Shown one piece after another: positions 1-64,000 of a stretch of 64,000 nucleotides of DNA. The stretch comes from Lutibacter sp. (GTDB taxonomy: Bacteria; Bacteroidota; Bacteroidia; Flavobacteriales; Flavobacteriaceae), in the NCBI RefSeq assembly GCF_013139515.1, contig NZ_WTAR01000030.1, positions 1-64,000 on the forward strand. Direction: 5' to 3'. The position numbers and the translations under genes were made by a program. How positions within the stretch are numbered: the stretch's first letter is position 1; each line of letters starts with the position of its first letter. Below the pieces are notes generated by a model. It saw nothing but the letters and a program-made list of their open reading frames with translations, was not told where the DNA came from and did not search any database.

Positions 1-329
1 CTAATCATATTAAATAAATTAGTTAAATAGATTGCATCGTTTTCATTTGTTAATTCAAAACTAACACTTCCAACAGTTCCACATGAAACAAGATATTTGT
101 CATCATTTTCAATTACATTATACGAAATTGGAACATTTGTCAAGTCATATTTTTTAATTTTTGGAATAAATTGCTGTGGTTTAAAGTAACATACTTCATC
201 TAATTTATTCATTCCATATGCATAATAACATCTCATATCATGAAAACAATCACCACAAGTCAACTCATTTGGCAAATCTTTATACTTGTTTTTCTTTTCA
301 CCACGTTTATATAATTCTCTATCATTCAT
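1..329 (-). CDS. Hypothetical protein, partial at left edge (MNDRELYKRGEKKNKYKDLPNELTCGDCFHDMRCYYAYGMNKLDEVCYF...)
   Basis: Open frame on minus strand from ATG at 329 to the window edge, not in ORF track; CxxC...C motif; ATGA overlap with the 322..543 ORF. Confidence 0.7.
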   Translation of the reverse strand, partial: MNDRELYKRGEKKNKYKDLPNELTCGDCFHDMRCYYAYGMNKLDEVCYFKPQQFIPKIKKYDLTNVPISYNVIENDDKYLVSCGTVGSVSFELTNENDAIYLTNLFNMI

Positions 330-543
330 TACAATTCACCTTGTCTTGTCTTTCATTCCAATTATTTTTGCTTGGATTAGTAATAGCACCATTGTTTCGG
401 ATGTCTGCCCAACTCCAATTTTCAGCACCATCTATATGAATAGCAAATTGAATTTCACCTTTTGGCAATTCATCATGGTTAGTTTTTCTTAGAATTTTTT
501 GAATTGAATCAGAAATTTCTCTCTTTTGTCTTATTGAAAACAT
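322..543 (-). CDS. Hypothetical protein
   Basis: ORF in collinear minus-strand operon. Confidence 0.6.
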   Translation of the reverse strand: MFSIRQKREISDSIQKILRKTNHDELPKGEIQFAIHIDGAENWSWADIRNNGAITNPSKNNWNERQDKVNCNE

Positions 544-657
544 ATTAATACCCCCTTAATAGACAATATGTAAAATTAACAATAATAGAAAATATAATAG
601 CAAAAGGCAATAATTCTAAAAATGGTGTATTCCAAATAAAATAAGTTATTTCTTTCA

Positions 658-927
658 TTATAATCCCTCTTTTTTATTTAGATGATTAATAACTATATTT
701 GAAAATATTTTTTTCATTTCATAATTATTACTGATATCACATATACATTCTTTTATTACTTTTTCAACCTCAACATCTATAAGGTGTTGGATATTTAAAG
801 TTGAGAAGGTTTTATCAACTGATTGATTAACCATTTCTGTTACTTCATCAGATTTTACCATCATAGCGCATTTAATTTCTTCCCTCATATAGCGAAGATC
901 CATTGTCAATATAGGCATTTCTTTCAT
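658..927 (-). CDS. Hypothetical protein
   Basis: ORF, overlaps end of DnaE-PHP gene by ATGA-type junction. Confidence 0.7.
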   Translation of the reverse strand: MKEMPILTMDLRYMREEIKCAMMVKSDEVTEMVNQSVDKTFSTLNIQHLIDVEVEKVIKECICDISNNYEMKKIFSNIVINHLNKKEGL

Positions 928-2795
928 AATTCACCTCTTAATTTTATTTCTTCACTGAAGATTTTTTTAAAACCACGTTCACACAAATCAATTAGTACAT
1001 CATCTTCATCCATACCTTTAAACCTTGGAACTTCAGGAAGACTAATTTCCTTTTTTTCTATTCTAAAATTCTCACATTTTTTAGCAATTTCAATAGTATT
1101 CTTCATTGCTTCATTATATTCATCATACTCTAAAACACATTGTTTGTCAAACTGTTTCTTCATTTCTTTTGGAGTTGTAAGATGTAAACCTGTTATATTA
1201 AACTTCCATCTTTTAGGATCATCCCAAGTAGTTTTGGTTTGCATTGCCAAAAGAACTTCTTGTGTTTCAGCATCATCTTCATATATGTAATGACAGTCCT
1301 GAGAAGCGCATAGTTTTAAATCATATTCTTCTGCTAATTCACAACATAAAGCATTTAAATCAGATTGTTCAATTAAACTATGTGGCATTACTTCAAGATA
1401 AAGATCATTACCTATTTTATTATATAATTTATCAAAAAAATCTAATCCTCCAGGTTTAGTAAGAAAACTGCCAGCACAAGCAGTACCAACACATAACCCT
1501 TCGCAATTATTGAGAAAATATTCATAATCAGTTCTAGGTCTATAATAGAACCCATATAGATTTGCATAAGAAAGATTTTTCAATAGATTTTCCCAACCTG
1601 TTTGATTTGCAACCCAACAAGTGAGATGTCCTCTATTATCTCCCTTCTCTTGAATAGTTGCATCTGGAACAATAAATAACTCACATCCCATGATAGGAAT
1701 AACATCATTCTTTTCACAAGCTGATTGATGTTTGATCAAGCCATCAATATTCCCGTGATCTGATATTCCTAAATATTTATAATTTAATTCTTTAGCACGT
1801 TTAGCAGCATCTTCATGTTTACCAATACCATCTAATAAACTATTATGAACAATAAAACCATTAGCAATAAAATTATGTTTCTCATGTTCAACTTCTATAT
1901 CATAAGCATAATCTGTACAAATATATTTTATAGAAGTTATTCTTTCTTTTTTTGCAGTATAAGGATATTTAGAATGTTTTTGCCTATGATGTTTTTTACA
2001 TAAAGCTATTAAATTGTTTTCCTCCCAATTCATTGGATTTTTATCAATATGATGAATATCTATTCTTTTAGTTGTTCCACATATTTTACATTTTTTTTCT
2101 ATATCAAACCATCTCTTTGATCTATTTCTTGCATTACTTTCTGTCACTGGTTCTGGTAAGTTATACCTATTTTGTTTCTTTTTATTTACTATTTTTTCTA
2201 TTGTTTTTGGATTGACATAATGACCTTTCATCCATTCAGATTTTGTTTTTTTAAGTTTAAACTTGGAAATCCATTTACTTATTATTTTTCTATTAACTCC
2301 ACAAATATCTCCAATTTGTTCTTGATTTAAATTTTCATCGTTGTATTTTTTCTTTAACCAATCATAATTTTTAAACTTTAATTCACCATTACATAAAATA
2401 TAATCATTATTTTTTAAAACTTTTAATGTTTTCCATCCACTTGGGGTTAGAAATTTATGTAATTTAGAAGCAGTTATTTTTTTACCATTTTCAGTAGTTA
2501 TTTCAAATAACTTCTTTTTATATTTACTTTTTACAATATCTTTAATTTTACTTTTTACAAAATTTTCTCCATCCCAAACTTTTATAGCGTATTTTTTATA
2601 TGTATATCCAACTCCTTTTCCTATTTTACATTCATATAAGTATTTAATTGTTTTGCATTTATCCAATCTAGTATAATCATTTCTATAAGTTTCTCTTGAA
2701 TTATTATGTTTTATACAATTATAAATAATCGTATTTCCATCTAGGCAATTAGACGAATGCCTATGAAGATGGCAAAATTTAGGAGATAAAGTCAT
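924..2795 (-). CDS. dnaE: DNA polymerase III alpha-type PHP domain protein, intein-containing, lacking the polymerase domain
   Basis: Extein HLHRHSSN/SLLDGIGKHEDAAKRAKELNYKYLGISDHGNIDGL...GHLTCWVANQTGWENLLKNLSYANLYGFYYRPR matches DnaE PHP; stops after ...LIDLCERGFKKIFSEEIKLRGEL. Confidence 0.85.
   Translation of the reverse strand: MTLSPKFCHLHRHSSNCLDGNTIIYNCIKHNNSRETYRNDYTRLDKCKTIKYLYECKIGKGVGYTYKKYAIKVWDGENFVKSKIKDIVKSKYKKKLFEITTENGKKITASKLHKFLTPSGWKTLKVLKNNDYILCNGELKFKNYDWLKKKYNDENLNQEQIGDICGVNRKIISKWISKFKLKKTKSEWMKGHYVNPKTIEKIVNKKKQNRYNLPEPVTESNARNRSKRWFDIEKKCKICGTTKRIDIHHIDKNPMNWEENNLIALCKKHHRQKHSKYPYTAKKERITSIKYICTDYAYDIEVEHEKHNFIANGFIVHNSLLDGIGKHEDAAKRAKELNYKYLGISDHGNIDGLIKHQSACEKNDVIPIMGCELFIVPDATIQEKGDNRGHLTCWVANQTGWENLLKNLSYANLYGFYYRPRTDYEYFLNNCEGLCVGTACAGSFLTKPGGLDFFDKLYNKIGNDLYLEVMPHSLIEQSDLNALCCELAEEYDLKLCASQDCHYIYEDDAETQEVLLAMQTKTTWDDPKRWKFNITGLHLTTPKEMKKQFDKQCVLEYDEYNEAMKNTIEIAKKCENFRIEKKEISLPEVPRFKGMDEDDVLIDLCERGFKKIFSEEIKLRGEL
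1842..2747 (-). other. Intein (class 1, HNH endonuclease type) in DnaE PHP motif
   Basis: Starts C (CLDGNTIIYN), block B TASKLHKFL, HNH core CKICGTTKRIDIHHIDKNPMNWEENNLIALCKKHH, ends YAYDIEVEHEKHNFIANGFIVHN|S. Confidence 0.9.
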
Positions 2796-3027
2796 TCAAT
2801 TGATCCTCAGTATAATATTTTCTTGAATAAGAATAACTACCATATTGTTTTTTAACAAATATATCTTTCCAATAACCACCTTTTGTAAATTTATATATAA
2901 ATAAACTTACTTTAGATATAATACTATCATCTATATAATATAGATACCCATATTTATTTATAAAATACAACTGTTCTACTAAATGTTCTACTAAATGTTC
3001 TACTAAATGTTCACCTTTATCACTCAT
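2779..3027 (-). CDS. Hypothetical protein with N-terminal EHLVEHLVEHLVEQ repeat
   Basis: ORF. Confidence 0.55.
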   Translation of the reverse strand: MSDKGEHLVEHLVEHLVEQLYFINKYGYLYYIDDSIISKVSLFIYKFTKGGYWKDIFVKKQYGSYSYSRKYYTEDQLNDFIS

Positions 3028-3224
3028 TATTCTTTCACCCTATAATGTTTTTCAAAAGTACCCCAAAGATTTTTATCAATCTCTAAGCTTGCTGGTACAA
3101 ATTCATCATTTTCAATTAAAAGATGTTTACATCTTTGACATGGAATATCACCAGAATATTGAAATGGTTTTCCACCCATAATCATTTGTTTTAAACTATT
3201 ATATGTACATTTATTACATTTCAT
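3027..3224 (-). CDS. Small CxxC zinc-type protein
   Basis: ORF; MKCNKC...CQRCKH. Confidence 0.6.
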   Translation of the reverse strand: MKCNKCTYNSLKQMIMGGKPFQYSGDIPCQRCKHLLIENDEFVPASLEIDKNLWGTFEKHYRVKE

Positions 3225-3225
3225 A

Positions 3226-3417
3226 TTAATATTCTCTTTTAAATAATTTACAATCTAATTCAACGCTAATAAAATAATTTTGAGAATCATCACCTAAATA
3301 TAACCTATTTAAGAAATTTGCAATAATTTCAGAATAATTATCTTCAACATTATCAGCAACTAAAATATCATCACTTATTTTTCTATCAAAATTATCCACA
3401 CATATTATTTTTTTCAA
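3226..3417 (-). CDS. Hypothetical protein
   Basis: ORF. Confidence 0.5.
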   Translation of the reverse strand: MKKIICVDNFDRKISDDILVADNVEDNYSEIIANFLNRLYLGDDSQNYFISVELDCKLFKREY

Positions 3418-4313
3418 AATATAATCCTCCTTAAAGATTTAACATCTTCTTTATTTAATTCACCAAGATCATCCACTCCTTCAGGTAATTCTATATAATT
3501 TATATTTTTAGCAAATGTCAACATGCCTTCAAGCTCTTTTGCTTTATTTTGAGCTAATTCACCTTTATCAAATCCAAGATAGAAGTTTTCAATTCCTTTT
3601 TCTTTCAACTGTAAAACTTGACTCCTTGTAAAGTTAATTGAAAGCATTGCAACTGCACCATCACCAACATTAATTGCATCAAAAACACCTTCTGTCAAAA
3701 TCGCTGTCCTACTTTTAACACTATCTAAACCAAATAGCAAGTCTTTTCTAGGAACAACTACATTTTTTTCTTCACAATACTTGTATTTTTCATTTTGTTT
3801 ATCTGTAACATCTCTTCCAACATAAGAAACCATTCTTCCATTCATGAAAATAGGTATAATGATCCTAAATTTGTATTTCCCATGAGATCCAGAAGCAAGT
3901 ATATTATATTTTTTTCTCAATTCAAGAAAATCAAAACCTCTATCTTCTATATATTCTTTATAGCCTTGCGGAAAATGCTGAGAAAAATCTTTTGGAAGAT
4001 CTAAAGTTGTTTTATATTCTATTTCTTCTTTAGATTCAATTATATCACAATCTTTAATTGAATATTTTTTAACTATAGAAAATGCTTTTTTCCATGAACA
4101 CTGTTCAAGTTCTTTAATTAAAGATTCTATTGATTGTTTATCACATCTCCAACAATTAGTATACCCATTTTGTGGATGTATACCTCTATGAAAACCATGA
4201 TCTCCACAAAATGGACATGCAATATTAAAATAACCTGAAACAATATTGCCACCATGAGTTCTATATGGTATTCCATTATCATTTAGATATCTTTCTGTGT
4301 TAAATGATGACAT
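3414..4313 (-). CDS. DnaG-type DNA primase (zinc finger + TOPRIM)
   Basis: CPFCGDHGFHRGIHPQNGYTNCWRC zinc motif; TOPRIM-like TEGVFDAINVGDGAVAMLSINF and YLGFDKGELAQNKAKEL. Confidence 0.8.
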   Translation of the reverse strand: MSSFNTERYLNDNGIPYRTHGGNIVSGYFNIACPFCGDHGFHRGIHPQNGYTNCWRCDKQSIESLIKELEQCSWKKAFSIVKKYSIKDCDIIESKEEIEYKTTLDLPKDFSQHFPQGYKEYIEDRGFDFLELRKKYNILASGSHGKYKFRIIIPIFMNGRMVSYVGRDVTDKQNEKYKYCEEKNVVVPRKDLLFGLDSVKSRTAILTEGVFDAINVGDGAVAMLSINFTRSQVLQLKEKGIENFYLGFDKGELAQNKAKELEGMLTFAKNINYIELPEGVDDLGELNKEDVKSLRRIIF

Positions 4314-4434
4314 TGTATTTAAGTTCAGGAAAATTTAATTTGATTGGTAATTTATTTTTAATAATAAATATATCTCTATAAATTGCAGCATCAATTTCCC
4401 ACTTCTATTCCACAACTATCACAAAAATATTTTC

Positions 4435-4623
4435 TCATTTAATTACTCCATTTTCTCCAGGTAATTTAAACTCTTTTATTGATTTTATACAAGTTTCACA
4501 TATATGAATATTAGTATTTTTTGATTCTTGTAATTCATTATCATCAGCAAACCAAACTCCATATATTTTATCTATGGTACTTTCTTCATTTTCATCACAA
4601 ACGTTGCATTTCTTAATCATCAT
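4435..4623 (-). CDS. Small zinc-type protein
   Basis: ORF; CNVC...CETC. Confidence 0.55.
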   Translation of the reverse strand: MMIKKCNVCDENEESTIDKIYGVWFADDNELQESKNTNIHICETCIKSIKEFKLPGENGVIK

Positions 4624-4628
4624 AATAT

Positions 4629-4889
4629 TTACCTATGGCAGTTTTTAAAATTAGAATTTTTACCTAATATGTTAGAAATTGATCTCCTAAGATTAGTAAT
4701 ACCATTCAAACGGGAACCTTTTGGGCCACTTTCTTTATTATAACCCTCATTAAAAAGTGTTTTATATAATTTCATTTTACTTATTTCCATTCTACATTGC
4801 ATTTCTAATAATTCTTCAATATTTTCACAAGTAATACTAATAGTATATGGTTTATATTCAGGTTCTTCTCTAGTTATTTTAAACTTCAT
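4629..4889 (-). CDS. Hypothetical protein
   Basis: ORF. Confidence 0.55.
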   Translation of the reverse strand: MKFKITREEPEYKPYTISITCENIEELLEMQCRMEISKMKLYKTLFNEGYNKESGPKGSRLNGITNLRRSISNILGKNSNFKNCHR

Positions 4890-4899
4890 TTTAATCTCC

Positions 4900-5157
4900 T
4901 TAAAAGTGTTCTTCTTTAGAATTGCGTTTATTGCTTAATTTTCTAAAAAATTTATTTATATCTGTTTCAATTTTTGTTTTTGGTTTTTCAGCTTCTTTCT
5001 TTTCCCAACACTTAGGGCAATAATAGAATGTATTAGATCCACCAAAAACTATTTGATCACCAATATTAGTTTCTTGATGCCAATCAGAAGGCGGTGTAGG
5101 TGTAAGGGTATATAAATGATAATCCATTTTCTTTTCTTCTCCACAAGCCACCATCAC
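4900..5157 (-). CDS. Hypothetical protein (CPKCW)
   Basis: ORF. Confidence 0.55.
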   Translation of the reverse strand: MMVACGEEKKMDYHLYTLTPTPPSDWHQETNIGDQIVFGGSNTFYYCPKCWEKKEAEKPKTKIETDINKFFRKLSNKRNSKEEHF

Positions 5158-5479
5158 ATCTTACTTTTTGAAATATTCCCATTATTATTGACCATTTACT
5201 TTTTGTAAAACATATTCATCTATATCTCCATTACTAACAATATCATCATGTACTGTAATAATCATATAATCATCACCAAAAGAAGCATATTCTATTTCGC
5301 AAAAATAAACTTCTTTAACAAAACTCCCATCGGGCCAAGCGTAAACTTTCATATTTCTCCTTACAATTCTAATAATTTAGTCAACTCTTTAAATTTACAC
5401 TTCTTGTCACAATCAATGCAATAAGTTATATATACCATATTATTTGAATCTTCGCAATATAAAAATGTATCTTTATCAA

Positions 5480-5833
5480 TTATTTTTGAATTTCTTCTTT
5501 CTTCAATTCTCCTTTCTTTTCTTCTTCTCGGCATAAATACTCCTTGATAAATTTATCTACTAATTCAAAATTGTATTTTTTCCATCGGCCTTTAAATTTC
5601 AACATACATCCTTCACCACGATATATATCATCTGGTATATTATGTAAATCATATAAAGCATAATATACTTCACAATTTACACTACCTGTAAATCTATTCA
5701 CATAAGTAGAATGAGAATGATGTTTAAATATAACAAATCTTTCATTATCTGGACTTTGCCAATGTATAGACTTATCACCATAACAAGTTGTCCTATTTAA
5801 AAAGTTTCTAAATGCTTCATTTACACTAATCAA
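5480..5833 (-). CDS. Hypothetical protein
   Basis: ORF. Confidence 0.55.
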   Translation of the reverse strand: MISVNEAFRNFLNRTTCYGDKSIHWQSPDNERFVIFKHHSHSTYVNRFTGSVNCEVYYALYDLHNIPDDIYRGEGCMLKFKGRWKKYNFELVDKFIKEYLCREEEKKGELKKEEIQK

Positions 5834-5878
5834 TTGTCATCCCTCTTCTAATTGCTTCTGCTTACCTTTGTGCTTAAA

Positions 5879-6436
5879 TCAAGTTCCTGGTAATATAATA
5901 TTGTTTTCAACCTCATTACCCCATGTATCCCACCCATCGGTTGCTTGTCTTGCAAACAACTCGACCCTTGGCAAATCACCACATAGAGATATTATTCTAT
6001 CTCTAACTTCATCCGGTTTCTGACTGTGTTTTCTCTTAGGGGCTTGAACTATCTGTTGAACGTTCCTAGCCTCTCTATGGTATTTACCTTTTCTAGCTAT
6101 CAGGCAATATTCAGCATTAGATATAGTGTATTTACCTAATCCGTCCCTACGAACTTCGCTCATATCGTTCCTCATTTTTACCCAAACAAATCCGACAGTA
6201 GCGTACTTAAAGCCCCATTCTTTTATTACTGAAAACCCTTTTTCTAAGAATGGAGATGTCACCCACATGAAAAGATAACAGTTATCATGTGTAATTCTAG
6301 AGATAGGGAGTTCCTTGATGTCCTTCAATTTCATCACATCATAGTTCCTCTCCGCTATCCCCCAAAACTTACCAGTATGGTTTTTAGTGTTTCCATAATC
6401 CCAAGGAGGATCTGCGTAAATTATATTATACTTCAT
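5879..6436 (-). CDS. MT-A70 family N6-adenine methyltransferase
   Basis: YADPPWDYGNTKNHTG...DPPW motif, YLFMWVTSPF, KRKHSQKPDEVRDRI. Confidence 0.85.
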   Translation of the reverse strand: MKYNIIYADPPWDYGNTKNHTGKFWGIAERNYDVMKLKDIKELPISRITHDNCYLFMWVTSPFLEKGFSVIKEWGFKYATVGFVWVKMRNDMSEVRRDGLGKYTISNAEYCLIARKGKYHREARNVQQIVQAPKRKHSQKPDEVRDRIISLCGDLPRVELFARQATDGWDTWGNEVENNIILPGT

Positions 6437-6672
6437 AGATAAACTCCGTAACTAATTAATGGGCATTAATACTTCTTTTCCACATAATAAAATGCTCCCA
6501 TTCAAGCGTTTTATTTTTTAGTTTTTATTTTTTCTAATTGCTTCTGCATTTTATGGAGTTTCCCTTGAATGTTTATCCATTAAATCATGAAATTCTTCAG
6601 TTGTCAACTTATTTAATTTTTTAAATACAGATTCAACTGCTTCTAATACATCTTTACTCATTTTATGTTTCA

Positions 6673-6981
6673 TTAATACAATCCTTCACTGAATAATATA
6701 TCTTTATGTCCACCACAACCACATTCAATATCAACTTTTTGTCCAGCAGCAATAGCAATTTTCATTGCCTCTTTCCTGGTTAAGAAATCACCAAATTGAT
6801 CAATGAAACCTTCTGTGAAACCATGTAGATTCCTATATTCTTTTACGGCCCTTATTTGTGAATTCATAACTTTATCAAAATGTCTTGCACCACTAAATAT
6901 TACTTCACCACTTCTACAAGCGGCACAGACAACTACCTGTTGTGGCTTTTCAATATTATTATCTTTCCAATAATCACCCAT
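6673..6981 (-). CDS. Hypothetical protein
   Basis: ORF; C..C and CGCGGH. Confidence 0.55.
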   Translation of the reverse strand: MGDYWKDNNIEKPQQVVVCAACRSGEVIFSGARHFDKVMNSQIRAVKEYRNLHGFTEGFIDQFGDFLTRKEAMKIAIAAGQKVDIECGCGGHKDILFSEGLY

Positions 6982-7109
6982 TAGTATATCACCCTAAGTT
7001 AAATTCTAAACAATAATAACCTTCAGTATAAAGCTCCCATTTTTTATACTTCCATTTATTTCTAGCCAAATTATCAACATATCTCTTTGCAAACACTATT
7101 TGTCTCATA

Positions 7110-9440
7110 TCAATCTCCATCTGTATTTTTCCTCAATGTTTCACTATCCAAATATGATTGACCTAAACTAAGATTCTGCAATACTGCTACTTCATCACTT
7201 AAATTAAATTCTCCATCTCTAAGTTTACCCATTCCAATTCTTAAAATACCAGATTTCTTTTCAATATCTGTTTGATTTAACATAATCAAACCATCAAGAT
7301 GTTGAAACTTTCTCCAATCTTGACCAATATCTGTAGTCTTACTACTTTTTTTCTTAGCTCCTTCTCTATTAGTTTGTATTGCAAGAAAGCCACATATATT
7401 TTTTCTTTGAACAAGGCCACCAAGCTTCTTATATATTTCATCATGACCATCTCTACCATTATCATAAAATCTTTCTGGTAGGATGAGATCATCATAATCA
7501 ATTGTTAATACATCTGGTATAAAACCTTCATTATCTTCCATCATATTTAATTCATGTTCAATATCCCCAACAGTGGCAGTAAACTTTGGGAATGCTCTTG
7601 TTCTTAGATTGTCACCATACATTAAATTAAACGATTTAACTGTTTTAATCAAACCTTCTTCAGTCATTTCACTTCTCTTAACTGGTTCAAACCATGTTTC
7701 AAATTGGTAATCACTTGTCCCTCTACAGGCTGAACAAGCAATATATTTATCATTTTGCTTACCATATTCTGGCTTTATGCCATTTGCATCAAGAAGAATA
7801 ATATCACATGATCTTTCTTTTTTACGACACATGCCGATTTGATTCTTTTTACAATCAGCAACAGGATACATAAAAACACCTTCATTAAAACTCTTTGCTG
7901 TAATCCTTTTATAATGCCTTAAACCAAGTTGTTCTTTACTCATTTCAAGATTAAATTCTGAACACTTTAATCTATTTTTCATTGCAACAATTTCAATTTC
8001 TCTTAAAGTCCAACTATTATGAGTAACTGTAAAATCTCCAAGTAAATATAAATTATTTTTATCTACAGAAAATCCATAATAATCACCATGCCCTATTGAT
8101 TCAATTTCAAATCCATAATTTAATGGATTTTTATTCATTAATCTTTTTCCAGCCTTTTTTCTAGTTCTACAAGGTATTAAATGTGTATTTCCACTAATAT
8201 AAATTCTATAATAATCAACTCCATTTACAATTTTAATTTTATGTGTTACAGAAAATCCAAGGGATCTAGCTAAAAATAAAATATCATCTCTTAATGATTT
8301 CCATTTTGTAGCAATTTCAAAACATTTATTAATTAAATGTCCATTAGTATCAATTAAACCTGCTAAAACTTCTAATCTTGTTTGTCTATCATTTACTAAA
8401 TAAGGTTGATGAATCCTTTTACCTTTCCCATCTCCTAACCAATCTCCAAAAAGATATGGATCTATAATTGTTTTTTGATTATTAAATTCAATTTCTTTTT
8501 TATAATTTTTAAGATTTATTTTATGTCTTTTTGGTAATTTTATATAATCTTCTATAGATATATTGTAAATATAACCTTTCTTATACACTGATTTATTTGA
8601 TGATGCTCTTAAACTTAATATATGAGATTTGTTACAAGTATAATTATCACCATTTTTTAATGTAATTTTAAATAGTTCTTCATTCCCTTTAATTAATGAT
8701 TTTATATTTCTAGGCATTGAATCATCACCCATAATAATATCATTTTCAGTAATATCTTCTACATTTTTAATAGAACCATTATACATTAATATCTTTGTAC
8801 CTTTCCCATGACACTTACCAATTCCTGATCTTCCCATAACACCATATAATCTACCACGTTCAAACCTACCAACAAGTTTTCCTAATTCACCTGGAAATGC
8901 AAAGATAGAATTGTCAACACTTGCTTTCATAACATCTTTAACTATCTCTGGATCATGATAATTGACATATTGTGCTGATAATATTCTAATCTCTTTATGA
9001 TTATGAATTAAACTTTCACATTCTTGTGTATTTCCAAGATTTGCATTAGCTTTGATTTTTTCAGAAAGTATAACATAATTCCTTGAAATTATATAAGGCA
9101 AAGTTTCATCAACATAATATTTAGTATTCTTATTTTCATCTTCAACATATTCATCAGAAAGATCTTCAAGGAATCCACCAATCAATTTTGCTTCAGATTC
9201 ATCAAGATTGTCTATTTCAACAGTATAAATATCCTCAATTGCTTCTCTAGGGGATTCTTCGTATTGATCAAAATAATTTTTAATGTAATAAAATAATTTT
9301 CTACCCCAAGAAATCTCTAAAGTTTCAGTTTGCATAGTAGGTAAAATTTGTTTTGCATAATCAGTATCACATATTAAATTAATCAAAATCTTACGCTCTA
9401 TTTTTTGATTAATTTTTCTTGGTCTTATCCTAATAGTCAT
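7110..9440 (-). CDS. DnaB-like replicative helicase, intein-containing
   Basis: Walker A MGRSGIGK/S interrupted by intein; DVLTIDYDDLILPERF Walker B, QTNREGAKK...LDGLIMLNQT. Confidence 0.8.
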   Translation of the reverse strand: MTIRIRPRKINQKIERKILINLICDTDYAKQILPTMQTETLEISWGRKLFYYIKNYFDQYEESPREAIEDIYTVEIDNLDESEAKLIGGFLEDLSDEYVEDENKNTKYYVDETLPYIISRNYVILSEKIKANANLGNTQECESLIHNHKEIRILSAQYVNYHDPEIVKDVMKASVDNSIFAFPGELGKLVGRFERGRLYGVMGRSGIGKCHGKGTKILMYNGSIKNVEDITENDIIMGDDSMPRNIKSLIKGNEELFKITLKNGDNYTCNKSHILSLRASSNKSVYKKGYIYNISIEDYIKLPKRHKINLKNYKKEIEFNNQKTIIDPYLFGDWLGDGKGKRIHQPYLVNDRQTRLEVLAGLIDTNGHLINKCFEIATKWKSLRDDILFLARSLGFSVTHKIKIVNGVDYYRIYISGNTHLIPCRTRKKAGKRLMNKNPLNYGFEIESIGHGDYYGFSVDKNNLYLLGDFTVTHNSWTLREIEIVAMKNRLKCSEFNLEMSKEQLGLRHYKRITAKSFNEGVFMYPVADCKKNQIGMCRKKERSCDIILLDANGIKPEYGKQNDKYIACSACRGTSDYQFETWFEPVKRSEMTEEGLIKTVKSFNLMYGDNLRTRAFPKFTATVGDIEHELNMMEDNEGFIPDVLTIDYDDLILPERFYDNGRDGHDEIYKKLGGLVQRKNICGFLAIQTNREGAKKKSSKTTDIGQDWRKFQHLDGLIMLNQTDIEKKSGILRIGMGKLRDGEFNLSDEVAVLQNLSLGQSYLDSETLRKNTDGD
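8016..8813 (-). other. Intein (class 1, LAGLIDADG type) in helicase Walker A
   Basis: Starts CHGKGTKILMYNG; DOD motifs LFGDWLGDG and LAGLIDTNG; ends YGFSVDKNNLYLLGDFTVTHN|S. Confidence 0.92.
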
Positions 9441-9546
9441 TAAGTACTCCTTAACATTTTAATTTTCCTAGATTAATTGGTGAACATTCATCTTTGTGAC
9501 CATGTTTACATTAATCCGTCTAGGCCGAATTCTCATATTATAAACC

Positions 9547-9966
9547 CTATACCCTTTTATACATATCAGAAGCATATTTATTTTCAGTTTCTAAACAATT
9601 TTTGTGTATCTTTTCTAACATATCACAAACTTTATCTCTTACACCTTTTGGTAGTTTAATTATACAACTACTAGGTAAATCTTCACTCCAATTTTCATCA
9701 AAATAGCATTCTAAACTATCCCAAATATCACCAAACATCCAACCATTTTTAAAAAACTGCCAAGTTATGTTTTGACAATCATTACAATATTTAAAATTAC
9801 TTATAGTATCTTCACCAAATAATGTATGGAACCAGTAGGTATCTCCATATGCTATTTCACAACCGCATTCATAACATTCATGAAAAACTCTTGCCTTTCT
9901 TTCACAACAACCCCATCTTGATTCACAGTCATCATAACTATTTGACACATTACATGAACAATCCAT
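9547..9966 (-). CDS. Cysteine-rich hypothetical protein
   Basis: ORF; multiple CxxC pairs. Confidence 0.6.
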   Translation of the reverse strand: MDCSCNVSNSYDDCESRWGCCERKARVFHECYECGCEIAYGDTYWFHTLFGEDTISNFKYCNDCQNITWQFFKNGWMFGDIWDSLECYFDENWSEDLPSSCIIKLPKGVRDKVCDMLEKIHKNCLETENKYASDMYKRV

Positions 9967-10178
9967 TAATTATTACCAATTAATTTTATATCAACATCAT
10001 AAACTTTTTCATTATTATTACAAGTGATATAGGTTCCACTTGTAAATGATTCTTGTATATAATAAATCCCCCCACGATCTTCACAATATTGAATAGCTTT
10101 TTTAATTTCAATATTATCAATCTTTTGATAACAACCTTGCAATAAAAACAGACATAATATCATTATAAATTTATACAT
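9966..10178 (-). CDS. Small predicted lipoprotein
   Basis: Signal MYKFIMILCLFLLQGC lipobox. Confidence 0.6.
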   Translation of the reverse strand: MYKFIMILCLFLLQGCYQKIDNIEIKKAIQYCEDRGGIYYIQESFTSGTYITCNNNEKVYDVDIKLIGNN

Positions 10179-10182
10179 ATTT

Positions 10183-10455
10183 TCACCTATTTTTTAATTT
10201 CCAATTTCCAACTGGAGTAAAATTATCAGACCTTATGAGATAAAAATTGCAAGTATAACCTCTAGTAGCTTTTGCATATTTTTCACCAATTTTAATAGCA
10301 TCTTTTATATTAGAAAAACCTTCTTCGCCATCTTCAACATTAGGAAAATGATCAGCTATGAGAATACCATCTTTAATCAATTCAAAATGAACAAGATATT
10401 GAAAATTTCTATCTATTTGTTTATTAACTTCACTTAATTCCATTATTAACCTCAT
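10183..10455 (-). CDS. Hypothetical protein
   Basis: ORF. Confidence 0.6.
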   Translation of the reverse strand: MRLIMELSEVNKQIDRNFQYLVHFELIKDGILIADHFPNVEDGEEGFSNIKDAIKIGEKYAKATRGYTCNFYLIRSDNFTPVGNWKLKNR

Positions 10456-10573
10456 TTAAATGGTGGTAGGTCTAGGTAGCGAACCCTATGCCTTACATTG
10501 TATTAATCTCATGCCTGAAATTAAAAGAAAGACACATCCACGATTTGGAAACCTACCATAGATAACCTCTTTT

Positions 10574-10606
10574 TTGCACAGTAACACATTAAATGTTACT
10601 GTGCAA
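10574..10606. other. Strong intergenic hairpin (13-bp stem)
   Basis: TTGCACAGTAACA-CATTAAA-TGTTACTGTGCAA perfect inverted repeat in 160-bp gap; no T-tract on either side, so not called a terminator. Confidence 0.7.
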
Positions 10607-10614
10607 GTTCTTTG

Positions 10615-10860
10615 TTAATCTTCTTTATTATTAATAATTCTTGTAACATAATCATCATTTAAATTGATCATTATTCCATCTTCAACTTTTTCCGCTTTTC
10701 TTTCACTCATTGGCCCAAATCTTTTTGAAATCATATTATCTTCTATTCTTATAACTTCAACAAAATAACCTATTTCTACTAATTTATAATTATCTTGATT
10801 TTCAATCAGCCAATCAATTACTTCTCCACCTTCCATATCAATCAAATTTTTAATTTTCAT
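10615..10860 (-). CDS. Hypothetical protein
   Basis: ORF. Confidence 0.6.
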   Translation of the reverse strand: MKIKNLIDMEGGEVIDWLIENQDNYKLVEIGYFVEVIRIEDNMISKRFGPMSERKAEKVEDGIMINLNDDYVTRIINNKED

Positions 10861-10861
10861 T

Positions 10862-11611
10862 TTATATCTTCTCTTCTACAGTTTGTGGAATATCAATATT
10901 GACAATACAAGTTTTTACCATTGTACCACTTTCTTTAAAAGCACCATCATCAACTAAGGTAAATTCACCACCAAGTGATTCAACTCTTTCTCTAAAAGCA
11001 ATAGTCTTTTTATTATCTCTCCATAAAACATTTGCAGACATAATTGAAATAACCTTTCTATTTGCAAGGTTAATCATATGATTTACATGATCAATGTCTT
11101 GCTGTTTTGCAAATGGAGGGTTTGCAATAAATACATCATAACGTTTAGTTGTTGTAAGAAAATCAGCTTGAATAATTTCACCACCTAGATTTCTCATATT
11201 ATCTTGTAGAAAAGCAGTACATTCAGGATTTAATTCAATTTTATCACATCCTGTTAAATATTGAGCAATTCTACCCTTGCCAGCACTTGGTTCACAAAGT
11301 GTTTCACCATCTTTAATATCTGCAAGATAAATTAATTTAAGTGCAAGGAGTTCTGGAGTTTCAAAAAACTGGAAAATCTTTTTATCATCAACATATTCAC
11401 CAGTAAGTAAAACCTCTTCGATCATATCAGTTGGATTATAAGCAAATACATGTGCTTTAGCTGATCTATTCCATTTTCCTTTTAAGACAACTAATACTTT
11501 ACTTACATCTGTATAAAGCTTTCTTTCAAGTTGTGTATCAGGTAGGAAAAGTTTATTATCTTCAATTATTGAGTTTGCCAGTACATTTGCTACATCTTCT
11601 TTAATTTTCAT
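10862..11611 (-). CDS. SAM-dependent N6 DNA methyltransferase-like protein
   Basis: CEPSAGKGRIAQYL motif I and IANPPF motif IV. Confidence 0.75.
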   Translation of the reverse strand: MKIKEDVANVLANSIIEDNKLFLPDTQLERKLYTDVSKVLVVLKGKWNRSAKAHVFAYNPTDMIEEVLLTGEYVDDKKIFQFFETPELLALKLIYLADIKDGETLCEPSAGKGRIAQYLTGCDKIELNPECTAFLQDNMRNLGGEIIQADFLTTTKRYDVFIANPPFAKQQDIDHVNHMINLANRKVISIMSANVLWRDNKKTIAFRERVESLGGEFTLVDDGAFKESGTMVKTCIVNIDIPQTVEEKI

Positions 11612-11737
11612 TCTTAATTCTCCTTAAATAATGGATAAATTTTTATATTATATTTTTGTTGAATTCTTTATAACCTAATTTAAATATATTTCTCATTAGA
11701 GGTTGATTAAAATAAATATTTTGTTTCCACCACATTT

Positions 11738-11962
11738 TCATAATATCACCTCTTGAAAAATAAAATCACCATCTGAGCAACCTATTTTACCATTATCATC
11801 TCTTATTGGGTTGCACTGCATATCTCCACCTACATCTGGAATAGAATCATAAAAACATCCATCACATCCCCAATTTTCACATTCATTATCTTGATCAACA
11901 ATTTTAACTTTAACACCATTTTTATCAGTTACGATTTCACCAATATTTTCTCTTTTATACAT
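11738..11962 (-). CDS. Cysteine-rich hypothetical protein
   Basis: ORF. Confidence 0.55.
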   Translation of the reverse strand: MYKRENIGEIVTDKNGVKVKIVDQDNECENWGCDGCFYDSIPDVGGDMQCNPIRDDNGKIGCSDGDFIFQEVIL

Positions 11963-11963
11963 T

Positions 11964-12605
11964 TTATATCTTCTCCAATTCTTTTAGGTTTTTAGTTACT
12001 TTTTCTTTATACATATTAGCATTTCCTGAGTATTTTGTCAAGACCTTTTTTAATGTTTTATATCTTTTAAAATAATCATTTAATATATAATTACAGGCTT
12101 CAATATTTTTCTTATAGTCCCATAACTCATTACTATGATCAATTATATCATTTTGTTTTAATTCATCAAACCATATATAAGGTCTAATTTGTGTTAATCC
12201 CCTTGCATTCATCCTTAAATGGTGGGCATATTGTCTAAAATTAGACTCTTTTGCTATTATTGCAAGTATAAGTAAACCATTATCATATTTTTCAGCTTCT
12301 AAAATAATATCTATTAGAAAGTCATCTTGGATTCTAAAATTTGCCTTTTTCTTAACCCATTGCAATTTCTTAATATTTATTAATTTATCAATTTTAACCT
12401 GTTTTATTCTCAACTCTGCATTTCTTAAACTCAACCTAACATCATTTAACTTACAAGTCAATAGTTCTTTCTCTATTTGTTCATTCTTTGTTTTAGATTC
12501 TAAAATGCTTTTATTTAAATTGTTAATTTTACCATCCTTAATCCCAAATACTATACCATAAATCATCAAAACAATTATAATCAAAACAATATATTTAATT
12601 TTCAT
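11964..12605 (-). CDS. Membrane-anchored lytic transglycosylase (SLT family)
   Basis: N-terminal TM; IIAKESNFRQYAHHLRMNARGLTQIRPYIW...LTKYSGNANMYKEKV. Confidence 0.75.
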   Translation of the reverse strand: MKIKYIVLIIIVLMIYGIVFGIKDGKINNLNKSILESKTKNEQIEKELLTCKLNDVRLSLRNAELRIKQVKIDKLINIKKLQWVKKKANFRIQDDFLIDIILEAEKYDNGLLILAIIAKESNFRQYAHHLRMNARGLTQIRPYIWFDELKQNDIIDHSNELWDYKKNIEACNYILNDYFKRYKTLKKVLTKYSGNANMYKEKVTKNLKELEKI

Positions 12606-12824
12606 TCAATCATCTCTTTTTAAATTTAATTTTCTTAATTTCTTAACAGCATTTGATCTTGCCACTGATATATATTGCCTTGATTCTCCTATATTATCAC
12701 CAATTTCCTTTGGTTGCCAATCAAGCAAAGTCAATACAATAACCTTTTTTTCCAATGTATTTAGACAATGTAAATTAGATAAAACAACATGATCGTCTAA
12801 TCCTTCTTTAAACAAGTCTAGCAT
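12606..12824 (-). CDS. Sigma-70 region 4-like HTH protein
   Basis: LEKKVIVLTLLDWQPKEIGDNIGESRQYISVARSNAVKKLRKL resembles sigma region 4.2. Confidence 0.6.
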   Translation of the reverse strand: MLDLFKEGLDDHVVLSNLHCLNTLEKKVIVLTLLDWQPKEIGDNIGESRQYISVARSNAVKKLRKLNLKRDD

Positions 12825-12845
12825 TTAATACCTCTCAACAAACCT

Positions 12846-13415
12846 TTAATATCGTTTACATAATTCTTTACACCACGAACCTTGCCAATCTGTACGTTTT
12901 CCATATTTTCTATGCAATTTTGTCATTTCCTTAAGATTATCTTTACATATATAATCCCATATATCATGCCATACAACATTATATTTTTTCCCTTTTGGTG
13001 GTTTAAATTCAAAAGCATCACAATTAATAATATTAATTCTATTATCTTTATATGTATCTGAAACTAAATTTATAACATTTTTTGATTTTTCAATTATTGT
13101 TACGGATTTTACAATATCACTTTTAAGAATTTCTGATAATGCTACTCCAAGACCTAACCCATTTATTAATATTTTTTTTACTTTTTTTGCTTTATATATA
13201 AAAGATAAGTGGTCTGATATTTCTGCTGGAGTATTAGACATTACAACAGTACTATTCCTCATAAGTCTTTTAAATATTCCAGGTTTTACTATCCTTTGTC
13301 CAGGGCTAAACATTGCTCTCATATTATTAAACTTAGCATCCTCTTCTGAAATTTCAAAAGATTCAACTATCCAATCACCACTTTTTCCATTTGGCACATT
13401 AATTTGAATATCCAT
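12846..13415 (-). CDS. Rossmann-fold SAM-dependent methyltransferase / spermidine synthase-like
   Basis: KKILINGLGLGVALSEIL ... SVTIIEKSKNVINL ... INIINCDAFEF. Confidence 0.55.
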   Translation of the reverse strand: MDIQINVPNGKSGDWIVESFEISEEDAKFNNMRAMFSPGQRIVKPGIFKRLMRNSTVVMSNTPAEISDHLSFIYKAKKVKKILINGLGLGVALSEILKSDIVKSVTIIEKSKNVINLVSDTYKDNRINIINCDAFEFKPPKGKKYNVVWHDIWDYICKDNLKEMTKLHRKYGKRTDWQGSWCKELCKRY

Positions 13416-13416
13416 T

Positions 13417-13635
13417 TTATCCTATCCCTATATGATTTTTATTTTCTAAGATATATACTTTTAATCCCATAAATCTTTTTCTTGAAATATCAACTTTACT
13501 AAAAGTATATTCATCCATACAATGTCTTATATAAACCCAATCTTTATACCCAAGATATAATTTACTTGCTTTTATACTAGAATGTCTTTCAAAATCATTA
13601 ATATAATTAATTATAATTTCAGTTATTTCATTCAT
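13417..13635 (-). CDS. Hypothetical protein
   Basis: ORF. Confidence 0.5.
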   Translation of the reverse strand: MNEITEIIINYINDFERHSSIKASKLYLGYKDWVYIRHCMDEYTFSKVDISRKRFMGLKVYILENKNHIGIG

Positions 13636-13645
13636 TATTCTATCT

Positions 13646-13894
13646 CTATATTTTTATGAAATCAGAACAATATCTAATTCCTTTCTTATAATAAAATCTT
13701 GATATTTTAGTACCACTTGGCAAATTAGAGGTATGAGAAAGTGATTTTTTAAAAGTTTTCATGCCTCTACAACTACTAGCTCTTTTATAATCTAATTTTT
13801 CTAAATCTTCATTTTCAACCCATCCTAATTTCTTACCACACCACCAATTATTAGGAACAGTTATTGAATATCCAATCTTATTTTTTCTTTTCAT
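13646..13894 (-). CDS. Hypothetical protein
   Basis: ORF. Confidence 0.5.
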   Translation of the reverse strand: MKRKNKIGYSITVPNNWWCGKKLGWVENEDLEKLDYKRASSCRGMKTFKKSLSHTSNLPSGTKISRFYYKKGIRYCSDFIKI

Positions 13895-14096
13895 ACTATT
13901 ATTTCCTATTATATGGTTTAATATTAATCATAAAAGCATTTGGTTCTCTTTGCATTAAAAACATTTCTGCCTCAATCTTTTCACTTGCTTGAATTAATGT
14001 TATATCATTTGATATATACTTCTTTTTCATTACGCTATATGAAACCCTATACCATTTTTTTCTTTTCATAATACCCCCCTTTAGTTTTTTTCAACA

Positions 14097-14125
14097 CTTA
14101 TAACATTCTTATTTTTACTTGTCAA
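14097..14125 (-). promoter_or_regulatory. sigma70-type promoter, leftward (TTGACA-N17-TATAAG)
   Basis: Minus strand TTGACA 14125-14120, 17-nt spacer, TATAAG 14102-14097, in the divergent intergenic region. Confidence 0.75.
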
Positions 14126-14140
14126 CTATTATTTTAAAGC

Positions 14141-14169
14141 TTGACATATAAAATATATAGTGGTAATAT
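14141..14169 (+). promoter_or_regulatory. sigma70-type promoter, rightward (TTGACA-N17-TAATAT)
   Basis: TTGACA 14141-14146, 17-nt spacer, TAATAT 14164-14169; RBS and ORF follow. Confidence 0.85.
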
Positions 14170-14196
14170 ATTTTATATAAAAACAAGGAGAATGTT

Positions 14197-14373
14197 ATGA
14201 CAGATCAAGTTAAAAAACAAATGCATAAACGATGCGGTGTTGGTGGAATAAAATGTTCATGTTGTAATGATTATAATGGTAAAGAAAGAAAAAAACTAAT
14301 GAGAATGGTTAGAAGAGTAAATAAATATAAAATTAGGAAAAAATTACTTGACTTTAAAGAAGAAATAGATTAG
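14197..14373 (+). CDS. Small basic cysteine-containing protein (58 aa), first gene of rightward operon
   Basis: ATG preceded by AAGGAG; MTDQVKKQMHKRCGVGGIKCSCCNDYNGKERKKLMRMVRRVNKYKIRKKLLDFKEEID; below ORF-track length. Confidence 0.65.
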   Translation: MTDQVKKQMHKRCGVGGIKCSCCNDYNGKERKKLMRMVRRVNKYKIRKKLLDFKEEID

Positions 14374-14407
14374 AGTATTATTAAATAATCAAACAAGAGG
14401 GGATATT

Positions 14408-14704
14408 ATGGAATTAAGACACACAAGTAGAGGATTTTCATATTTTGAATTTAATGATAGATATAATGCTAAATGTTGCATTCAAAAAAGTAGTTTAGCA
14501 ACTGAAGATACTATATGGTTTGGCATTGATGATGCAGATCCTAAAATTATGGCATCTAAAGTAATGGAAAATGGTGTCGGATGGGTTAAATATCCATTAC
14601 CTGAAGATGCAATATTAAATACAAGAATGCATCTTACAGTAGAACAAGTAAAAGAATTAATTCCAATTTTAGAAAGATTTGTTAAAACAGGAGATGTGTA
14701 TTAA
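14408..14704 (+). CDS. Hypothetical protein
   Basis: ORF with RBS. Confidence 0.65.
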   Translation: MELRHTSRGFSYFEFNDRYNAKCCIQKSSLATEDTIWFGIDDADPKIMASKVMENGVGWVKYPLPEDAILNTRMHLTVEQVKELIPILERFVKTGDVY

Positions 14705-14705
14705 C

Positions 14706-16046
14706 ATGATTAATTTAAAAATAATAGATAGTGTAACATTTGAGATTATACAAGGAAAAGATCTTGTAAAGAAAATACTTTCATATAAAGCTGAATACTG
14801 GAAACAGGGAGCTTATTGTAAAGAAAGGATTGAATATGATAAGAGTTTCGTAACTGGAAAGTATTGTTATAATGGTTTTATTCCTAGAATTAGAAAGTAT
14901 TGTGAAGATAGAAATATTCCATTTGCGTGTGATGGGGATATAGATATAATAAAACCTGTAAGAAAACCCAAATTAAAAGATATTAAATTTAGAGATATTC
15001 AATTAGAATCAATAAAACAAATAAACGATAAACAAACAGGTGTAATTAATTTAAGTACAGGTATAGGCAAAACAATTTTTGCTGCTGGTTTAATATCTAC
15101 ATATAAAAACCCAAAAGTATTATTTATATGTAGATCTAATGATTTAGTTAATCAAGCATATGAAACTTTTAATAGTTTTGGTTTTAAATGTTGTAAAATT
15201 GGAAATGGTAAAAAAGTAATTGACAGTCCTATTGTTTGTGGAACTGTTCAAACATACAAAAATTTAGATTTAATTAAATATTGTTCATATTTTGATATCT
15301 TAATCGTTGATGAAATCCATAAAGGTATGAATATTGGAGGACAATATGAAAAAGTTTTATCTAAAGTTTTAGCTCCAATAAGAGTTGGTTTAACAGGGAC
15401 TATTCCTAAAAAAATTGGAAATGCAATGTTAATAGAAGGTTTGATTGGTGAAGTTGTTGTTAAAGCAGATACAGTTTATGGAATAAAAGAGAATATATTA
15501 ATGAAACCAAAAATAGAATATATTATATATCCACTTGCAAAATCAATTTCAAAATATTCAACATATAAAGAATTATATAATCATGGAATAGTAGAAAATA
15601 CAGCAAGAAATAATGCAATATGTAAAGAGATTAAAAAAGAAGTCGAAGATAAAAATTCAAGTATAATTTTTTGTGTAGAAATAAAACATATTGAAAATAT
15701 ATCAAGAATATTAACTGAGAAAGGCATAATTCATAAATGTGTTTATGGAGATATAGATGTTGATGAAAGAATTAAAATTAAGAAAGATTTAATTAATAAA
15801 AAATATTATGCAGTAATCTCAAGTGTTGTTTGGGTAGAAGGTCTTGATATACCTAGTTTGAATTGCATATTCAATATTTCTGGTGGAAAATCCAATGAAG
15901 CATTATTACAAAAAATAGGAAGAGTATTAAGAACATCAGAAAATAAAAAAGAATGTAAAGTATATGAGGTTTTAGATCCTGGTAAATATTTAGCTGATCA
16001 TACAATAAAAAGACTAACTGTATTAAAACAAAACGATATTATTTAA
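14706..16046 (+). CDS. SF2 helicase (UvsW / type III restriction-like)
   Basis: STGIGKT Walker A, ILIVDEIHKG DEIH box, GLTGTI, LQKIGRVLRT motif VI; start taken as the ATG near 14706. Confidence 0.8.
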   Translation: MINLKIIDSVTFEIIQGKDLVKKILSYKAEYWKQGAYCKERIEYDKSFVTGKYCYNGFIPRIRKYCEDRNIPFACDGDIDIIKPVRKPKLKDIKFRDIQLESIKQINDKQTGVINLSTGIGKTIFAAGLISTYKNPKVLFICRSNDLVNQAYETFNSFGFKCCKIGNGKKVIDSPIVCGTVQTYKNLDLIKYCSYFDILIVDEIHKGMNIGGQYEKVLSKVLAPIRVGLTGTIPKKIGNAMLIEGLIGEVVVKADTVYGIKENILMKPKIEYIIYPLAKSISKYSTYKELYNHGIVENTARNNAICKEIKKEVEDKNSSIIFCVEIKHIENISRILTEKGIIHKCVYGDIDVDERIKIKKDLINKKYYAVISSVVWVEGLDIPSLNCIFNISGGKSNEALLQKIGRVLRTSENKKECKVYEVLDPGKYLADHTIKRLTVLKQNDII

Positions 16047-16064
16047 CAGATTGATACACTAATT

Positions 16065-16091
16065 TAAAGTTTTGTTAAACTATGCCGATAA
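16065..16091 (+). promoter_or_regulatory. sigma28 (FliA)-type promoter, perfect consensus
   Basis: TAAAGTTT-N11-GCCGATAA exactly; upstream of HTH gene 16111. Confidence 0.8.
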
Positions 16092-16110
16092 GTATTAAAA
16101 GGAGATTATA

Positions 16111-16308
16111 ATGAATTCAAAAGAATTAGATCAAATAAGAAATGAAATGGGTTGGACTAAAAGAGAAATGGCTAAAAGGTTGGGAATTAGTGAAGTTACA
16201 TTAAATAGATATATTAATAAAGACAACAATATCCCAAAATGTATAGAATATTTAGCCAAAACATTTAAAATTTTTCATGTAAATGGTGATCAATATGGTA
16301 GATTATAG
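16111..16308 (+). CDS. HTH transcriptional regulator-like protein
   Basis: IRNEMGWTKREMAKRLGISEVTLNRYINKDNNIPKCIEYLAKTF; RBS AAAAGGAG. Confidence 0.7.
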   Translation: MNSKELDQIRNEMGWTKREMAKRLGISEVTLNRYINKDNNIPKCIEYLAKTFKIFHVNGDQYGRL

Positions 16309-16984
16309 TAAATACATTGGAAAGAAATACAATAGATTGACAATTTTAGAATATACCGGTGTTAAGAAAAAAGTAAGTCATGTTTTATGCAAATGTGATT
16401 GTGGAACTTTTAAAGAATTTTCTTTAAAATTAGTAAAAACTAGTGGCACTAAATCATGTGGTTGTTTAAAAAGAGAAAAAGCATCTGTAAGACTAACAAT
16501 TCATGGTTTAAAAAATCATAAATTGTATTCAGTATGGGAAGGTTTAAAAAAGAGATGTTATGGTGAAAATCAACCACGATATAAAGATTATGGAGGTAGA
16601 GGGATTAGTGTTTGTGATAAATGGAGATATAATCCTAAAGCATTTATTGAATGGTCTTTAAACAATGGTTGGAAGATAGGGTTATGTATAGATAGAGAAA
16701 ATAATAATGGTGATTATACACCTGATAATTGTAGATTTGTCACATATACAATTAATAATTTAAATAAAAGAATTCAATCCAACAACACTTCTGGATACAC
16801 TGGTGTCTTTTTTAGAAAAAGAGAAAATAAATTTAATTGCAATATAAAATTAAATAGAAAATTTTTACTAGATAAATATAGTTTTAAAACAGCAATTGAT
16901 GCAGCAATTTATAGAGACTTGTTTATATTAGAAAATAAATTACCTCATCAATTAAATTTACCTGAATTAATATATTGGAGATGA
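16283..16984 (+). CDS. HNH/AP2-domain homing endonuclease-like protein
   Basis: CKCDCGTFKEF..SCGCLKREKAS..YKDYGGRGISVCDKW..LCIDRENNNGDYTPDNCRFVT..SGYTGV. Confidence 0.75.
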   Translation: MVINMVDYSKYIGKKYNRLTILEYTGVKKKVSHVLCKCDCGTFKEFSLKLVKTSGTKSCGCLKREKASVRLTIHGLKNHKLYSVWEGLKKRCYGENQPRYKDYGGRGISVCDKWRYNPKAFIEWSLNNGWKIGLCIDRENNNGDYTPDNCRFVTYTINNLNKRIQSNNTSGYTGVFFRKRENKFNCNIKLNRKFLLDKYSFKTAIDAAIYRDLFILENKLPHQLNLPELIYWR

Positions 16985-16988
16985 GAAT

Positions 16989-17213
16989 ATGACTTTTAAA
17001 AGCTTAGGTAAAATGAATGTAACCTTGGGTTTATTAAAAGATTTAGGTTTGAGAGCAATGAGAGATAAACATTCAATGAAAACATGGATGGGTATTGCTA
17101 TTGATTGGGCTTCTAGTGCTGATGCAGAGATTAATAGACTTGATGAAAAGGTTTCTAAATTAGAGAAGGAGAATCTAACTTTAGAATCAAGACTTAAATC
17201 ATATAAAAACTAA
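16989..17213 (+). CDS. Hypothetical coiled-coil protein
   Basis: ORF. Confidence 0.55.
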   Translation: MTFKSLGKMNVTLGLLKDLGLRAMRDKHSMKTWMGIAIDWASSADAEINRLDEKVSKLEKENLTLESRLKSYKN

Positions 17214-17326
17214 TGTAAAATACATATCAGTAGATGTAATTCTGAGAAAGAAAATGTTTCTGATTTGAAAATAGAACACTTAAACTAGAATGAAAGATAT
17301 ATTAATGATAAGTAGGGGTGAATAAT

Positions 17327-17716
17327 ATGAGTATAAAATACAAAATTGGTAAAGATGTACCATCAGAAGTTCTAACATCAAGATTGGATGAACTATCAAG
17401 TGCAATAACTAAAGGTAAAGTTGGCATTGAACGTGAATTTTATATGAGAGTGCCAGCAGAAGTTGACCATGATGCTGATTTAGTTATTGCCGAAGCGAGT
17501 AGAAGGATAGCCGAATTAGAAAATGAACTTAGCAAATATAGAAAAAAAATAAAATACAACTTAAAAGGCTTTGAATTAACAGAACCATATAATACCGATT
17601 GTTTTTATTGGCAATTAGCTAAAGGTATTGGTTATTTTTGTAATAATAAGTTGACAAAAGGTACTGATTGTAGTAAAGTTAATTGTGCTTTTGAAATTGA
17701 AAAACTTAAGGAGTAA
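17327..17716 (+). CDS. Hypothetical protein
   Basis: ORF (ATG start inside ORF 17318..17716). Confidence 0.6.
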   Translation: MSIKYKIGKDVPSEVLTSRLDELSSAITKGKVGIEREFYMRVPAEVDHDADLVIAEASRRIAELENELSKYRKKIKYNLKGFELTEPYNTDCFYWQLAKGIGYFCNNKLTKGTDCSKVNCAFEIEKLKE

Positions 17717-17718
17717 TA

Positions 17719-18408
17719 ATGAGTGTGTACATTACAGGTGATATTCATGGTAGTATTGATATTAGAAAACTAAATTCTGATAATTTTCCAGAACAAAAAA
17801 ATATGACTAAAGATGATATTTTAATTATACTTGGTGATTTTGGACTTATTTGGGATGTTGGACAATCAGGAAAAGAAGAACAATATTGGCTAGATTGGTT
17901 AAATTCTAGAAATTTTACAGTTTTTTGCATTCTTGGCAATCATGAAAATTATGATCGTTTAAATCAATGTCCAAAAGTTGGTAAGAATCTTAGAAAAATT
18001 CATGATTCAATCTTTTGGATGGAGAATGGTATTCATATTATACAAGGGAAAGTATTTTTTACATTTGGTGGTGGTACTTCAATTGATAAAATGTTTAGAA
18101 AAGAAAATGTTAGTTGGTGGCCTGAAGAAATACCAAATTGTAATGAATTTGAAAGATGTTTAGAAATTATAGAAACAGTTGGACAAGTAGATTGTGTATT
18201 GACTCATGCTGCACCTGAATCATTGTTGAATAAAATCTTTATCAATGAAAACTTTAAAAAAGAAGCAAGTTGTCAAGTAGAAAAATATTTAGATATTGTT
18301 AGAGAAAAATTAATTTTTGATGATTGGTTCTTTGGTCACTACCATAAAGACAAGATAATAGATCTTCAAACAGAATGTGTTTATTACCAAATAATTAAGA
18401 TAATTTAG
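17719..18408 (+). CDS. Calcineurin-like metallophosphoesterase
   Basis: TGDIHGSID..ILGDFGLIWD..LGNHENYD..LTHAAPE..FGHYHKD. Confidence 0.85.
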   Translation: MSVYITGDIHGSIDIRKLNSDNFPEQKNMTKDDILIILGDFGLIWDVGQSGKEEQYWLDWLNSRNFTVFCILGNHENYDRLNQCPKVGKNLRKIHDSIFWMENGIHIIQGKVFFTFGGGTSIDKMFRKENVSWWPEEIPNCNEFERCLEIIETVGQVDCVLTHAAPESLLNKIFINENFKKEASCQVEKYLDIVREKLIFDDWFFGHYHKDKIIDLQTECVYYQIIKII

Positions 18409-18417
18409 GAATAGTAT

Positions 18418-18585
18418 ATGAATAAAAAAAATATAATTGTGGAAATAAATAATTTACTATATTTAAAAACTATTATAAGTGGAAGGATTAAAAATAATAC
18501 TCATAAAGAATTATTATCATTTTATAATAAACAATTAATAGATATTAATAAACAAATTAAATTAATAGGTGAAATGAATGAATGA
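18418..18585 (+). CDS. Small hypothetical protein (55 aa)
   Basis: Open frame between flanking genes, ATGA-type overlap region. Confidence 0.4.
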   Translation: MNKKNIIVEINNLLYLKTIISGRIKNNTHKELLSFYNKQLIDINKQIKLIGEMNE

Positions 18586-18928
18586 TATGACAGGATTAAA
18601 CGAATACAATAGAAAAATTGCTGCTGGTGAAATTGAAAGAGTTAAACGGAGAAACCCTGCTGAAAAATTTGAATTAAAACCATCACGTAAAAATGCTATT
18701 AATGCTTTTTGTTATGAATGTACTGGTAAAAATAGAGAAGAAATTAAATTCTGTACAAGTTGGGACTGTCAATTTAGGAATTATAGGCAATATAAAATTA
18801 AGAATGAAGAAAATCTAACAATGGATGAACAAAAACAAATCTCAAAGATGTATTTTGATCATCTAAGAGCAGAATCTGAAAATGATTATAGGGATTGTTT
18901 GAAAAGTCAACTATTGGAAGAGTTATGA
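18578..18928 (+). CDS. Hypothetical protein (CYEC...C..C)
   Basis: ORF. Confidence 0.6.
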   Translation: MNDMTGLNEYNRKIAAGEIERVKRRNPAEKFELKPSRKNAINAFCYECTGKNREEIKFCTSWDCQFRNYRQYKIKNEENLTMDEQKQISKMYFDHLRAESENDYRDCLKSQLLEEL

Positions 18929-19224
18929 GTTTACAATGTTGTTGCGGAAGGTATAAAGACATAGATGAAGAGTTTATATCTAACGGTTTTGTGCATCAAC
19001 CACTTGGCGTAGAAGGAAACTTTTGTGGCCCTGTAGACAAACACACCATAAAATACCTTAAGGCTAAGATTACTGAATTAGAGAAAGAACTTTTAACTCC
19101 AGACTACCACAACAAATACCTACTGTTAGCTAAAGTGCATAAGAAAAAAAGCAAAGAACTTAGAGTTCTCAAAGCTAAGGTTGTTGAGGTTGTTAACGTA
19201 GTGAAACTATTAAAGAATATATAA
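18925..19224 (+). CDS. Hypothetical protein
   Basis: ATGA overlap with upstream gene; MSLQCCCGRYKDIDEEF. Confidence 0.55.
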   Translation: MSLQCCCGRYKDIDEEFISNGFVHQPLGVEGNFCGPVDKHTIKYLKAKITELEKELLTPDYHNKYLLLAKVHKKKSKELRVLKAKVVEVVNVVKLLKNI

Positions 19225-19239
19225 TAATTAAAGGTATTT

Positions 19240-19632
19240 ATGAGAAATATATTTAAATGTCCTAAATGTGGATATAAAAATTATACCGATGCTAAAGATA
19301 ATGAAAAAAGAAAAGAAGAATTAAGGAAACATAATTTTTATCCAGAAACTGAAATAATTCATGATGGTTGGCCTAGGATTGGCTTAACTGATGCTGATAA
19401 TACAATTGATGAATCATTAGCTAATGATAAAAAAACACCACTTGGTATGATCATTAAAAAACCTTTTGGTATGGGTAAAGTATTACCACCAACACCATAT
19501 TTAAAACATCCTGACTCTCCACGAAAAAGGATTGTCAAAGAAGATATTTTCATACCTAACCCATCTGCCTGGTTTGGTGAAAATATTAGAGAAGCTGTAC
19601 ATATTATTAAGCGATTATTTAGGAGAAATTAA
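19240..19632 (+). CDS. Hypothetical protein with N-terminal CPKCGY
   Basis: ORF. Confidence 0.6.
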   Translation: MRNIFKCPKCGYKNYTDAKDNEKRKEELRKHNFYPETEIIHDGWPRIGLTDADNTIDESLANDKKTPLGMIIKKPFGMGKVLPPTPYLKHPDSPRKRIVKEDIFIPNPSAWFGENIREAVHIIKRLFRRN

Positions 19633-20169
19633 ATGTATTACTTCACGGCAGATGAACATTATAATCACAGCATAGCAATCACATATAATAATCGACCATT
19701 TTCTTCTGTTGAAGAGATGAATGAAACTATGATTGAGAACCATAATTCTATTGTCACTAAAGACGATATTACAATTCATGCTGGAGATTTTGGATTTTTC
19801 AAATCCCTTGCATCGGCATTTGAAGTTGTAGATAGGTTGAATGGCAAACACATATTTCTGAAAGGTTCACACGATCACTGGATGAAAAGACAGAACAACA
19901 GCAAATCTTATTTTCATGAAATATGGGAGAAAAGAATTGATAATCAAATGATTGTTGTTTGTCATTATGCTATGAAAACTTGGCACTGTTCACATTATAA
20001 TTCTTGGAATTTACATGGACATTCACATGGCCATTTAAATCCTGAAGGAAAACAGTATGATGTTGGTGTTGATTGTAATCAATTTCACCCTGTATCGCTT
20101 GAAGAAATAAGAATTATAATGGATGGTAAACCAGACAATTTTAATTTAATTAGGAAGGACAATGGATAA
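19633..20169 (+). CDS. Metallophosphoesterase
   Basis: YFTADEHYNH..IHAGDFGF..LKGSHDHW..VVCHYAMKTW..LHGHSHGHL. Confidence 0.8.
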   Translation: MYYFTADEHYNHSIAITYNNRPFSSVEEMNETMIENHNSIVTKDDITIHAGDFGFFKSLASAFEVVDRLNGKHIFLKGSHDHWMKRQNNSKSYFHEIWEKRIDNQMIVVCHYAMKTWHCSHYNSWNLHGHSHGHLNPEGKQYDVGVDCNQFHPVSLEEIRIIMDGKPDNFNLIRKDNG

Positions 20170-20222
20170 TATTAAACCTAAACACATTAATCAGTGGACT
20201 AATAAAATAAAGGATAATCAAA

Positions 20223-20423
20223 ATGGAGCTAGAAAAAAGAATTAAAAGGTTTATGGAAGGGATAGAGGGAAATTACAATAAACAGCATACACTGCAGATA
20301 GAAAATTTATTTGCTGCCCATATTTTAGACCAGGACAAAGACACCAGACATGCCTGTGCTGAGTTAATGGTAGAAACTGTTGACTATAAGGAGTGTATTA
20401 ATTGTGATGGTGGGTTGAAATAA
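20223..20423 (+). CDS. Hypothetical protein
   Basis: ORF. Confidence 0.5.
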   Translation: MELEKRIKRFMEGIEGNYNKQHTLQIENLFAAHILDQDKDTRHACAELMVETVDYKECINCDGGLK

Positions 20424-20854
20424 ATTTTCTATTTAATGTTAAAGTTAACTGGCACTTGGCAGAAACAAGTATATAAAAAAAATTAAATCATGTGATAAAT
20501 GTGGCCTCTTGCTGTCAACATTGATTTCATGGTTATCGAAATTGGTAATAATTATGACATTTATTAAAAATAAAAAAGACCTTCAGCCCCCTGAGTTAAC
20601 TTACTGCACGTTTTTCAGAAACGATCTAAGAAGAATAATTATAGGAAAAGGGGATGATGGTTTCTTCTACACACAGACCACACACCTTGACAGAGAAACT
20701 TTAAAGTTTAGCAAAAGCCCTTTATCTGTATTCCATGAGGAATCACTGAAAGCGATAGTCAAAACCTATCTAGAACACTATACTGATATTGGCAAGATGA
20801 CTTTCTGAGATCCTCTTGGTTAAAATATAACGTTTGAGATAAGGAGACTGCGAA

Positions 20855-21151
20855 GTGAAACTCACAGACAAAATAGCATGTAAGGAATATAAACGATGCA
20901 GGAATGCAGGAACTAATATGGCGTGTACCATTTCTGACGGTAGCAGGTGTGTAGCCTTCTTAGAAATAACCAATGTAAAATCTGTCCGTTCTAGTGATTT
21001 ACTAGTATGCCCGTTTTGCGGAAAGTCTGCAAGTGCCACATCAGACTGGGCCACAGATGTCCAACTAAAACACTACGGAGAAAGTGTTGGTTGTAAGAGT
21101 TGTGATATATTTTTAGACAGTAAAGAAGCCTGGAATATAAGGGTAATATAA
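20855..21151 (+). CDS. Lar-like restriction alleviation / zinc ribbon protein
   Basis: LLVCPFCGKSAS...VGCKSCDIFLDSKEAWNIR pattern. Confidence 0.5.
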   Translation: MKLTDKIACKEYKRCRNAGTNMACTISDGSRCVAFLEITNVKSVRSSDLLVCPFCGKSASATSDWATDVQLKHYGESVGCKSCDIFLDSKEAWNIRVI

Positions 21152-21163
21152 CGTCTATAATCA

Positions 21164-21385
21164 ATGGACACCAACTACCAAGGAGAAATTATGAAAGAGT
21201 GTGTAAAAAGTGAACACTGTATGCACCAAACTGGGCAAATGCTGCTGAGTGACCCGCCACAAATAGAAATGATTTGTTGCCATTGTGGGTGGAAAGATAT
21301 TTTACGGATTACACAAGGCATGATTAACCCAAAACAACATGGTAAGTTTATGCCTGTAAATCCATTTGGTATGGTAGACAGCTAA
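21164..21385 (+). CDS. Hypothetical zinc-type protein
   Basis: ORF; MICCHCGWKD. Confidence 0.5.
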   Translation: MDTNYQGEIMKECVKSEHCMHQTGQMLLSDPPQIEMICCHCGWKDILRITQGMINPKQHGKFMPVNPFGMVDS

Positions 21386-21470
21386 CAGTGAGCTAGACAG
21401 AATTTGCTATATTAGTGCTAGTAAAAGAAAGAATATAACTATTGACAAAACAAAAAGGATGTGATAAAAT

Positions 21471-21638
21471 ATGCTATGTGAATCATGTGAAATAGGAGTT
21501 ATTGAAGATGGAATGGGTTGTACAGTTTGTGGTACAGGTAAACAAGAACAGGATGAACACACAGAAAAACAACATCCTAATAATTGTCAATGCCAGTTGT
21601 GTTTAATTTGGAGAGGAGATTTAAATGAAGATATTTAG
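21471..21638 (+). CDS. Small zinc ribbon protein
   Basis: MLCESCEIGVIEDGMGCTVCGTGKQEQDEHTEKQHPNNCQCQLCLIWRGDLNEDI; AAAAGGA upstream. Confidence 0.55.
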   Translation: MLCESCEIGVIEDGMGCTVCGTGKQEQDEHTEKQHPNNCQCQLCLIWRGDLNEDI

Positions 21639-21792
21639 TCATATAATTGGCACTATAGCATTTTTATTTTTTATGTATGGAATATATTGGGTTGGTAAAA
21701 CAATAAGTTATAATATATTTTACAAAGATATGGTAAGAGGAACAGTAATTGAAATGGTTAATCCAGAATATTTAAAAATAGAGGATGAATAA
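21625..21792 (+). CDS. Small single-TM protein (55 aa)
   Basis: MKIFSHIIGTIAFLFFMYGIYWVGK...; GAGAGGAG upstream. Confidence 0.5.
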   Translation: MKIFSHIIGTIAFLFFMYGIYWVGKTISYNIFYKDMVRGTVIEMVNPEYLKIEDE

Positions 21793-21793
21793 A

Positions 21794-22111
21794 ATGGGAC
21801 TTCTTGAAAAGTTAAATGAAAATAATTATAAAAATTATGGTGAACAAGTTTATAAGACAGGATCTATATTATATCAAAAGAAATTTCCAAGTGGTTGTTT
21901 TGTAAACTTTTACTATTATCCAGCAAGCGAATATTTTCTTTATCCAATGGCAGAAGTTGAAATATCTTTTGAATGTGATAAAAATGGTATGTGGTGCAAT
22001 CATAAATTATATGGATTAAATGCTGATGAAATGGGTGAAAATTTTGAAAGAATAGAATTAAAACTATTAGCAATATATGAACTTTTAGAAGGGTATAAAT
22101 ACAAAGAATAA
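21794..22111 (+). CDS. Hypothetical protein
   Basis: ORF 21785..22111, internal ATG. Confidence 0.55.
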   Translation: MGLLEKLNENNYKNYGEQVYKTGSILYQKKFPSGCFVNFYYYPASEYFLYPMAEVEISFECDKNGMWCNHKLYGLNADEMGENFERIELKLLAIYELLEGYKYKE

Positions 22112-22132
22112 TTAATTTAATGGAGAATTAAG

Positions 22133-22339
22133 ATGGATTTAAAAGAAGCGTTTGTTGAACTTGAGTATTTTGTAGTAAGTAAAGGATGGAGTAAAGAGAA
22201 AGAGGCTTTTTATCTTATTAAGTCTCAATTTGAACTTACAGAACCAAAACTTGCAGAACCAATTCATCCTGATGTTTTAAAAAATCATGGAGATCCTTCT
22301 GAAGAATCTCCACCATCTCCAACTAAAAGAAATAAATAA
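22133..22339 (+). CDS. Hypothetical protein
   Basis: ORF with RBS. Confidence 0.5.
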   Translation: MDLKEAFVELEYFVVSKGWSKEKEAFYLIKSQFELTEPKLAEPIHPDVLKNHGDPSEESPPSPTKRNK

Positions 22340-22359
22340 TGATCTTGATAAAGAGATAA

Positions 22360-22692
22360 ATGATGTTAACAAGAAAAGTAAAAAAGAAACCAAGTCTAGT
22401 TCCAAAACTAAGTCAAGTTCTAAAAAATCCAAAGCTAGCGTTTAGTTGGTATTTATTATCTTGTTTTTTATACTATAAACAATCTATATGTATATTAACA
22501 GATGATGAATTCGATCATTTATCTAAATACATATTAAGTGAATGGAATAATTTTGATCATATGCACAAACACTTAATATGTATTGATGATCTACAAGCTG
22601 GAACTGGTTATGCTATTAAATACCCATTAATAGTTGAACATTCAGCTATGAAATGGTATTTTGCAATGAGTGGGAATAGTACAACAAAATGA
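22360..22692 (+). CDS. Hypothetical protein
   Basis: ORF. Confidence 0.5.
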   Translation: MMLTRKVKKKPSLVPKLSQVLKNPKLAFSWYLLSCFLYYKQSICILTDDEFDHLSKYILSEWNNFDHMHKHLICIDDLQAGTGYAIKYPLIVEHSAMKWYFAMSGNSTTK

Positions 22693-23355
22693 AAACTTCT
22701 TATAAAAACTTATATTTATTTTCTATAGTAATTTCATTTGTTTTTTGGAGTCTTGCTTTTTACAATTTTAATTTTGCATATATTGCCATTATATTTAATT
22801 GGTATCAATGGTATTTATTGAGGAAAATATGAAAAAACCAGATGTTTATAATATAAAAAACAACTACTTGAGAAGGGGATTATTGATACTTTTATTTATA
22901 CCGATAACTATATTTATATTATTCTTCTTTTCATTAGAATTATTAATTGATCTTTTTAAAGATTTTTGGGGCAATGTTAAATATATTTATATTTATGAAT
23001 TCAAAGGTAATTATATTTATAATATAGAGGAGTGTTGGAAATGGAGAAAATAACAATATATGAATGGAGTTGGCAAAATAAAGATAATACACTTCAAGAT
23101 AAAACTTTTAAAATAATAAAAGATGCAAACAAAAAAGGAACAAAAACCGTATGATTCCTATTTCTTATATCCCTCTTGCAATAATAGGGGCAATAGTTGG
23201 TGTTTTGATCATTGCTGGATTCCTCTCAAGAAAACCCATTTCCAAATTAAATCTTTTTGAAAAAATGATCACTGATTATGCAAGTTGTGGCATAGATAAA
23301 GATGGGAACCCTACCTTCAAGTAAAAATTGAAAAAACAATAAATAGGATATTATC

Positions 23356-23871
23356 ATGATACAAAAAGCAATTAGATTAGCTAAAGATGCCCATAGTGGA
23401 CAAGTAAGGAAATATACAAATGAACCATACATTATACATCCGTTTTCAGTTGCTGGCTTAGTTGCTTCTGTTAGTTCAGATGAAGAAATGTATTCTGCTG
23501 CAATCCTTCACGACACAGTAGAAGATACAGATGTTGATATTAAAACCATTGAAAATCTATTCGGTATTAGAGTTTCAGGAATGGTTGATGATTTAACAGA
23601 TGTCTCAGTTAAATCAGATGGTTGTCGAAAAGTAAGAAAAAAACTTGATCGGGATCATACAGAACAATCAAGCAATGAATCAAAGACTATTAAACTTGCA
23701 GACTTGATTGATAACACTAGAATGATTAGTTTGTGCGATCCAGGTTTTGCAAAGGTGTATATGGCAGAGAAAATATTAATGCTAGATATTTTAAAGGGTG
23801 GTAATGTTTATTTATATAATTTAGCTAGCAACATAGTAAGGGGATATTATGAAAATGAAACAATTGTATAG
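23356..23871 (+). CDS. HD-domain phosphohydrolase of RelA/SpoT (MESH1-like) type
   Basis: AKDAHSGQVRKYTNEPYIIHPFSVAGLVASV..AAILHDTVEDTDV..IKLADLIDNTRM. Confidence 0.75.
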   Translation: MIQKAIRLAKDAHSGQVRKYTNEPYIIHPFSVAGLVASVSSDEEMYSAAILHDTVEDTDVDIKTIENLFGIRVSGMVDDLTDVSVKSDGCRKVRKKLDRDHTEQSSNESKTIKLADLIDNTRMISLCDPGFAKVYMAEKILMLDILKGGNVYLYNLASNIVRGYYENETIV

Positions 23872-24027
23872 AATATTAAAACTGTCTGAAGCAGTAGAAA
23901 TACTTGCTAGCTATACAGATAATACAATTCCAGAAGTAATTAAATCATTAAAAAGTGTTATATCAAATGAAGAATCTAAACAAATATTAAAATACCATAG
24001 AGATGATTTGGATTTATAGGAAATAAC

Positions 24028-24234
24028 ATGAATAAAGAAGAAACTAGAAAAAATAATATCAACTTTATATTAGATCGCTTCCAAGATCTTTATGATGATA
24101 AGGAAGAACGTGCTAAAAAAATCATGAATTATTTCAGTATAAATAAATTTTACTTGATTGCTATTAATTTTTACGTTGAAGCTGGAATGAGAAAAAGATT
24201 AGTTGAAACAATAAGAGATAGTGAGAGGTGTTAA
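24028..24234 (+). CDS. Hypothetical protein
   Basis: ORF. Confidence 0.5.
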   Translation: MNKEETRKNNINFILDRFQDLYDDKEERAKKIMNYFSINKFYLIAINFYVEAGMRKRLVETIRDSERC

Positions 24235-24260
24235 ATTTAACAAATATTAGGAGATTTGAT

Positions 24261-24503
24261 ATGGAATTGTTTATTTTTTGGATTATTTTTGGATGCATGA
24301 CAGGTTTTTTCGCAAGTATGAGGGGTAGAAATTGGTTTGGTTGGGGAATATTTGGGTTTTGTTTGCCAATTGTTGCTATCCCAATGGTATTTATTCTTAG
24401 TAAAAAGTATGAAAATTTGGATGATATGATTAAATGTAAATCATGTGCTGAATGGATTAAGGCTGAAGCTAATAAATGCAAGTTTTGTCGTAGTGATGTG
24501 TAA
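24261..24503 (+). CDS. Membrane protein with C-terminal zinc ribbon
   Basis: TM segments then CKSCAEWIKAEANKCKFC. Confidence 0.6.
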   Translation: MELFIFWIIFGCMTGFFASMRGRNWFGWGIFGFCLPIVAIPMVFILSKKYENLDDMIKCKSCAEWIKAEANKCKFCRSDV

Positions 24504-24514
24504 TTGTTTAATAT

Positions 24515-24541
24515 TAAAGTATTTTAAATATCTACCGATAA
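24515..24541 (+). promoter_or_regulatory. sigma28 (FliA)-type promoter
   Basis: TAAAGTAT-N11-ACCGATAA; upstream of HTH gene 24560. Confidence 0.7.
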
Positions 24542-24559
24542 GATATACATGGAGGATAA

Positions 24560-24733
24560 ATGTCACCAGAAGAATTTGAAAATATTCGTAAAGATTTAGG
24601 ATGGACTAAGCGTAAATTAGCTTATAAATTAGGCATTACTGAAGGTAAAATATACAATTATTTAAATGGTACTACGAAAGCAATACCAAGACCTATACAA
24701 ATATTAATGAGAATATACCATGAAAATTTTTAA
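24560..24733 (+). CDS. Small HTH protein, paralogue of 16111..16308
   Basis: MSPEEFENIRKDLGWTKRKLAYKLGITEGKIYNYLNGTTKAIPRPIQILMRIYHENF; RBS GGAGG; below ORF-track length. Confidence 0.7.
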   Translation: MSPEEFENIRKDLGWTKRKLAYKLGITEGKIYNYLNGTTKAIPRPIQILMRIYHENF

Positions 24734-24757
24734 AAATAAATACGGAAGGGTATAAAT

Positions 24758-26110
24758 ATGGAAGAAGAAAGACAAATTGAAAGGATAACAGGGGTTTATC
24801 TACCTGGACAAGTAATATTTAATAAAAACTTAACAATAATTGATTCTATAATATTTTGGCTGATTGATTCATTAGATAGTGCAAAAACAAACTGTTATGC
24901 TTCTAATGGGTATATTGCTAAAAGATTAAATATAAGTGAATCTAAAGTTTCAAGAGGAATTTCAAGATTGGTAGAGTTAGGGTACATTGAACAAGTAAGC
25001 TTTGATGGTAGAAAGAGGGTAATAAAGGTAATTCACAGTTATATGGAAAAGTATAAAAATCTTGTCGATGAATATAACTGCCTAACACAATCGTCCTACT
25101 CTGCCTCTCACGATCAGCCCAGGCAGCCTAACACGATCAGCCCAGTAGAAGTAAATAAGATTAATGAAATAAATGATGTAAATAATTCTTCTAAAGAAGA
25201 ATATACATCTTTAGACAGCAAAGATGATAATTTAAGTTTAAATGAAAAGAAACAATATATAAAAAAACATAAAAGAAGTTTAATAAGAAATTATTCATCT
25301 GAAGATAATAAAAGATCTAAGTTTAAAGAATCTTTAAAGAGCAATACTAAAACTTTAACTAAGAAAATAAAAGTAAATTTATCTAAAGACAATACAACTA
25401 TTGTGTCTCATTGGAATAACTTAGGTTTAAGACAACATAATTTAAACAACCCTACTAAGACTTTAGATAGGATTAATAATACTTTAGATAAATTAAACAA
25501 AGGTACTATGTTTAGTGAAACAAAGATTGAAAATAATAATAAATTTACTAAGCAGGAAATAATAGAGGCTATAACAAACTTTAGTTTAATGGCATTATCA
25601 CCAGATTATCAACCAGTAAGTGGTGGTTTTAAAGATAGATTAAAAAAACTCAGCTTAGATCAATTCATTTATAATGCTTTTGGTAGTGATAATATGAAAT
25701 CCCTATTTCTTGATTGTTTGAAAACCCCACAACTTTTAAAACAGTCATCAAGAACATTTTCAGATGATAACCCTGAATTAACAAAAGCCATTAAGCATAT
25801 CTACAATGAAAAAATTCTTGGGAGTATTAAATCTATTGAGTGGGATTCTTCAGATGAAAACAAATTTATCAAGGCATCAAAAGGATTATGGCAATTCTTT
25901 GAAGATAATAAATCTAAAGTTGACCACTACATTGTTGGATCATATGGAACAAGAGAAATTGGCATGGCAACAATACTATTAGAATCTGTAATACATTCAG
26001 TTGGTGAAGATCAATTTGAAATAATAACTCCAGGTTTTTTAAGAACAAGTTTGACATTTAGCCATAGATTACCATCCTACTGTTTTAGGGAAGGGATTAT
26101 AAATGAATAA
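24758..26110 (+). CDS. Winged-helix replication initiator-like protein (DnaD/RepA-like)
   Basis: N-terminal wHTH NGYIAKRLNISESKVSRGISRLVELGYIEQVSFDGRKRVIKV; contains iteron array. Confidence 0.55.
   Translation: MEEERQIERITGVYLPGQVIFNKNLTIIDSIIFWLIDSLDSAKTNCYASNGYIAKRLNISESKVSRGISRLVELGYIEQVSFDGRKRVIKVIHSYMEKYKNLVDEYNCLTQSSYSASHDQPRQPNTISPVEVNKINEINDVNNSSKEEYTSLDSKDDNLSLNEKKQYIKKHKRSLIRNYSSEDNKRSKFKESLKSNTKTLTKKIKVNLSKDNTTIVSHWNNLGLRQHNLNNPTKTLDRINNTLDKLNKGTMFSETKIENNNKFTKQEIIEAITNFSLMALSPDYQPVSGGFKDRLKKLSLDQFIYNAFGSDNMKSLFLDCLKTPQLLKQSSRTFSDDNPELTKAIKHIYNEKILGSIKSIEWDSSDENKFIKASKGLWQFFEDNKSKVDHYIVGSYGTREIGMATILLESVIHSVGEDQFEIITPGFLRTSLTFSHRLPSYCFREGIINE
25078..25146 (+). repeat. Three tandem 23-bp iterons (candidate replication origin)
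   Basis: CTGCCTAACACAATCGTCCTACT / CTGCCTCTCACGATCAGCCCAGG / CAGCCTAACACGATCAGCCCAGT. Confidence 0.75.
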
Positions 26111-26276
26111 AGACAAGGTAATAAATGAATATCAAAAAATCATAAATGAAATAGATGATTTGTTTGAATATAGGTATAATCATTATGATAAAAAAGAATT
26201 ACAAACAATAATCCATTTTAAATTAGATAAATTAACTAAACAATTGGGGAAAATCAATGAAGAAAGCAAAATGTAA
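26103..26276 (+). CDS. Small hypothetical protein (57 aa)
   Basis: ATG overlapping end of upstream gene. Confidence 0.45.
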   Translation: MNKDKVINEYQKIINEIDDLFEYRYNHYDKKELQTIIHFKLDKLTKQLGKINEESKM

Positions 26277-26682
26277 AGTTAATACTGTTAAAACACTAAC
26301 TATGAATAAGTATTATACAATAATTAAAACAGACAATTTTGATATTGGCGGGTGGGGAGTTAAAAACTGTTTTTTTATTAAAAATGATAATTACAATACT
26401 ATTTGGGTGCCAGCATCTAATTTTAAAAAACCAGCAAAAAAACAAATAGAGATAACAAAGGATATAAAAGAATCAGATTGTACAGGTTTTTCAACCAATA
26501 AAGAAAGTGTAGTTTGCAGTATAGATAAAAAAGATATTAAAAATCTAATTAAATTTACTCACATGGCTCTTGCTCCATATATTGCTTTTGATAAAGATCA
26601 TAAAATCATGAAAATTCAAGCAGATGAAAAAAGAGAGTTATATTTAAATAATATAAAAGATATTTTAAGCAAATACAAATGA
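26257..26682 (+). CDS. Hypothetical protein
   Basis: ORF. Confidence 0.55.
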   Translation: MKKAKCKVNTVKTLTMNKYYTIIKTDNFDIGGWGVKNCFFIKNDNYNTIWVPASNFKKPAKKQIEITKDIKESDCTGFSTNKESVVCSIDKKDIKNLIKFTHMALAPYIAFDKDHKIMKIQADEKRELYLNNIKDILSKYK

Positions 26683-27067
26683 AAAAACCAAAGATAAGAC
26701 TTCCAATTGCTCCACCAACTAAAGTCATAAAAGACAAAAAGAAGTATAATAGAAAAAAGAAGCATATAGAGAGTGTTTTAGAAGATTAAAAATCTTAACA
26801 TACTTGGGCATGGAAAATATATAATCGTTGCAATTAGATGTTTGTTAGCGTTAAAATTACACTACACAGAAAGGAAAAATCACAATGGGTAGCTTAACTT
26901 ATTTTCAGAGAGTAAAAGAATTAATTAGAAGTATATTATGGAGATTGTTTTTATGGTATAATGACTTATCAGAAGATAAATATTGGGAATAGATTTATTT
27001 AATGGAAAATGCTCGTAGAAAGGAAAATAAAAATAATTTTAATTCTGCAAATTGGAGTGATTAAATC

Positions 27068-27220
27068 ATGAAATTTCTATGTTATTTTAAACAGTGTAAT
27101 TGGATTCATATTATAAATGTGAGAAAGCCAGATATTTATAGCGAACTTGTTAGAGATACTGGTTTATATCAATGTTCTAGATGTAAAACTATTAGTGTTG
27201 GTGCTTATCAAAAAAAATAA
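27068..27220 (+). CDS. Small zinc-type protein (50 aa)
   Basis: MKFLCYFKQCNWIHIINVRKPDIYSELVRDTGLYQCSRCKTISVGAYQKK. Confidence 0.5.
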   Translation: MKFLCYFKQCNWIHIINVRKPDIYSELVRDTGLYQCSRCKTISVGAYQKK

Positions 27221-27230
27221 GGGGTATTAC

Positions 27231-27521
27231 ATGATAAAATTATTATATAATAAATATCAAAATTTAATGAAAAACAAAAAAGTAAGTAAATCTGAAGAAG
27301 TAAGAAATAATTTGGAAAGATTAGATAAACAAGAAAAAAGATGTGATGAAGTATTAATTCATCGTAGAGAAAATATGACTAGTAAATTGTGTCCTTTGAA
27401 TCAAAAACATATTCCAATTGGTAAATGTTTTGAAGATTGCATACATTTTAGCAAAGGTCATGTATTTGAATTTGATAATAATTATTATATAAGAAATCCA
27501 GCGTGTAAATTATGGAGATAA
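27231..27521 (+). CDS. Hypothetical protein
   Basis: Internal ATG of ORF 27147..27521. Confidence 0.55.
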   Translation: MIKLLYNKYQNLMKNKKVSKSEEVRNNLERLDKQEKRCDEVLIHRRENMTSKLCPLNQKHIPIGKCFEDCIHFSKGHVFEFDNNYYIRNPACKLWR

Positions 27522-27668
27522 ATGAAGTAGATATAATTTGTAATAGAATTGAATTAGGTATAGATACAAGTATTGATCGTTTAAAATTAATTAATTTAAT
27601 TAAGGTACTAGAAATTAAACCTTTCATGTATAATGTCGATAATGATTTTAATATTAAAAGGAAATTAA

Positions 27669-27881
27669 TTGAATACAAAGAAGAAAATAAAAATTGAATG
27701 TCCATTTTGTCACTTATCATTTAATTCATACAAATCTAGTTATTACACTTGCAGCAATTGTTTAGTAACTTATAAAAATGATGATTCTAAGAAAATTACT
27801 GTAAAACAAATTAAACTGCCTAGAATGTATAATACTCCAATTATTTGTGATTTAGAATATGAGGGTAAGATGGAATGGTAA
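27669..27881 (+). CDS. Zinc ribbon protein
   Basis: CPFCHLSFNSYKSSYYTCSNC. Confidence 0.6.
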   Translation: MNTKKKIKIECPFCHLSFNSYKSSYYTCSNCLVTYKNDDSKKITVKQIKLPRMYNTPIICDLEYEGKMEW

Positions 27882-27922
27882 AAAAAAGCCACACACTTTC
27901 AGTTATTAGAAAAAAGCCACAC
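27879..27922 (+). repeat. 30-bp repeat family, about 1.5 copies
   Basis: TAAAAAAAAGCCACACACTTTCAGTTATTA GAAAAAAGCCACACTG. Confidence 0.65.
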
Positions 27923-27945
27923 TGATTTTATTATAAAGGATGATA

Positions 27946-28152
27946 ATGAATAAACTTGAGAAGAACTACAAAGAACTTGTTCGTGATATGAAAAAAATAT
28001 ATTCTGAAATTAATTATTTAGATAGTAATAATATAGAAATACGATATAATGATGATGATATGGTTTTAATTAGTGGTAGGCGATTGAATGAATTATATCA
28101 ACTTGTATTTAATTCATTAGAAAGTAAAGGGTTATCTTTTCCAAGTGATTGA
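27946..28152 (+). CDS. Hypothetical protein
   Basis: ORF. Confidence 0.5.
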   Translation: MNKLEKNYKELVRDMKKIYSEINYLDSNNIEIRYNDDDMVLISGRRLNELYQLVFNSLESKGLSFPSD

Positions 28153-28332
28153 AAAGCTTTTAAACTTGTTTTGTAATACTTTCCTAATTCGTTGTTCTTC
28201 ATTACTGCAAGAAGATATTCCATAATCATTGACAAGCCAAACAGTTAATTTCATGTTTGGCTTGTCAATATCAATCTTTGCTCTAGGTATTTTACAACCT
28301 TTATAATAAATACATTCGTTTTTATATTCCAT
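28132..28332 (-). CDS. Hypothetical protein
   Basis: ORF immediately downstream of a sigma28-type promoter. Confidence 0.55.
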   Translation of the reverse strand: MEYKNECIYYKGCKIPRAKIDIDKPNMKLTVWLVNDYGISSCSNEEQRIRKVLQNKFKSFSITWKR

Positions 28333-28340
28333 GTATTTAC

Positions 28341-28367
28341 TTATCGGTTTTTTATAGTGAAGGTTTA
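28341..28367 (-). promoter_or_regulatory. sigma28 (FliA)-type promoter, leftward
   Basis: Minus strand TAAACCTT-N11-ACCGATAA followed by G. Confidence 0.6.
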
Positions 28368-28368
28368 A

Positions 28369-28542
28369 TTATTCCTTTTGTTGTTGTTCAAATTCAATAA
28401 ATTCAAATAGTAAAGTATAACACTTAGGACATTTCCCACTATAACCTTTTTCTTTCCTTGTAAAGTCAATTGTTAGTTCTGGATTGATAATAAAAACATC
28501 CTCTTGGCATTCCCAACACCATATTACAACATTTGTTTTCAT
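28369..28542 (-). CDS. Small zinc-type protein (57 aa)
   Basis: MKTNVVIWCWECQEDVFIINPELTIDFTRKEKGYSGKCPKCYTLLFEFIEFEQQQKE. Confidence 0.55.
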   Translation of the reverse strand: MKTNVVIWCWECQEDVFIINPELTIDFTRKEKGYSGKCPKCYTLLFEFIEFEQQQKE

Positions 28543-28710
28543 AATTCCCCTTATGTTAGTTTGCTTAATATTTCAAGAACAAGAATTTGTTTTTCAATAA
28601 TTAAATCTCTTATATTGAGAGTGTCATCACTTTTTTGTTTAAAAATATCAATTTGTTTTTCTAAATCTTGAATTATGTTTTCCTGAATGACTAATTTAAA
28701 TTTAGAACAG

Positions 28711-28800
28711 TTTAAAAAATCCTTACAGTTGCCGTTATTAGAAAAAAAATCCTTACACTTTCAGTTATTAGAAAAAAAATCCGTACAGTTGCCGTTATTA
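28711..28800 (+). repeat. 30-bp tandem repeat, 3 copies
   Basis: TTTAAAAAATCCTTACAGTTGCCGTTATTA / GAAAAAAAATCCTTACACTTTCAGTTATTA / GAAAAAAAATCCGTACAGTTGCCGTTATTA. Confidence 0.9.
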
Positions 28801-29328
28801 GGGAGATAAGATTTAGTTCTTGTTTTCCTTTTTTTACGTTTTACGGATGTATAGTAAATTAAAAAATTTCCAGGCCGTATAGGTAGTTCTACCTACAAAA
28901 AGCACTTTTTCTGTAATATCAATGGTTTATGTCTTATCATCTTTTAACCCTTGAAAATGCCATTAAATCCCCTTGTAACGTTCTGTTAAATAATTTCTAT
29001 TGCCTAGTATTTAAAAAAGTTAAAGGCTGTTAGTGGAAAAATTAAACAGTGAAAAACACTATACAAAATCATAGTTCTACCTATTGTATCGGACAAAAAA
29101 AACACCATGCAAAATCAACCCTTGTTAAATAGCCTTAATTTCACTTGTAAAGCCTTTTTAAAAGATCAGCTTGTTTTAGTATACTATGAACTAATTGAGC
29201 TTATAACGGTTAAAATCTAACCCTTTAAACTATGTATATTATGCTGAGTAGATTAAAATTAACATTTTATAAGCTTTTTTAAAAATTCAATTACTAATTA
29301 ATTAAACCATCAAAAATGCCTATAACGC

Positions 29329-29365
29329 AAAAAAAGGCTATTAACTCAATTAAGAGTTAATAGCC
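29329..29365 (-). terminator. Rho-independent terminator of the leftward AAA+/DUF932 unit
   Basis: 12-bp perfect stem GGCTATTAACTC/GAGTTAATAGCC, loop 6 nt, followed on minus strand by T7. Confidence 0.9.
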
Positions 29366-29386
29366 TGTGAGTGCATGTTTTATAAA

Positions 29387-29659
29387 TTAAATAAATGTCA
29401 TCTTGCACATAGTGCCGCAATCACTAATATTAATGCCGATAGCAGAATTATTAGACACACCTATAATTCCATCAAATATACTATTTCCATCAGTTCTCAT
29501 ACATTCGGACAAATCCCATAAGATATGTTTTTCTGGCGTTTTATCTTCATCAGGCATTATATAAGTTATTTCTTCATAATTATCAGCGTTTGACATCGCT
29601 TCTTTTCGCCAGTCTTCAGGCAACTCATAAAAATTTACAAGCTCTTTATCATAGTTCAT
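29387..29659 (-). CDS. Hypothetical protein
   Basis: ORF. Confidence 0.55.
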   Translation of the reverse strand: MNYDKELVNFYELPEDWRKEAMSNADNYEEITYIMPDEDKTPEKHILWDLSECMRTDGNSIFDGIIGVSNNSAIGINISDCGTMCKMTFI

Positions 29660-29686
29660 GATTACACCTTTTTAAGTTAAATTTTA

Positions 29687-31102
29687 TTAATTAATAGTTC
29701 TACTAAAATTGTTATTTTCTATTGTTTTATTAGTTGTTAAATCATTGCTATTGGCTTTCCGATAATTTTTAGAAAATGCCTTAATTCTATCAATTTTAGA
29801 TTTGTTAGTTTTGTAAAGTGTAGGAGTATTAGCTAACAAGTATTTAATGTCATCAAAGTAGCTATCCTTTATAACTTGTTCAATCTCAGCACCTGAAAAA
29901 TTGAGCATTTTTTCACTAATATTAGTATTTATTTTAGTTTTATATTTTTTATTCATGATTGTGATAATTTCTTTTCGTTCTTCATTGTTTGGATAATCAA
30001 CAAAGAATATTGCGTCCCACCGACCACAACGTAAAAACTCACTAGGCAAGCTATCCAAATTATTAGCAGTTGCAACAATAACAGCATCGTTTGTGCGATC
30101 ATTAAACCATGTTAGCATATGCCCTAATTGACTTGAATTTGTACTATCTCCACTCCCAGTTGAAAATTGTTTTTCAATTTCATCCATTAAAACCACCGCA
30201 TTATTGCCTAATTTATCAATGATATCAGTAAATTTTCTTGTATTTTTTTCAGTTTCACCAACTAAGCTATTTTTCATATTACCCATGTTAGCAGTTATAA
30301 AGGTTCTATTCATTAGACTGGCAATAGTTTTACCTACCAAACTTTTTCCACAACCTGGGATACCGACCAGCATAATATTTTTCAATTTTGGCATATGACT
30401 ATTTTTTTCATCATATGCCTGTAAACGTTTATTTATATAAAGCTTAAGTGGTTTTAATCCCCCGACACTTTCAATATTTTCACTTTTACAGATAGTCATA
30501 AAACCAGAGTTATTAATTATGTTTTCTTTGCTGCTATCAATTATAGCCAAATCAATTTTTCCACTGTCAACAATAGATTTGGCTAGTATGTTTTGGCTTT
30601 CTTCAAATGAAAGACCTAGCAAGCAATTTGCTATTTTATCCACTGTTTTACTATTTAAAGTTTTCTTTATATTTTCGGGCAAATTTAAATTATTAATCAT
30701 ATCAATAAAATCTATTTTTTCCGGTAGATCAAAATTGATATCATGGACTATTTTATCAAAAAATGAATTTATTTTATCAGTTTGAACAATACACAGAGTG
30801 ACGCTATTATTTTTATATAGGTCTATATTATTCAAAACAAGTTGTAAAACACCTTTCTCTTCAAAGAACCAATTGCCACTTTCTATAAAAATAATACTAT
30901 TTTTTATAGTAGTAGAAAAATCTAATAAATCATTAATATTGACATATTCTGAATTTATACCGTTGATAGCATTCCAACAATATTTATTAAAAGGTTGATC
31001 AACATAAAAAGTATTGATCGCTCTTTTTATCTCATCAGTTTTAATATTTATCAGTGGAAAACTTGCCTTGACATAGTTTGTTAGATTGTAAGATTGTTTC
31101 AT
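29687..31102 (-). CDS. AAA+ ATPase, Ycf46-like
   Basis: VGIPGCGKSLVGKTIAS Walker A, VVLMDEIEKQF Walker B, ATANNLDSLPSEFLRCGRWD sensor/arginine finger; N-terminal half IFIESGNWFFEEKGVLQLVLNNI and SVGGLKPLKLYINKR. Confidence 0.85.
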   Translation of the reverse strand: MKQSYNLTNYVKASFPLINIKTDEIKRAINTFYVDQPFNKYCWNAINGINSEYVNINDLLDFSTTIKNSIIFIESGNWFFEEKGVLQLVLNNIDLYKNNSVTLCIVQTDKINSFFDKIVHDINFDLPEKIDFIDMINNLNLPENIKKTLNSKTVDKIANCLLGLSFEESQNILAKSIVDSGKIDLAIIDSSKENIINNSGFMTICKSENIESVGGLKPLKLYINKRLQAYDEKNSHMPKLKNIMLVGIPGCGKSLVGKTIASLMNRTFITANMGNMKNSLVGETEKNTRKFTDIIDKLGNNAVVLMDEIEKQFSTGSGDSTNSSQLGHMLTWFNDRTNDAVIVATANNLDSLPSEFLRCGRWDAIFFVDYPNNEERKEIITIMNKKYKTKINTNISEKMLNFSGAEIEQVIKDSYFDDIKYLLANTPTLYKTNKSKIDRIKAFSKNYRKANSNDLTTNKTIENNNFSRTIN

Positions 31103-31163
31103 TTTTACCCCTTGTTTTTTTGGTTTTTAAGCCTTTAATAAATATTGTTGTACGATATAACCA

Positions 31164-31204
31164 GAAAAGCGCAAAAAAACTTTAAAATGAATTTTTGCGC
31201 TTTA
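31164..31204 (-). terminator. Intercistronic hairpin between DUF932-like and AAA+ genes (attenuator/terminator)
   Basis: AAAGCGCAAAAA/TTTTTGCGCTTT 12-bp stem, followed on minus strand by TTTTC. Confidence 0.55.
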
Positions 31205-31215
31205 TTTGTCATAAT

Positions 31216-32202
31216 TTACAGGGTAATAGACCTAACAAGATTTTCATTTCTAATTTTTGTCGGCTCCATGTCAAGAATTAAATTTAATGACTTTTCAGCA
31301 AAGCTTTGACTACTACCAAATAATAAGCTTTCTTCCCTGTCGGTATTTTTCTTTAAACTGGATGCATGGTTAGTATAAAAAGTGACGGCATTAAATAATT
31401 CGTATCCAGTGCCTTTTTGGGCCGCAGGTACTTTGCTAGTAGTTGCGTTATTTTTAAGTATTTCAGCCACTTGCCGCATTTTATTAATACTAGTTGCGCT
31501 TTCCTTGTCATCAAAAAACGAAGAAATTAGAGTCATTTGTTTGTCGGGCGAAAATTCAATATTTGCCAAGTTCTTAAAAGTATTATGTAAACTAGTTTGT
31601 TTTTCTTGCAACTCTAAAAAAGTAGAAACGAAGTTGTCAATTTTAGCAGAACAACTTTTTGTTTGTTTGGCCGTGAAAGTTGTCTCATTAGCTAGATTGC
31701 CATACCATTGCACAAAAGTATTATTGCATTCAACTCTCTTGTCATTCAATCCAATGGTAGGTTTTTTGGTGCCATCAAGCGGCAATAGGCAACTGATATT
31801 ACTATTATGAGTGTTGCCTTCACCAATATTAAATTGTTTTCCTAATAGATTAAATATGATTTTTTCGCCTTTGCCAATACCACATATACTCTCAATATCG
31901 CCCAACTTATCAATTTTATCGAAAAAATCTTTCGGTTGTATAGGTGTAAAACGCCCTTTTGAGAGTCTTAAAATTGCACCATTGTCGTTATTTTCAAGAT
32001 AAAAGTGGTTTTTTATATCGTCACCATGTCTATCTTTTACACTATGTAATGTTACCTCAAAGTCACACTTGCTTAGTTCAAACAATGAATTGTTTGTAAC
32101 ATCCTTATAAATATAATTTTCGCCATTAGCCCACCATGGATTACTCACTTTGCTTGCAAATCTTTTTTCCTGCATTAAATGACTCATATTTTTTTCTCCC
32201 AA
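31216..32202 (-). CDS. DUF932-like phage/plasmid protein
   Basis: ISCLLPLDGTKKPTIGLNDKRVECNNTFVQWYGNLANETTFTAKQTKSCSAKIDNF and NAVTFYTNHASSLKK resemble the DUF932 / TIGR03299 family. Confidence 0.6.
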   Translation of the reverse strand: MGEKNMSHLMQEKRFASKVSNPWWANGENYIYKDVTNNSLFELSKCDFEVTLHSVKDRHGDDIKNHFYLENNDNGAILRLSKGRFTPIQPKDFFDKIDKLGDIESICGIGKGEKIIFNLLGKQFNIGEGNTHNSNISCLLPLDGTKKPTIGLNDKRVECNNTFVQWYGNLANETTFTAKQTKSCSAKIDNFVSTFLELQEKQTSLHNTFKNLANIEFSPDKQMTLISSFFDDKESATSINKMRQVAEILKNNATTSKVPAAQKGTGYELFNAVTFYTNHASSLKKNTDREESLLFGSSQSFAEKSLNLILDMEPTKIRNENLVRSITL

Positions 32203-32281
32203 TAAAAATTAATTTCTTATCTGATATATTCAGACAATAATGTAAAACAGTAAAACGAATTTAAAACAATTTAATTAGTTA

Positions 32282-32695
32282 TCAGATATCAAGTTTTTGT
32301 ATTTGGCCTTTTTTATTACGATAAAAAACGTTGTTTGACTCAGCAAGTTTTTCAAGGGCTGAGTCTTTGCTTAGTATATCACAACTCTCAGTGTTCTTTT
32401 TTACATACTCAGCACAACAATAATTGATATAATCGGCACGTTTTTGGATAACATCTGCAATATGCTCTACCGAATTTTTTTTGTTATAACTTGTTAAACT
32501 GGGTATCGGCATAGATAAATCAATAGTAAGATCGCCAAATTGTACATTGTCAAGATGAGATAGTGATAAGTCATTGTGTTGATAAGAGTTACTAGTCTGA
32601 CTGACACAGTACGAGACTTTATGATCAACCGCTGGTAATTCTGTAAAATTAATATTGATATTGCCGAATTCGCTTACTTTTTTTGTTACTTTCAT
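32282..32695 (-). CDS. Hypothetical protein
   Basis: ORF in minus-strand unit. Confidence 0.6.
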   Translation of the reverse strand: MKVTKKVSEFGNININFTELPAVDHKVSYCVSQTSNSYQHNDLSLSHLDNVQFGDLTIDLSMPIPSLTSYNKKNSVEHIADVIQKRADYINYCCAEYVKKNTESCDILSKDSALEKLAESNNVFYRNKKGQIQKLDI

Positions 32696-32762
32696 AATCT
32701 TTTTCTCACTTTTTAAATTGTTTTTTTTTTGGTTAAAAAGACTTTAAAAAATTATTTATAAT

Positions 32763-32945
32763 TTAATTAACTAAACAAGTCAAGGGCGATATCTTGTTAG
32801 TATCATTATCCAGCATTTTATCAACTTCTAAAAAATCCGTATTCAATCCGTTATTTTCACATTGATAAGCATAAAAATCTTTTTGAGCCTGTAATGATTT
32901 TTTATTCAAGGTAGTTTTGATTTTAATAGTTTGTTTTTTAGTCAT
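32763..32945 (-). CDS. Hypothetical protein
   Basis: ORF. Confidence 0.5.
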   Translation of the reverse strand: MTKKQTIKIKTTLNKKSLQAQKDFYAYQCENNGLNTDFLEVDKMLDNDTNKISPLTCLVN

Positions 32946-33006
32946 AGCGCAACCCCTTTTTATAGTGTTTTAATAGCGGCAAATATTGCCAGTACAGTGA
33001 TTTACT

Positions 33007-33225
33007 TTATATAGTGTATAATTCCACAAAACAATCAATTTTTTGTTTAAAGCTCAATTTCTCCCATACAGGGGATAATTTCAATGTGTTATAAATATCA
33101 TTTATTCTCAAATTGTTATTCAATCCGAATACCATTTTCAGCAAGTTAATATTATTTTCTATAAGTACAAAAAGAACAAAATTAATCATGGTAATCATTA
33201 ATCCTATAAAAATAATGTTAATCAT
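33007..33225 (-). CDS. Small membrane protein
   Basis: MINIIFIGLMITMINFVLFVLI TM helix. Confidence 0.55.
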   Translation of the reverse strand: MINIIFIGLMITMINFVLFVLIENNINLLKMVFGLNNNLRINDIYNTLKLSPVWEKLSFKQKIDCFVELYTI

Positions 33226-33236
33226 AATAAGCCCCT

Positions 33237-33371
33237 TTAGTTACTTGTTAGTAGTGCAAAATAAGTGATACTAGTCATCATCAAACAAAATAGACCAGTA
33301 TAGACAAAAGCACAAAATACTTTCTGTAATCGAGTTAATCCCTTTTTTGTTTTCCTATAAGTATTAATCAT
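33237..33371 (-). CDS. Small membrane protein (44 aa)
   Basis: MINTYRKTKKGLTRLQKVFCAFVYTGLFCLMMTSITYFALLTSN; GGGAGA upstream; not in ORF track. Confidence 0.5.
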   Translation of the reverse strand: MINTYRKTKKGLTRLQKVFCAFVYTGLFCLMMTSITYFALLTSN

Positions 33372-33415
33372 CTTGTCTCCCTTATTTTCTAAGTTAAATA
33401 AATACTACAGTTATA

Positions 33416-33444
33416 CTTTTATTAACTAATCAAACTAATGTCAA
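33416..33444 (-). promoter_or_regulatory. sigma70-like promoter of leftward AAA+/DUF932 unit
   Basis: Minus strand TTGACA 33444-33439, N17, TAAAAG 33421-33416. Confidence 0.45.
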
Positions 33445-33900
33445 GAAAATAATTTAAAATAATTCACTTTTTCAAAATAAATAAAAGTACCATATTTTAT
33501 GCTATTACCAATCCTCTCATATACCTTTATATAATAACTAATGATATTAATACCTTATATATATGATTAACTAGTACTGTTATCTAACTATTAACCCTAT
33601 ATGGCACTAACTAACCTTTAACCTATGTATAGCGGTATATAATGTATTGAGTAGTGGATAAAGCCTATTAGTATATTAATAGTTATGAGTCTATGTATAT
33701 AATGTATAAGAGTATGGTTTAATGTATAAGAGTTATATAAATAGATTGTTTAGTTTAATGAAAAATAGATAATTGTTTAGTGAAAAATAAATAAGGCGGC
33801 ACCACCACCCGCCCATGCCTATTCATTTGTAAAACTATTTAACTACCTATATAGTAGGACAACTAACTGATTAAGCATTTAACTATATACTATAATAGGT

Positions 33901-33924
33901 AGTTCTATTTAAACAAATAGAACT
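33901..33924. repeat. Perfect 10-bp inverted repeat
   Basis: AGTTCTATTT-AAAC-AAATAGAACT. Confidence 0.8.
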
Positions 33925-34495
33925 TATTCAGTGCCTGTTAATATTCTTATTTATTTAAATAGGATATATCTAGCCATTCTATGTACTGTCTATATATTGA
34001 CACGTTCTATTGTATAGGTATAACTACTTAATCTCTTAAAGGGGGTAAAAATAGATTATAAGAGGTTTAAACAGTTAACCATGCCAGTATATACAATCTA
34101 TTTAACTGTACTATTGGTAATGATTACTATTAAAAATAAATGTAATGATATCAATGACTTATATATTGTTTAGTATTTAACTATTTAATAAAATACTAAT
34201 ATATTTTATGTAATGATATCAATTACTTAGCCATTCTATTATTTATTTTACCCCTAGTGTATTAGGATATATATTACTATGTCAACATATTGACAATTTT
34301 AATCATGCCAATATATAAAATATATTTATAAATACATAGGGAACAAACAAACAAAGCTTTATTCAACTACTAACAATCTCAATGCATACCCCTTTAATTA
34401 ATATAGTTTATTCTATTCTATTTATATAAGTGCATAGGGGGGTAATAGAAGGGTTAAATATATAAGGGGTAATAGATAAGATATATATATTAAAT

Positions 34496-34529
34496 AGATA
34501 ACTATATTAAAGAGATAACTATATTAAAG
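34496..34529 (+). repeat. 17-bp perfect tandem duplication
   Basis: AGATAACTATATTAAAG x2, directly abutting G-run. Confidence 0.85.
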
Positions 34530-34977
34530 GGGGTGGGGTGTTTTGTTCCGAGGGGGGGGTGGTTAATAGACCGTGACGGCACATCCCCATAACTAGAATA
34601 GATTTTTTCAAACTTAGAAGGTGGAATATAAATAACTGGTATATAAGTAAACTATAAATATAAATAACTAGGAAAACATATAACTATTTCTACTCTCAAA
34701 TCCTAGACTGTTAAACTTATAGGGTGGGGTAGGGGTAGTTCTAAACCAGAAAAATCAGAAACCAGTAGTCTATATGAAATATAAAATATATATAAAAATA
34801 TCAAAACATTTAGTTAGGTTATAATAAGTATAAACTGTAAGGATATTAAAGTATAAAACTATTTAAACCGATAATAAGCTATACTTGACAGTATTTAATT
34901 AAATGCTTACATTACAGTATTGACCACTGGTAGATGTTTAAGCTGGAAGTATAATAAACTAAATAGGGGGAAAGATT

Positions 34978-35529
34978 ATGACTTGTATCGTTGGGATGGT
35001 AAGAGATAATAAAGTTTATATAGGTGGTGACAGTGCTGGTGTTAGTGGATTAAATATTAGGGTACGAAATGATAAGAAAGTATTCAAGAACAAAAATATG
35101 ATATTTGGCTGTACATCATCATTTAGGATGATCAATCTATTAAGGTATAAACTGGTAATACCTAAACAAAAATCAAATATGACTGATTATGAGTATTTGT
35201 GTACAGATTTTATAGATGAGGTCATTAAGTGTTTTAAGGACAATGGATTTTCAAATATAAATAATAATGAGGAATCGGGTGGTACATTCCTCATTGGGTA
35301 TAAAAGTAATCTTTATTGTATAGAAAGTGATTATCAAGTTGCAATGGTTAAGGATAGTTATGATTCGTGTGGATCTGGATCTAATTATGCTTTAGGTTCA
35401 ATGAAGACTTTATATAATTGGGATTCTTTTGAAGATTGTGAACCAGAAGTTTATATAACTGAAGCTTTAAGTGCTGCTGAATATTTTAGTTGCGGTGTTT
35501 ACAAACCATTTAATATAGTGAGTTTGTAA
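34978..35529 (+). CDS. Proteasome beta/HslV-like Ntn-hydrolase family protein
   Basis: MTCIVGMVRDNKVYIGGDSAGVSG...KKVF...MIFGCTSSFRM...SCGSGSNYALGSM. Confidence 0.6.
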   Translation: MTCIVGMVRDNKVYIGGDSAGVSGLNIRVRNDKKVFKNKNMIFGCTSSFRMINLLRYKLVIPKQKSNMTDYEYLCTDFIDEVIKCFKDNGFSNINNNEESGGTFLIGYKSNLYCIESDYQVAMVKDSYDSCGSGSNYALGSMKTLYNWDSFEDCEPEVYITEALSAAEYFSCGVYKPFNIVSL

Positions 35530-35771
35530 TATGACTTGCATGACAGGAAATGATTTAGGGACTAAACTAATTGATATATTAGGATTACCAAAGAAAGGTG
35601 TTATGTGAATGAACTTGTTATAATAAAATGTGAATATTATCCTGAATTTGATAAAGATAGCGAGAAAATGTTTTTAAAGGAAATGAGTAAGTACAATCTG
35701 GTTAAACTGGAAGATGAAGATGAAGATGAAGATGAAGAATAAATAGTATTTTAAGAAAGGGGATTAAGATA

Positions 35772-35945
35772 ATGACAATAATACCACAATGTATTATTAT
35801 TGTTTTTACATTTTTTGGTTTGAAGGAAAAACTCAAGGAAGAAAAATTAACTGTTAATTATATTATAAGTAATATTATATTATATTTTATTCTAGCATGG
35901 GGTGGATTCTTTAATTCTGTATTTATGATAATGGAGAAGATGTGA
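35772..35945 (+). CDS. Small membrane protein (57 aa)
   Basis: MTIIPQCIIIVFTFFGLKEKLKEEKLTVNYIISNIILYFILAWGGFFNSVFMIMEKM. Confidence 0.5.
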   Translation: MTIIPQCIIIVFTFFGLKEKLKEEKLTVNYIISNIILYFILAWGGFFNSVFMIMEKM

Positions 35946-36211
35946 TGTTGACTTGTTATTGTTCATTAGCTGGAACTGGTGCATGTCAAACTTGTGCTAA
36001 TTGGTTAAATCAGAAAACATTTGATGTCAATGGGTATTACAATCCAACCAAATTAGGCCCAACTGGATTAGATTATGGAAATAAACCCATATTAAATCCA
36101 GATGATATAACAGAAATAACTCATTATGAAAGATATTATATAGATGGTGTATTGCATGTTAAGTCTATATATAAATATTCTTTAATTGATAATGCTGAGG
36201 AACACTATTGA
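35942..36211 (+). CDS. Hypothetical protein
   Basis: ORF. Confidence 0.55.
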   Translation: MMLTCYCSLAGTGACQTCANWLNQKTFDVNGYYNPTKLGPTGLDYGNKPILNPDDITEITHYERYYIDGVLHVKSIYKYSLIDNAEEHY

Positions 36212-36417
36212 TATTTTACACAGAAATGATTCCAAAGGGGTATAATTGTATTAAAACTATTGATGACTCAGATTATGATGGATATAGACTGATACAATGC
36301 CCATACAATAAAGCTATTGAGTTAGATAGCGGTGATGTGATGATTTACTGTGCATTTTTAGAAGAAGAGGTATTTGACTTTGTTAAAGGGTGTAATATAG
36401 GGTTGGAGAATAAATGA
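36208..36417 (+). CDS. Hypothetical protein
   Basis: ORF, ATGA overlaps. Confidence 0.5.
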   Translation: MIFYTEMIPKGYNCIKTIDDSDYDGYRLIQCPYNKAIELDSGDVMIYCAFLEEEVFDFVKGCNIGLENK

Positions 36418-36656
36418 GAATATCTGTAGATAGAAAGAGTGAATACTATAAGTCTAATTGTGTAGGATTAAAACCTTATTTAAATGGTAAATATGTTAGA
36501 GGGTGTGTTGAAGCTGATGATATAAATGGGTGGGTTAGGAAATATAGATTTGATAATGATGGTAATTATGTAATGGCAAAGTTTCAAGATTACATTTTAG
36601 AAGAAATAGTTTATGGAATAGTTGAATTAAGGAAAGAAAATGAAGAAAAAGAATGA
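36414..36656 (+). CDS. Hypothetical protein
   Basis: ORF, ATGA overlap. Confidence 0.55.
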   Translation: MRISVDRKSEYYKSNCVGLKPYLNGKYVRGCVEADDINGWVRKYRFDNDGNYVMAKFQDYILEEIVYGIVELRKENEEKE

Positions 36657-36792
36657 GTATTTTAATGTAGAGCAACGTGAAGAACGTAATTTAGCACGAA
36701 AAATGAAGAAAAAGAAGAGAATAAAACAATTAAATCGTGATATTGATGATGATTTTAATGATATTGCTCATAAATATAATATTAAGTGGTAG
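36640..36792 (+). CDS. Small lysine-rich protein (50 aa)
   Basis: MKKKNEYFNVEQREERNLARKMKKKKRIKQLNRDIDDDFNDIAHKYNIKW. Confidence 0.45.
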   Translation: MKKKNEYFNVEQREERNLARKMKKKKRIKQLNRDIDDDFNDIAHKYNIKW

Positions 36793-36838
36793 TTAAGTAA
36801 CAATATTGCCATTTGTTTGTCGCTAAATTGTATTTATT

Positions 36839-36865
36839 TAAGTTTTAAGCATATATATCCGATAA
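36839..36865 (+). promoter_or_regulatory. sigma28 (FliA)-type promoter upstream of terminase/morphogenesis operon
   Basis: TAAGTTTT-N11-TCCGATAA followed by G. Confidence 0.6.
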
Positions 36866-36911
36866 GAACTTAAAATTATTCCATTTTTTCACTTTTACAC
36901 ACTTATACAAT

Positions 36912-37097
36912 ATGAATGAAATAAAAAAACGAATTGAAAGCATCATTGAGTATTATGAGAACGAACTTGAGGTTTGCAAAGAGCTTTCACTTGAATATCC
37001 TGAATTTGACCAGTTAGAGCAAGGGTATATCTATAAAAAATGTATTTTTGGTGAAATTATAGAAAGTTTGGAAGAAATGCTGGAGGATTATTTCTAA
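36912..37097 (+). CDS. Hypothetical protein
   Basis: ORF. Confidence 0.55.
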   Translation: MNEIKKRIESIIEYYENELEVCKELSLEYPEFDQLEQGYIYKKCIFGEIIESLEEMLEDYF

Positions 37098-37784
37098 ATG
37101 TCTGAAAAGATTAAGATGCCAAAGGAAATATACAAGGAAGGTGTAGCAGAACTACTTTCATCTGATAATGATATTGAAGAATTTGTAAGAATAAAAGAAC
37201 AGTTAGATAGTGTTAAAACACTTGACGATCTAACCCCACAAATGAGAAGATTTACTCAAGAATATGTTATTGATTACAAACCATCAGAAGCTGCTAAAAG
37301 AGCAGGGGTTGATCCTTGGTATAGAAATGCATATGCAGCAAAAGCATTAAAAAATAAAATAGTTCAACAATCAATTAGAAGTTTAGAAGAAATAACTTCT
37401 ATAAATCTTGCAATTACCAAAGAAAGAACCCTCCAAGAATTTTCAAAAATTAGTTTTTCAAATATACAAGATTTATTTGATGAAAATGGAAAGCTAAAAG
37501 ATATTGCTAGTTTAGATAGAGATACTGCTGCTAGTATTGAATCAATTCAAGTTGATAAACGGTTTGAAGGTCATGGAGAAGATATTGAAGAGGTTGAAGT
37601 TACAAAAGTGAAATTCCATAGCAAAATCAAGGCTTTAAATTCATTGGCTAAATATTTTGGTATTTATGAGAAGGATAAAGAGCGAAAAGTCAATATGAGT
37701 TTTGCTGATTTTCTCAAATCATTGCCAAAAGAGGTTCGGGAAGAGATTCGGTTTGCATTAATGAAAAGAATAGGGAATACTTAA
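37098..37784 (+). CDS. terS: Terminase small subunit
   Basis: MRRFTQEYVIDYKPSEAAKRAGVDPWYRNAYAAKALKNKIVQQSI...; position just upstream of TerL. Confidence 0.75.
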   Translation: MSEKIKMPKEIYKEGVAELLSSDNDIEEFVRIKEQLDSVKTLDDLTPQMRRFTQEYVIDYKPSEAAKRAGVDPWYRNAYAAKALKNKIVQQSIRSLEEITSINLAITKERTLQEFSKISFSNIQDLFDENGKLKDIASLDRDTAASIESIQVDKRFEGHGEDIEEVEVTKVKFHSKIKALNSLAKYFGIYEKDKERKVNMSFADFLKSLPKEVREEIRFALMKRIGNT

Positions 37785-38027
37785 ATGAAAAAATTATTAT
37801 TTCTATTAGTTTTAGTTTTATTGTCTGCATGTTCAGTATCGAATATAACTGTTACAGATCCTGATACAAAAATAACATGTACAGCATCTCACAAATCATT
37901 CTTAAAGAATTATTCAGATATTAAAATGAATGCTTGTGGTGCAAAGGGGAATGCTGATGAAGCAAAAGTAGATAATACTTTATCAGATGCAATATTGAAT
38001 GCTTTAGTCAAAGGTTTAAATCCATAA
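37785..38027 (+). CDS. Small lipoprotein
   Basis: MKKLLFLLVLVLLSAC lipobox. Confidence 0.75.
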   Translation: MKKLLFLLVLVLLSACSVSNITVTDPDTKITCTASHKSFLKNYSDIKMNACGAKGNADEAKVDNTLSDAILNALVKGLNP

Positions 38028-40793
38028 ATGGAAGAAAATATTCATTCTGAAGAAGCAATTCAGAATCTTATTGATCTTTTTGGGGAAGAAGAAATAACCA
38101 AAGTTTTCAATGAGAAAGATTTCAGTCAGTACCAACAAGATCCAGTTGGTTTTATTAAAACAGAATTGAATGTAAAATATATACCTGATGACATTGTTGA
38201 GGTTTGTGAGTCTGTAAGAGATAATAAAGTAACAGTGGCACAGTCGGCAACAGGGACAGGCAAAGCTATGGTTAATGGAGTTTCTGTTTTGACTCCAAAT
38301 GGATTTAAAAATATAGAAGATTTTAAAATTGGGGATGAAATATCAAATACATATAGTGGTAAAAGCAATATAATTGGTGTTTATCCACAAGGAAAGAAAA
38401 AAAGTTGCATTATAAAATTTAACGATGGATCAGAAACAAAATGTTCTTTAGATCATACTTGGACACTGGAAGATAGAATTTCACATTTTAAAAAGAAAGA
38501 TCTTACAGTTTGGAAATTATTAAATCATGGATGGAAAACAAAAGATAACAGTGTAAGATGGAGACTTCCTAAACTTGATAAAGTTTATATGAATGAGAGA
38601 AAATATAAACTTGATCCTTATGTATTAGGTTGTTGGTTAGGTGATGGATGCAAAAATTTATCAATTATAACAAATATAGATGAAGAAGTCTGGAATGGGA
38701 TTGAAGATGCTGGATTTAAACTTTCAAGATATCAAGGTCAATCTAAAAGGGTATATGGATTGATAACAAAGTTGAAAGAATTGGGAATTAATGATAAATA
38801 TTCTTATGAAAAATATATTCCTGAAGAATATAAATATGGATCTATCAATCAAAGATTAGAATTACTGAGAGGTCTTCTTGATACTGATGGAACAATAGAC
38901 AAGAAAAATTTAACTTCTTTTTCAAGTTCTTCATACAAGCTAGCAAGTGATGTTAGATTTTTAATTAGAAGTTTAGGTGGTTTTGTAAAAAGTATTTCAA
39001 CTAAGAAAACTACACATCGTGACCATTACTTGGTTCATTTTTCTTTATTTTGTAAAGAAAAAATATTTAAAATAAAAAGAAAAGAAGAAAGAAGAAAGAA
39101 ACAAACTGAAAATAAATTTGGTGGCAGAAAATATATAACGGATATAAAATATTTAGGGGAGGAAGAGTGTACTTGTATTATGGTTGACAGTGATGATAAT
39201 TTATTTATTGTTGAAGATAGTTTTATACCAACCCATAATACCTTCGTAGCTGCTGCTCTTGCTATTTGGCATTATAAATGTTTCCCAGAAAGTCAAACAG
39301 TTGTAACTGCTGCCCCACCAGAAGAAAATATTAAATCTAAGTTATGGTCAGAGTTAGTTAGTTTTGTTCTTAAAAATAGAAGAATATTTAAGAAAGATAA
39401 GATACTAACATTAAAATTAACTGATGATATTAATTTATCTAAGATCCATGATAGTGACGATGTTGAGGTTGAAAGTGGAAAACACTTCATTATGGGAAAA
39501 CCAATTTCATCTACTGGATCAGTGGAGGAAAGAGAGTCTAAATTTTCTGGTCAACATGCGGATTGGTTGTTATTTTTATTAGATGAAGGTGATGCTATTC
39601 CAGATGAAGTTTTTCGTGGAATAGATGGATGTATGTCTAGTGATGGTGCTAGAATATTAATTATGTACAATCCTAAACGTAGGGGTGGACATGCATATAA
39701 TTTAATTAGAAAAGGATTAGCAAATGTTGTAACTCTTTCTGCTTTTAATCATCCAAATGTAACATCTGGTGAAAACCTTATCCCTGGAGCAGTAAGTAGA
39801 GATAAGGTTATAGAACGTATTCATGAATGGACAGAACCATTAAGAGAAGATGAAGAACCTGATGCTAGTTGTTTTGAAATACCTGATTTTTTAGTTGGGG
39901 CTATTGGTATTGGTGGATCTGGAAAAGAATATCCACCATTGAAAAAAGAAACAAGAAGAATTGTTGATCAACAGTTTGCATATAAAATTCTTGGTATTTA
40001 TCCTACTCAATCAAGCAATCAATTGATTTCAGAAGCATGGATTGATAATGCTGTTACAAGATGGAAACTTTATGTAGCTCAATACGGTGAAAATCCACAA
40101 GATAATGTTCGTGGTGTTTTTGGAATGGATGTAGCTGATGAAGGTGACGATAGTTGTTGTGTTTGCAAGAAGTATGGAAACTTTGTAAAGGGTTTTGATA
40201 GGTGGAGAGGGATAGATACAGATTTGTCAGCCACTAGACTATCAAAAATATATGCTAATGATGAGCCAATACAAGCTAATGTTGAATGTGATGGAATCGG
40301 TGCTGCAATTCCTCCAAAAATTAGAAGGAATCATTATTTAAAATGTGTAGGGTGTGGCAAAACTTACTTTAATGTAAAACATGTTAAATGCCCTGTATGT
40401 GAAGAAAAGATAAGACAAAGTGGTGATGAATCAAGAGAGCATTTATCTTCTGTTCTTGAAATGAAACATTTTAACATTAAAAAAGTAGTCGTTTCAACCC
40501 CTTCTAAACATAAGTGTGATCATGGAAGATTTGATAAACTTAGAGATGAATTATGGTGGGCTGTTAAAGATTGGTTGGAAAAAGACCAATCAGCAATGAT
40601 ACCAGATATTCCTGAATTAAGAGAAGAACTTTTAGTTATGGAATTTTTTGAAAGTCCACAAAATGGCAAGATAAAAGTTACAGACAAGAAAAAAATTAGA
40701 CAAAAATTAGGTAGATCATCAGATACGGCAGATAGTCTTATTCAGTGCTTCTACAATCATTTTGGCAATCCAAGAGTAAGGAATTTATTATAA
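38028..40793 (+). CDS. terL: Terminase large subunit, intein-containing
   Basis: SATGTGK/TFVAAALAIWHYKCFPESQTVVTAAPPEEN, WLLFLLDEGDAIPDEVFRGIDG, GVFGMDVADEGDD nuclease motif. Confidence 0.9.
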   Translation: MEENIHSEEAIQNLIDLFGEEEITKVFNEKDFSQYQQDPVGFIKTELNVKYIPDDIVEVCESVRDNKVTVAQSATGTGKAMVNGVSVLTPNGFKNIEDFKIGDEISNTYSGKSNIIGVYPQGKKKSCIIKFNDGSETKCSLDHTWTLEDRISHFKKKDLTVWKLLNHGWKTKDNSVRWRLPKLDKVYMNERKYKLDPYVLGCWLGDGCKNLSIITNIDEEVWNGIEDAGFKLSRYQGQSKRVYGLITKLKELGINDKYSYEKYIPEEYKYGSINQRLELLRGLLDTDGTIDKKNLTSFSSSSYKLASDVRFLIRSLGGFVKSISTKKTTHRDHYLVHFSLFCKEKIFKIKRKEERRKKQTENKFGGRKYITDIKYLGEEECTCIMVDSDDNLFIVEDSFIPTHNTFVAAALAIWHYKCFPESQTVVTAAPPEENIKSKLWSELVSFVLKNRRIFKKDKILTLKLTDDINLSKIHDSDDVEVESGKHFIMGKPISSTGSVEERESKFSGQHADWLLFLLDEGDAIPDEVFRGIDGCMSSDGARILIMYNPKRRGGHAYNLIRKGLANVVTLSAFNHPNVTSGENLIPGAVSRDKVIERIHEWTEPLREDEEPDASCFEIPDFLVGAIGIGGSGKEYPPLKKETRRIVDQQFAYKILGIYPTQSSNQLISEAWIDNAVTRWKLYVAQYGENPQDNVRGVFGMDVADEGDDSCCVCKKYGNFVKGFDRWRGIDTDLSATRLSKIYANDEPIQANVECDGIGAAIPPKIRRNHYLKCVGCGKTYFNVKHVKCPVCEEKIRQSGDESREHLSSVLEMKHFNIKKVVVSTPSKHKCDHGRFDKLRDELWWAVKDWLEKDQSAMIPDIPELREELLVMEFFESPQNGKIKVTDKKKIRQKLGRSSDTADSLIQCFYNHFGNPRVRNLL
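38265..39239 (+). other. Intein in TerL Walker A, Ala1-type (putative class 3), LAGLIDADG endonuclease
   Basis: GTGK|AMVNGVSVLTPNGFKNIEDFKIGDEI; CSLDHTW block B; DOD motifs YVLGCWLGDG and LLRGLLDTDG; CTCIMVDSDDNLFIVEDSFIPTHN|T. Confidence 0.92.
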
Positions 40794-42157
40794 TGAATAT
40801 ATTTGGGCTTGAAATAAAAAGAGCACTTAGAAGTAAAAGAAAGAATAATCTATTATCTAATTTTTTATGGCCTTGGCAATACAACAGGAGTTTGTTTGCT
40901 GATGAAGATTATCATTCAATGGTTGAGGAATTTAAAAGTTGGACATATATTTGTTCAATGAGAAATGCTACAACTTGCGCTCAAGTCCCTTTAAGACTTT
41001 ATGTTGCAAAAGATAAAACTATTGGTAAGATTAGGGGTTATGATACAAAAAAAGTTTCTAAATCTGTAGATGCAGAGATTAGAGAATGTTCTAGTTTAAG
41101 CAATATAGAACCTATTAGAAAAGCAATCGAATTTGAAGAAGTTTTAGAACATCCTTTCTTAACTTTAAAAAAGCAAGTAAATCCATTTACAAATAACTTT
41201 GATTTAATGGAAAAATCACAATTATTTCTTGAGCTTACAGGGAATGATTTTTGGTATATTGTGGAAGATAAATTTGGTGTTCCTAGAGAGATATGGACAA
41301 TCCCTCCTCAAAATTGCAAGATAGTTCCCCATCCAACAAAATTTATTTCAGGTTATAATTATATAAAAGGAAGTAAAACAGTAGAATTAACTGAAAAAGA
41401 TATTATTCATTTTAAATTCCCAAATCCTAAAAGTCACTACTATGGATTTTCACCATTATCTGCAATTAAAGATCAGATCATGATAGATGGTTCAATTAAT
41501 GATTATGAAAATGCTTTATTTCAAAATATGGGAAGATTAGATGGTGTTTTTGAAACAGATGAAGACTTAGGAGATATAGAGTTTGAAAGATTGAAAGGTG
41601 AAATTAGCCAATCATTTAGTGGTACTGAAAATGCTGGCAAAGCTCCATTACTTTCAAATGGTGTTCATTATAAACCATTTGGTCTTGCTCCTAAAGAAAT
41701 GTCTTATATAAATGGTAGAGGGAAAATAAAAGAAATAATTTCTAATGCATATGGGCAAAGTTTAGGTATGTATGATCGTGAATCTAATCGTGCAAACACT
41801 GAAATGTCATATTATATTTATGCAAAGGATACTATCCAACCTAGATTAAAAAGAAAAGAAGAAAAAATAAATGAGAAATTGATTCCTAGATATGATGGTC
41901 GTTTGTTTGTAAAATATGATAATCCTGTTCCAACTGATAAAATATTTGATCTTGAACAAAGAAGTAAACATGTTCTCACTGGAATTGAATCTATTAATGA
42001 AGCTAGAAAAGGTATTAATTTAGAACCATTTGGCCCTGAATATGATACTCCTTTAGTTCCTGTAAATATGACAACAATTGAAAGATTGATTGCTGGAGAT
42101 TCTGAAGATAATAATGTTATCAGTGATATTGACAAGATAAAAGAATTACTTAAATAA
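40793..42157 (+). CDS. Portal protein (HK97-type)
   Basis: MNIFGLEIKRALRSKRKNN..., RNATTCAQVPLRLYVAK, HPFLTLKKQVNPFTNNFDLMEKSQLFLELTGNDFWYI, FSPLSAIKDQI; TAATG overlap with TerL. Confidence 0.85.
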   Translation: MNIFGLEIKRALRSKRKNNLLSNFLWPWQYNRSLFADEDYHSMVEEFKSWTYICSMRNATTCAQVPLRLYVAKDKTIGKIRGYDTKKVSKSVDAEIRECSSLSNIEPIRKAIEFEEVLEHPFLTLKKQVNPFTNNFDLMEKSQLFLELTGNDFWYIVEDKFGVPREIWTIPPQNCKIVPHPTKFISGYNYIKGSKTVELTEKDIIHFKFPNPKSHYYGFSPLSAIKDQIMIDGSINDYENALFQNMGRLDGVFETDEDLGDIEFERLKGEISQSFSGTENAGKAPLLSNGVHYKPFGLAPKEMSYINGRGKIKEIISNAYGQSLGMYDRESNRANTEMSYYIYAKDTIQPRLKRKEEKINEKLIPRYDGRLFVKYDNPVPTDKIFDLEQRSKHVLTGIESINEARKGINLEPFGPEYDTPLVPVNMTTIERLIAGDSEDNNVISDIDKIKELLK

Positions 42158-42170
42158 AAGGGGAAGTATT

Positions 42171-43454
42171 TTGTCCGACATTTTAAAGAATCAAAAGCAA
42201 AAAAAAGTAGTTGAGGCATTTCTTAATTACAATAGAAACAAATTTAAGGCAGCAGAATCAATTGGAATGCCTAGAACAACATTTAGAAGATTTTTAGACA
42301 AAGCTTTTAACAATCCTGTCTTTAAAGATCTTTTAAAATCAAATACCCCTGATTTAAATAAAGATACAAAGGTCGAAGATATTAATATAGGGCCAAATAG
42401 ACAAGTAATAACATCTTCACATAAAATAAGAACATTAAAAGAATTAATTCATTATTGTAAGATTGATCTTAATATTTGGGATATTAAAAAGCATGTTATT
42501 AATTCATGGGGATCTGCTACTAATAAAAGTTTCCAAGTAAAAGTTTGGTTATCTGAAAAGGATAATAAACTAACAATAGAGGATATTAAAAAAGAATTTA
42601 AAGATTACTCAACAAAATATTCTCCAGTTTATAAAGATATTAAATATGATATAGCTAAAACTGGTAATGCTGCTGAGATTGCAATTCACGATTTACATTT
42701 TGGATCATTGTGTTGGTCAAAAGAAACAGGGGCAAATTATGATATAAAAATTGCAGAAGAAATGTTTATGGATGCTGTATATGATTTATATAATAAAATA
42801 AAACCATTTTCTCCTGAAGAGATTATTTTTCCAATTGGATCTGATTTTTTTAATGTAAATTCAAAATTAAATATAACTGCAAACAATACATATCAAGATG
42901 AAGATTGTAGGTGGCAAAAAACATTTATATATGGAAGAAGAATGGTTGTTTCAGGTGTTGATGTATTGAGCAAGCTTGCTCCTGTTAAATTGGTTGTAAT
43001 CCCTGGAAATCATGATGAAGAAAGATCTTTTTATCTTGGAGATTCTTTAGAATCTTGGTATAGACTTTCTAAAAATGTAACTGTTGATAATACTCCAACT
43101 CCAAGAAAGTATTGGGATTGGGGTGATTGTCTTATTGGATTTACACATGGAAGTGATGAGGTAAAAGGGACACTACCAATAATTATGGCAACTGAAGTTC
43201 CTAAAATGTGGTCAGTTTCAAAATTTAGAGAGTGGCATACCGGACATTTGCATCATAAAGCAACAAAATCATATGATTATGCAACAGAACAAAATGGTAT
43301 AAGAGAAAGAATATTACCTTCCCTTGCATCTACTGATTCTTGGCATAAAAAGAAAGGGTATAGTGGACTTCGTTCTGCTGAAGCATATATATGGAATAAA
43401 AAAAGTGGTAATGAAGCAAGATTGTCACATTATCCATTAAAGTATGATAAATAA
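42171..43454 (+). CDS. Metallophosphoesterase with N-terminal HTH
   Basis: AIHDLHFGS, IPGNHDEERS, HTGHLHHKAT; TTG start. Confidence 0.75.
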   Translation: MSDILKNQKQKKVVEAFLNYNRNKFKAAESIGMPRTTFRRFLDKAFNNPVFKDLLKSNTPDLNKDTKVEDINIGPNRQVITSSHKIRTLKELIHYCKIDLNIWDIKKHVINSWGSATNKSFQVKVWLSEKDNKLTIEDIKKEFKDYSTKYSPVYKDIKYDIAKTGNAAEIAIHDLHFGSLCWSKETGANYDIKIAEEMFMDAVYDLYNKIKPFSPEEIIFPIGSDFFNVNSKLNITANNTYQDEDCRWQKTFIYGRRMVVSGVDVLSKLAPVKLVVIPGNHDEERSFYLGDSLESWYRLSKNVTVDNTPTPRKYWDWGDCLIGFTHGSDEVKGTLPIIMATEVPKMWSVSKFREWHTGHLHHKATKSYDYATEQNGIRERILPSLASTDSWHKKKGYSGLRSAEAYIWNKKSGNEARLSHYPLKYDK

Positions 43455-43459
43455 AATAT

Positions 43460-43536
43460 TGCAGGGAGGATGTTGGTATTCCGGTCTTGTCTCATAAGCA
43501 AGTGCTTCATCAGTTCAATTCTGATCCCTGCATCCA
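43460..43536 (+). tRNA. tRNA with CAT anticodon (Met or Ile2), CCA encoded
   Basis: TGCAGGG/CCCTGCA acceptor, CTTGT-CTCATAA-GCAAG anticodon arm, ATCAG-TTCAATT-CTGAT T-arm, TCCA 3' end; D-arm atypical. Confidence 0.8.
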
Positions 43537-43554
43537 AAATTTAAAAAGGAAAAA

Positions 43555-43770
43555 ATGACATATTTAGTTAAAGTTAGAAATTATGAAACTGGAATTAAAC
43601 CTATTTTTTTTAACAATTGCCCTAAATATAAATTTGAAGATAAAACAGATCTATGTTTTGATGGTATTAATTATTGCGAGTCTATAACAAATAAAAGTTT
43701 ATATGAGAATCGTGGAAATTATGGATTAATTCAATGTGAATATAATGGAGGATGTAATGGTAGAAAATAA
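43555..43770 (+). CDS. Hypothetical protein
   Basis: ORF with RBS. Confidence 0.55.
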   Translation: MTYLVKVRNYETGIKPIFFNNCPKYKFEDKTDLCFDGINYCESITNKSLYENRGNYGLIQCEYNGGCNGRK

Positions 43771-45196
43771 AAAGGTTTTTGTCGTAGCTGAAAAGAAGGA
43801 AGTAAATGATGAAGAAAGAAGTGTTGTTTGCTATGCAAGCACTGAAACAGTTGATCGTCATGGAGAGATGATTCTTGCATCAGCTTGGACTGAAAAAGGG
43901 ATGGAAGATTATAGAAAAAATCCAGTAATTCTATTAAATCATGATTATTATTCCCTACCTGTTGGTAAATCTATGTGGCAGAAAGTTGATTCTAAAGGAT
44001 TGATCTTTAAAATTCAATTTGCCGATACAGATACTGGCAATGAATTATATAAATTATATTCAACTGGAATGATGAACTCATTTTCTGTTGGATTTCGTGC
44101 ATTAGAGAGATACGATAATGAAAAAGAACAAAAATATGCTGATAAGAATGGTAAAGTCCCTCATACTGTTTATACAGAATGTGAGCTTTATGAATTATCT
44201 TGTGTAACTATTCCTGCAAACCAGGATGCAAATATAATTAGGTCATTTAAATCATTTATTGATACTGATTTTAAATCCGATGAATTAATTAAATTTGCAG
44301 CAGAAATTAAATCTTCTGAAAAATATATTGAAATAACTAAAACAATTGATGATGAAGATATTAAACCAAAAATTGTTGGAAAAATTGATCCAGAAACTGG
44401 TGAAAAAATCCTAATTGATGAAGATAATAAAGAAAAGAAAACAACCATTACTATTGAAGTCGATGATGAAGTTGATGATATTGTAGAGGATGGTATTGAT
44501 GATGAATATATTCATATGGTTTTAATTGAAGCATCACTTTTTGAAACAGAATCATTAAGAAGTATTAATATTTCTGAAGATAAGGGAATTAAAGCTATTA
44601 TTGGTTCATTGATTGAAGGTGGAAATACAAGAGTTCAAAAATATATGTTTGACAAAGGAATGTGGGATGTTACAAAAGCTGAAACATGGACTAATGAACA
44701 TAAGGATATTAATGATGCTGATTTCATAGTAAGGGATGATACTATTGATCTTGAAGAGAAATTTGGTGTTTGTGATTGTGGTGATGATTGTGAAGGTGAT
44801 TGTGATGAATTTAAAAAAATTGATACTTTAGATGAACTGTCAGATATTTTAAAAGAATACATTGATGATCAAATAACCGAAAAATTTAAGTTATTTGAGG
44901 AAGTTACCGATAAGAAAGAAATGAATGAGTTAAATAAAACTCTTATTGATTCAATTGATGATCTTAAAAATGATATTAATAAGAGATTGCCTGTTCCACT
45001 TGAAGAAAAAATTCTTGAACTTGAAGAAGTAGAAGAAAAAACTTTAGAAATTGTAGAAAAAGAAGTTGAATTTAATATTGAAGATATTTCAAAAACAGTA
45101 CAAAAAACTATTTTAGATGCTGTTGAAAAAAATAAAGAATCTTCAACTAATATTTTAAAAGAAAGGTTAATGAAATTTAAAGGTCAAATATTTTAA
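43757..45196 (+). CDS. HK97-family prohead protease
   Basis: VVCYASTETVDRHGEMILASAW..NPVILLNHDYYSLPVGKSM..GMMNSFSVGFRA..LYELSCVTIPANQDA. Confidence 0.85.
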   Translation: MVENKKVFVVAEKKEVNDEERSVVCYASTETVDRHGEMILASAWTEKGMEDYRKNPVILLNHDYYSLPVGKSMWQKVDSKGLIFKIQFADTDTGNELYKLYSTGMMNSFSVGFRALERYDNEKEQKYADKNGKVPHTVYTECELYELSCVTIPANQDANIIRSFKSFIDTDFKSDELIKFAAEIKSSEKYIEITKTIDDEDIKPKIVGKIDPETGEKILIDEDNKEKKTTITIEVDDEVDDIVEDGIDDEYIHMVLIEASLFETESLRSINISEDKGIKAIIGSLIEGGNTRVQKYMFDKGMWDVTKAETWTNEHKDINDADFIVRDDTIDLEEKFGVCDCGDDCEGDCDEFKKIDTLDELSDILKEYIDDQITEKFKLFEEVTDKKEMNELNKTLIDSIDDLKNDINKRLPVPLEEKILELEEVEEKTLEIVEKEVEFNIEDISKTVQKTILDAVEKNKESSTNILKERLMKFKGQIF

Positions 45197-45282
45197 TTTA
45201 CTAGAGATGTTTAGAGACATTAGGTAGATTTTTTTATTGATCAATTTAAGTATTTAATTAAAAACTTATAAAGGAGTTTAAT

Positions 45283-46560
45283 ATGGGCGAAGAAGCTAAA
45301 AATAAAATGACTATGGAAGATCTTACTAAAACTATTGGCGAAGTTGCAGAAAAAGCTATTGAAACTGCAATGGAAGGGCATAACGAAAAACTTGCAACTG
45401 ATATTGATGAAAAACTTAATAAATTTGCAGAAGATTTTACAAGTAAAATTAAAGTTGGCTTGGAAGGTGAAGCAGAGAAAGATCCTAAAGCTGGTTTTAA
45501 ATCACTTTCTCATTTTGCAGTAGATGTTGCTAATGCTGCTCGTTCTGGTCATCGTAAGATTTCCAAAGAGCTTGGTAATTGGGATGAAGTTGTAACTTCA
45601 AAAGCTGCTGGAACACCATCACAGAATGTGACTGATGGTGAAGCTGGTGGTTATCTTGTACCTGAAGAGTTCCGTACAAATCTTCTCGTAGCTGCTGAAG
45701 AGAAAAATGAACTTATGGGAAGATCAACAAGAATTCCTATGCAGTCAAGTTCTGTTCGTATTCCATACGTTAATGGTTTTGATAAATCAGGTGGTCTTGT
45801 TTATGGTAATGTTCAATGGTTGTGGACTGATGAAGAAGAAACCCGAACAGCTAAAAATGTTAAGTTTGGTTATGTAAACCTTAACCTTAATAAACTTGCT
45901 GGTATGGCATATGTTTCTGATGAAATCATCAAATTCTCCCCTATGTCTATTACAAATTTGCTTCAGAGAGGTTTCACTGATGGTTTCAACTTTGAAATGA
46001 ATCGTGTAATCCTTAAAGGTTCTGGTGCTGGACAACCTCAAGGTATTTTGAATTCTCCTGCATTTGTTTCTCAGGCTAAAGAAACTGGTCAGGGAGCAGA
46101 TACTATTGTTTGGGAAAATATCATTAATATGTATTCTCGTCTTTATGATAAATCTAGTGCTGTTTGGGTCTGCAATCCTGATACACTTCCACAGTTAGCT
46201 TCTATGAGTCTTGCTGTCGGTACAGGTGGCGTTGCTGTTTATATGCCAGCAGGGGGAGCTTCAGGAAAACCTTTTGATACACTCATGGGTTTACCGATTG
46301 TCTGGAATCATCACGCAAAAACTGTTGGTGATGAAGGTGATATAGTTCTTGCCGATATGAGTCAGTATTTGCTTGGTATGTTGGCTGGAAATGAAGGGAG
46401 TAAATTTGACTCTTCTCTCCATTTCAAATTTGATACAGACCAGGAAACTTTTAAATGGACTGTATATATGGCTGGACAATCTTGGTGGCCTTCAGCCTTG
46501 ACTCCTGCTGAGAGTTCAACTACTCTTAGTCCTTTTATTGGATTAGCAGCTAGAACATAA
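45283..46560 (+). CDS. Major capsid protein (HK97 fold)
   Basis: GGYLVPEEFRTNLLVAAEEKNELMGRSTRIPMQSSSVRIPYV..FKWTVYMAGQSWWPSALTPAESS; strong RBS AAAGGAG. Confidence 0.9.
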   Translation: MGEEAKNKMTMEDLTKTIGEVAEKAIETAMEGHNEKLATDIDEKLNKFAEDFTSKIKVGLEGEAEKDPKAGFKSLSHFAVDVANAARSGHRKISKELGNWDEVVTSKAAGTPSQNVTDGEAGGYLVPEEFRTNLLVAAEEKNELMGRSTRIPMQSSSVRIPYVNGFDKSGGLVYGNVQWLWTDEEETRTAKNVKFGYVNLNLNKLAGMAYVSDEIIKFSPMSITNLLQRGFTDGFNFEMNRVILKGSGAGQPQGILNSPAFVSQAKETGQGADTIVWENIINMYSRLYDKSSAVWVCNPDTLPQLASMSLAVGTGGVAVYMPAGGASGKPFDTLMGLPIVWNHHAKTVGDEGDIVLADMSQYLLGMLAGNEGSKFDSSLHFKFDTDQETFKWTVYMAGQSWWPSALTPAESSTTLSPFIGLAART

Positions 46561-46573
46561 TAGGTTTTTAAAT

Positions 46574-46636
46574 TTGGATGGATAGGTTGATCGCTGAAAG
46601 TGAAGAATCCCCACTTCATTTCCATCCAATCTTTTT
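46574..46636 (+). terminator. Hairpin terminator after major capsid gene
   Basis: TTGGATGGA...TCCATCCAA then CTTTTT; inner AAGTG/CACTT stem. Confidence 0.6.
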
Positions 46637-46684
46637 AAAAGGGGTATAAATATATAATTTAAAAATTCTTATGGAGGATTTAAT

Positions 46685-47164
46685 ATGAAAGATAGATTTT
46701 TTCAGAATATTCATGTAGTAAATGCACTTCCTGCTTTATCAATAGCTGATGATTTTTTTGATGTTGGAACATCAGCTATTACCGACATTGTTAATTTGTC
46801 AAATTATGATCGTGCAACATTTATTATGCAATTAGGAGCAGGAGCAACTGGAACTGGTACAATCACTATTGAAAGTTGTGATGATGTTTCAGCATCAACA
46901 GCAACAGCTATTACTTTTGATGCTTGGAAATCTACAACAAGTGATGTTTGGAGTGATAGAACATCTCAAGCTAGTTTTGCAACAACTGCTGGTGCTGGAG
47001 CTACTTATGCATTTGAAGTAAATGCTTCTGAACTTAGTGGAACTGATAAATTTGTACGTCTAAAAGCTCTTGAGCTTGTTAATGGTGCTGTAACTGGAAA
47101 CATCATATGCATTCTTTCTAATGCACGTTATATGCATGAAGTAAAACAAACTGCAATTGTATAA
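46685..47164 (+). CDS. Virion structural/decoration protein candidate
   Basis: ORF between capsid terminator and next terminator. Confidence 0.6.
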   Translation: MKDRFFQNIHVVNALPALSIADDFFDVGTSAITDIVNLSNYDRATFIMQLGAGATGTGTITIESCDDVSASTATAITFDAWKSTTSDVWSDRTSQASFATTAGAGATYAFEVNASELSGTDKFVRLKALELVNGAVTGNIICILSNARYMHEVKQTAIV

Positions 47165-47174
47165 AGTAATTGAT

Positions 47175-47207
47175 TAAGGGTGTTGAAATATACACCCTTA
47201 GTTTTTT
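47175..47207 (+). terminator. Rho-independent terminator
   Basis: TAAGGGTGT-TGAAATAT-ACACCCTTA-GTTTTTT. Confidence 0.92.
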
Positions 47208-47220
47208 ATAAGGGGAAATT

Positions 47221-47469
47221 ATGGATCAAGTAAAAGTAAAATTTAATTTTGATTGGATGGGGAATCCTGCTGGATCAACAATACTTATGTATGAAGATAA
47301 TGCAACTATGTTAAATGAACGTGGAACTGTTGATATCATTGTAGATAAGAAAAAAGTTGATAAAACTGATAAAGATATATCCAAATCAGTTGAAAAACCT
47401 GAAAAAAACAAAATGATGGTTTCACCACAAAAGAAAAAATCTGGTAGACCTAAAAAAACAAAGAAATAG
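47221..47469 (+). CDS. Lysine-rich hypothetical structural protein
   Basis: ORF with RBS. Confidence 0.55.
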   Translation: MDQVKVKFNFDWMGNPAGSTILMYEDNATMLNERGTVDIIVDKKKVDKTDKDISKSVEKPEKNKMMVSPQKKKSGRPKKTKK

Positions 47470-47476
47470 GTGACAT

Positions 47477-47854
47477 ATGGCTGGATCAATAACTTTTAGT
47501 GAAACAACTCATACTTCAGTTAAAAAACTTTCAATGACATGGGTGTCTGATGTTGCTTTAGGCACTGTCAATGCAATTCCATCAGAAAAATCATATACTG
47601 GAATGATTGAAAGAGCAGTATTTATTCCAGATAGTGGTGGAACACAACCCACAAATCTATATGATGTAACAATTACTGATTCAGATGGAATAGATGTTTT
47701 AATTGGTAATGGTGCAAATTTAGTAAATACAGGAGCAGTTCAAAAAGATAATGTTACTGATGGACTTGGCGCTGTAGTTTCTACAACTTTAACACTTAAT
47801 ATTACCAATGCGGGTAATTCAAATGGTGGAGAAGTAATTCTTTATATTCGATAA
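47477..47854 (+). CDS. Virion structural protein candidate
   Basis: ORF. Confidence 0.55.
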   Translation: MAGSITFSETTHTSVKKLSMTWVSDVALGTVNAIPSEKSYTGMIERAVFIPDSGGTQPTNLYDVTITDSDGIDVLIGNGANLVNTGAVQKDNVTDGLGAVVSTTLTLNITNAGNSNGGEVILYIR

Positions 47855-47917
47855 ATAAAATGTAACTAGCATCGTTATTTTAACGATTGTGAATATTCTA
47901 AATTAAGGAGGAATATT

Positions 47918-48457
47918 ATGGGAACAAAGTGTAAGTTTAAAAATGGTAAACAAGTATTTTCTAGTGATGCTCAAATGCTTTCTGGTGGAACTATTTCTAC
48001 TAATCAGCAAATTGTAAGTTCAACAACTGAAACTGTTCTAGTTTCAGAAACTATTTATGGCAATACATTTGATGCAACAACTATGGGGTTTAGAGTCACT
48101 TTAGCTGGTGAAATTTCAGCAAATGCTGGATCAGATATTACTCTAACTTTGAGATATGGAACAACTGATATCCTTGCTTTAGCCACAGTAACTTTAGCTG
48201 CTGAAGATGATAAACAATTTAAATATGAGTGTTTGGGTAGAATTCATACTACTGGAGCAACTGGTAAGATAGTAGCTTCTTCTAGGATTGATATAGAGCA
48301 AGGAACACCATTGATGTTTGCCGCAGATACTGCTGCCGCTGGAGTTACTGCTAATTTAACAGCAGATGGTAGCTTAAATGTAACAGGCCATTGGGATGCT
48401 TCAAATGCAAATTCAGATATAATTGCAATGATAGGATTTATTGAGTTTTTTAATTAA
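47918..48457 (+). CDS. Virion structural protein candidate
   Basis: ORF with AAGGAGG RBS, followed by terminator. Confidence 0.6.
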   Translation: MGTKCKFKNGKQVFSSDAQMLSGGTISTNQQIVSSTTETVLVSETIYGNTFDATTMGFRVTLAGEISANAGSDITLTLRYGTTDILALATVTLAAEDDKQFKYECLGRIHTTGATGKIVASSRIDIEQGTPLMFAADTAAAGVTANLTADGSLNVTGHWDASNANSDIIAMIGFIEFFN

Positions 48458-48483
48458 TAGATAAATTTTAATATTAATTAATT

Positions 48484-48522
48484 AAGGGAAAGGGTTTGAA
48501 ATATTCCTTTTCCCTTTTTTTT
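48484..48522 (+). terminator. Rho-independent terminator
   Basis: AAGGGAAAGG...CCTTTTCCCTT + T-tract. Confidence 0.85.
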
Positions 48523-48541
48523 ATATTTTTTTTAGGACAAA

Positions 48542-50152
48542 ATGGTACAAGAAACTACTATAAAAAGATATATAGGTTTATCTACTGATACTAAACCATC
48601 ATCTCCAATTCAGGTAGGATCAGTAATCCGTATTCTTGCTGGTTCTGAATGGTATGAATTAGATACTGGTGTGACATATGTATTTGATGGTTCTAGTGCT
48701 TGGACTCCTAAACTTGTAAATCTAGGAAATGGAACTGGTGATTTTATAAATAGTGATAATCCATTTCCAGTATATGGTGGTTATGTTCCTATTGAATATT
48801 CACGAACAACAACAAATACAATAAAGTCACTTGTAAATAAAGGTCAATTAAATAAGTTTGTAATTTATCCAAGAATTGGTAATGAACATGTTGAAAGTTC
48901 TAGGGAGATTCAAGGTGTTGTCACAAATGGTAATATAGTTGGGCAAATATTTAAAGCATCAAAAGATAATATATCTGCATTGCTCCTTACTATTGAATCA
49001 GCAGAAGCACAAACTATTGATACTTTTGAAACATATTCAAATGATGGTGAACTTCAAACTTCTTGGGTTGAAATAACAAATCCAGCAGTTATTTCAACAT
49101 CAATAGTTAAAACTGGTGATCAAGCAATGGCCTTGCCTTTAACCACTACTGGTGATGAATGGGTATTAAGCGCACCATCAGATTATACAGATTATACAGG
49201 ATCATTTGATTTTTATCAAGATGTTGTATTTGGGGTATTAGGGGCAGAAGTGTCTGTATTTATTAGTGATGGAACTAATAGTAAAAGTTTTCCTCTTGTT
49301 ATTAATATAACCAATTCATGGACTCATTTTGATGTTCTTGAATCAAATATGATTGAAGATCAAGCTGAAACTACTGATACTACAAATATATTAACTATTG
49401 GGTTTAGAATAATTAGAAAAAAGAATGGAGCAACAGTTTATATTGATAATTTAATTGCTACCCCTGCTCCTGGTGAACTTGGTATTAAATTATGGAACAT
49501 GGGTAATACTCTTCCTATAGATGGAGTTACCTCTATTGATGATGGCACCCAATACACCAGATTAGGTAAAACTCTTACTTCATCTTTTTCATTACCTTTG
49601 GTTGGAGGAAAAAGATTATATCATGCTCATATGTTTAATGCAGCACTTGATAAAAATGTACCAGATAACGAACCACTAATAACTGATAATTATTATTTAA
49701 TTGAACTTTATTATATAGATACCAATGTGAGTGTGTATGGCCCTGACACTTCTTTTAATACTCAATATTATAATAACGGATATTCTTTTACTACAGCAAA
49801 TGAAGCTTCTGTTATTAATGCAATAGGCCCATATTCAGATATAATGTTTACTATAATGTCAACACAATCTGTTTATGTAATTGAAGCTGGATGGAGGTTT
49901 GACGCTGAACCTAATGGGGATTCTGACTTATATGTATTTATTGAAAATAAAGATATGCAAGTAACCGATACTGTTGTTGATCATGAAGAACATCCAGAAC
50001 AAAAACACTCACATGATGTATCAATTAGACCAATGATAATTGATAATGGTGGAAAAATAGAATTTTATAATAATGATGATGCATCAGATCAAGTATCAAA
50101 TATTGTATATTTTGTAACTTTTCTATATGAACCTCCAATAGTAAATGGATAA
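48542..50152 (+). CDS. Large virion-associated/fibre-like protein
   Basis: ORF 536 aa in structural module. Confidence 0.5.
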   Translation: MVQETTIKRYIGLSTDTKPSSPIQVGSVIRILAGSEWYELDTGVTYVFDGSSAWTPKLVNLGNGTGDFINSDNPFPVYGGYVPIEYSRTTTNTIKSLVNKGQLNKFVIYPRIGNEHVESSREIQGVVTNGNIVGQIFKASKDNISALLLTIESAEAQTIDTFETYSNDGELQTSWVEITNPAVISTSIVKTGDQAMALPLTTTGDEWVLSAPSDYTDYTGSFDFYQDVVFGVLGAEVSVFISDGTNSKSFPLVINITNSWTHFDVLESNMIEDQAETTDTTNILTIGFRIIRKKNGATVYIDNLIATPAPGELGIKLWNMGNTLPIDGVTSIDDGTQYTRLGKTLTSSFSLPLVGGKRLYHAHMFNAALDKNVPDNEPLITDNYYLIELYYIDTNVSVYGPDTSFNTQYYNNGYSFTTANEASVINAIGPYSDIMFTIMSTQSVYVIEAGWRFDAEPNGDSDLYVFIENKDMQVTDTVVDHEEHPEQKHSHDVSIRPMIIDNGGKIEFYNNDDASDQVSNIVYFVTFLYEPPIVNG

Positions 50153-50156
50153 TATA

Positions 50157-50711
50157 ATGAATATAAAATTAAAGCCTGGAGATATACTTTTAACATTAGT
50201 TCATGGATGGTTGGGTAATGCAATCATTAGAACTCAAAATATGATTGATTGTGAAACTGATATAGTTAATTTTTCACATGCTGCAATTGTATTAGATGAA
50301 TGTGGAAATATATTTGAATCTTCATTAAAAATAGGAGCAAACCATATATCTAAATATGAAAATGTTCCTGTTCTTATTGCAAGACATAAAGATATGGAAG
50401 ATTGGAAATTTAAAAAAGGTATTGGTGAAGCTCTTGATAATGAAGGGATGTTTTATCCTTTGCATAGATTATTCTTTATTCTTTTTGGAATATCTGCAAT
50501 AAGAACAGATTGGCCTGTATGTTCTGAATTAGTAGCACAATTCTTATTAAAATCTGGTATAGATTCTGATTTAATAAGAAAAGGTAAGAAATACAGTAAG
50601 TGGTATGGTGTTAGTCCTGATATGATTGAAGATGCTGTATTCAGAGGTGAAAATTGGAATGTTGTTTATAATGGTAATTGGGACTCAAGATTACTTTCAA
50701 ATAAGTATTAA
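50157..50711 (+). CDS. Permuted NlpC/P60 (YiiX-like) papain-fold hydrolase
   Basis: KPGDILLTLVHGWLGNAIIRTQN..FSHAAIVLD..VCSELVAQFLLKSG. Confidence 0.65.
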   Translation: MNIKLKPGDILLTLVHGWLGNAIIRTQNMIDCETDIVNFSHAAIVLDECGNIFESSLKIGANHISKYENVPVLIARHKDMEDWKFKKGIGEALDNEGMFYPLHRLFFILFGISAIRTDWPVCSELVAQFLLKSGIDSDLIRKGKKYSKWYGVSPDMIEDAVFRGENWNVVYNGNWDSRLLSNKY

Positions 50712-50725
50712 GGGAAAATATATCA

Positions 50726-51094
50726 ATGGATGAGATTTTAAAAGAAAATGAAAGTGTTGATGATTGCCCTTGTAAAAGTGTTGTTAGGTTAGCTGAATCA
50801 ACGAGGGGTGAATTTAAATTAATAAATTTTGAAATGGTTCAATTAAAAGAAAGTTTTATAGAAATGAGATTAGAAGCAAAAGAGTGTTTGGAGTCTGTTA
50901 AAGAAACAGCATTTCAATTAAGAGAAGGAACAAAAGAATTTAACAATATACAAAAAACAATTTCAAATAGAGATGTTGAAAATAAAAAAGCTCATAAAAA
51001 AATGTGGTATGCAATAGCTGGTTGTTTCTGTATTCTAATGGCAACAGGACATGCAAGTGATATTGGAAAACTAATCATAAAGATAATGAGTTAA
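50726..51094 (+). CDS. Coiled-coil protein with C-terminal TM
   Basis: ORF; KMWYAIAGCFCILMATGHASDIG. Confidence 0.55.
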   Translation: MDEILKENESVDDCPCKSVVRLAESTRGEFKLINFEMVQLKESFIEMRLEAKECLESVKETAFQLREGTKEFNNIQKTISNRDVENKKAHKKMWYAIAGCFCILMATGHASDIGKLIIKIMS

Positions 51095-51103
51095 TTAAAT
51101 TTT

Positions 51104-52207
51104 ATGGCAACTCAAGCATTAGGAACAGATATTCAAATAACAGTATTACCAGATGGGAATTATCTTATTACTGGTTTAACTGTTTCTGCTGGAGAAGTTA
51201 TATCTTTAGATAGTACTGAATCTATTAGTGGTGGCCCTGCATCAATAACAATAACTGCCAACCTTGATTCAATACTTACGAAAACTGGAAATACTTCATT
51301 AACTAGTTTAGATAGTATATTGCAATCAATTAATTTAACTAAGTTTCTTTCCGCTGATGCTTTATTAACACTAGAAAATACTGTTTCAACTAATTTAGAC
51401 TCTTTATTAAGCAAATCTGGAATAGAAAAATCAACAGTTTTAAATGCTTTATTGTTAAAAACAGATATTGGTAAACAAGCATTTTTAGATGCTGTTTTGT
51501 TTGGTGGATCAGAAATATTTGCAAATATAGATAGTTTTTTACAAAAACAATTTGAGGTAAGTGTAAGTCTTGATTCTCTTCTTCAAATTGCAGATTTAAC
51601 TAAAATAACTAGTATTGATTCTTATTTACAGTCAGTAGGAATAGAAAGTTCAACTAGTATTGATTCTTATTTACAGTCAGTAGGAATAGAAAGTTCAACA
51701 TATTTAGATGCAATTTTATTTGATGCAGCATTTAGCGGTCATGAAACTTATTTAGATGCAATTTTAAATAAATCTGATATAATATTTACAGCAAATTTAG
51801 ATGCAATTTTAAACATAACTGGAGTTAAAGCAACAGATTTAGATGCAATTTTACAAGTGTCAAGAAGTTCAGAAGTTTTTCTTGGTGCAATTCTTTTGAA
51901 AGTTGCTGAAACAGCTTCATTAAATATAGATTCATTTTTAACCAAAGAAGAAACAAATTCATTAAGTATAGATGCTTCTTTAGTTAATTTATTTACAAAA
52001 ACATTATCTTTAGACGCAATATTTAAAAGTTCTTTTTCTAAAATATTATCTTTAGATGTTGTATTGTTTGGTGGAACAGAAATAACATTAAATATTGATG
52101 CTATATTATATTTACTTAATCAAATTAAATATAATTTTATTGCTGTAAGCAGAACATACAATTTTGTTGGGATAAGTAAAACATATAATTTTATTTCAAA
52201 AACATAG
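51104..52207 (+). CDS. Repetitive LD(A/S)xL-repeat protein
   Basis: Many copies of [SN]-LDAIL / IDSYLQ / LDSLL. Confidence 0.7.
   Translation: MATQALGTDIQITVLPDGNYLITGLTVSAGEVISLDSTESISGGPASITITANLDSILTKTGNTSLTSLDSILQSINLTKFLSADALLTLENTVSTNLDSLLSKSGIEKSTVLNALLLKTDIGKQAFLDAVLFGGSEIFANIDSFLQKQFEVSVSLDSLLQIADLTKITSIDSYLQSVGIESSTSIDSYLQSVGIESSTYLDAILFDAAFSGHETYLDAILNKSDIIFTANLDAILNITGVKATDLDAILQVSRSSEVFLGAILLKVAETASLNIDSFLTKEETNSLSIDASLVNLFTKTLSLDAIFKSSFSKILSLDVVLFGGTEITLNIDAILYLLNQIKYNFIAVSRTYNFVGISKTYNFISKT
51608..51697 (+). repeat. 45-bp perfect tandem duplication (15 aa, TSIDSYLQSVGIESS)
   Basis: Two identical 45-bp copies. Confidence 0.95.
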
Positions 52208-52219
52208 GAGGGATTAGAT

Positions 52220-52717
52220 ATGGCAGCAGTTGTTCAAATACATGAAATTACAAATACAAATACAGGTGTTGATAAAACAACAGATACCGTAAGATTCAAA
52301 TCAGCAGATAATACCACTGTTGATACAAATGATAGGATTCAGATTCCAGTTGCTGGATCTGATTATTCGTACACAAAACAGTTGAAAGTTTATGTTTCAT
52401 CTGCTCCATCAGTTGATATTGATAATATTCAGGCATATTCTGATGGTACAAATGGTATGGGAACTGGAATTTCTGTAGAATATGATCTTCATACAACTTT
52501 TGTTACTCAAATAGATACTACAATTGCAGGAACTGATTTGTTTACAATAACAAGTGGAAATGCAATTAATATGGATGCAATTAATACAGGGCCACATGCA
52601 ACAACAGAAACTGGATATGTAGGTGATGTTTTAAGATTACAAATGGCGGTTGCTTCAACTGCTGGTGCTGGTGCGGTTTCAGCAGAGGCCCTCACAGTGA
52701 GTTATGACGAGAGTTGA
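52220..52717 (+). CDS. Virion structural protein candidate
   Basis: ORF, AGGAGG RBS. Confidence 0.6.
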   Translation: MAAVVQIHEITNTNTGVDKTTDTVRFKSADNTTVDTNDRIQIPVAGSDYSYTKQLKVYVSSAPSVDIDNIQAYSDGTNGMGTGISVEYDLHTTFVTQIDTTIAGTDLFTITSGNAINMDAINTGPHATTETGYVGDVLRLQMAVASTAGAGAVSAEALTVSYDES

Positions 52718-52720
52718 CAT

Positions 52721-52747
52721 TTAAGTATGTTGACATAATGCCGATAA
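52721..52747 (+). promoter_or_regulatory. sigma28 (FliA)-type promoter
   Basis: TTAAGTAT-N11-GCCGATAA followed by G. Confidence 0.65.
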
Positions 52748-52790
52748 GTATTATATTGATAGTTAATATTAATTTATGCTTGGAGGCATT

Positions 52791-53369
52791 ATGAAGATTC
52801 AAAGAAGAGAAGGTGGATTTTATCATTGGCAAAAACAAGAATCGGATACTAAATGTGCATGTGGATGTGGTGGATTTATAACTAATAGATCAGCAAAGGA
52901 TAAAAAAAAGGGGAAAATTGAAGGATATTTAAAAGGGCATGGTTGGAGAGGAAAGAAAATGTCAGAATCTTCTAAACAAAAAATGAGAGAAAATCATGCA
53001 GATGTTAGTGGAAAAAATAATCCAAATTATGGTAAAGGTTTGTTTGGTGAAGATAATCCAAATTGGCAAGGTGGAAAAGTAGGGTTATTATATGGAGTTG
53101 GAAATAATCAGAAAGGCATTAATACAAACAAAGATAAAAAATTTAGAAAAGAAATAATAAAACGAGATAAAGAATGTGTTTTGTGTGGGAGAAAAGAAAT
53201 GCTTTGTTGTCATCACATTATTCCTTGGGTTGAAAATGAGAATATAAGATTTGATAAAAATAATTGTGTTACTCTTTGCAATAAATGTCATCCAAGGGCA
53301 GATAATAAACATCATTACGAAAAATATAAATTAATGCTAGAAAGTTATGTTGACAATTTATTAATTTAG
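52791..53369 (+). CDS. HNH endonuclease with NUMOD3-like motifs
   Basis: SESSKQKMRENH..GKNNPNYGKGLFGEDNPNWQGG..CVLCGRKEMLCCHHIIPW..NCVTLCNKCH. Confidence 0.8.
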   Translation: MKIQRREGGFYHWQKQESDTKCACGCGGFITNRSAKDKKKGKIEGYLKGHGWRGKKMSESSKQKMRENHADVSGKNNPNYGKGLFGEDNPNWQGGKVGLLYGVGNNQKGINTNKDKKFRKEIIKRDKECVLCGRKEMLCCHHIIPWVENENIRFDKNNCVTLCNKCHPRADNKHHYEKYKLMLESYVDNLLI

Positions 53370-53378
53370 GGGGTAATT

Positions 53379-54038
53379 ATGGGGAAAAAGATTTTAATAG
53401 GTGTTCCGACAAGTGGAGAAATAAATACTAGATTTGCTTTATCATTATTCAAATCTAGTATTTATTTAACTGAAAAAGGCTATTCTGTTGATATTAGATT
53501 TAATGAAGGGTCTTTAATATCAGCACAAAGAAATCATTTATCAAAAATTGCTTATGAATCAGAATGTGATTTATTATTTATTGATTCTGATATGACATTT
53601 AACCCTGAAGATATAGAAAAGATTGTCGAATCTGAAAAAGATATAATTGGTGGTCTTTGCTACTCAAGAAGAGAACCATACTTTCCAATAATCTATAAAG
53701 ATTTTGATGATGAAAAATTTGGATTTTCAAGAAAATTACCAAATGAATTTGAAGGTGATATAATTGAATGTATCGCAACAGGAACTGGAGTTTTATGTAT
53801 TAAACATCAAGTTTTGAAAGTAATGCATAATGAAAAGTTTGTAAAAGCAAATGGATATCCATTTAATATGATCCAGTTAGATAATGGGGATCAACTAGGA
53901 GAAGATTTATCATTCTGTCTTAAAATTGCTAAAAAAACTAATTTTAAAATTTTCTGTGATATAACTGTTGATATTGGACATGTTGGAGATATGGCAATTA
54001 CAAAAGAAACGTATGAGGCTTATAATGGAAAGGAATAA
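53379..54038 (+). CDS. Glycosyltransferase-like (GT-A) protein
   Basis: LLFIDSDMTFNPEDIEKIV, GGLCYSRREPYFP, GEDLSFCLKI. Confidence 0.65.
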   Translation: MGKKILIGVPTSGEINTRFALSLFKSSIYLTEKGYSVDIRFNEGSLISAQRNHLSKIAYESECDLLFIDSDMTFNPEDIEKIVESEKDIIGGLCYSRREPYFPIIYKDFDDEKFGFSRKLPNEFEGDIIECIATGTGVLCIKHQVLKVMHNEKFVKANGYPFNMIQLDNGDQLGEDLSFCLKIAKKTNFKIFCDITVDIGHVGDMAITKETYEAYNGKE

Positions 54039-54375
54039 GTCTTATAATTGGATAATAGAAACATTAGATGGTGAAAAACTTGAGCAGTATAACTCTGATG
54101 GTTCTGAAAATTCATGGAAGGGGTTGAATAAGAAAAGAATTCACAAAGTATCGTTTATTCCTAATTCTCCATTTCTTAAACAACATGAATTAATTATAGA
54201 TACTTTTAATGGGAATTATTTTCAAAGAAGATTTGGAAGGGGTTTTTTAAAACAATCAAATCAATTTAAACTTTCTGAATATCTAAATTGCATAGTAACA
54301 AAACATTTTAGATTTTATTTAACAAGTGATGGTCAAGTAATAATCACCCCTAATAATTATGAAATAAAGGTATAG
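54025..54375 (+). CDS. Hypothetical protein
   Basis: Internal ATG of ORF 53968..54375. Confidence 0.55.
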   Translation: MERNKSYNWIIETLDGEKLEQYNSDGSENSWKGLNKKRIHKVSFIPNSPFLKQHELIIDTFNGNYFQRRFGRGFLKQSNQFKLSEYLNCIVTKHFRFYLTSDGQVIITPNNYEIKV

Positions 54376-54377
54376 AT

Positions 54378-54731
54378 ATGGCATTAGATAATTTCCAGGG
54401 AACAAGGGATATAATTTTACAAACAAATTCTAAAGATGTTCCTTATTCATTCACATTTACTGTAAATTCAAGCGCAACAGCAAATGATGGAGCATTGCCA
54501 TTTGGAACTAATGTTAGTACTGCTGTTGTTACAGCGCATATTGCCGAAACAGGTGTTGCAGATTCAGAAATTGTTGCTAATTCATCTGTTGGTTCAAATG
54601 TAGTTACTGTTGATATGACTTATCCATCAACTAATGGAGTTAATTGGTATCATTTAACTTTTGTGTTGACATTGGATAATGGAGCAATATTAGAATTTGA
54701 TTATAATAGAGTATATGTGGAGGATAGATAA
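54378..54731 (+). CDS. Virion structural protein (Ig-like/baseplate type) candidate
   Basis: ORF. Confidence 0.5.
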   Translation: MALDNFQGTRDIILQTNSKDVPYSFTFTVNSSATANDGALPFGTNVSTAVVTAHIAETGVADSEIVANSSVGSNVVTVDMTYPSTNGVNWYHLTFVLTLDNGAILEFDYNRVYVEDR

Positions 54732-55546
54732 TGATTGTTACACCAAGTGAAATGAGAACATTTATTGGTGATATAGATGATTCTGAGTATGAATTTGTTT
54801 CTCCAACGCATGATTCTGTTGAATCATTTGTTTCAAATTATTGTAATAGAACTTTTGAATCAACATCTTATACAAGAAAAAAATATTGTGGCAATGGAAG
54901 ATCTATTTTAATACTTGATGATTATCCACTAACCGCTGTTGATAGAGTGTCTATTGGAAATATAGGGGCAGTAAAGGTTAAAAACACAAACACTACTTCT
55001 AGTGCTTCTGTATCAGTAGTTTCTACTGGTCTTAGACTTGTAAAAGATGGAGTGGCAGATACTTCTGTCACATTTGTAGCAAATACAACAATGACAGCAA
55101 TAATCAATGCAATCAATGCAATTTCTGGATGGTCTGCTGAATTATTGAATTCTTCATATGGAAGTTATAGATCAGCAGATTTAATTGAATCAGTTGGATT
55201 ATCTGCAATAAATAATAATTGGGTTGATTTAAAAATGCCAGATGATGCAGAAGATAATTTTTCTGCTGATCTAAGTACTGCTGTTCTTAAAAAGAATTCT
55301 GGTTGGCCTAGTGGATTTAATAATATTTATATAGATTATACTGCTGGTTATACATCAACAACAATGCCTGAAGATTTAAAATTAGCTATAAAAATATTTA
55401 CTAAATATATTTATAATAAAAAAGAAGAGGAAACAATTGGTGTTGCTGAATATAGAGCAGAAAATCTTTGGGGTACTTTTGAAAAAGATCCAATGGGAAA
55501 AGAAGTAAGAATGATTCTTAGTAAATATAAAAGAATGTTGGTATAA
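54731..55546 (+). CDS. Head-tail connector protein
   Basis: SPTHDSVESFVSNYCNRTFESTSYT...GNGRSILILDDYPLTAVDRV...IYIDYTAGYTSTTMPEDLKLA. Confidence 0.7.
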   Translation: MIVTPSEMRTFIGDIDDSEYEFVSPTHDSVESFVSNYCNRTFESTSYTRKKYCGNGRSILILDDYPLTAVDRVSIGNIGAVKVKNTNTTSSASVSVVSTGLRLVKDGVADTSVTFVANTTMTAIINAINAISGWSAELLNSSYGSYRSADLIESVGLSAINNNWVDLKMPDDAEDNFSADLSTAVLKKNSGWPSGFNNIYIDYTAGYTSTTMPEDLKLAIKIFTKYIYNKKEEETIGVAEYRAENLWGTFEKDPMGKEVRMILSKYKRMLV

Positions 55547-55548
55547 TT

Positions 55549-55890
55549 ATGATAGGCCCACGTATCAGACTGATGCTTCAATCAAATTCCAAAGTGTCGG
55601 ATGGAATGGGTGGTTTTACTGACTCATGGATAGATGTTAGAGAATTGAAAGGAGTATTTATGAATAGAAAAGCTAAAGAGCTTTTTTCTAATCATTCTGA
55701 AAAGGTATCTTCTAATCATTATTTCTCAGTAAAAAACATGAGAGATTTATATGTAGATGAAAGTTTTAGATTTTATTACAATAGTAAGGTATATGAAATA
55801 GTTTTTATAAGTAATCCTGGTGAAAAAAAGAATATTACAATTTTCCATTTAGAAAAATATGAAGATAGTGGAAGTGGGAGTGGTTGCTAA
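55549..55890 (+). CDS. Head closure / head-tail adaptor
   Basis: GMGGFTDSWIDVRELKGVFM...HYFSVKNMRDL..DESFRFYYNSKVYEIVFISNPGEKK. Confidence 0.65.
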   Translation: MIGPRIRLMLQSNSKVSDGMGGFTDSWIDVRELKGVFMNRKAKELFSNHSEKVSSNHYFSVKNMRDLYVDESFRFYYNSKVYEIVFISNPGEKKNITIFHLEKYEDSGSGSGC

Positions 55891-56360
55891 TGGCAAAAGC
55901 TGTTTGGTTTGATAAAGATATTGATTCAAAGATTGATAAAGCTTCAAAAAGAATTATCAAGGCTGGTTGTATTGCTTTGTCAAATGATTTAAAAGATATG
56001 ATGGGTGGTAGCAATGCTGGTCAACATCTTCCATACAGATCAAAGAAAAACCCAACTCAAACACATTGGAGTTCTAAACCTGGATCAGCACCAAATATTG
56101 ATACTGGAGCATTGAAAGATTCTATTTCATGGGATACTTCATTTGGTGCTTCTGGTGGTGCAAGAAGAGGGTTAAATGAAGGAGTTAAAAGTCCAGGTGG
56201 TGGAAGATTTGTAAAAACTGGAGCGGTTGGAACTAATCATCCAGGTGCAAAAGCATTAGAGTTTGGATATTCTCCAAATAATTTAGCTCCAAGACCTTTT
56301 ATGACTGTTGCTTATGAATTTTTCAAACTCAATGATTTTTTAAGGAAATTTAGATTATGA
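55890..56360 (+). CDS. HK97 gp10-like neck/tail component
   Basis: PNIDTGALKDSISWDTS...GTNHPGAKALEFGYSPNNLAPRPFMTVAYE. Confidence 0.75.
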   Translation: MAKAVWFDKDIDSKIDKASKRIIKAGCIALSNDLKDMMGGSNAGQHLPYRSKKNPTQTHWSSKPGSAPNIDTGALKDSISWDTSFGASGGARRGLNEGVKSPGGGRFVKTGAVGTNHPGAKALEFGYSPNNLAPRPFMTVAYEFFKLNDFLRKFRL

Positions 56361-57238
56361 ATAGCTTGTTAAAAATATGTACTAAATGTGGTCTTGAAGA
56401 TGATATTAATAAATTTCCTAAAGATAGACAAAAGAAAGATGGTAGACATCCTTGGTGTAGAGAATGTGTAAAAAAAAGAAATAAAGAATATTCTATAAAT
56501 AACAAAGAAAAATTAAAAAAAAGTAGTAAGAAATATACAACTAAAAATAAAGAAAAAATGGATGAATATCATAAAAAATATAGAAGTGATAATAAGAAAA
56601 AAATAAGTGATTGGCATAAAAAAAATTATATTGATAACAAAGATAAAATTAATCTAAGTGGTTTTAATTATCGTAAAAACAATAAAGAGAAAATAAAATT
56701 AAAAGGTAAAAAATATAGAGATAACAATAGAGAAAAAATAAATAATTTTCATAAAGAATATAGATCATTAAAAGCAAAATACAAAGCATTGAAAAATAAA
56801 TTAACTGTTGATGAATCTCCAATAGAAGGAAAAAATGGTATCTTATTAGTTAAATGTAAGAAATGTAGGAAATACTTCAATCCAACAAATTTACAAGTTC
56901 AAAATAGAGTTCAAAGTTTATTAGGACAATCATCTGGAGAATCTAATTTGTATTGTTCTGATAAGTGTAAACAGAAATGTAGTATATATAATAAATGGAA
57001 AGATCAGTCTTTAATTAATAAATATAATAAATCACGTTGCAATCAAAAAGTTAATAGACAAGCATTATTAGAAAATCAAATAGATAAATATGGATTTAAT
57101 TTCTGTGAAAAATGTGGTAAAAAATCAGATTTATATATTCACCATAATATAATGATATCAAAAGATATCTCTATGGCAGATGATATGAGTCATCAAATAT
57201 TAGTGTGTAAAGAACATCATACACATGAGGGATGTTGA
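56357..57238 (+). CDS. HNH-type endonuclease with lysine-rich repeats
   Basis: N-terminal CTKCG..F.K....DGRHPWCREC; repeats (NNKEKxKxxxKKY); C-terminal FCEKCGKKSDLYIHHN...VCKEHH. Confidence 0.65.
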   Translation: MNSLLKICTKCGLEDDINKFPKDRQKKDGRHPWCRECVKKRNKEYSINNKEKLKKSSKKYTTKNKEKMDEYHKKYRSDNKKKISDWHKKNYIDNKDKINLSGFNYRKNNKEKIKLKGKKYRDNNREKINNFHKEYRSLKAKYKALKNKLTVDESPIEGKNGILLVKCKKCRKYFNPTNLQVQNRVQSLLGQSSGESNLYCSDKCKQKCSIYNKWKDQSLINKYNKSRCNQKVNRQALLENQIDKYGFNFCEKCGKKSDLYIHHNIMISKDISMADDMSHQILVCKEHHTHEGC

Positions 57239-57239
57239 A

Positions 57240-57653
57240 ATGAATTTATTATTGGAAGGGTTGTGGCTAAAATCTCAAGAAGTAAGTGATTACAATACTT
57301 CTATTTCTGGTCAACAATTTTTTGGTAAAAAACCAAGTTGTGCATCTGAACCATATGTAGTTTTAAACCTTATTGTTGGAACACATGATTCCTTTTTTGA
57401 TTATACTGAGTCTACAGATAAATTTGAAGATTTTACTATTCAATTTACAATAGTTTCTAAATCTGAATCACCAACTGAAGCAGGAAATATCCTTGAAGAT
57501 TTAAAAGCCTTATATGACAATGCAATATTGACTATTACTGGATATACAAATATTGAAATGAAAAGATTAACAGTTGTTGGCCCTGAATGGAATAATGATG
57601 ATAGAATATATCTTTATTATATTAGATATGATGTCTCATTACAAGGGACTTGA
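57240..57653 (+). CDS. Tail terminator/completion protein
   Basis: Position between neck and tail tube genes; ORF start internal ATG. Confidence 0.5.
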   Translation: MNLLLEGLWLKSQEVSDYNTSISGQQFFGKKPSCASEPYVVLNLIVGTHDSFFDYTESTDKFEDFTIQFTIVSKSESPTEAGNILEDLKALYDNAILTITGYTNIEMKRLTVVGPEWNNDDRIYLYYIRYDVSLQGT

Positions 57654-57710
57654 CATATATAAGACAAGTGTTTATAATTAATAGATTATTAATTTTAATG
57701 GGGAGTGTAT

Positions 57711-58196
57711 ATGGGAAAAGACAATAAAACATTTATCATTTTATCAATGCATAGATCTGCATCAAGCCTTGTTGCAAAAGGATTGAATAATGCTGGTGTT
57801 AATATGGGGGAAAATTTATTAAGTGGTCTTGCTGATAATCCTGAAGGCCATTTTGAAGATTTAGATTTTTTATATACCAATATTCATTTAATGAATGGTG
57901 ATAATTGGAAAGATGTTAATACTCCTATTAAAAATCTAAATATGAAATCATTAATTGAAAAGAAAGATATTAATCCATTATGGGGATGGAAAGATCCTAG
58001 AACTATTTTAACTATTGAAAGATATTATGATTTACTAAATGATCCAATAATTGTTGCTTTATTTAGAAATCCAGAAAAGGTAGGAATGTCTTTAGAAAAA
58101 CGTGGAGACATGACTAAAAAGGAAGGTATTAAGTTAGCTAAAGAATATAATAAAAAACTGCTTTTATTTTTGAATAAAAGATTTGGGGAAGATTAA
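57711..58196 (+). CDS. Sulfotransferase-like protein
   Basis: SMHRSASSLVAKGLNNAGVNMG..NPEGHFED..WGWKDPRT..VALFRNPEKV. Confidence 0.75.
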   Translation: MGKDNKTFIILSMHRSASSLVAKGLNNAGVNMGENLLSGLADNPEGHFEDLDFLYTNIHLMNGDNWKDVNTPIKNLNMKSLIEKKDINPLWGWKDPRTILTIERYYDLLNDPIIVALFRNPEKVGMSLEKRGDMTKKEGIKLAKEYNKKLLLFLNKRFGED

Positions 58197-58230
58197 TGAA
58201 AGGATATTTAGTTGAATAAAGGGGAAAAAT

Positions 58231-58821
58231 ATGATTTCTGTATGTATTCCATATATAAGAAAAGAAAAACTTAAATTTTGTATTGAAGCATTGCAAAATC
58301 AGAAAAATATAGAAAATTTTGAAGTTTTATTATATCATGATAAGGAAAGAATTGGATGTCCGTTATCTTTAAAGCATTTAGTTAGTAAATCAAGGAATGA
58401 TTACATTGTATTTATTGGTGATGACACAGTTCCCAATGAGAATATGTTAAGTGAAGCTTTAGTAAAAATGAATGAATTTGAAGGCGGTTGGGGGTTGGTT
58501 GGTTTTGATGATTCTTACAATAGCGGTGAAACTCATGCAAGTCATTGGATGGGACATAAAAAGCTATTAAGATATTTAGATGGAGAATTTTTTCATACTG
58601 GATATAAACATTGCTATTGTGATAATGAACTTATAGTTAGATGTAAAAGTATTAATAGATATAAATATGCAGAAAAAGCTAAATTATATCATGATCATCC
58701 AATGGTTCAGAAAAATATGGGGTTGATGGATAAAGATTATAAAAAGGTATATTCACAAAAATATGTAAATATGGATTACAATTTATTTATAAAAAGATTA
58801 AAAAATAATTGGAAAGAGTAA
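58231..58821 (+). CDS. Glycosyltransferase family 2-like
   Basis: ISVCIPYIRKEKLKFCIEALQNQ..VFIGDDTVPNENML. Confidence 0.7.
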   Translation: MISVCIPYIRKEKLKFCIEALQNQKNIENFEVLLYHDKERIGCPLSLKHLVSKSRNDYIVFIGDDTVPNENMLSEALVKMNEFEGGWGLVGFDDSYNSGETHASHWMGHKKLLRYLDGEFFHTGYKHCYCDNELIVRCKSINRYKYAEKAKLYHDHPMVQKNMGLMDKDYKKVYSQKYVNMDYNLFIKRLKNNWKE

Positions 58822-58840
58822 TATACAAACCATCTAAAAT

Positions 58841-58867
58841 TTAACTTTTTATCAATTATGCCGATAA
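58841..58867 (+). promoter_or_regulatory. sigma28 (FliA)-type promoter
   Basis: TTAACTTT-N11-GCCGATAA followed by G. Confidence 0.65.
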
Positions 58868-58946
58868 GATAAGAATAATAACACTTTATATTTTTTTTGT
58901 TATTGTATTTAAGTATTTAATTTAATAATTATATTGGGGAATATAA

Positions 58947-59618
58947 ATGAATAATGAAAATTTCAAATTGGGGATTGCCCTTCCACTCACAGATGAAAAG
59001 ATACATTCTAGGTTTTTTGATTCGTGGAATTTAATGTCAAAACCACCATATATTTATTTAAGGCCAATAAATCCAGGCCCGATTGACTCTGTAAGAAATG
59101 AATTAGTTAAACAAGCATTAGAAAGTGAATGTACTCATATTATAATGATGGATACAGATCAGGTATATGATCCAGAAACAATAGAGAAATTACTTGGGTT
59201 TGTTTTAAGTGATGAAAAATATAAAGTTTGTGGTGGAAAAGTTCATAGAAGATATCCACCATTTGATCATCTTTGCTTCAGAGGAATACCTGGAAAATAT
59301 ACATTAGTTAATGACAAAGAAATAGAAAGTGGAAAGGTTATAGAAGTTGATGCAACAGGTTGTGGATGTATTTTATATGATATTGAAGTATTTAAAAAAA
59401 TAGAACAGCCTTGGTTTGAATTTGGCAAAACAGATGAAAATAAAGATATTGGCGAAGATGTTAATTTTTGCCAAAAAATGAAAGAGAATGGATATAAGAT
59501 ATATGTAGATACTAGTTTAGATATAAAACATATGACAACTGTAGAGGTTGATTATAATTTGTATCTTTTATATAGACATATAAATAAATTGAAATTGAAA
59601 TACGATAAGGAGGATTAG
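58947..59618 (+). CDS. Glycosyltransferase-like protein, paralogue of 53379..54038
   Basis: IIMMDTDQVYDPETIEKLL, GGKVHRRYPPFD, GEDVNFCQKM. Confidence 0.65.
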   Translation: MNNENFKLGIALPLTDEKIHSRFFDSWNLMSKPPYIYLRPINPGPIDSVRNELVKQALESECTHIIMMDTDQVYDPETIEKLLGFVLSDEKYKVCGGKVHRRYPPFDHLCFRGIPGKYTLVNDKEIESGKVIEVDATGCGCILYDIEVFKKIEQPWFEFGKTDENKDIGEDVNFCQKMKENGYKIYVDTSLDIKHMTTVEVDYNLYLLYRHINKLKLKYDKED

Positions 59619-59620
59619 TT

Positions 59621-60034
59621 ATGGCAGCAAAATCAGGAAGGTTATGCAGTATTAAATTAGGTACAAATCTAATACAATTAATGGGAACTTGGTCAATGCC
59701 TGGAGTTTCAACAGATTTATTGGAATCTACAGCATTTGGTGACGATTGGAAACAGTTTAAAACAGGTTTATTGGATGGTGGTACAATTACATTCAATGGT
59801 TTGTATGATCCAGCAGATACAACTGGTCAGGATGCATTAAGAACAGCGAATGAAGATTCTACTGAATTGACTGATGTTAGGCTGTATATTGACTCTACAA
59901 GTTATTGGATTCCAACTACTACAGGCCCTGCAAGTTACATGTTGGTTACGGATTGGGAGATTGGAGCAGATAAATCAGCATTGATGACTGCAAGTTTTAG
60001 TCTCAAGGTATCTGGAAAATTAGAACTTATTTAA
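59621..60034 (+). CDS. Major tail (tube) protein
   Basis: Position upstream of chaperone pair; STDLLESTAFGDDWKQFKTGLLDGGTITFNGLYDPADTTGQDAL pattern. Confidence 0.75.
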   Translation: MAAKSGRLCSIKLGTNLIQLMGTWSMPGVSTDLLESTAFGDDWKQFKTGLLDGGTITFNGLYDPADTTGQDALRTANEDSTELTDVRLYIDSTSYWIPTTTGPASYMLVTDWEIGADKSALMTASFSLKVSGKLELI

Positions 60035-60055
60035 TTAAAAATAAGTATTATATTT

Positions 60056-60085
60056 GGAGCAAGTGAAAAACCTTGCTCCTTACTT
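60056..60085 (+). terminator. Hairpin after tail tube gene, weak T-tract
   Basis: GGAGCAAG-TGAAAAAC-CTTGCTCC then TTACTTT. Confidence 0.55.
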
Positions 60086-60103
60086 TAAACAGGGGAAAAG
60101 ATT

Positions 60104-60520
60104 ATGCCTTTTGATATTGAAAATTTAAACGAATCAGTTCGTTACTATTGGGGAAAAGAGAAAAAAGAATATGTTAATTTAAGGCTTGTTCCTGACCCTG
60201 AAATGAATAACTTTAGGAAAGAAACTGGAATTAAATCAAAAGCTAAACATATAATTAATCCTATGTCTAAAAGAATGGAAAGGGTTGATGATTTAAATAT
60301 CTCTTCTGATGCTTTGATGGCTTTTAATGAATTGGTTTTTGATTATCAAATTGAGAGTTGGTATTTAATCACTAATGAAGATCAAAGTATTGAATGCAAT
60401 CTTGATAATAAAAAGAAAATGATGTATGGATCGCCTAAATTTTCTACTTGGATTTCAAAATGCATGGAGAAACTTGAAAAAGCAAGTTTAGAGATTGAAG
60501 AGGAAGAATTGGGAAACTAA
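60104..60520 (+). CDS. Tail assembly chaperone (G-type)
   Basis: Position and GGGAAAC slippery site at 3' end. Confidence 0.75.
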   Translation: MPFDIENLNESVRYYWGKEKKEYVNLRLVPDPEMNNFRKETGIKSKAKHIINPMSKRMERVDDLNISSDALMAFNELVFDYQIESWYLITNEDQSIECNLDNKKKMMYGSPKFSTWISKCMEKLEKASLEIEEEELGN

Positions 60521-60861
60521 TTCAATACACAAAGAGAGTTAGAGAGATATCTAATAATGGTGGTTGTGAATCTTGTATAGGTATCCATAAGTTGAAAAAT
60601 GAAACCCCTTTGTGTATTGACTGTATAAATCCTCTATTCAATGAAAATAAAGTTGCTTATGATATCTGGCAACTTGTTAAAGATCAAAGATTAATGGGTG
60701 GTATGGATGGAACCACTATATCCATTAAGCATGAATGTATTTGGCGTTTAATTGATGAGCTTTCAGATAAAATTCCAAATAGAATAAAATGTTTTAAAAA
60801 GATTGTTCATGTTTATAAAGCAATTTTCCAGATAGAATTTGATGAGAAGGATAGTAAATAG
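60104..60861 (+). CDS. Tail assembly chaperone frameshift product (GT-type), -1 frameshift at GGGAAAC 60511-60517
   Basis: G GGA AAC in zero frame; -1 frame open from CTA 60517 through 60861 with no stop. Confidence 0.8.
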
Positions 60862-61589
60862 ATGGCAGTAAAACTAAATACATTCATTAAAAGAGATAAG
60901 ATTATTCTTTTTAAAAAAAATTAATAGGTTGACTCCATTATCCTTATTTAGAAAAAAAAGTTTATGGAAGTACAAGAGTTTTTGTTAATTGGAAATGTGA
61001 TTGTGGTAATGAAAAAGAAATAATTTATAAAGAAGTTAAATCTGGACATATTAAATCATGTGGATGTTTACAAAAAGAAAAAGCATCTTTAGTAAATACA
61101 AAGCATGGTCTGTCAAAGACAAAACTTTATGAAGTTTGGAAATCAATAACTCAAAGATGTTATAATAAAAATGTGAAACAATACAAAGATTATGGTGGAA
61201 AGGGGATTAGCATTTGTGATGAATGGCGAAATGATTTTAAATGTTTTTATGATTGGTCTATAGATAATGGGTATAAAGAAAAATTATGTATAGATAGAAG
61301 AAATAATAATGGCAATTATGAACCAAGCAATTGTAGATTTGTAACATATTCTAAAAATAATCAAAATAGAAGATTATTAAGATCAACAAATAAATCAGGA
61401 TATTGTGGAGTATCTAAAAAATCTTTCTCATATATCTCTTCTTTATTTTTTAAAGGAGAATATTTGTTAAACAAATCAGGGTTTAAAACAGCAATAAATG
61501 CTGCTATTTATAGAGATATGTTTATTGTTAAAAATAATTTACCTCATAAATTGAATCTTCCTGAAATATTTTTCAATGGTTCGATATGA
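60862..61589 (+). pseudogene. HNH/AP2 homing endonuclease, paralogue of 16283..16984, broken by two A8-run frameshifts
   Basis: MAVKLNTFIKRDKIILFKK | INRLTPLSLFRKK | VYGSTRVFVNWKCDCGN...; frames joined by removing one A from each A8 run (60913-60920 and 60952-60959). Confidence 0.75.
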
Positions 61590-64000
61590 CAAAATTAGGC
61601 GAAATATTCATAGAATTAAAGCTTGACAGCAAAGAGTATAAAGCTTCTTTAAAGAAACAAAAAGCTTTAGCTCTTAAAACTGCCAATGAGATAGAAAAAG
61701 GTCAAGTTTCGTCTAATTCAAAAACAACAAAATCTAAAGCTGCTGAACAAAAAGCACATATAGATGGTTTAAATAATATAGTAAAATATGAAAAGCAAGT
61801 ATATGATCAAAAGAAAAAAATAAATGATGATGCAATAAAATCTAGTGATAAAGCATCAGCAGCAATAATGAAGAATGAAGAAAATATTAATAAACAAAAA
61901 ACAGCATCGTCAAAAAGCTATTCAGATGCTGATGCTCAAGCCCAATATCAATCTCAAGAAAGGCTTATAAAACAACAAGGAAAATATGCAAAAGCTCAAG
62001 GTAGTGCTATTGAGATGAATAAGAAGTTTGATAAACAGATGAAAAGCAATAATAAAACTGTCAAGTCATCCGAGAAAGGTTTTCTTCAATTAACTACTGG
62101 AATTTTAAAATCTGCTCCTGCTTTTGCTGTTGCAACTGCTGCTATTGCTGGAGTATATCAAACTCTTAGATTTCTTACGAGTGAATTTACTGCGGGGTTG
62201 AATGCAATAGAAGATTTTAATTCTAGTGTAATATCTTCTTCCGCATTTATTACAACATTTTCTAAAAAAGCTTCAGAAGGTGATATAGCTGGAGCATGGG
62301 ATGAAGCTAGTGTTTATGCAAAAGCTTTAACAAAAGAATTAGAAATAATGGATGCAAAAACTATTGCTACTGGTAAAGATCTTAGAATAATATCAGATAC
62401 ATTTATTCAGCAAGGAATTCTTTTAGATGTTAATAATGAAAAACAAAAAGCAGGATTTATTAATTTAGCTAATGCTATTAAATTAATGACTAAAGGGCAA
62501 AATCAAGAGATTCAGTTAAGGCAGGAATCAAGAGCATTAGCTCAAGGTCAATTAAAAGATTCAAACCTTTTAGTAAAATTATTACAGGCAAAAGATCCAG
62601 AATTTAAGAAAAATCTTGCTACTGCAAAGAAAACAGGTCAGGTTTTTCAATATATTGGGGATTTATTAGAAGGGTTTACTCCTGCATCATTAGCATTTGA
62701 AGCTACATGGTCTGCAATTGGTACTTCATTAGAAACTATTCATGATAGAGTTTTAAGAGGTGCTTTTCTTCCAACATATCAAAAATTACTTGAATTTGCA
62801 GTTGAGATTAAAGATAGCCTTATTGATGGACAAGGTGAATTAACTCCATTAGCAAATAAAATACAAAATGATATTCAAAAAATATTATCTGTTGCAACAA
62901 AAGTTATTGAAAAAATTATAAAATCTACTTTTTGGTTAATTTCAAATCTTGAAATAGTTGTTTATTGGTTTAAAGCTATTGCTGAAATTACAACATTAGG
63001 ATTAGGTATTTCAGTAGTTCCAGTATTAACAACTGCAATAAAAAATTTAGGATCAGCAGCATTAATAACAAATACAAATATGTCAATGCTGAAGAAAACT
63101 ACAATAGGTTTATTTTCTTTTTATGCAGGATTTAAATTAGGTCAATATCTTTATGAAGAATTTGAACAAGTTAGATTATTTGGAGTTGGATTGATTGATG
63201 GATTGATTGATGGGTGGCATAAATTTGGATCATCTGTAAAAATACTTTGGATAGAAATAAAACAAGCATGGAAAGATATTGTTTATGATCTTGGTCAATT
63301 ATGGGGTGATTTTTTAATGAAAATCTCAGATGCTTTTGTATCTTTGCCATTTTCATGGGGTGATAAAAAAGCATCTGAGATTGGAGCGGTAGCAAAAAGT
63401 TTTAAATCAATGACTAAACCTCTTGATGAAACAGCAAAATCAATTCGTGAAGTTACAAAAGCTGAAGAAGAATGGCAAAAAGGTCATGATAAAGTAATTG
63501 ATTCAATGGTTAATAGTGCTTTATCATATAAGCCATCTTCAATTATTCCAGGTGAAGCAGAAGATGAAAGTAATGTTTCTGTTCCTGAATTAACTATTCC
63601 CCCTGAAACAGAAGATGCAATTAAGAAAAAAATTAAAAAATTTGAAGATGAAATGAAGAAATATGTTGATTCTCTTAAAGTTCCTCAATCAATTTTAAAT
63701 TCTTTCTTAATTGGTGATGAAAAAGAAAGACAAGATGTTTTAGACACTTTCCAAGATTTAAGAGATCAATTACAAAATGCTGCTAAAGAAGGTTCAATTT
63801 CTGGAGAAAAATTTGCTGAAGTATGGAGAAGAATAGGAGAAGAAGAAGCAAAAGCATTAAATAAATTAACTGGTTGGGGCCAAATTGCAGACACATTAGA
63901 TAGTTATGCAAGAGAATCTATGGATATATTTGATAATTTAAGTGAAGTTGTTTCATCTGCATTCTCATCAATGGAAGATGCTTTGGTTGATTTTATAACA
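61586..64000 (+). CDS. Tape measure protein (partial, runs off right edge)
   Basis: MTKLGEIFIELKLDSKEYKASLKKQKALALKTANEIEKG...; 805 open codons to the window end; ATGA overlap. Confidence 0.85.
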   Translation, partial: MTKLGEIFIELKLDSKEYKASLKKQKALALKTANEIEKGQVSSNSKTTKSKAAEQKAHIDGLNNIVKYEKQVYDQKKKINDDAIKSSDKASAAIMKNEENINKQKTASSKSYSDADAQAQYQSQERLIKQQGKYAKAQGSAIEMNKKFDKQMKSNNKTVKSSEKGFLQLTTGILKSAPAFAVATAAIAGVYQTLRFLTSEFTAGLNAIEDFNSSVISSSAFITTFSKKASEGDIAGAWDEASVYAKALTKELEIMDAKTIATGKDLRIISDTFIQQGILLDVNNEKQKAGFINLANAIKLMTKGQNQEIQLRQESRALAQGQLKDSNLLVKLLQAKDPEFKKNLATAKKTGQVFQYIGDLLEGFTPASLAFEATWSAIGTSLETIHDRVLRGAFLPTYQKLLEFAVEIKDSLIDGQGELTPLANKIQNDIQKILSVATKVIEKIIKSTFWLISNLEIVVYWFKAIAEITTLGLGISVVPVLTTAIKNLGSAALITNTNMSMLKKTTIGLFSFYAGFKLGQYLYEEFEQVRLFGVGLIDGLIDGWHKFGSSVKILWIEIKQAWKDIVYDLGQLWGDFLMKISDAFVSLPFSWGDKKASEIGAVAKSFKSMTKPLDETAKSIREVTKAEEEWQKGHDKVIDSMVNSALSYKPSSIIPGEAEDESNVSVPELTIPPETEDAIKKKIKKFEDEMKKYVDSLKVPQSILNSFLIGDEKERQDVLDTFQDLRDQLQNAAKEGSISGEKFAEVWRRIGEEEAKALNKLTGWGQIADTLDSYARESMDIFDNLSEVVSSAFSSMEDALVDFIT

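Follow-up and report, generated by a model that had tools for sequence, protein, structure and literature searches.

A candidate moron-type transcription unit with a tandem AAA+ ATPase and a DUF932 protein in a circular tailed-phage genome

The two larger proteins of the locus described here belong to the Ycf46-like AAA+ ATPases and to DUF932, two families that occur widely on mobile elements and whose functions are obscure. Literature on Ycf46 was found to deal mostly with plastid genomes, with the exception of SgiA of SGI1, an AAA ATPase that belongs to the SpoVK/Ycf46/Vps4 superfamily (PMC10954446) and serves as antitoxin against a subtilisin-like toxin (PMC5006074). For DUF932 no functional study was found in the literature searched, where ten papers name the family once or twice each and never in a title or abstract. 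Relatives of the ATPase were found in 739 plasmid records, with many IncC plasmids among them, and in 93 phage records, and DUF932 was present in 38 of 297 sampled Bacteroidota genomes (about 1 in 8).

The locus lies in a window of 64,000 nt (the whole stretch analysed, positions 1 to 64,000 of contig NZ_WTAR01000030.1). The contig ends overlap by 127 bp and the contig thus closes on itself; it is a complete circular genome of a large tailed phage, ~107.5 kb in length, and was probably mis-binned. Replication, recombination, capsid and tail genes all lie outside the cassette, elsewhere on the circular contig, as do a UvsX-like recombinase and an exonuclease encoded by the phage itself. Neither a tyrosine integrase nor ParA was found on the contig and no toxin partner was present, which leaves the plasmid-like maintenance suggested in the preliminary description without support. 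Single-protein scans of IMG/VR with terminase, capsid, DUF932 protein, ATPase, p137 and p90 returned no close relatives, megablast of the structural region against phages and blastn of the cassette region against plasmids gave no DNA similarity, and a close relative of this phage was not found by the terminase and capsid scans or by megablast. No Rfam families were detected in the cassette region.

Seven ORFs with plausible ribosome-binding sites run leftward from 33371 to 29387 on the minus strand, with an internal hairpin and a strong terminator at the end, which bears out the leftward unit proposed earlier. The first two encode the tiny membrane-like proteins that had been predicted, p44 (44 aa, 33237–33371, RBS aagggag) and p72 (72 aa with an N-terminal membrane segment, 33007–33225, RBS aaagggg), with best 19-residue hydropathy values of 1.8 and 2.9 (2.86), respectively, and without family match. 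They are followed by p60 (60 aa, 32763–32945, RBS aaaagggg; no credible family match) and p137 (137 aa, 32282–32695), for which Pfam gave no match, PHROG no credible one, and phages and IMG/VR no relative. Next come the DUF932/TIGR03299-type protein (323 aa, 31216–32187), for which an ATG behind GGGAG was preferred as start and the listed TTG at 32202 was considered less likely, the Ycf46-like tandem AAA+ ATPase (471 aa, 29687–31102), and p90 (90 aa, 29387–29659, RBS aaaggtg), for which no relatives were found. Folding confirmed the hairpin with a T-rich tail between the DUF932 and ATPase genes (31166–31203, minus strand; MFE −20.4 kcal/mol, z −5.2) and, downstream of p90, the intrinsic terminator with a perfect 13-bp stem and a T7 tract (29328–29366, hairpin 29335–29366, minus strand; MFE −22.9 kcal/mol, z −7.6). 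A sigma-70-like promoter read from the sequence at 33416–33444 (minus strand) does match the consensus, TTGACA-N17-TAAAAG, but with 53 such sites in the region against 43.5 (s.d. 6.7) in shuffles the match occurs at a rate indistinguishable from chance.

Repeat-rich non-coding DNA was found on both sides, as had been described. The right flank, 1.5 kb of AT-rich intergenic DNA between the cassette and a rightward HslV-like gene (33445–34977), contains two TGTCNANATATTGACA palindromes and 34 repeated 11-mers against 5.9 (s.d. 3.8) in Markov shuffles, and is the longest gap of the phage when genes are called with a simple ORF picker. The left flank (28543–29386) carries three tandem 30-bp repeats at 28714–28803 and 25 repeated 11-mers against 2.4 (s.d. 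2.6). The impression that the block is visibly less AT-rich than its surroundings did not hold, since its GC content is 29.1% against 28.6% for the window and 29.5% (s.d. 3.9) for coding genes. What does set the block apart in composition is a codon usage foreign to the remaining phage genes: among 92 genes ranked by atypicality, p137 was first, the DUF932 gene third and the ATPase gene fifth. Foreign codon usage could alternatively stem from old divergence or from expression level.

With its opposite orientation, its own strong terminator, its foreign codon usage and the replication and structural genes located elsewhere, the block fits the accessory cassette of the preliminary description. 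We read it, at a probability of roughly 0.55, as a moron-type accessory transcription unit that was acquired horizontally and is organized around an active, putatively protein-remodelling AAA+ ATPase.

The ATPase passed Pfam AAA (82.3 bits, cut-off 21) and matched phrog_8638 at 3e-67. In its C-terminal module the invariant catalytic motifs are intact (Walker A GIPGCGKS, Walker B VVLMDEIEK, sensor 1 and both arginines), and a motif search of the N-terminal half gave no Walker A, as in a degenerate first module. The predicted model (pLDDT 89.5) had its best fold matches in Cdc48/p97, Drg1 and Rix7, and resembled D1–D2 of Cdc48, Drg1 and Rix7 along its length despite the missing first-half Walker A; the protein is accordingly predicted to have a tandem, Cdc48-like layout with a degenerate first and an active second module. 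The pore loop has Leu where classical unfoldases carry an aromatic residue (SLVG against the aligned KWVG), which makes unfolding by threading less certain.

The DUF932 assignment held in Pfam (PF06067, 39.8 bits, cut-off 23) and by a match to phrog_1221 at 1e-18; NCBIfam TIGR03299 stayed below its cut-off (52.1 against 110.7 bits). The predicted model reached pLDDT 87.5, and the conserved residues R151, C154, N156, T157 and N266 are kept. A tblastn search against plasmids with this divergent query gave no match, and a tree, in which branches were long, did not place the protein firmly.

Because ATPase and DUF932 gene share one unit and a single terminator, they might act together as a two-component system against phages or in superinfection exclusion, for which the small membrane proteins would be the effectors, a reading we hold to be unlikely. 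The best PADLOC match of the ATPase, a weak one, was the defence ATPase IetA (6.5e-18), the E. coli CP4-57 DUF932 protein YfjQ lies in an accessory island with anti-phage, toxin–antitoxin and antirestriction genes, and three Bacteroidota islands contain DUF932 together with a different, larger tandem AAA ATPase 7–12 kb away. However, no PADLOC defence model fitted and its matches were weak ones to the AAA domain, to which the IetA similarity is limited, and the NCBIfam antiphage ATPase NF042959 was reached with 57.8 bits against a cut-off of 510. Among the matches listed, which are a sample and not a census, DUF932 was absent from 155 AAA+ loci and stood next to none of ~130 AAA+ relatives, and one weak AAA match was found in 80 viral DUF932 loci; on whole records there was no linkage, only 1 of 31 AAA+ records having a DUF932 at all, on a different contig. 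The preliminary description had itself named genes scattered independently in relatives as the finding that would speak against its proposal, and scattered is how they were found. By this sample AAA+ and DUF932 are not a conserved pair, and the block is therefore more plausibly an accessory cargo unit than a defence or maintenance system of a recognisable type.

In one Bacteroidota order, 18 of 25 loci have a short DUF932 protein encoded directly upstream of a RecE-like exonuclease, in the place of a strand-annealing protein; this neighbourhood offers a concrete, testable functional lead for DUF932. Scanned with Pfam, 124 genes next to viral DUF932 genes gave no recombination family among the listed 25 of 52.

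Whether the DUF932 protein is a single-strand annealing protein, and the unit a phage recombination module, was weighed separately and judged unlikely. The short proteins are homologous to the protein in the window (hhalign 97%, E 2e-11), the YqaJ/RecE-like exonuclease lies on the same strand just downstream of them in these 18 loci, very divergent copies included, and the predicted strand–helix order (hairpin at 45–66, three strands at 97–136, helix at 155–163) is compatible with what PMC11783212 describes as the annealase core. Yet Foldseek against the PDB gave no match to any solved annealase, hhalign gave no profile match to lambda Red-beta, and Pfam RecT, ERF and Rad52 were all without match; by its length the protein falls into the long class of TIGR03299 proteins, which have the exonuclease alongside in 0 of 25 loci; and the cassette has no exonuclease, the UvsX-like recombinase and exonuclease of the phage being encoded elsewhere. 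It seems similarly hard to favour the combined proposal that DUF932 is an unrecognised strand-annealing family, a divergent member of which the cassette joins with a Cdc48-like remodelling ATPase.

An ATP-dependent protease would result if the ATPase worked with the adjacent HslV/proteasome-like peptidase (34978–35529, plus strand), which matches phrog_1040 at 2e-22 and carries MT at its N-terminus as well as a GGD motif. The best NCBIfam match of the ATPase is indeed the proteasome-activating nucleotidase, but this match is of a generic kind and falls far short of the cut-off, the peptidase gene lies on the opposite strand across a 1.5-kb gap and has more phage-typical codon usage, in none of 155 AAA+ loci was an adjoining HslV-like gene found, and the ATPase C-terminus (NNNFSRTIN) lacks the proteasome-docking HbYX motif; such a protease is very improbable. 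About as improbable is a role of the ATPase in a pair like SgiAT or IetAS, in which an AAA ATPase with a subtilisin-like protease acts as antitoxin or in defence. SgiA is both AAA ATPase and antitoxin and the ATPase matches IetA weakly, but the flanking proteins of 90 and 137 aa are too small and without any match. A subtilase is missing from the cassette by Pfam and PHROG, which largely refutes this reading.

If the block is a moron-type accessory unit, the phage would have acquired it horizontally; its genes run against the rightward neighbours and end at a strong terminator of their own. The hairpin ahead of the ATPase gene probably gives the ATPase a distinct expression level. The ATPase may form a ring like that of Cdc48, where the degenerate first module would bind or position a partner while the second, intact one would spend ATP on pulling apart or remodelling a protein complex, possibly of the host or of a competitor. 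The remaining proteins, DUF932 included, are probably adaptors or cargo in their own right; they do not make up a conserved set of partners. A complete phage that carries both families as separable foreign cargo provides a compact unit with which to test them genetically.

Compared with known systems, the ATPase is best described as Ycf46-like, as originally proposed, a name that rests on similarity over the whole length to relatives from plasmids, phages and cyanobacteria, some of which adjoin DUF1257/DUF2997. Ycf46-like ATPases (phrog_8638; an IncC plasmid ATPase; EVC24_084 of Rhizobium phage RHph_I4) are ~25–34% identical to it over the full length and share its catalytic motifs and the layout of first and second half, but often have DUF1257 as a neighbour (~26 of 131 loci), in some cases a small protein resembling DUF2997 and in 22 loci a ~266-aa protein, all of which are absent from the whole 107-kb contig. 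With IetAS/SgiAT it has in common an AAA domain from a related group, to which the similarity is confined; the cassette encodes no subtilase. The TIGR03299/DUF932 ‘phage/plasmid-like protein’ shares the core R-x-x-C-x-N-T motif and phrog_1221 with the protein in the window, which is, however, ~20% identical to these relatives and altered at several otherwise conserved positions. Phage morons comprise one or two genes, against seven in the cassette, and would be absent from closely related phages; no sister phage that could show the empty site was found here, and lysogeny is not evident. Of the own promoter and terminator of a moron, the terminator is strong and the promoter match stands at chance rate; distinct composition is seen in codon usage and not in GC content. 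The cassette and phage morons have in common the own terminator, the opposite orientation, the site between phage gene blocks and the foreign codon usage.

The cassette was resolved as seven minus-strand ORFs (p44, p72, p60, p137, the DUF932 gene, the AAA+ gene and p90, in that order; 33371–29387), each with a plausible ribosome-binding site, in agreement with the complete leftward transcription unit of the preliminary description. The strong terminator proposed there was recovered as a 13-bp perfect stem and T7 just past the p90 stop (z −7.6), the internal hairpin was located with a T-rich tail between DUF932 and AAA+ (z −5.2), and repeats in both flanks, described as repeat-rich, exceeded Markov expectation. 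The suggested promoter site is present where it had been placed, but similar sites arise at chance rate. The block had also been called less AT-rich, which was not borne out: its GC content is 29.1% versus 28.6% for the window and 29.5% (s.d. 3.9) for genes. Codon usage, in contrast, is unusual: by distance from the phage's own, p137 ranked 1, DUF932 3 and AAA+ 5 among 92 genes.

Two near-perfect palindromes TGTCNANATATTGACA (33987–34002 and 34280–34295), with no others in the window, lie inside the divergent intergenic region and are possible operators. Three tandem 30-bp repeats (28714–28803) separate the rightward genes from the cassette; they could conceivably be iterons, because a replication-initiator homologue is located at 24758–26110. 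An HslV/proteasome-like peptidase (34978–35529; phrog_1040) with an N-terminal MT...GGD motif adjoins the cassette on the opposite strand.

The ATPase (29687–31102, minus strand) keeps every catalytic motif of the classical AAA+ module, and residues 1 to ~200 are without a Walker A motif. Its predicted model (pLDDT 89.5) aligned over the full length to the tandem D1–D2 ATPases Cdc48/p97, Drg1 and Rix7, and the protein is predicted from these motifs and this model to consist of a degenerate first module and an active second one. The ATPase has SLVG in its pore loop, where the archaeal Cdc48 relative has an aromatic residue (KWVG). Relatives with ~25–34% identity were found in 739 plasmid records (IncC and others), 93 phage records and also genomes. 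A DUF1257-type gene lies at most two genes away in ~26 of 131 relatives; searches of the phage contig found no such gene and none of the other recurring neighbours.

The claim of one AAA+/DUF932 system with a conserved neighbourhood was not upheld, the co-occurrence check giving essentially no linkage in sampled loci. Around ATPase relatives, a DUF932 profile that does detect remote DUF932 proteins elsewhere had 0 matches in 155 loci; AAA searches gave one weak match around viral DUF932 genes (80 loci) and none over 17 whole viral records. DUF932 was present in one of 31 whole records with ATPase relatives, on an unrelated contig. These loci and records are samples, among the matches listed, and in them DUF932 and the ATPase are not a conserved pair.

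The 323-aa DUF932 protein of the cassette (31216–32187, minus strand) belongs by length to the long class, and a tree that included it had long branches; it scored above the Pfam DUF932 cut-off and below that of TIGR03299. Its model was confident (pLDDT 87.5), significant fold matches were nearly all DUF932-type or unnamed viral proteins, and none was significant among the solved structures searched. By hhalign (97%, E 2e-11), the short class (~255 aa) is homologous to the long one. A YqaJ/RecE-like exonuclease lies directly downstream on the same strand in 18 of 25 short loci, from one Bacteroidota order, and directly downstream in 0 of 25 long TIGR03299-type loci (neighbourhoods included L057, L058, L060, L061, L063, L329–L348 and L324–L326). 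Phage recombination operons usually encode a single-strand annealing protein upstream of the exonuclease, and by this analogy of gene order the short proteins would occupy its place. Against this lead, DUF932 gave no fold match to solved annealases and no profile match to lambda Red-beta.

In three Bacteroidota islands (L324–L326), DUF932 stands immediately upstream of an exonuclease-type gene, identified as YqaJ by Pfam (two islands scanned) and as a RecE-like exonuclease by PHROGs (one island scanned); the third gene matched phrog_862 in both islands scanned. Also in the islands, 7–12 kb from DUF932–YqaJ, a double AAA ATPase (~670–720 aa) precedes a ~750-aa protein without known family, an arrangement that may be a defence module; L324 additionally has RadC and VapE-like genes.

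The contig (C153, 107,614 bp; the window is its bases 1–64,000) starts and ends with the same 127 bases; the most likely reading is therefore a circular assembly, complete at ~107.5 kb. Because of its genes for replication (DNA polymerase, primase, DnaB and another DNA helicase), packaging and head (large and small terminase, head protease and HK97-type major capsid protein) and tail (lambda-J-like protein), it is, by gene content, a tailed phage; ribonucleotide reductase, a UvsX-like recombinase and an exonuclease are also encoded. GGAG/AGGA occurs upstream of ~45% of its genes versus 0 of 66 sampled from the remaining draft genome, a difference in ribosome-binding sites that suggests mis-binning, and the host is probably other than the binned organism. 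Within the DNA polymerase ORF (924–2795), an HNH endonuclease-like stretch (residues ~139–299) precedes the polymerase match and may be a homing element that was inserted there. Codon usage was atypical in an MT-A70-type adenine methyltransferase gene (5879–6436; rank 4 of 92) and foreign in that of a 1164-aa protein with laminin-G/concanavalin-like domains (contig 75929–79423, or 11929–15423 of L011 in the rest of the contig; rank 2 of 92); the latter was likely acquired, as a tail protein or one that binds receptors.

Alongside the observed layout, motifs, codon usage and absence of conserved pairing, we favour a horizontally acquired accessory cassette. Its main actor would be a ring-forming, protein-remodelling ATPase, presumably assembling into a ring and acting on a target, and the DUF932 and small proteins may be further cargo or adaptors. 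Among known systems, IetAS/SgiAT was largely ruled out by the lack of a subtilase in the cassette and a partition system by the lack of a ParA match on the contig; the cassette itself is of less interest than the two families that it carries, both widespread and poorly understood.
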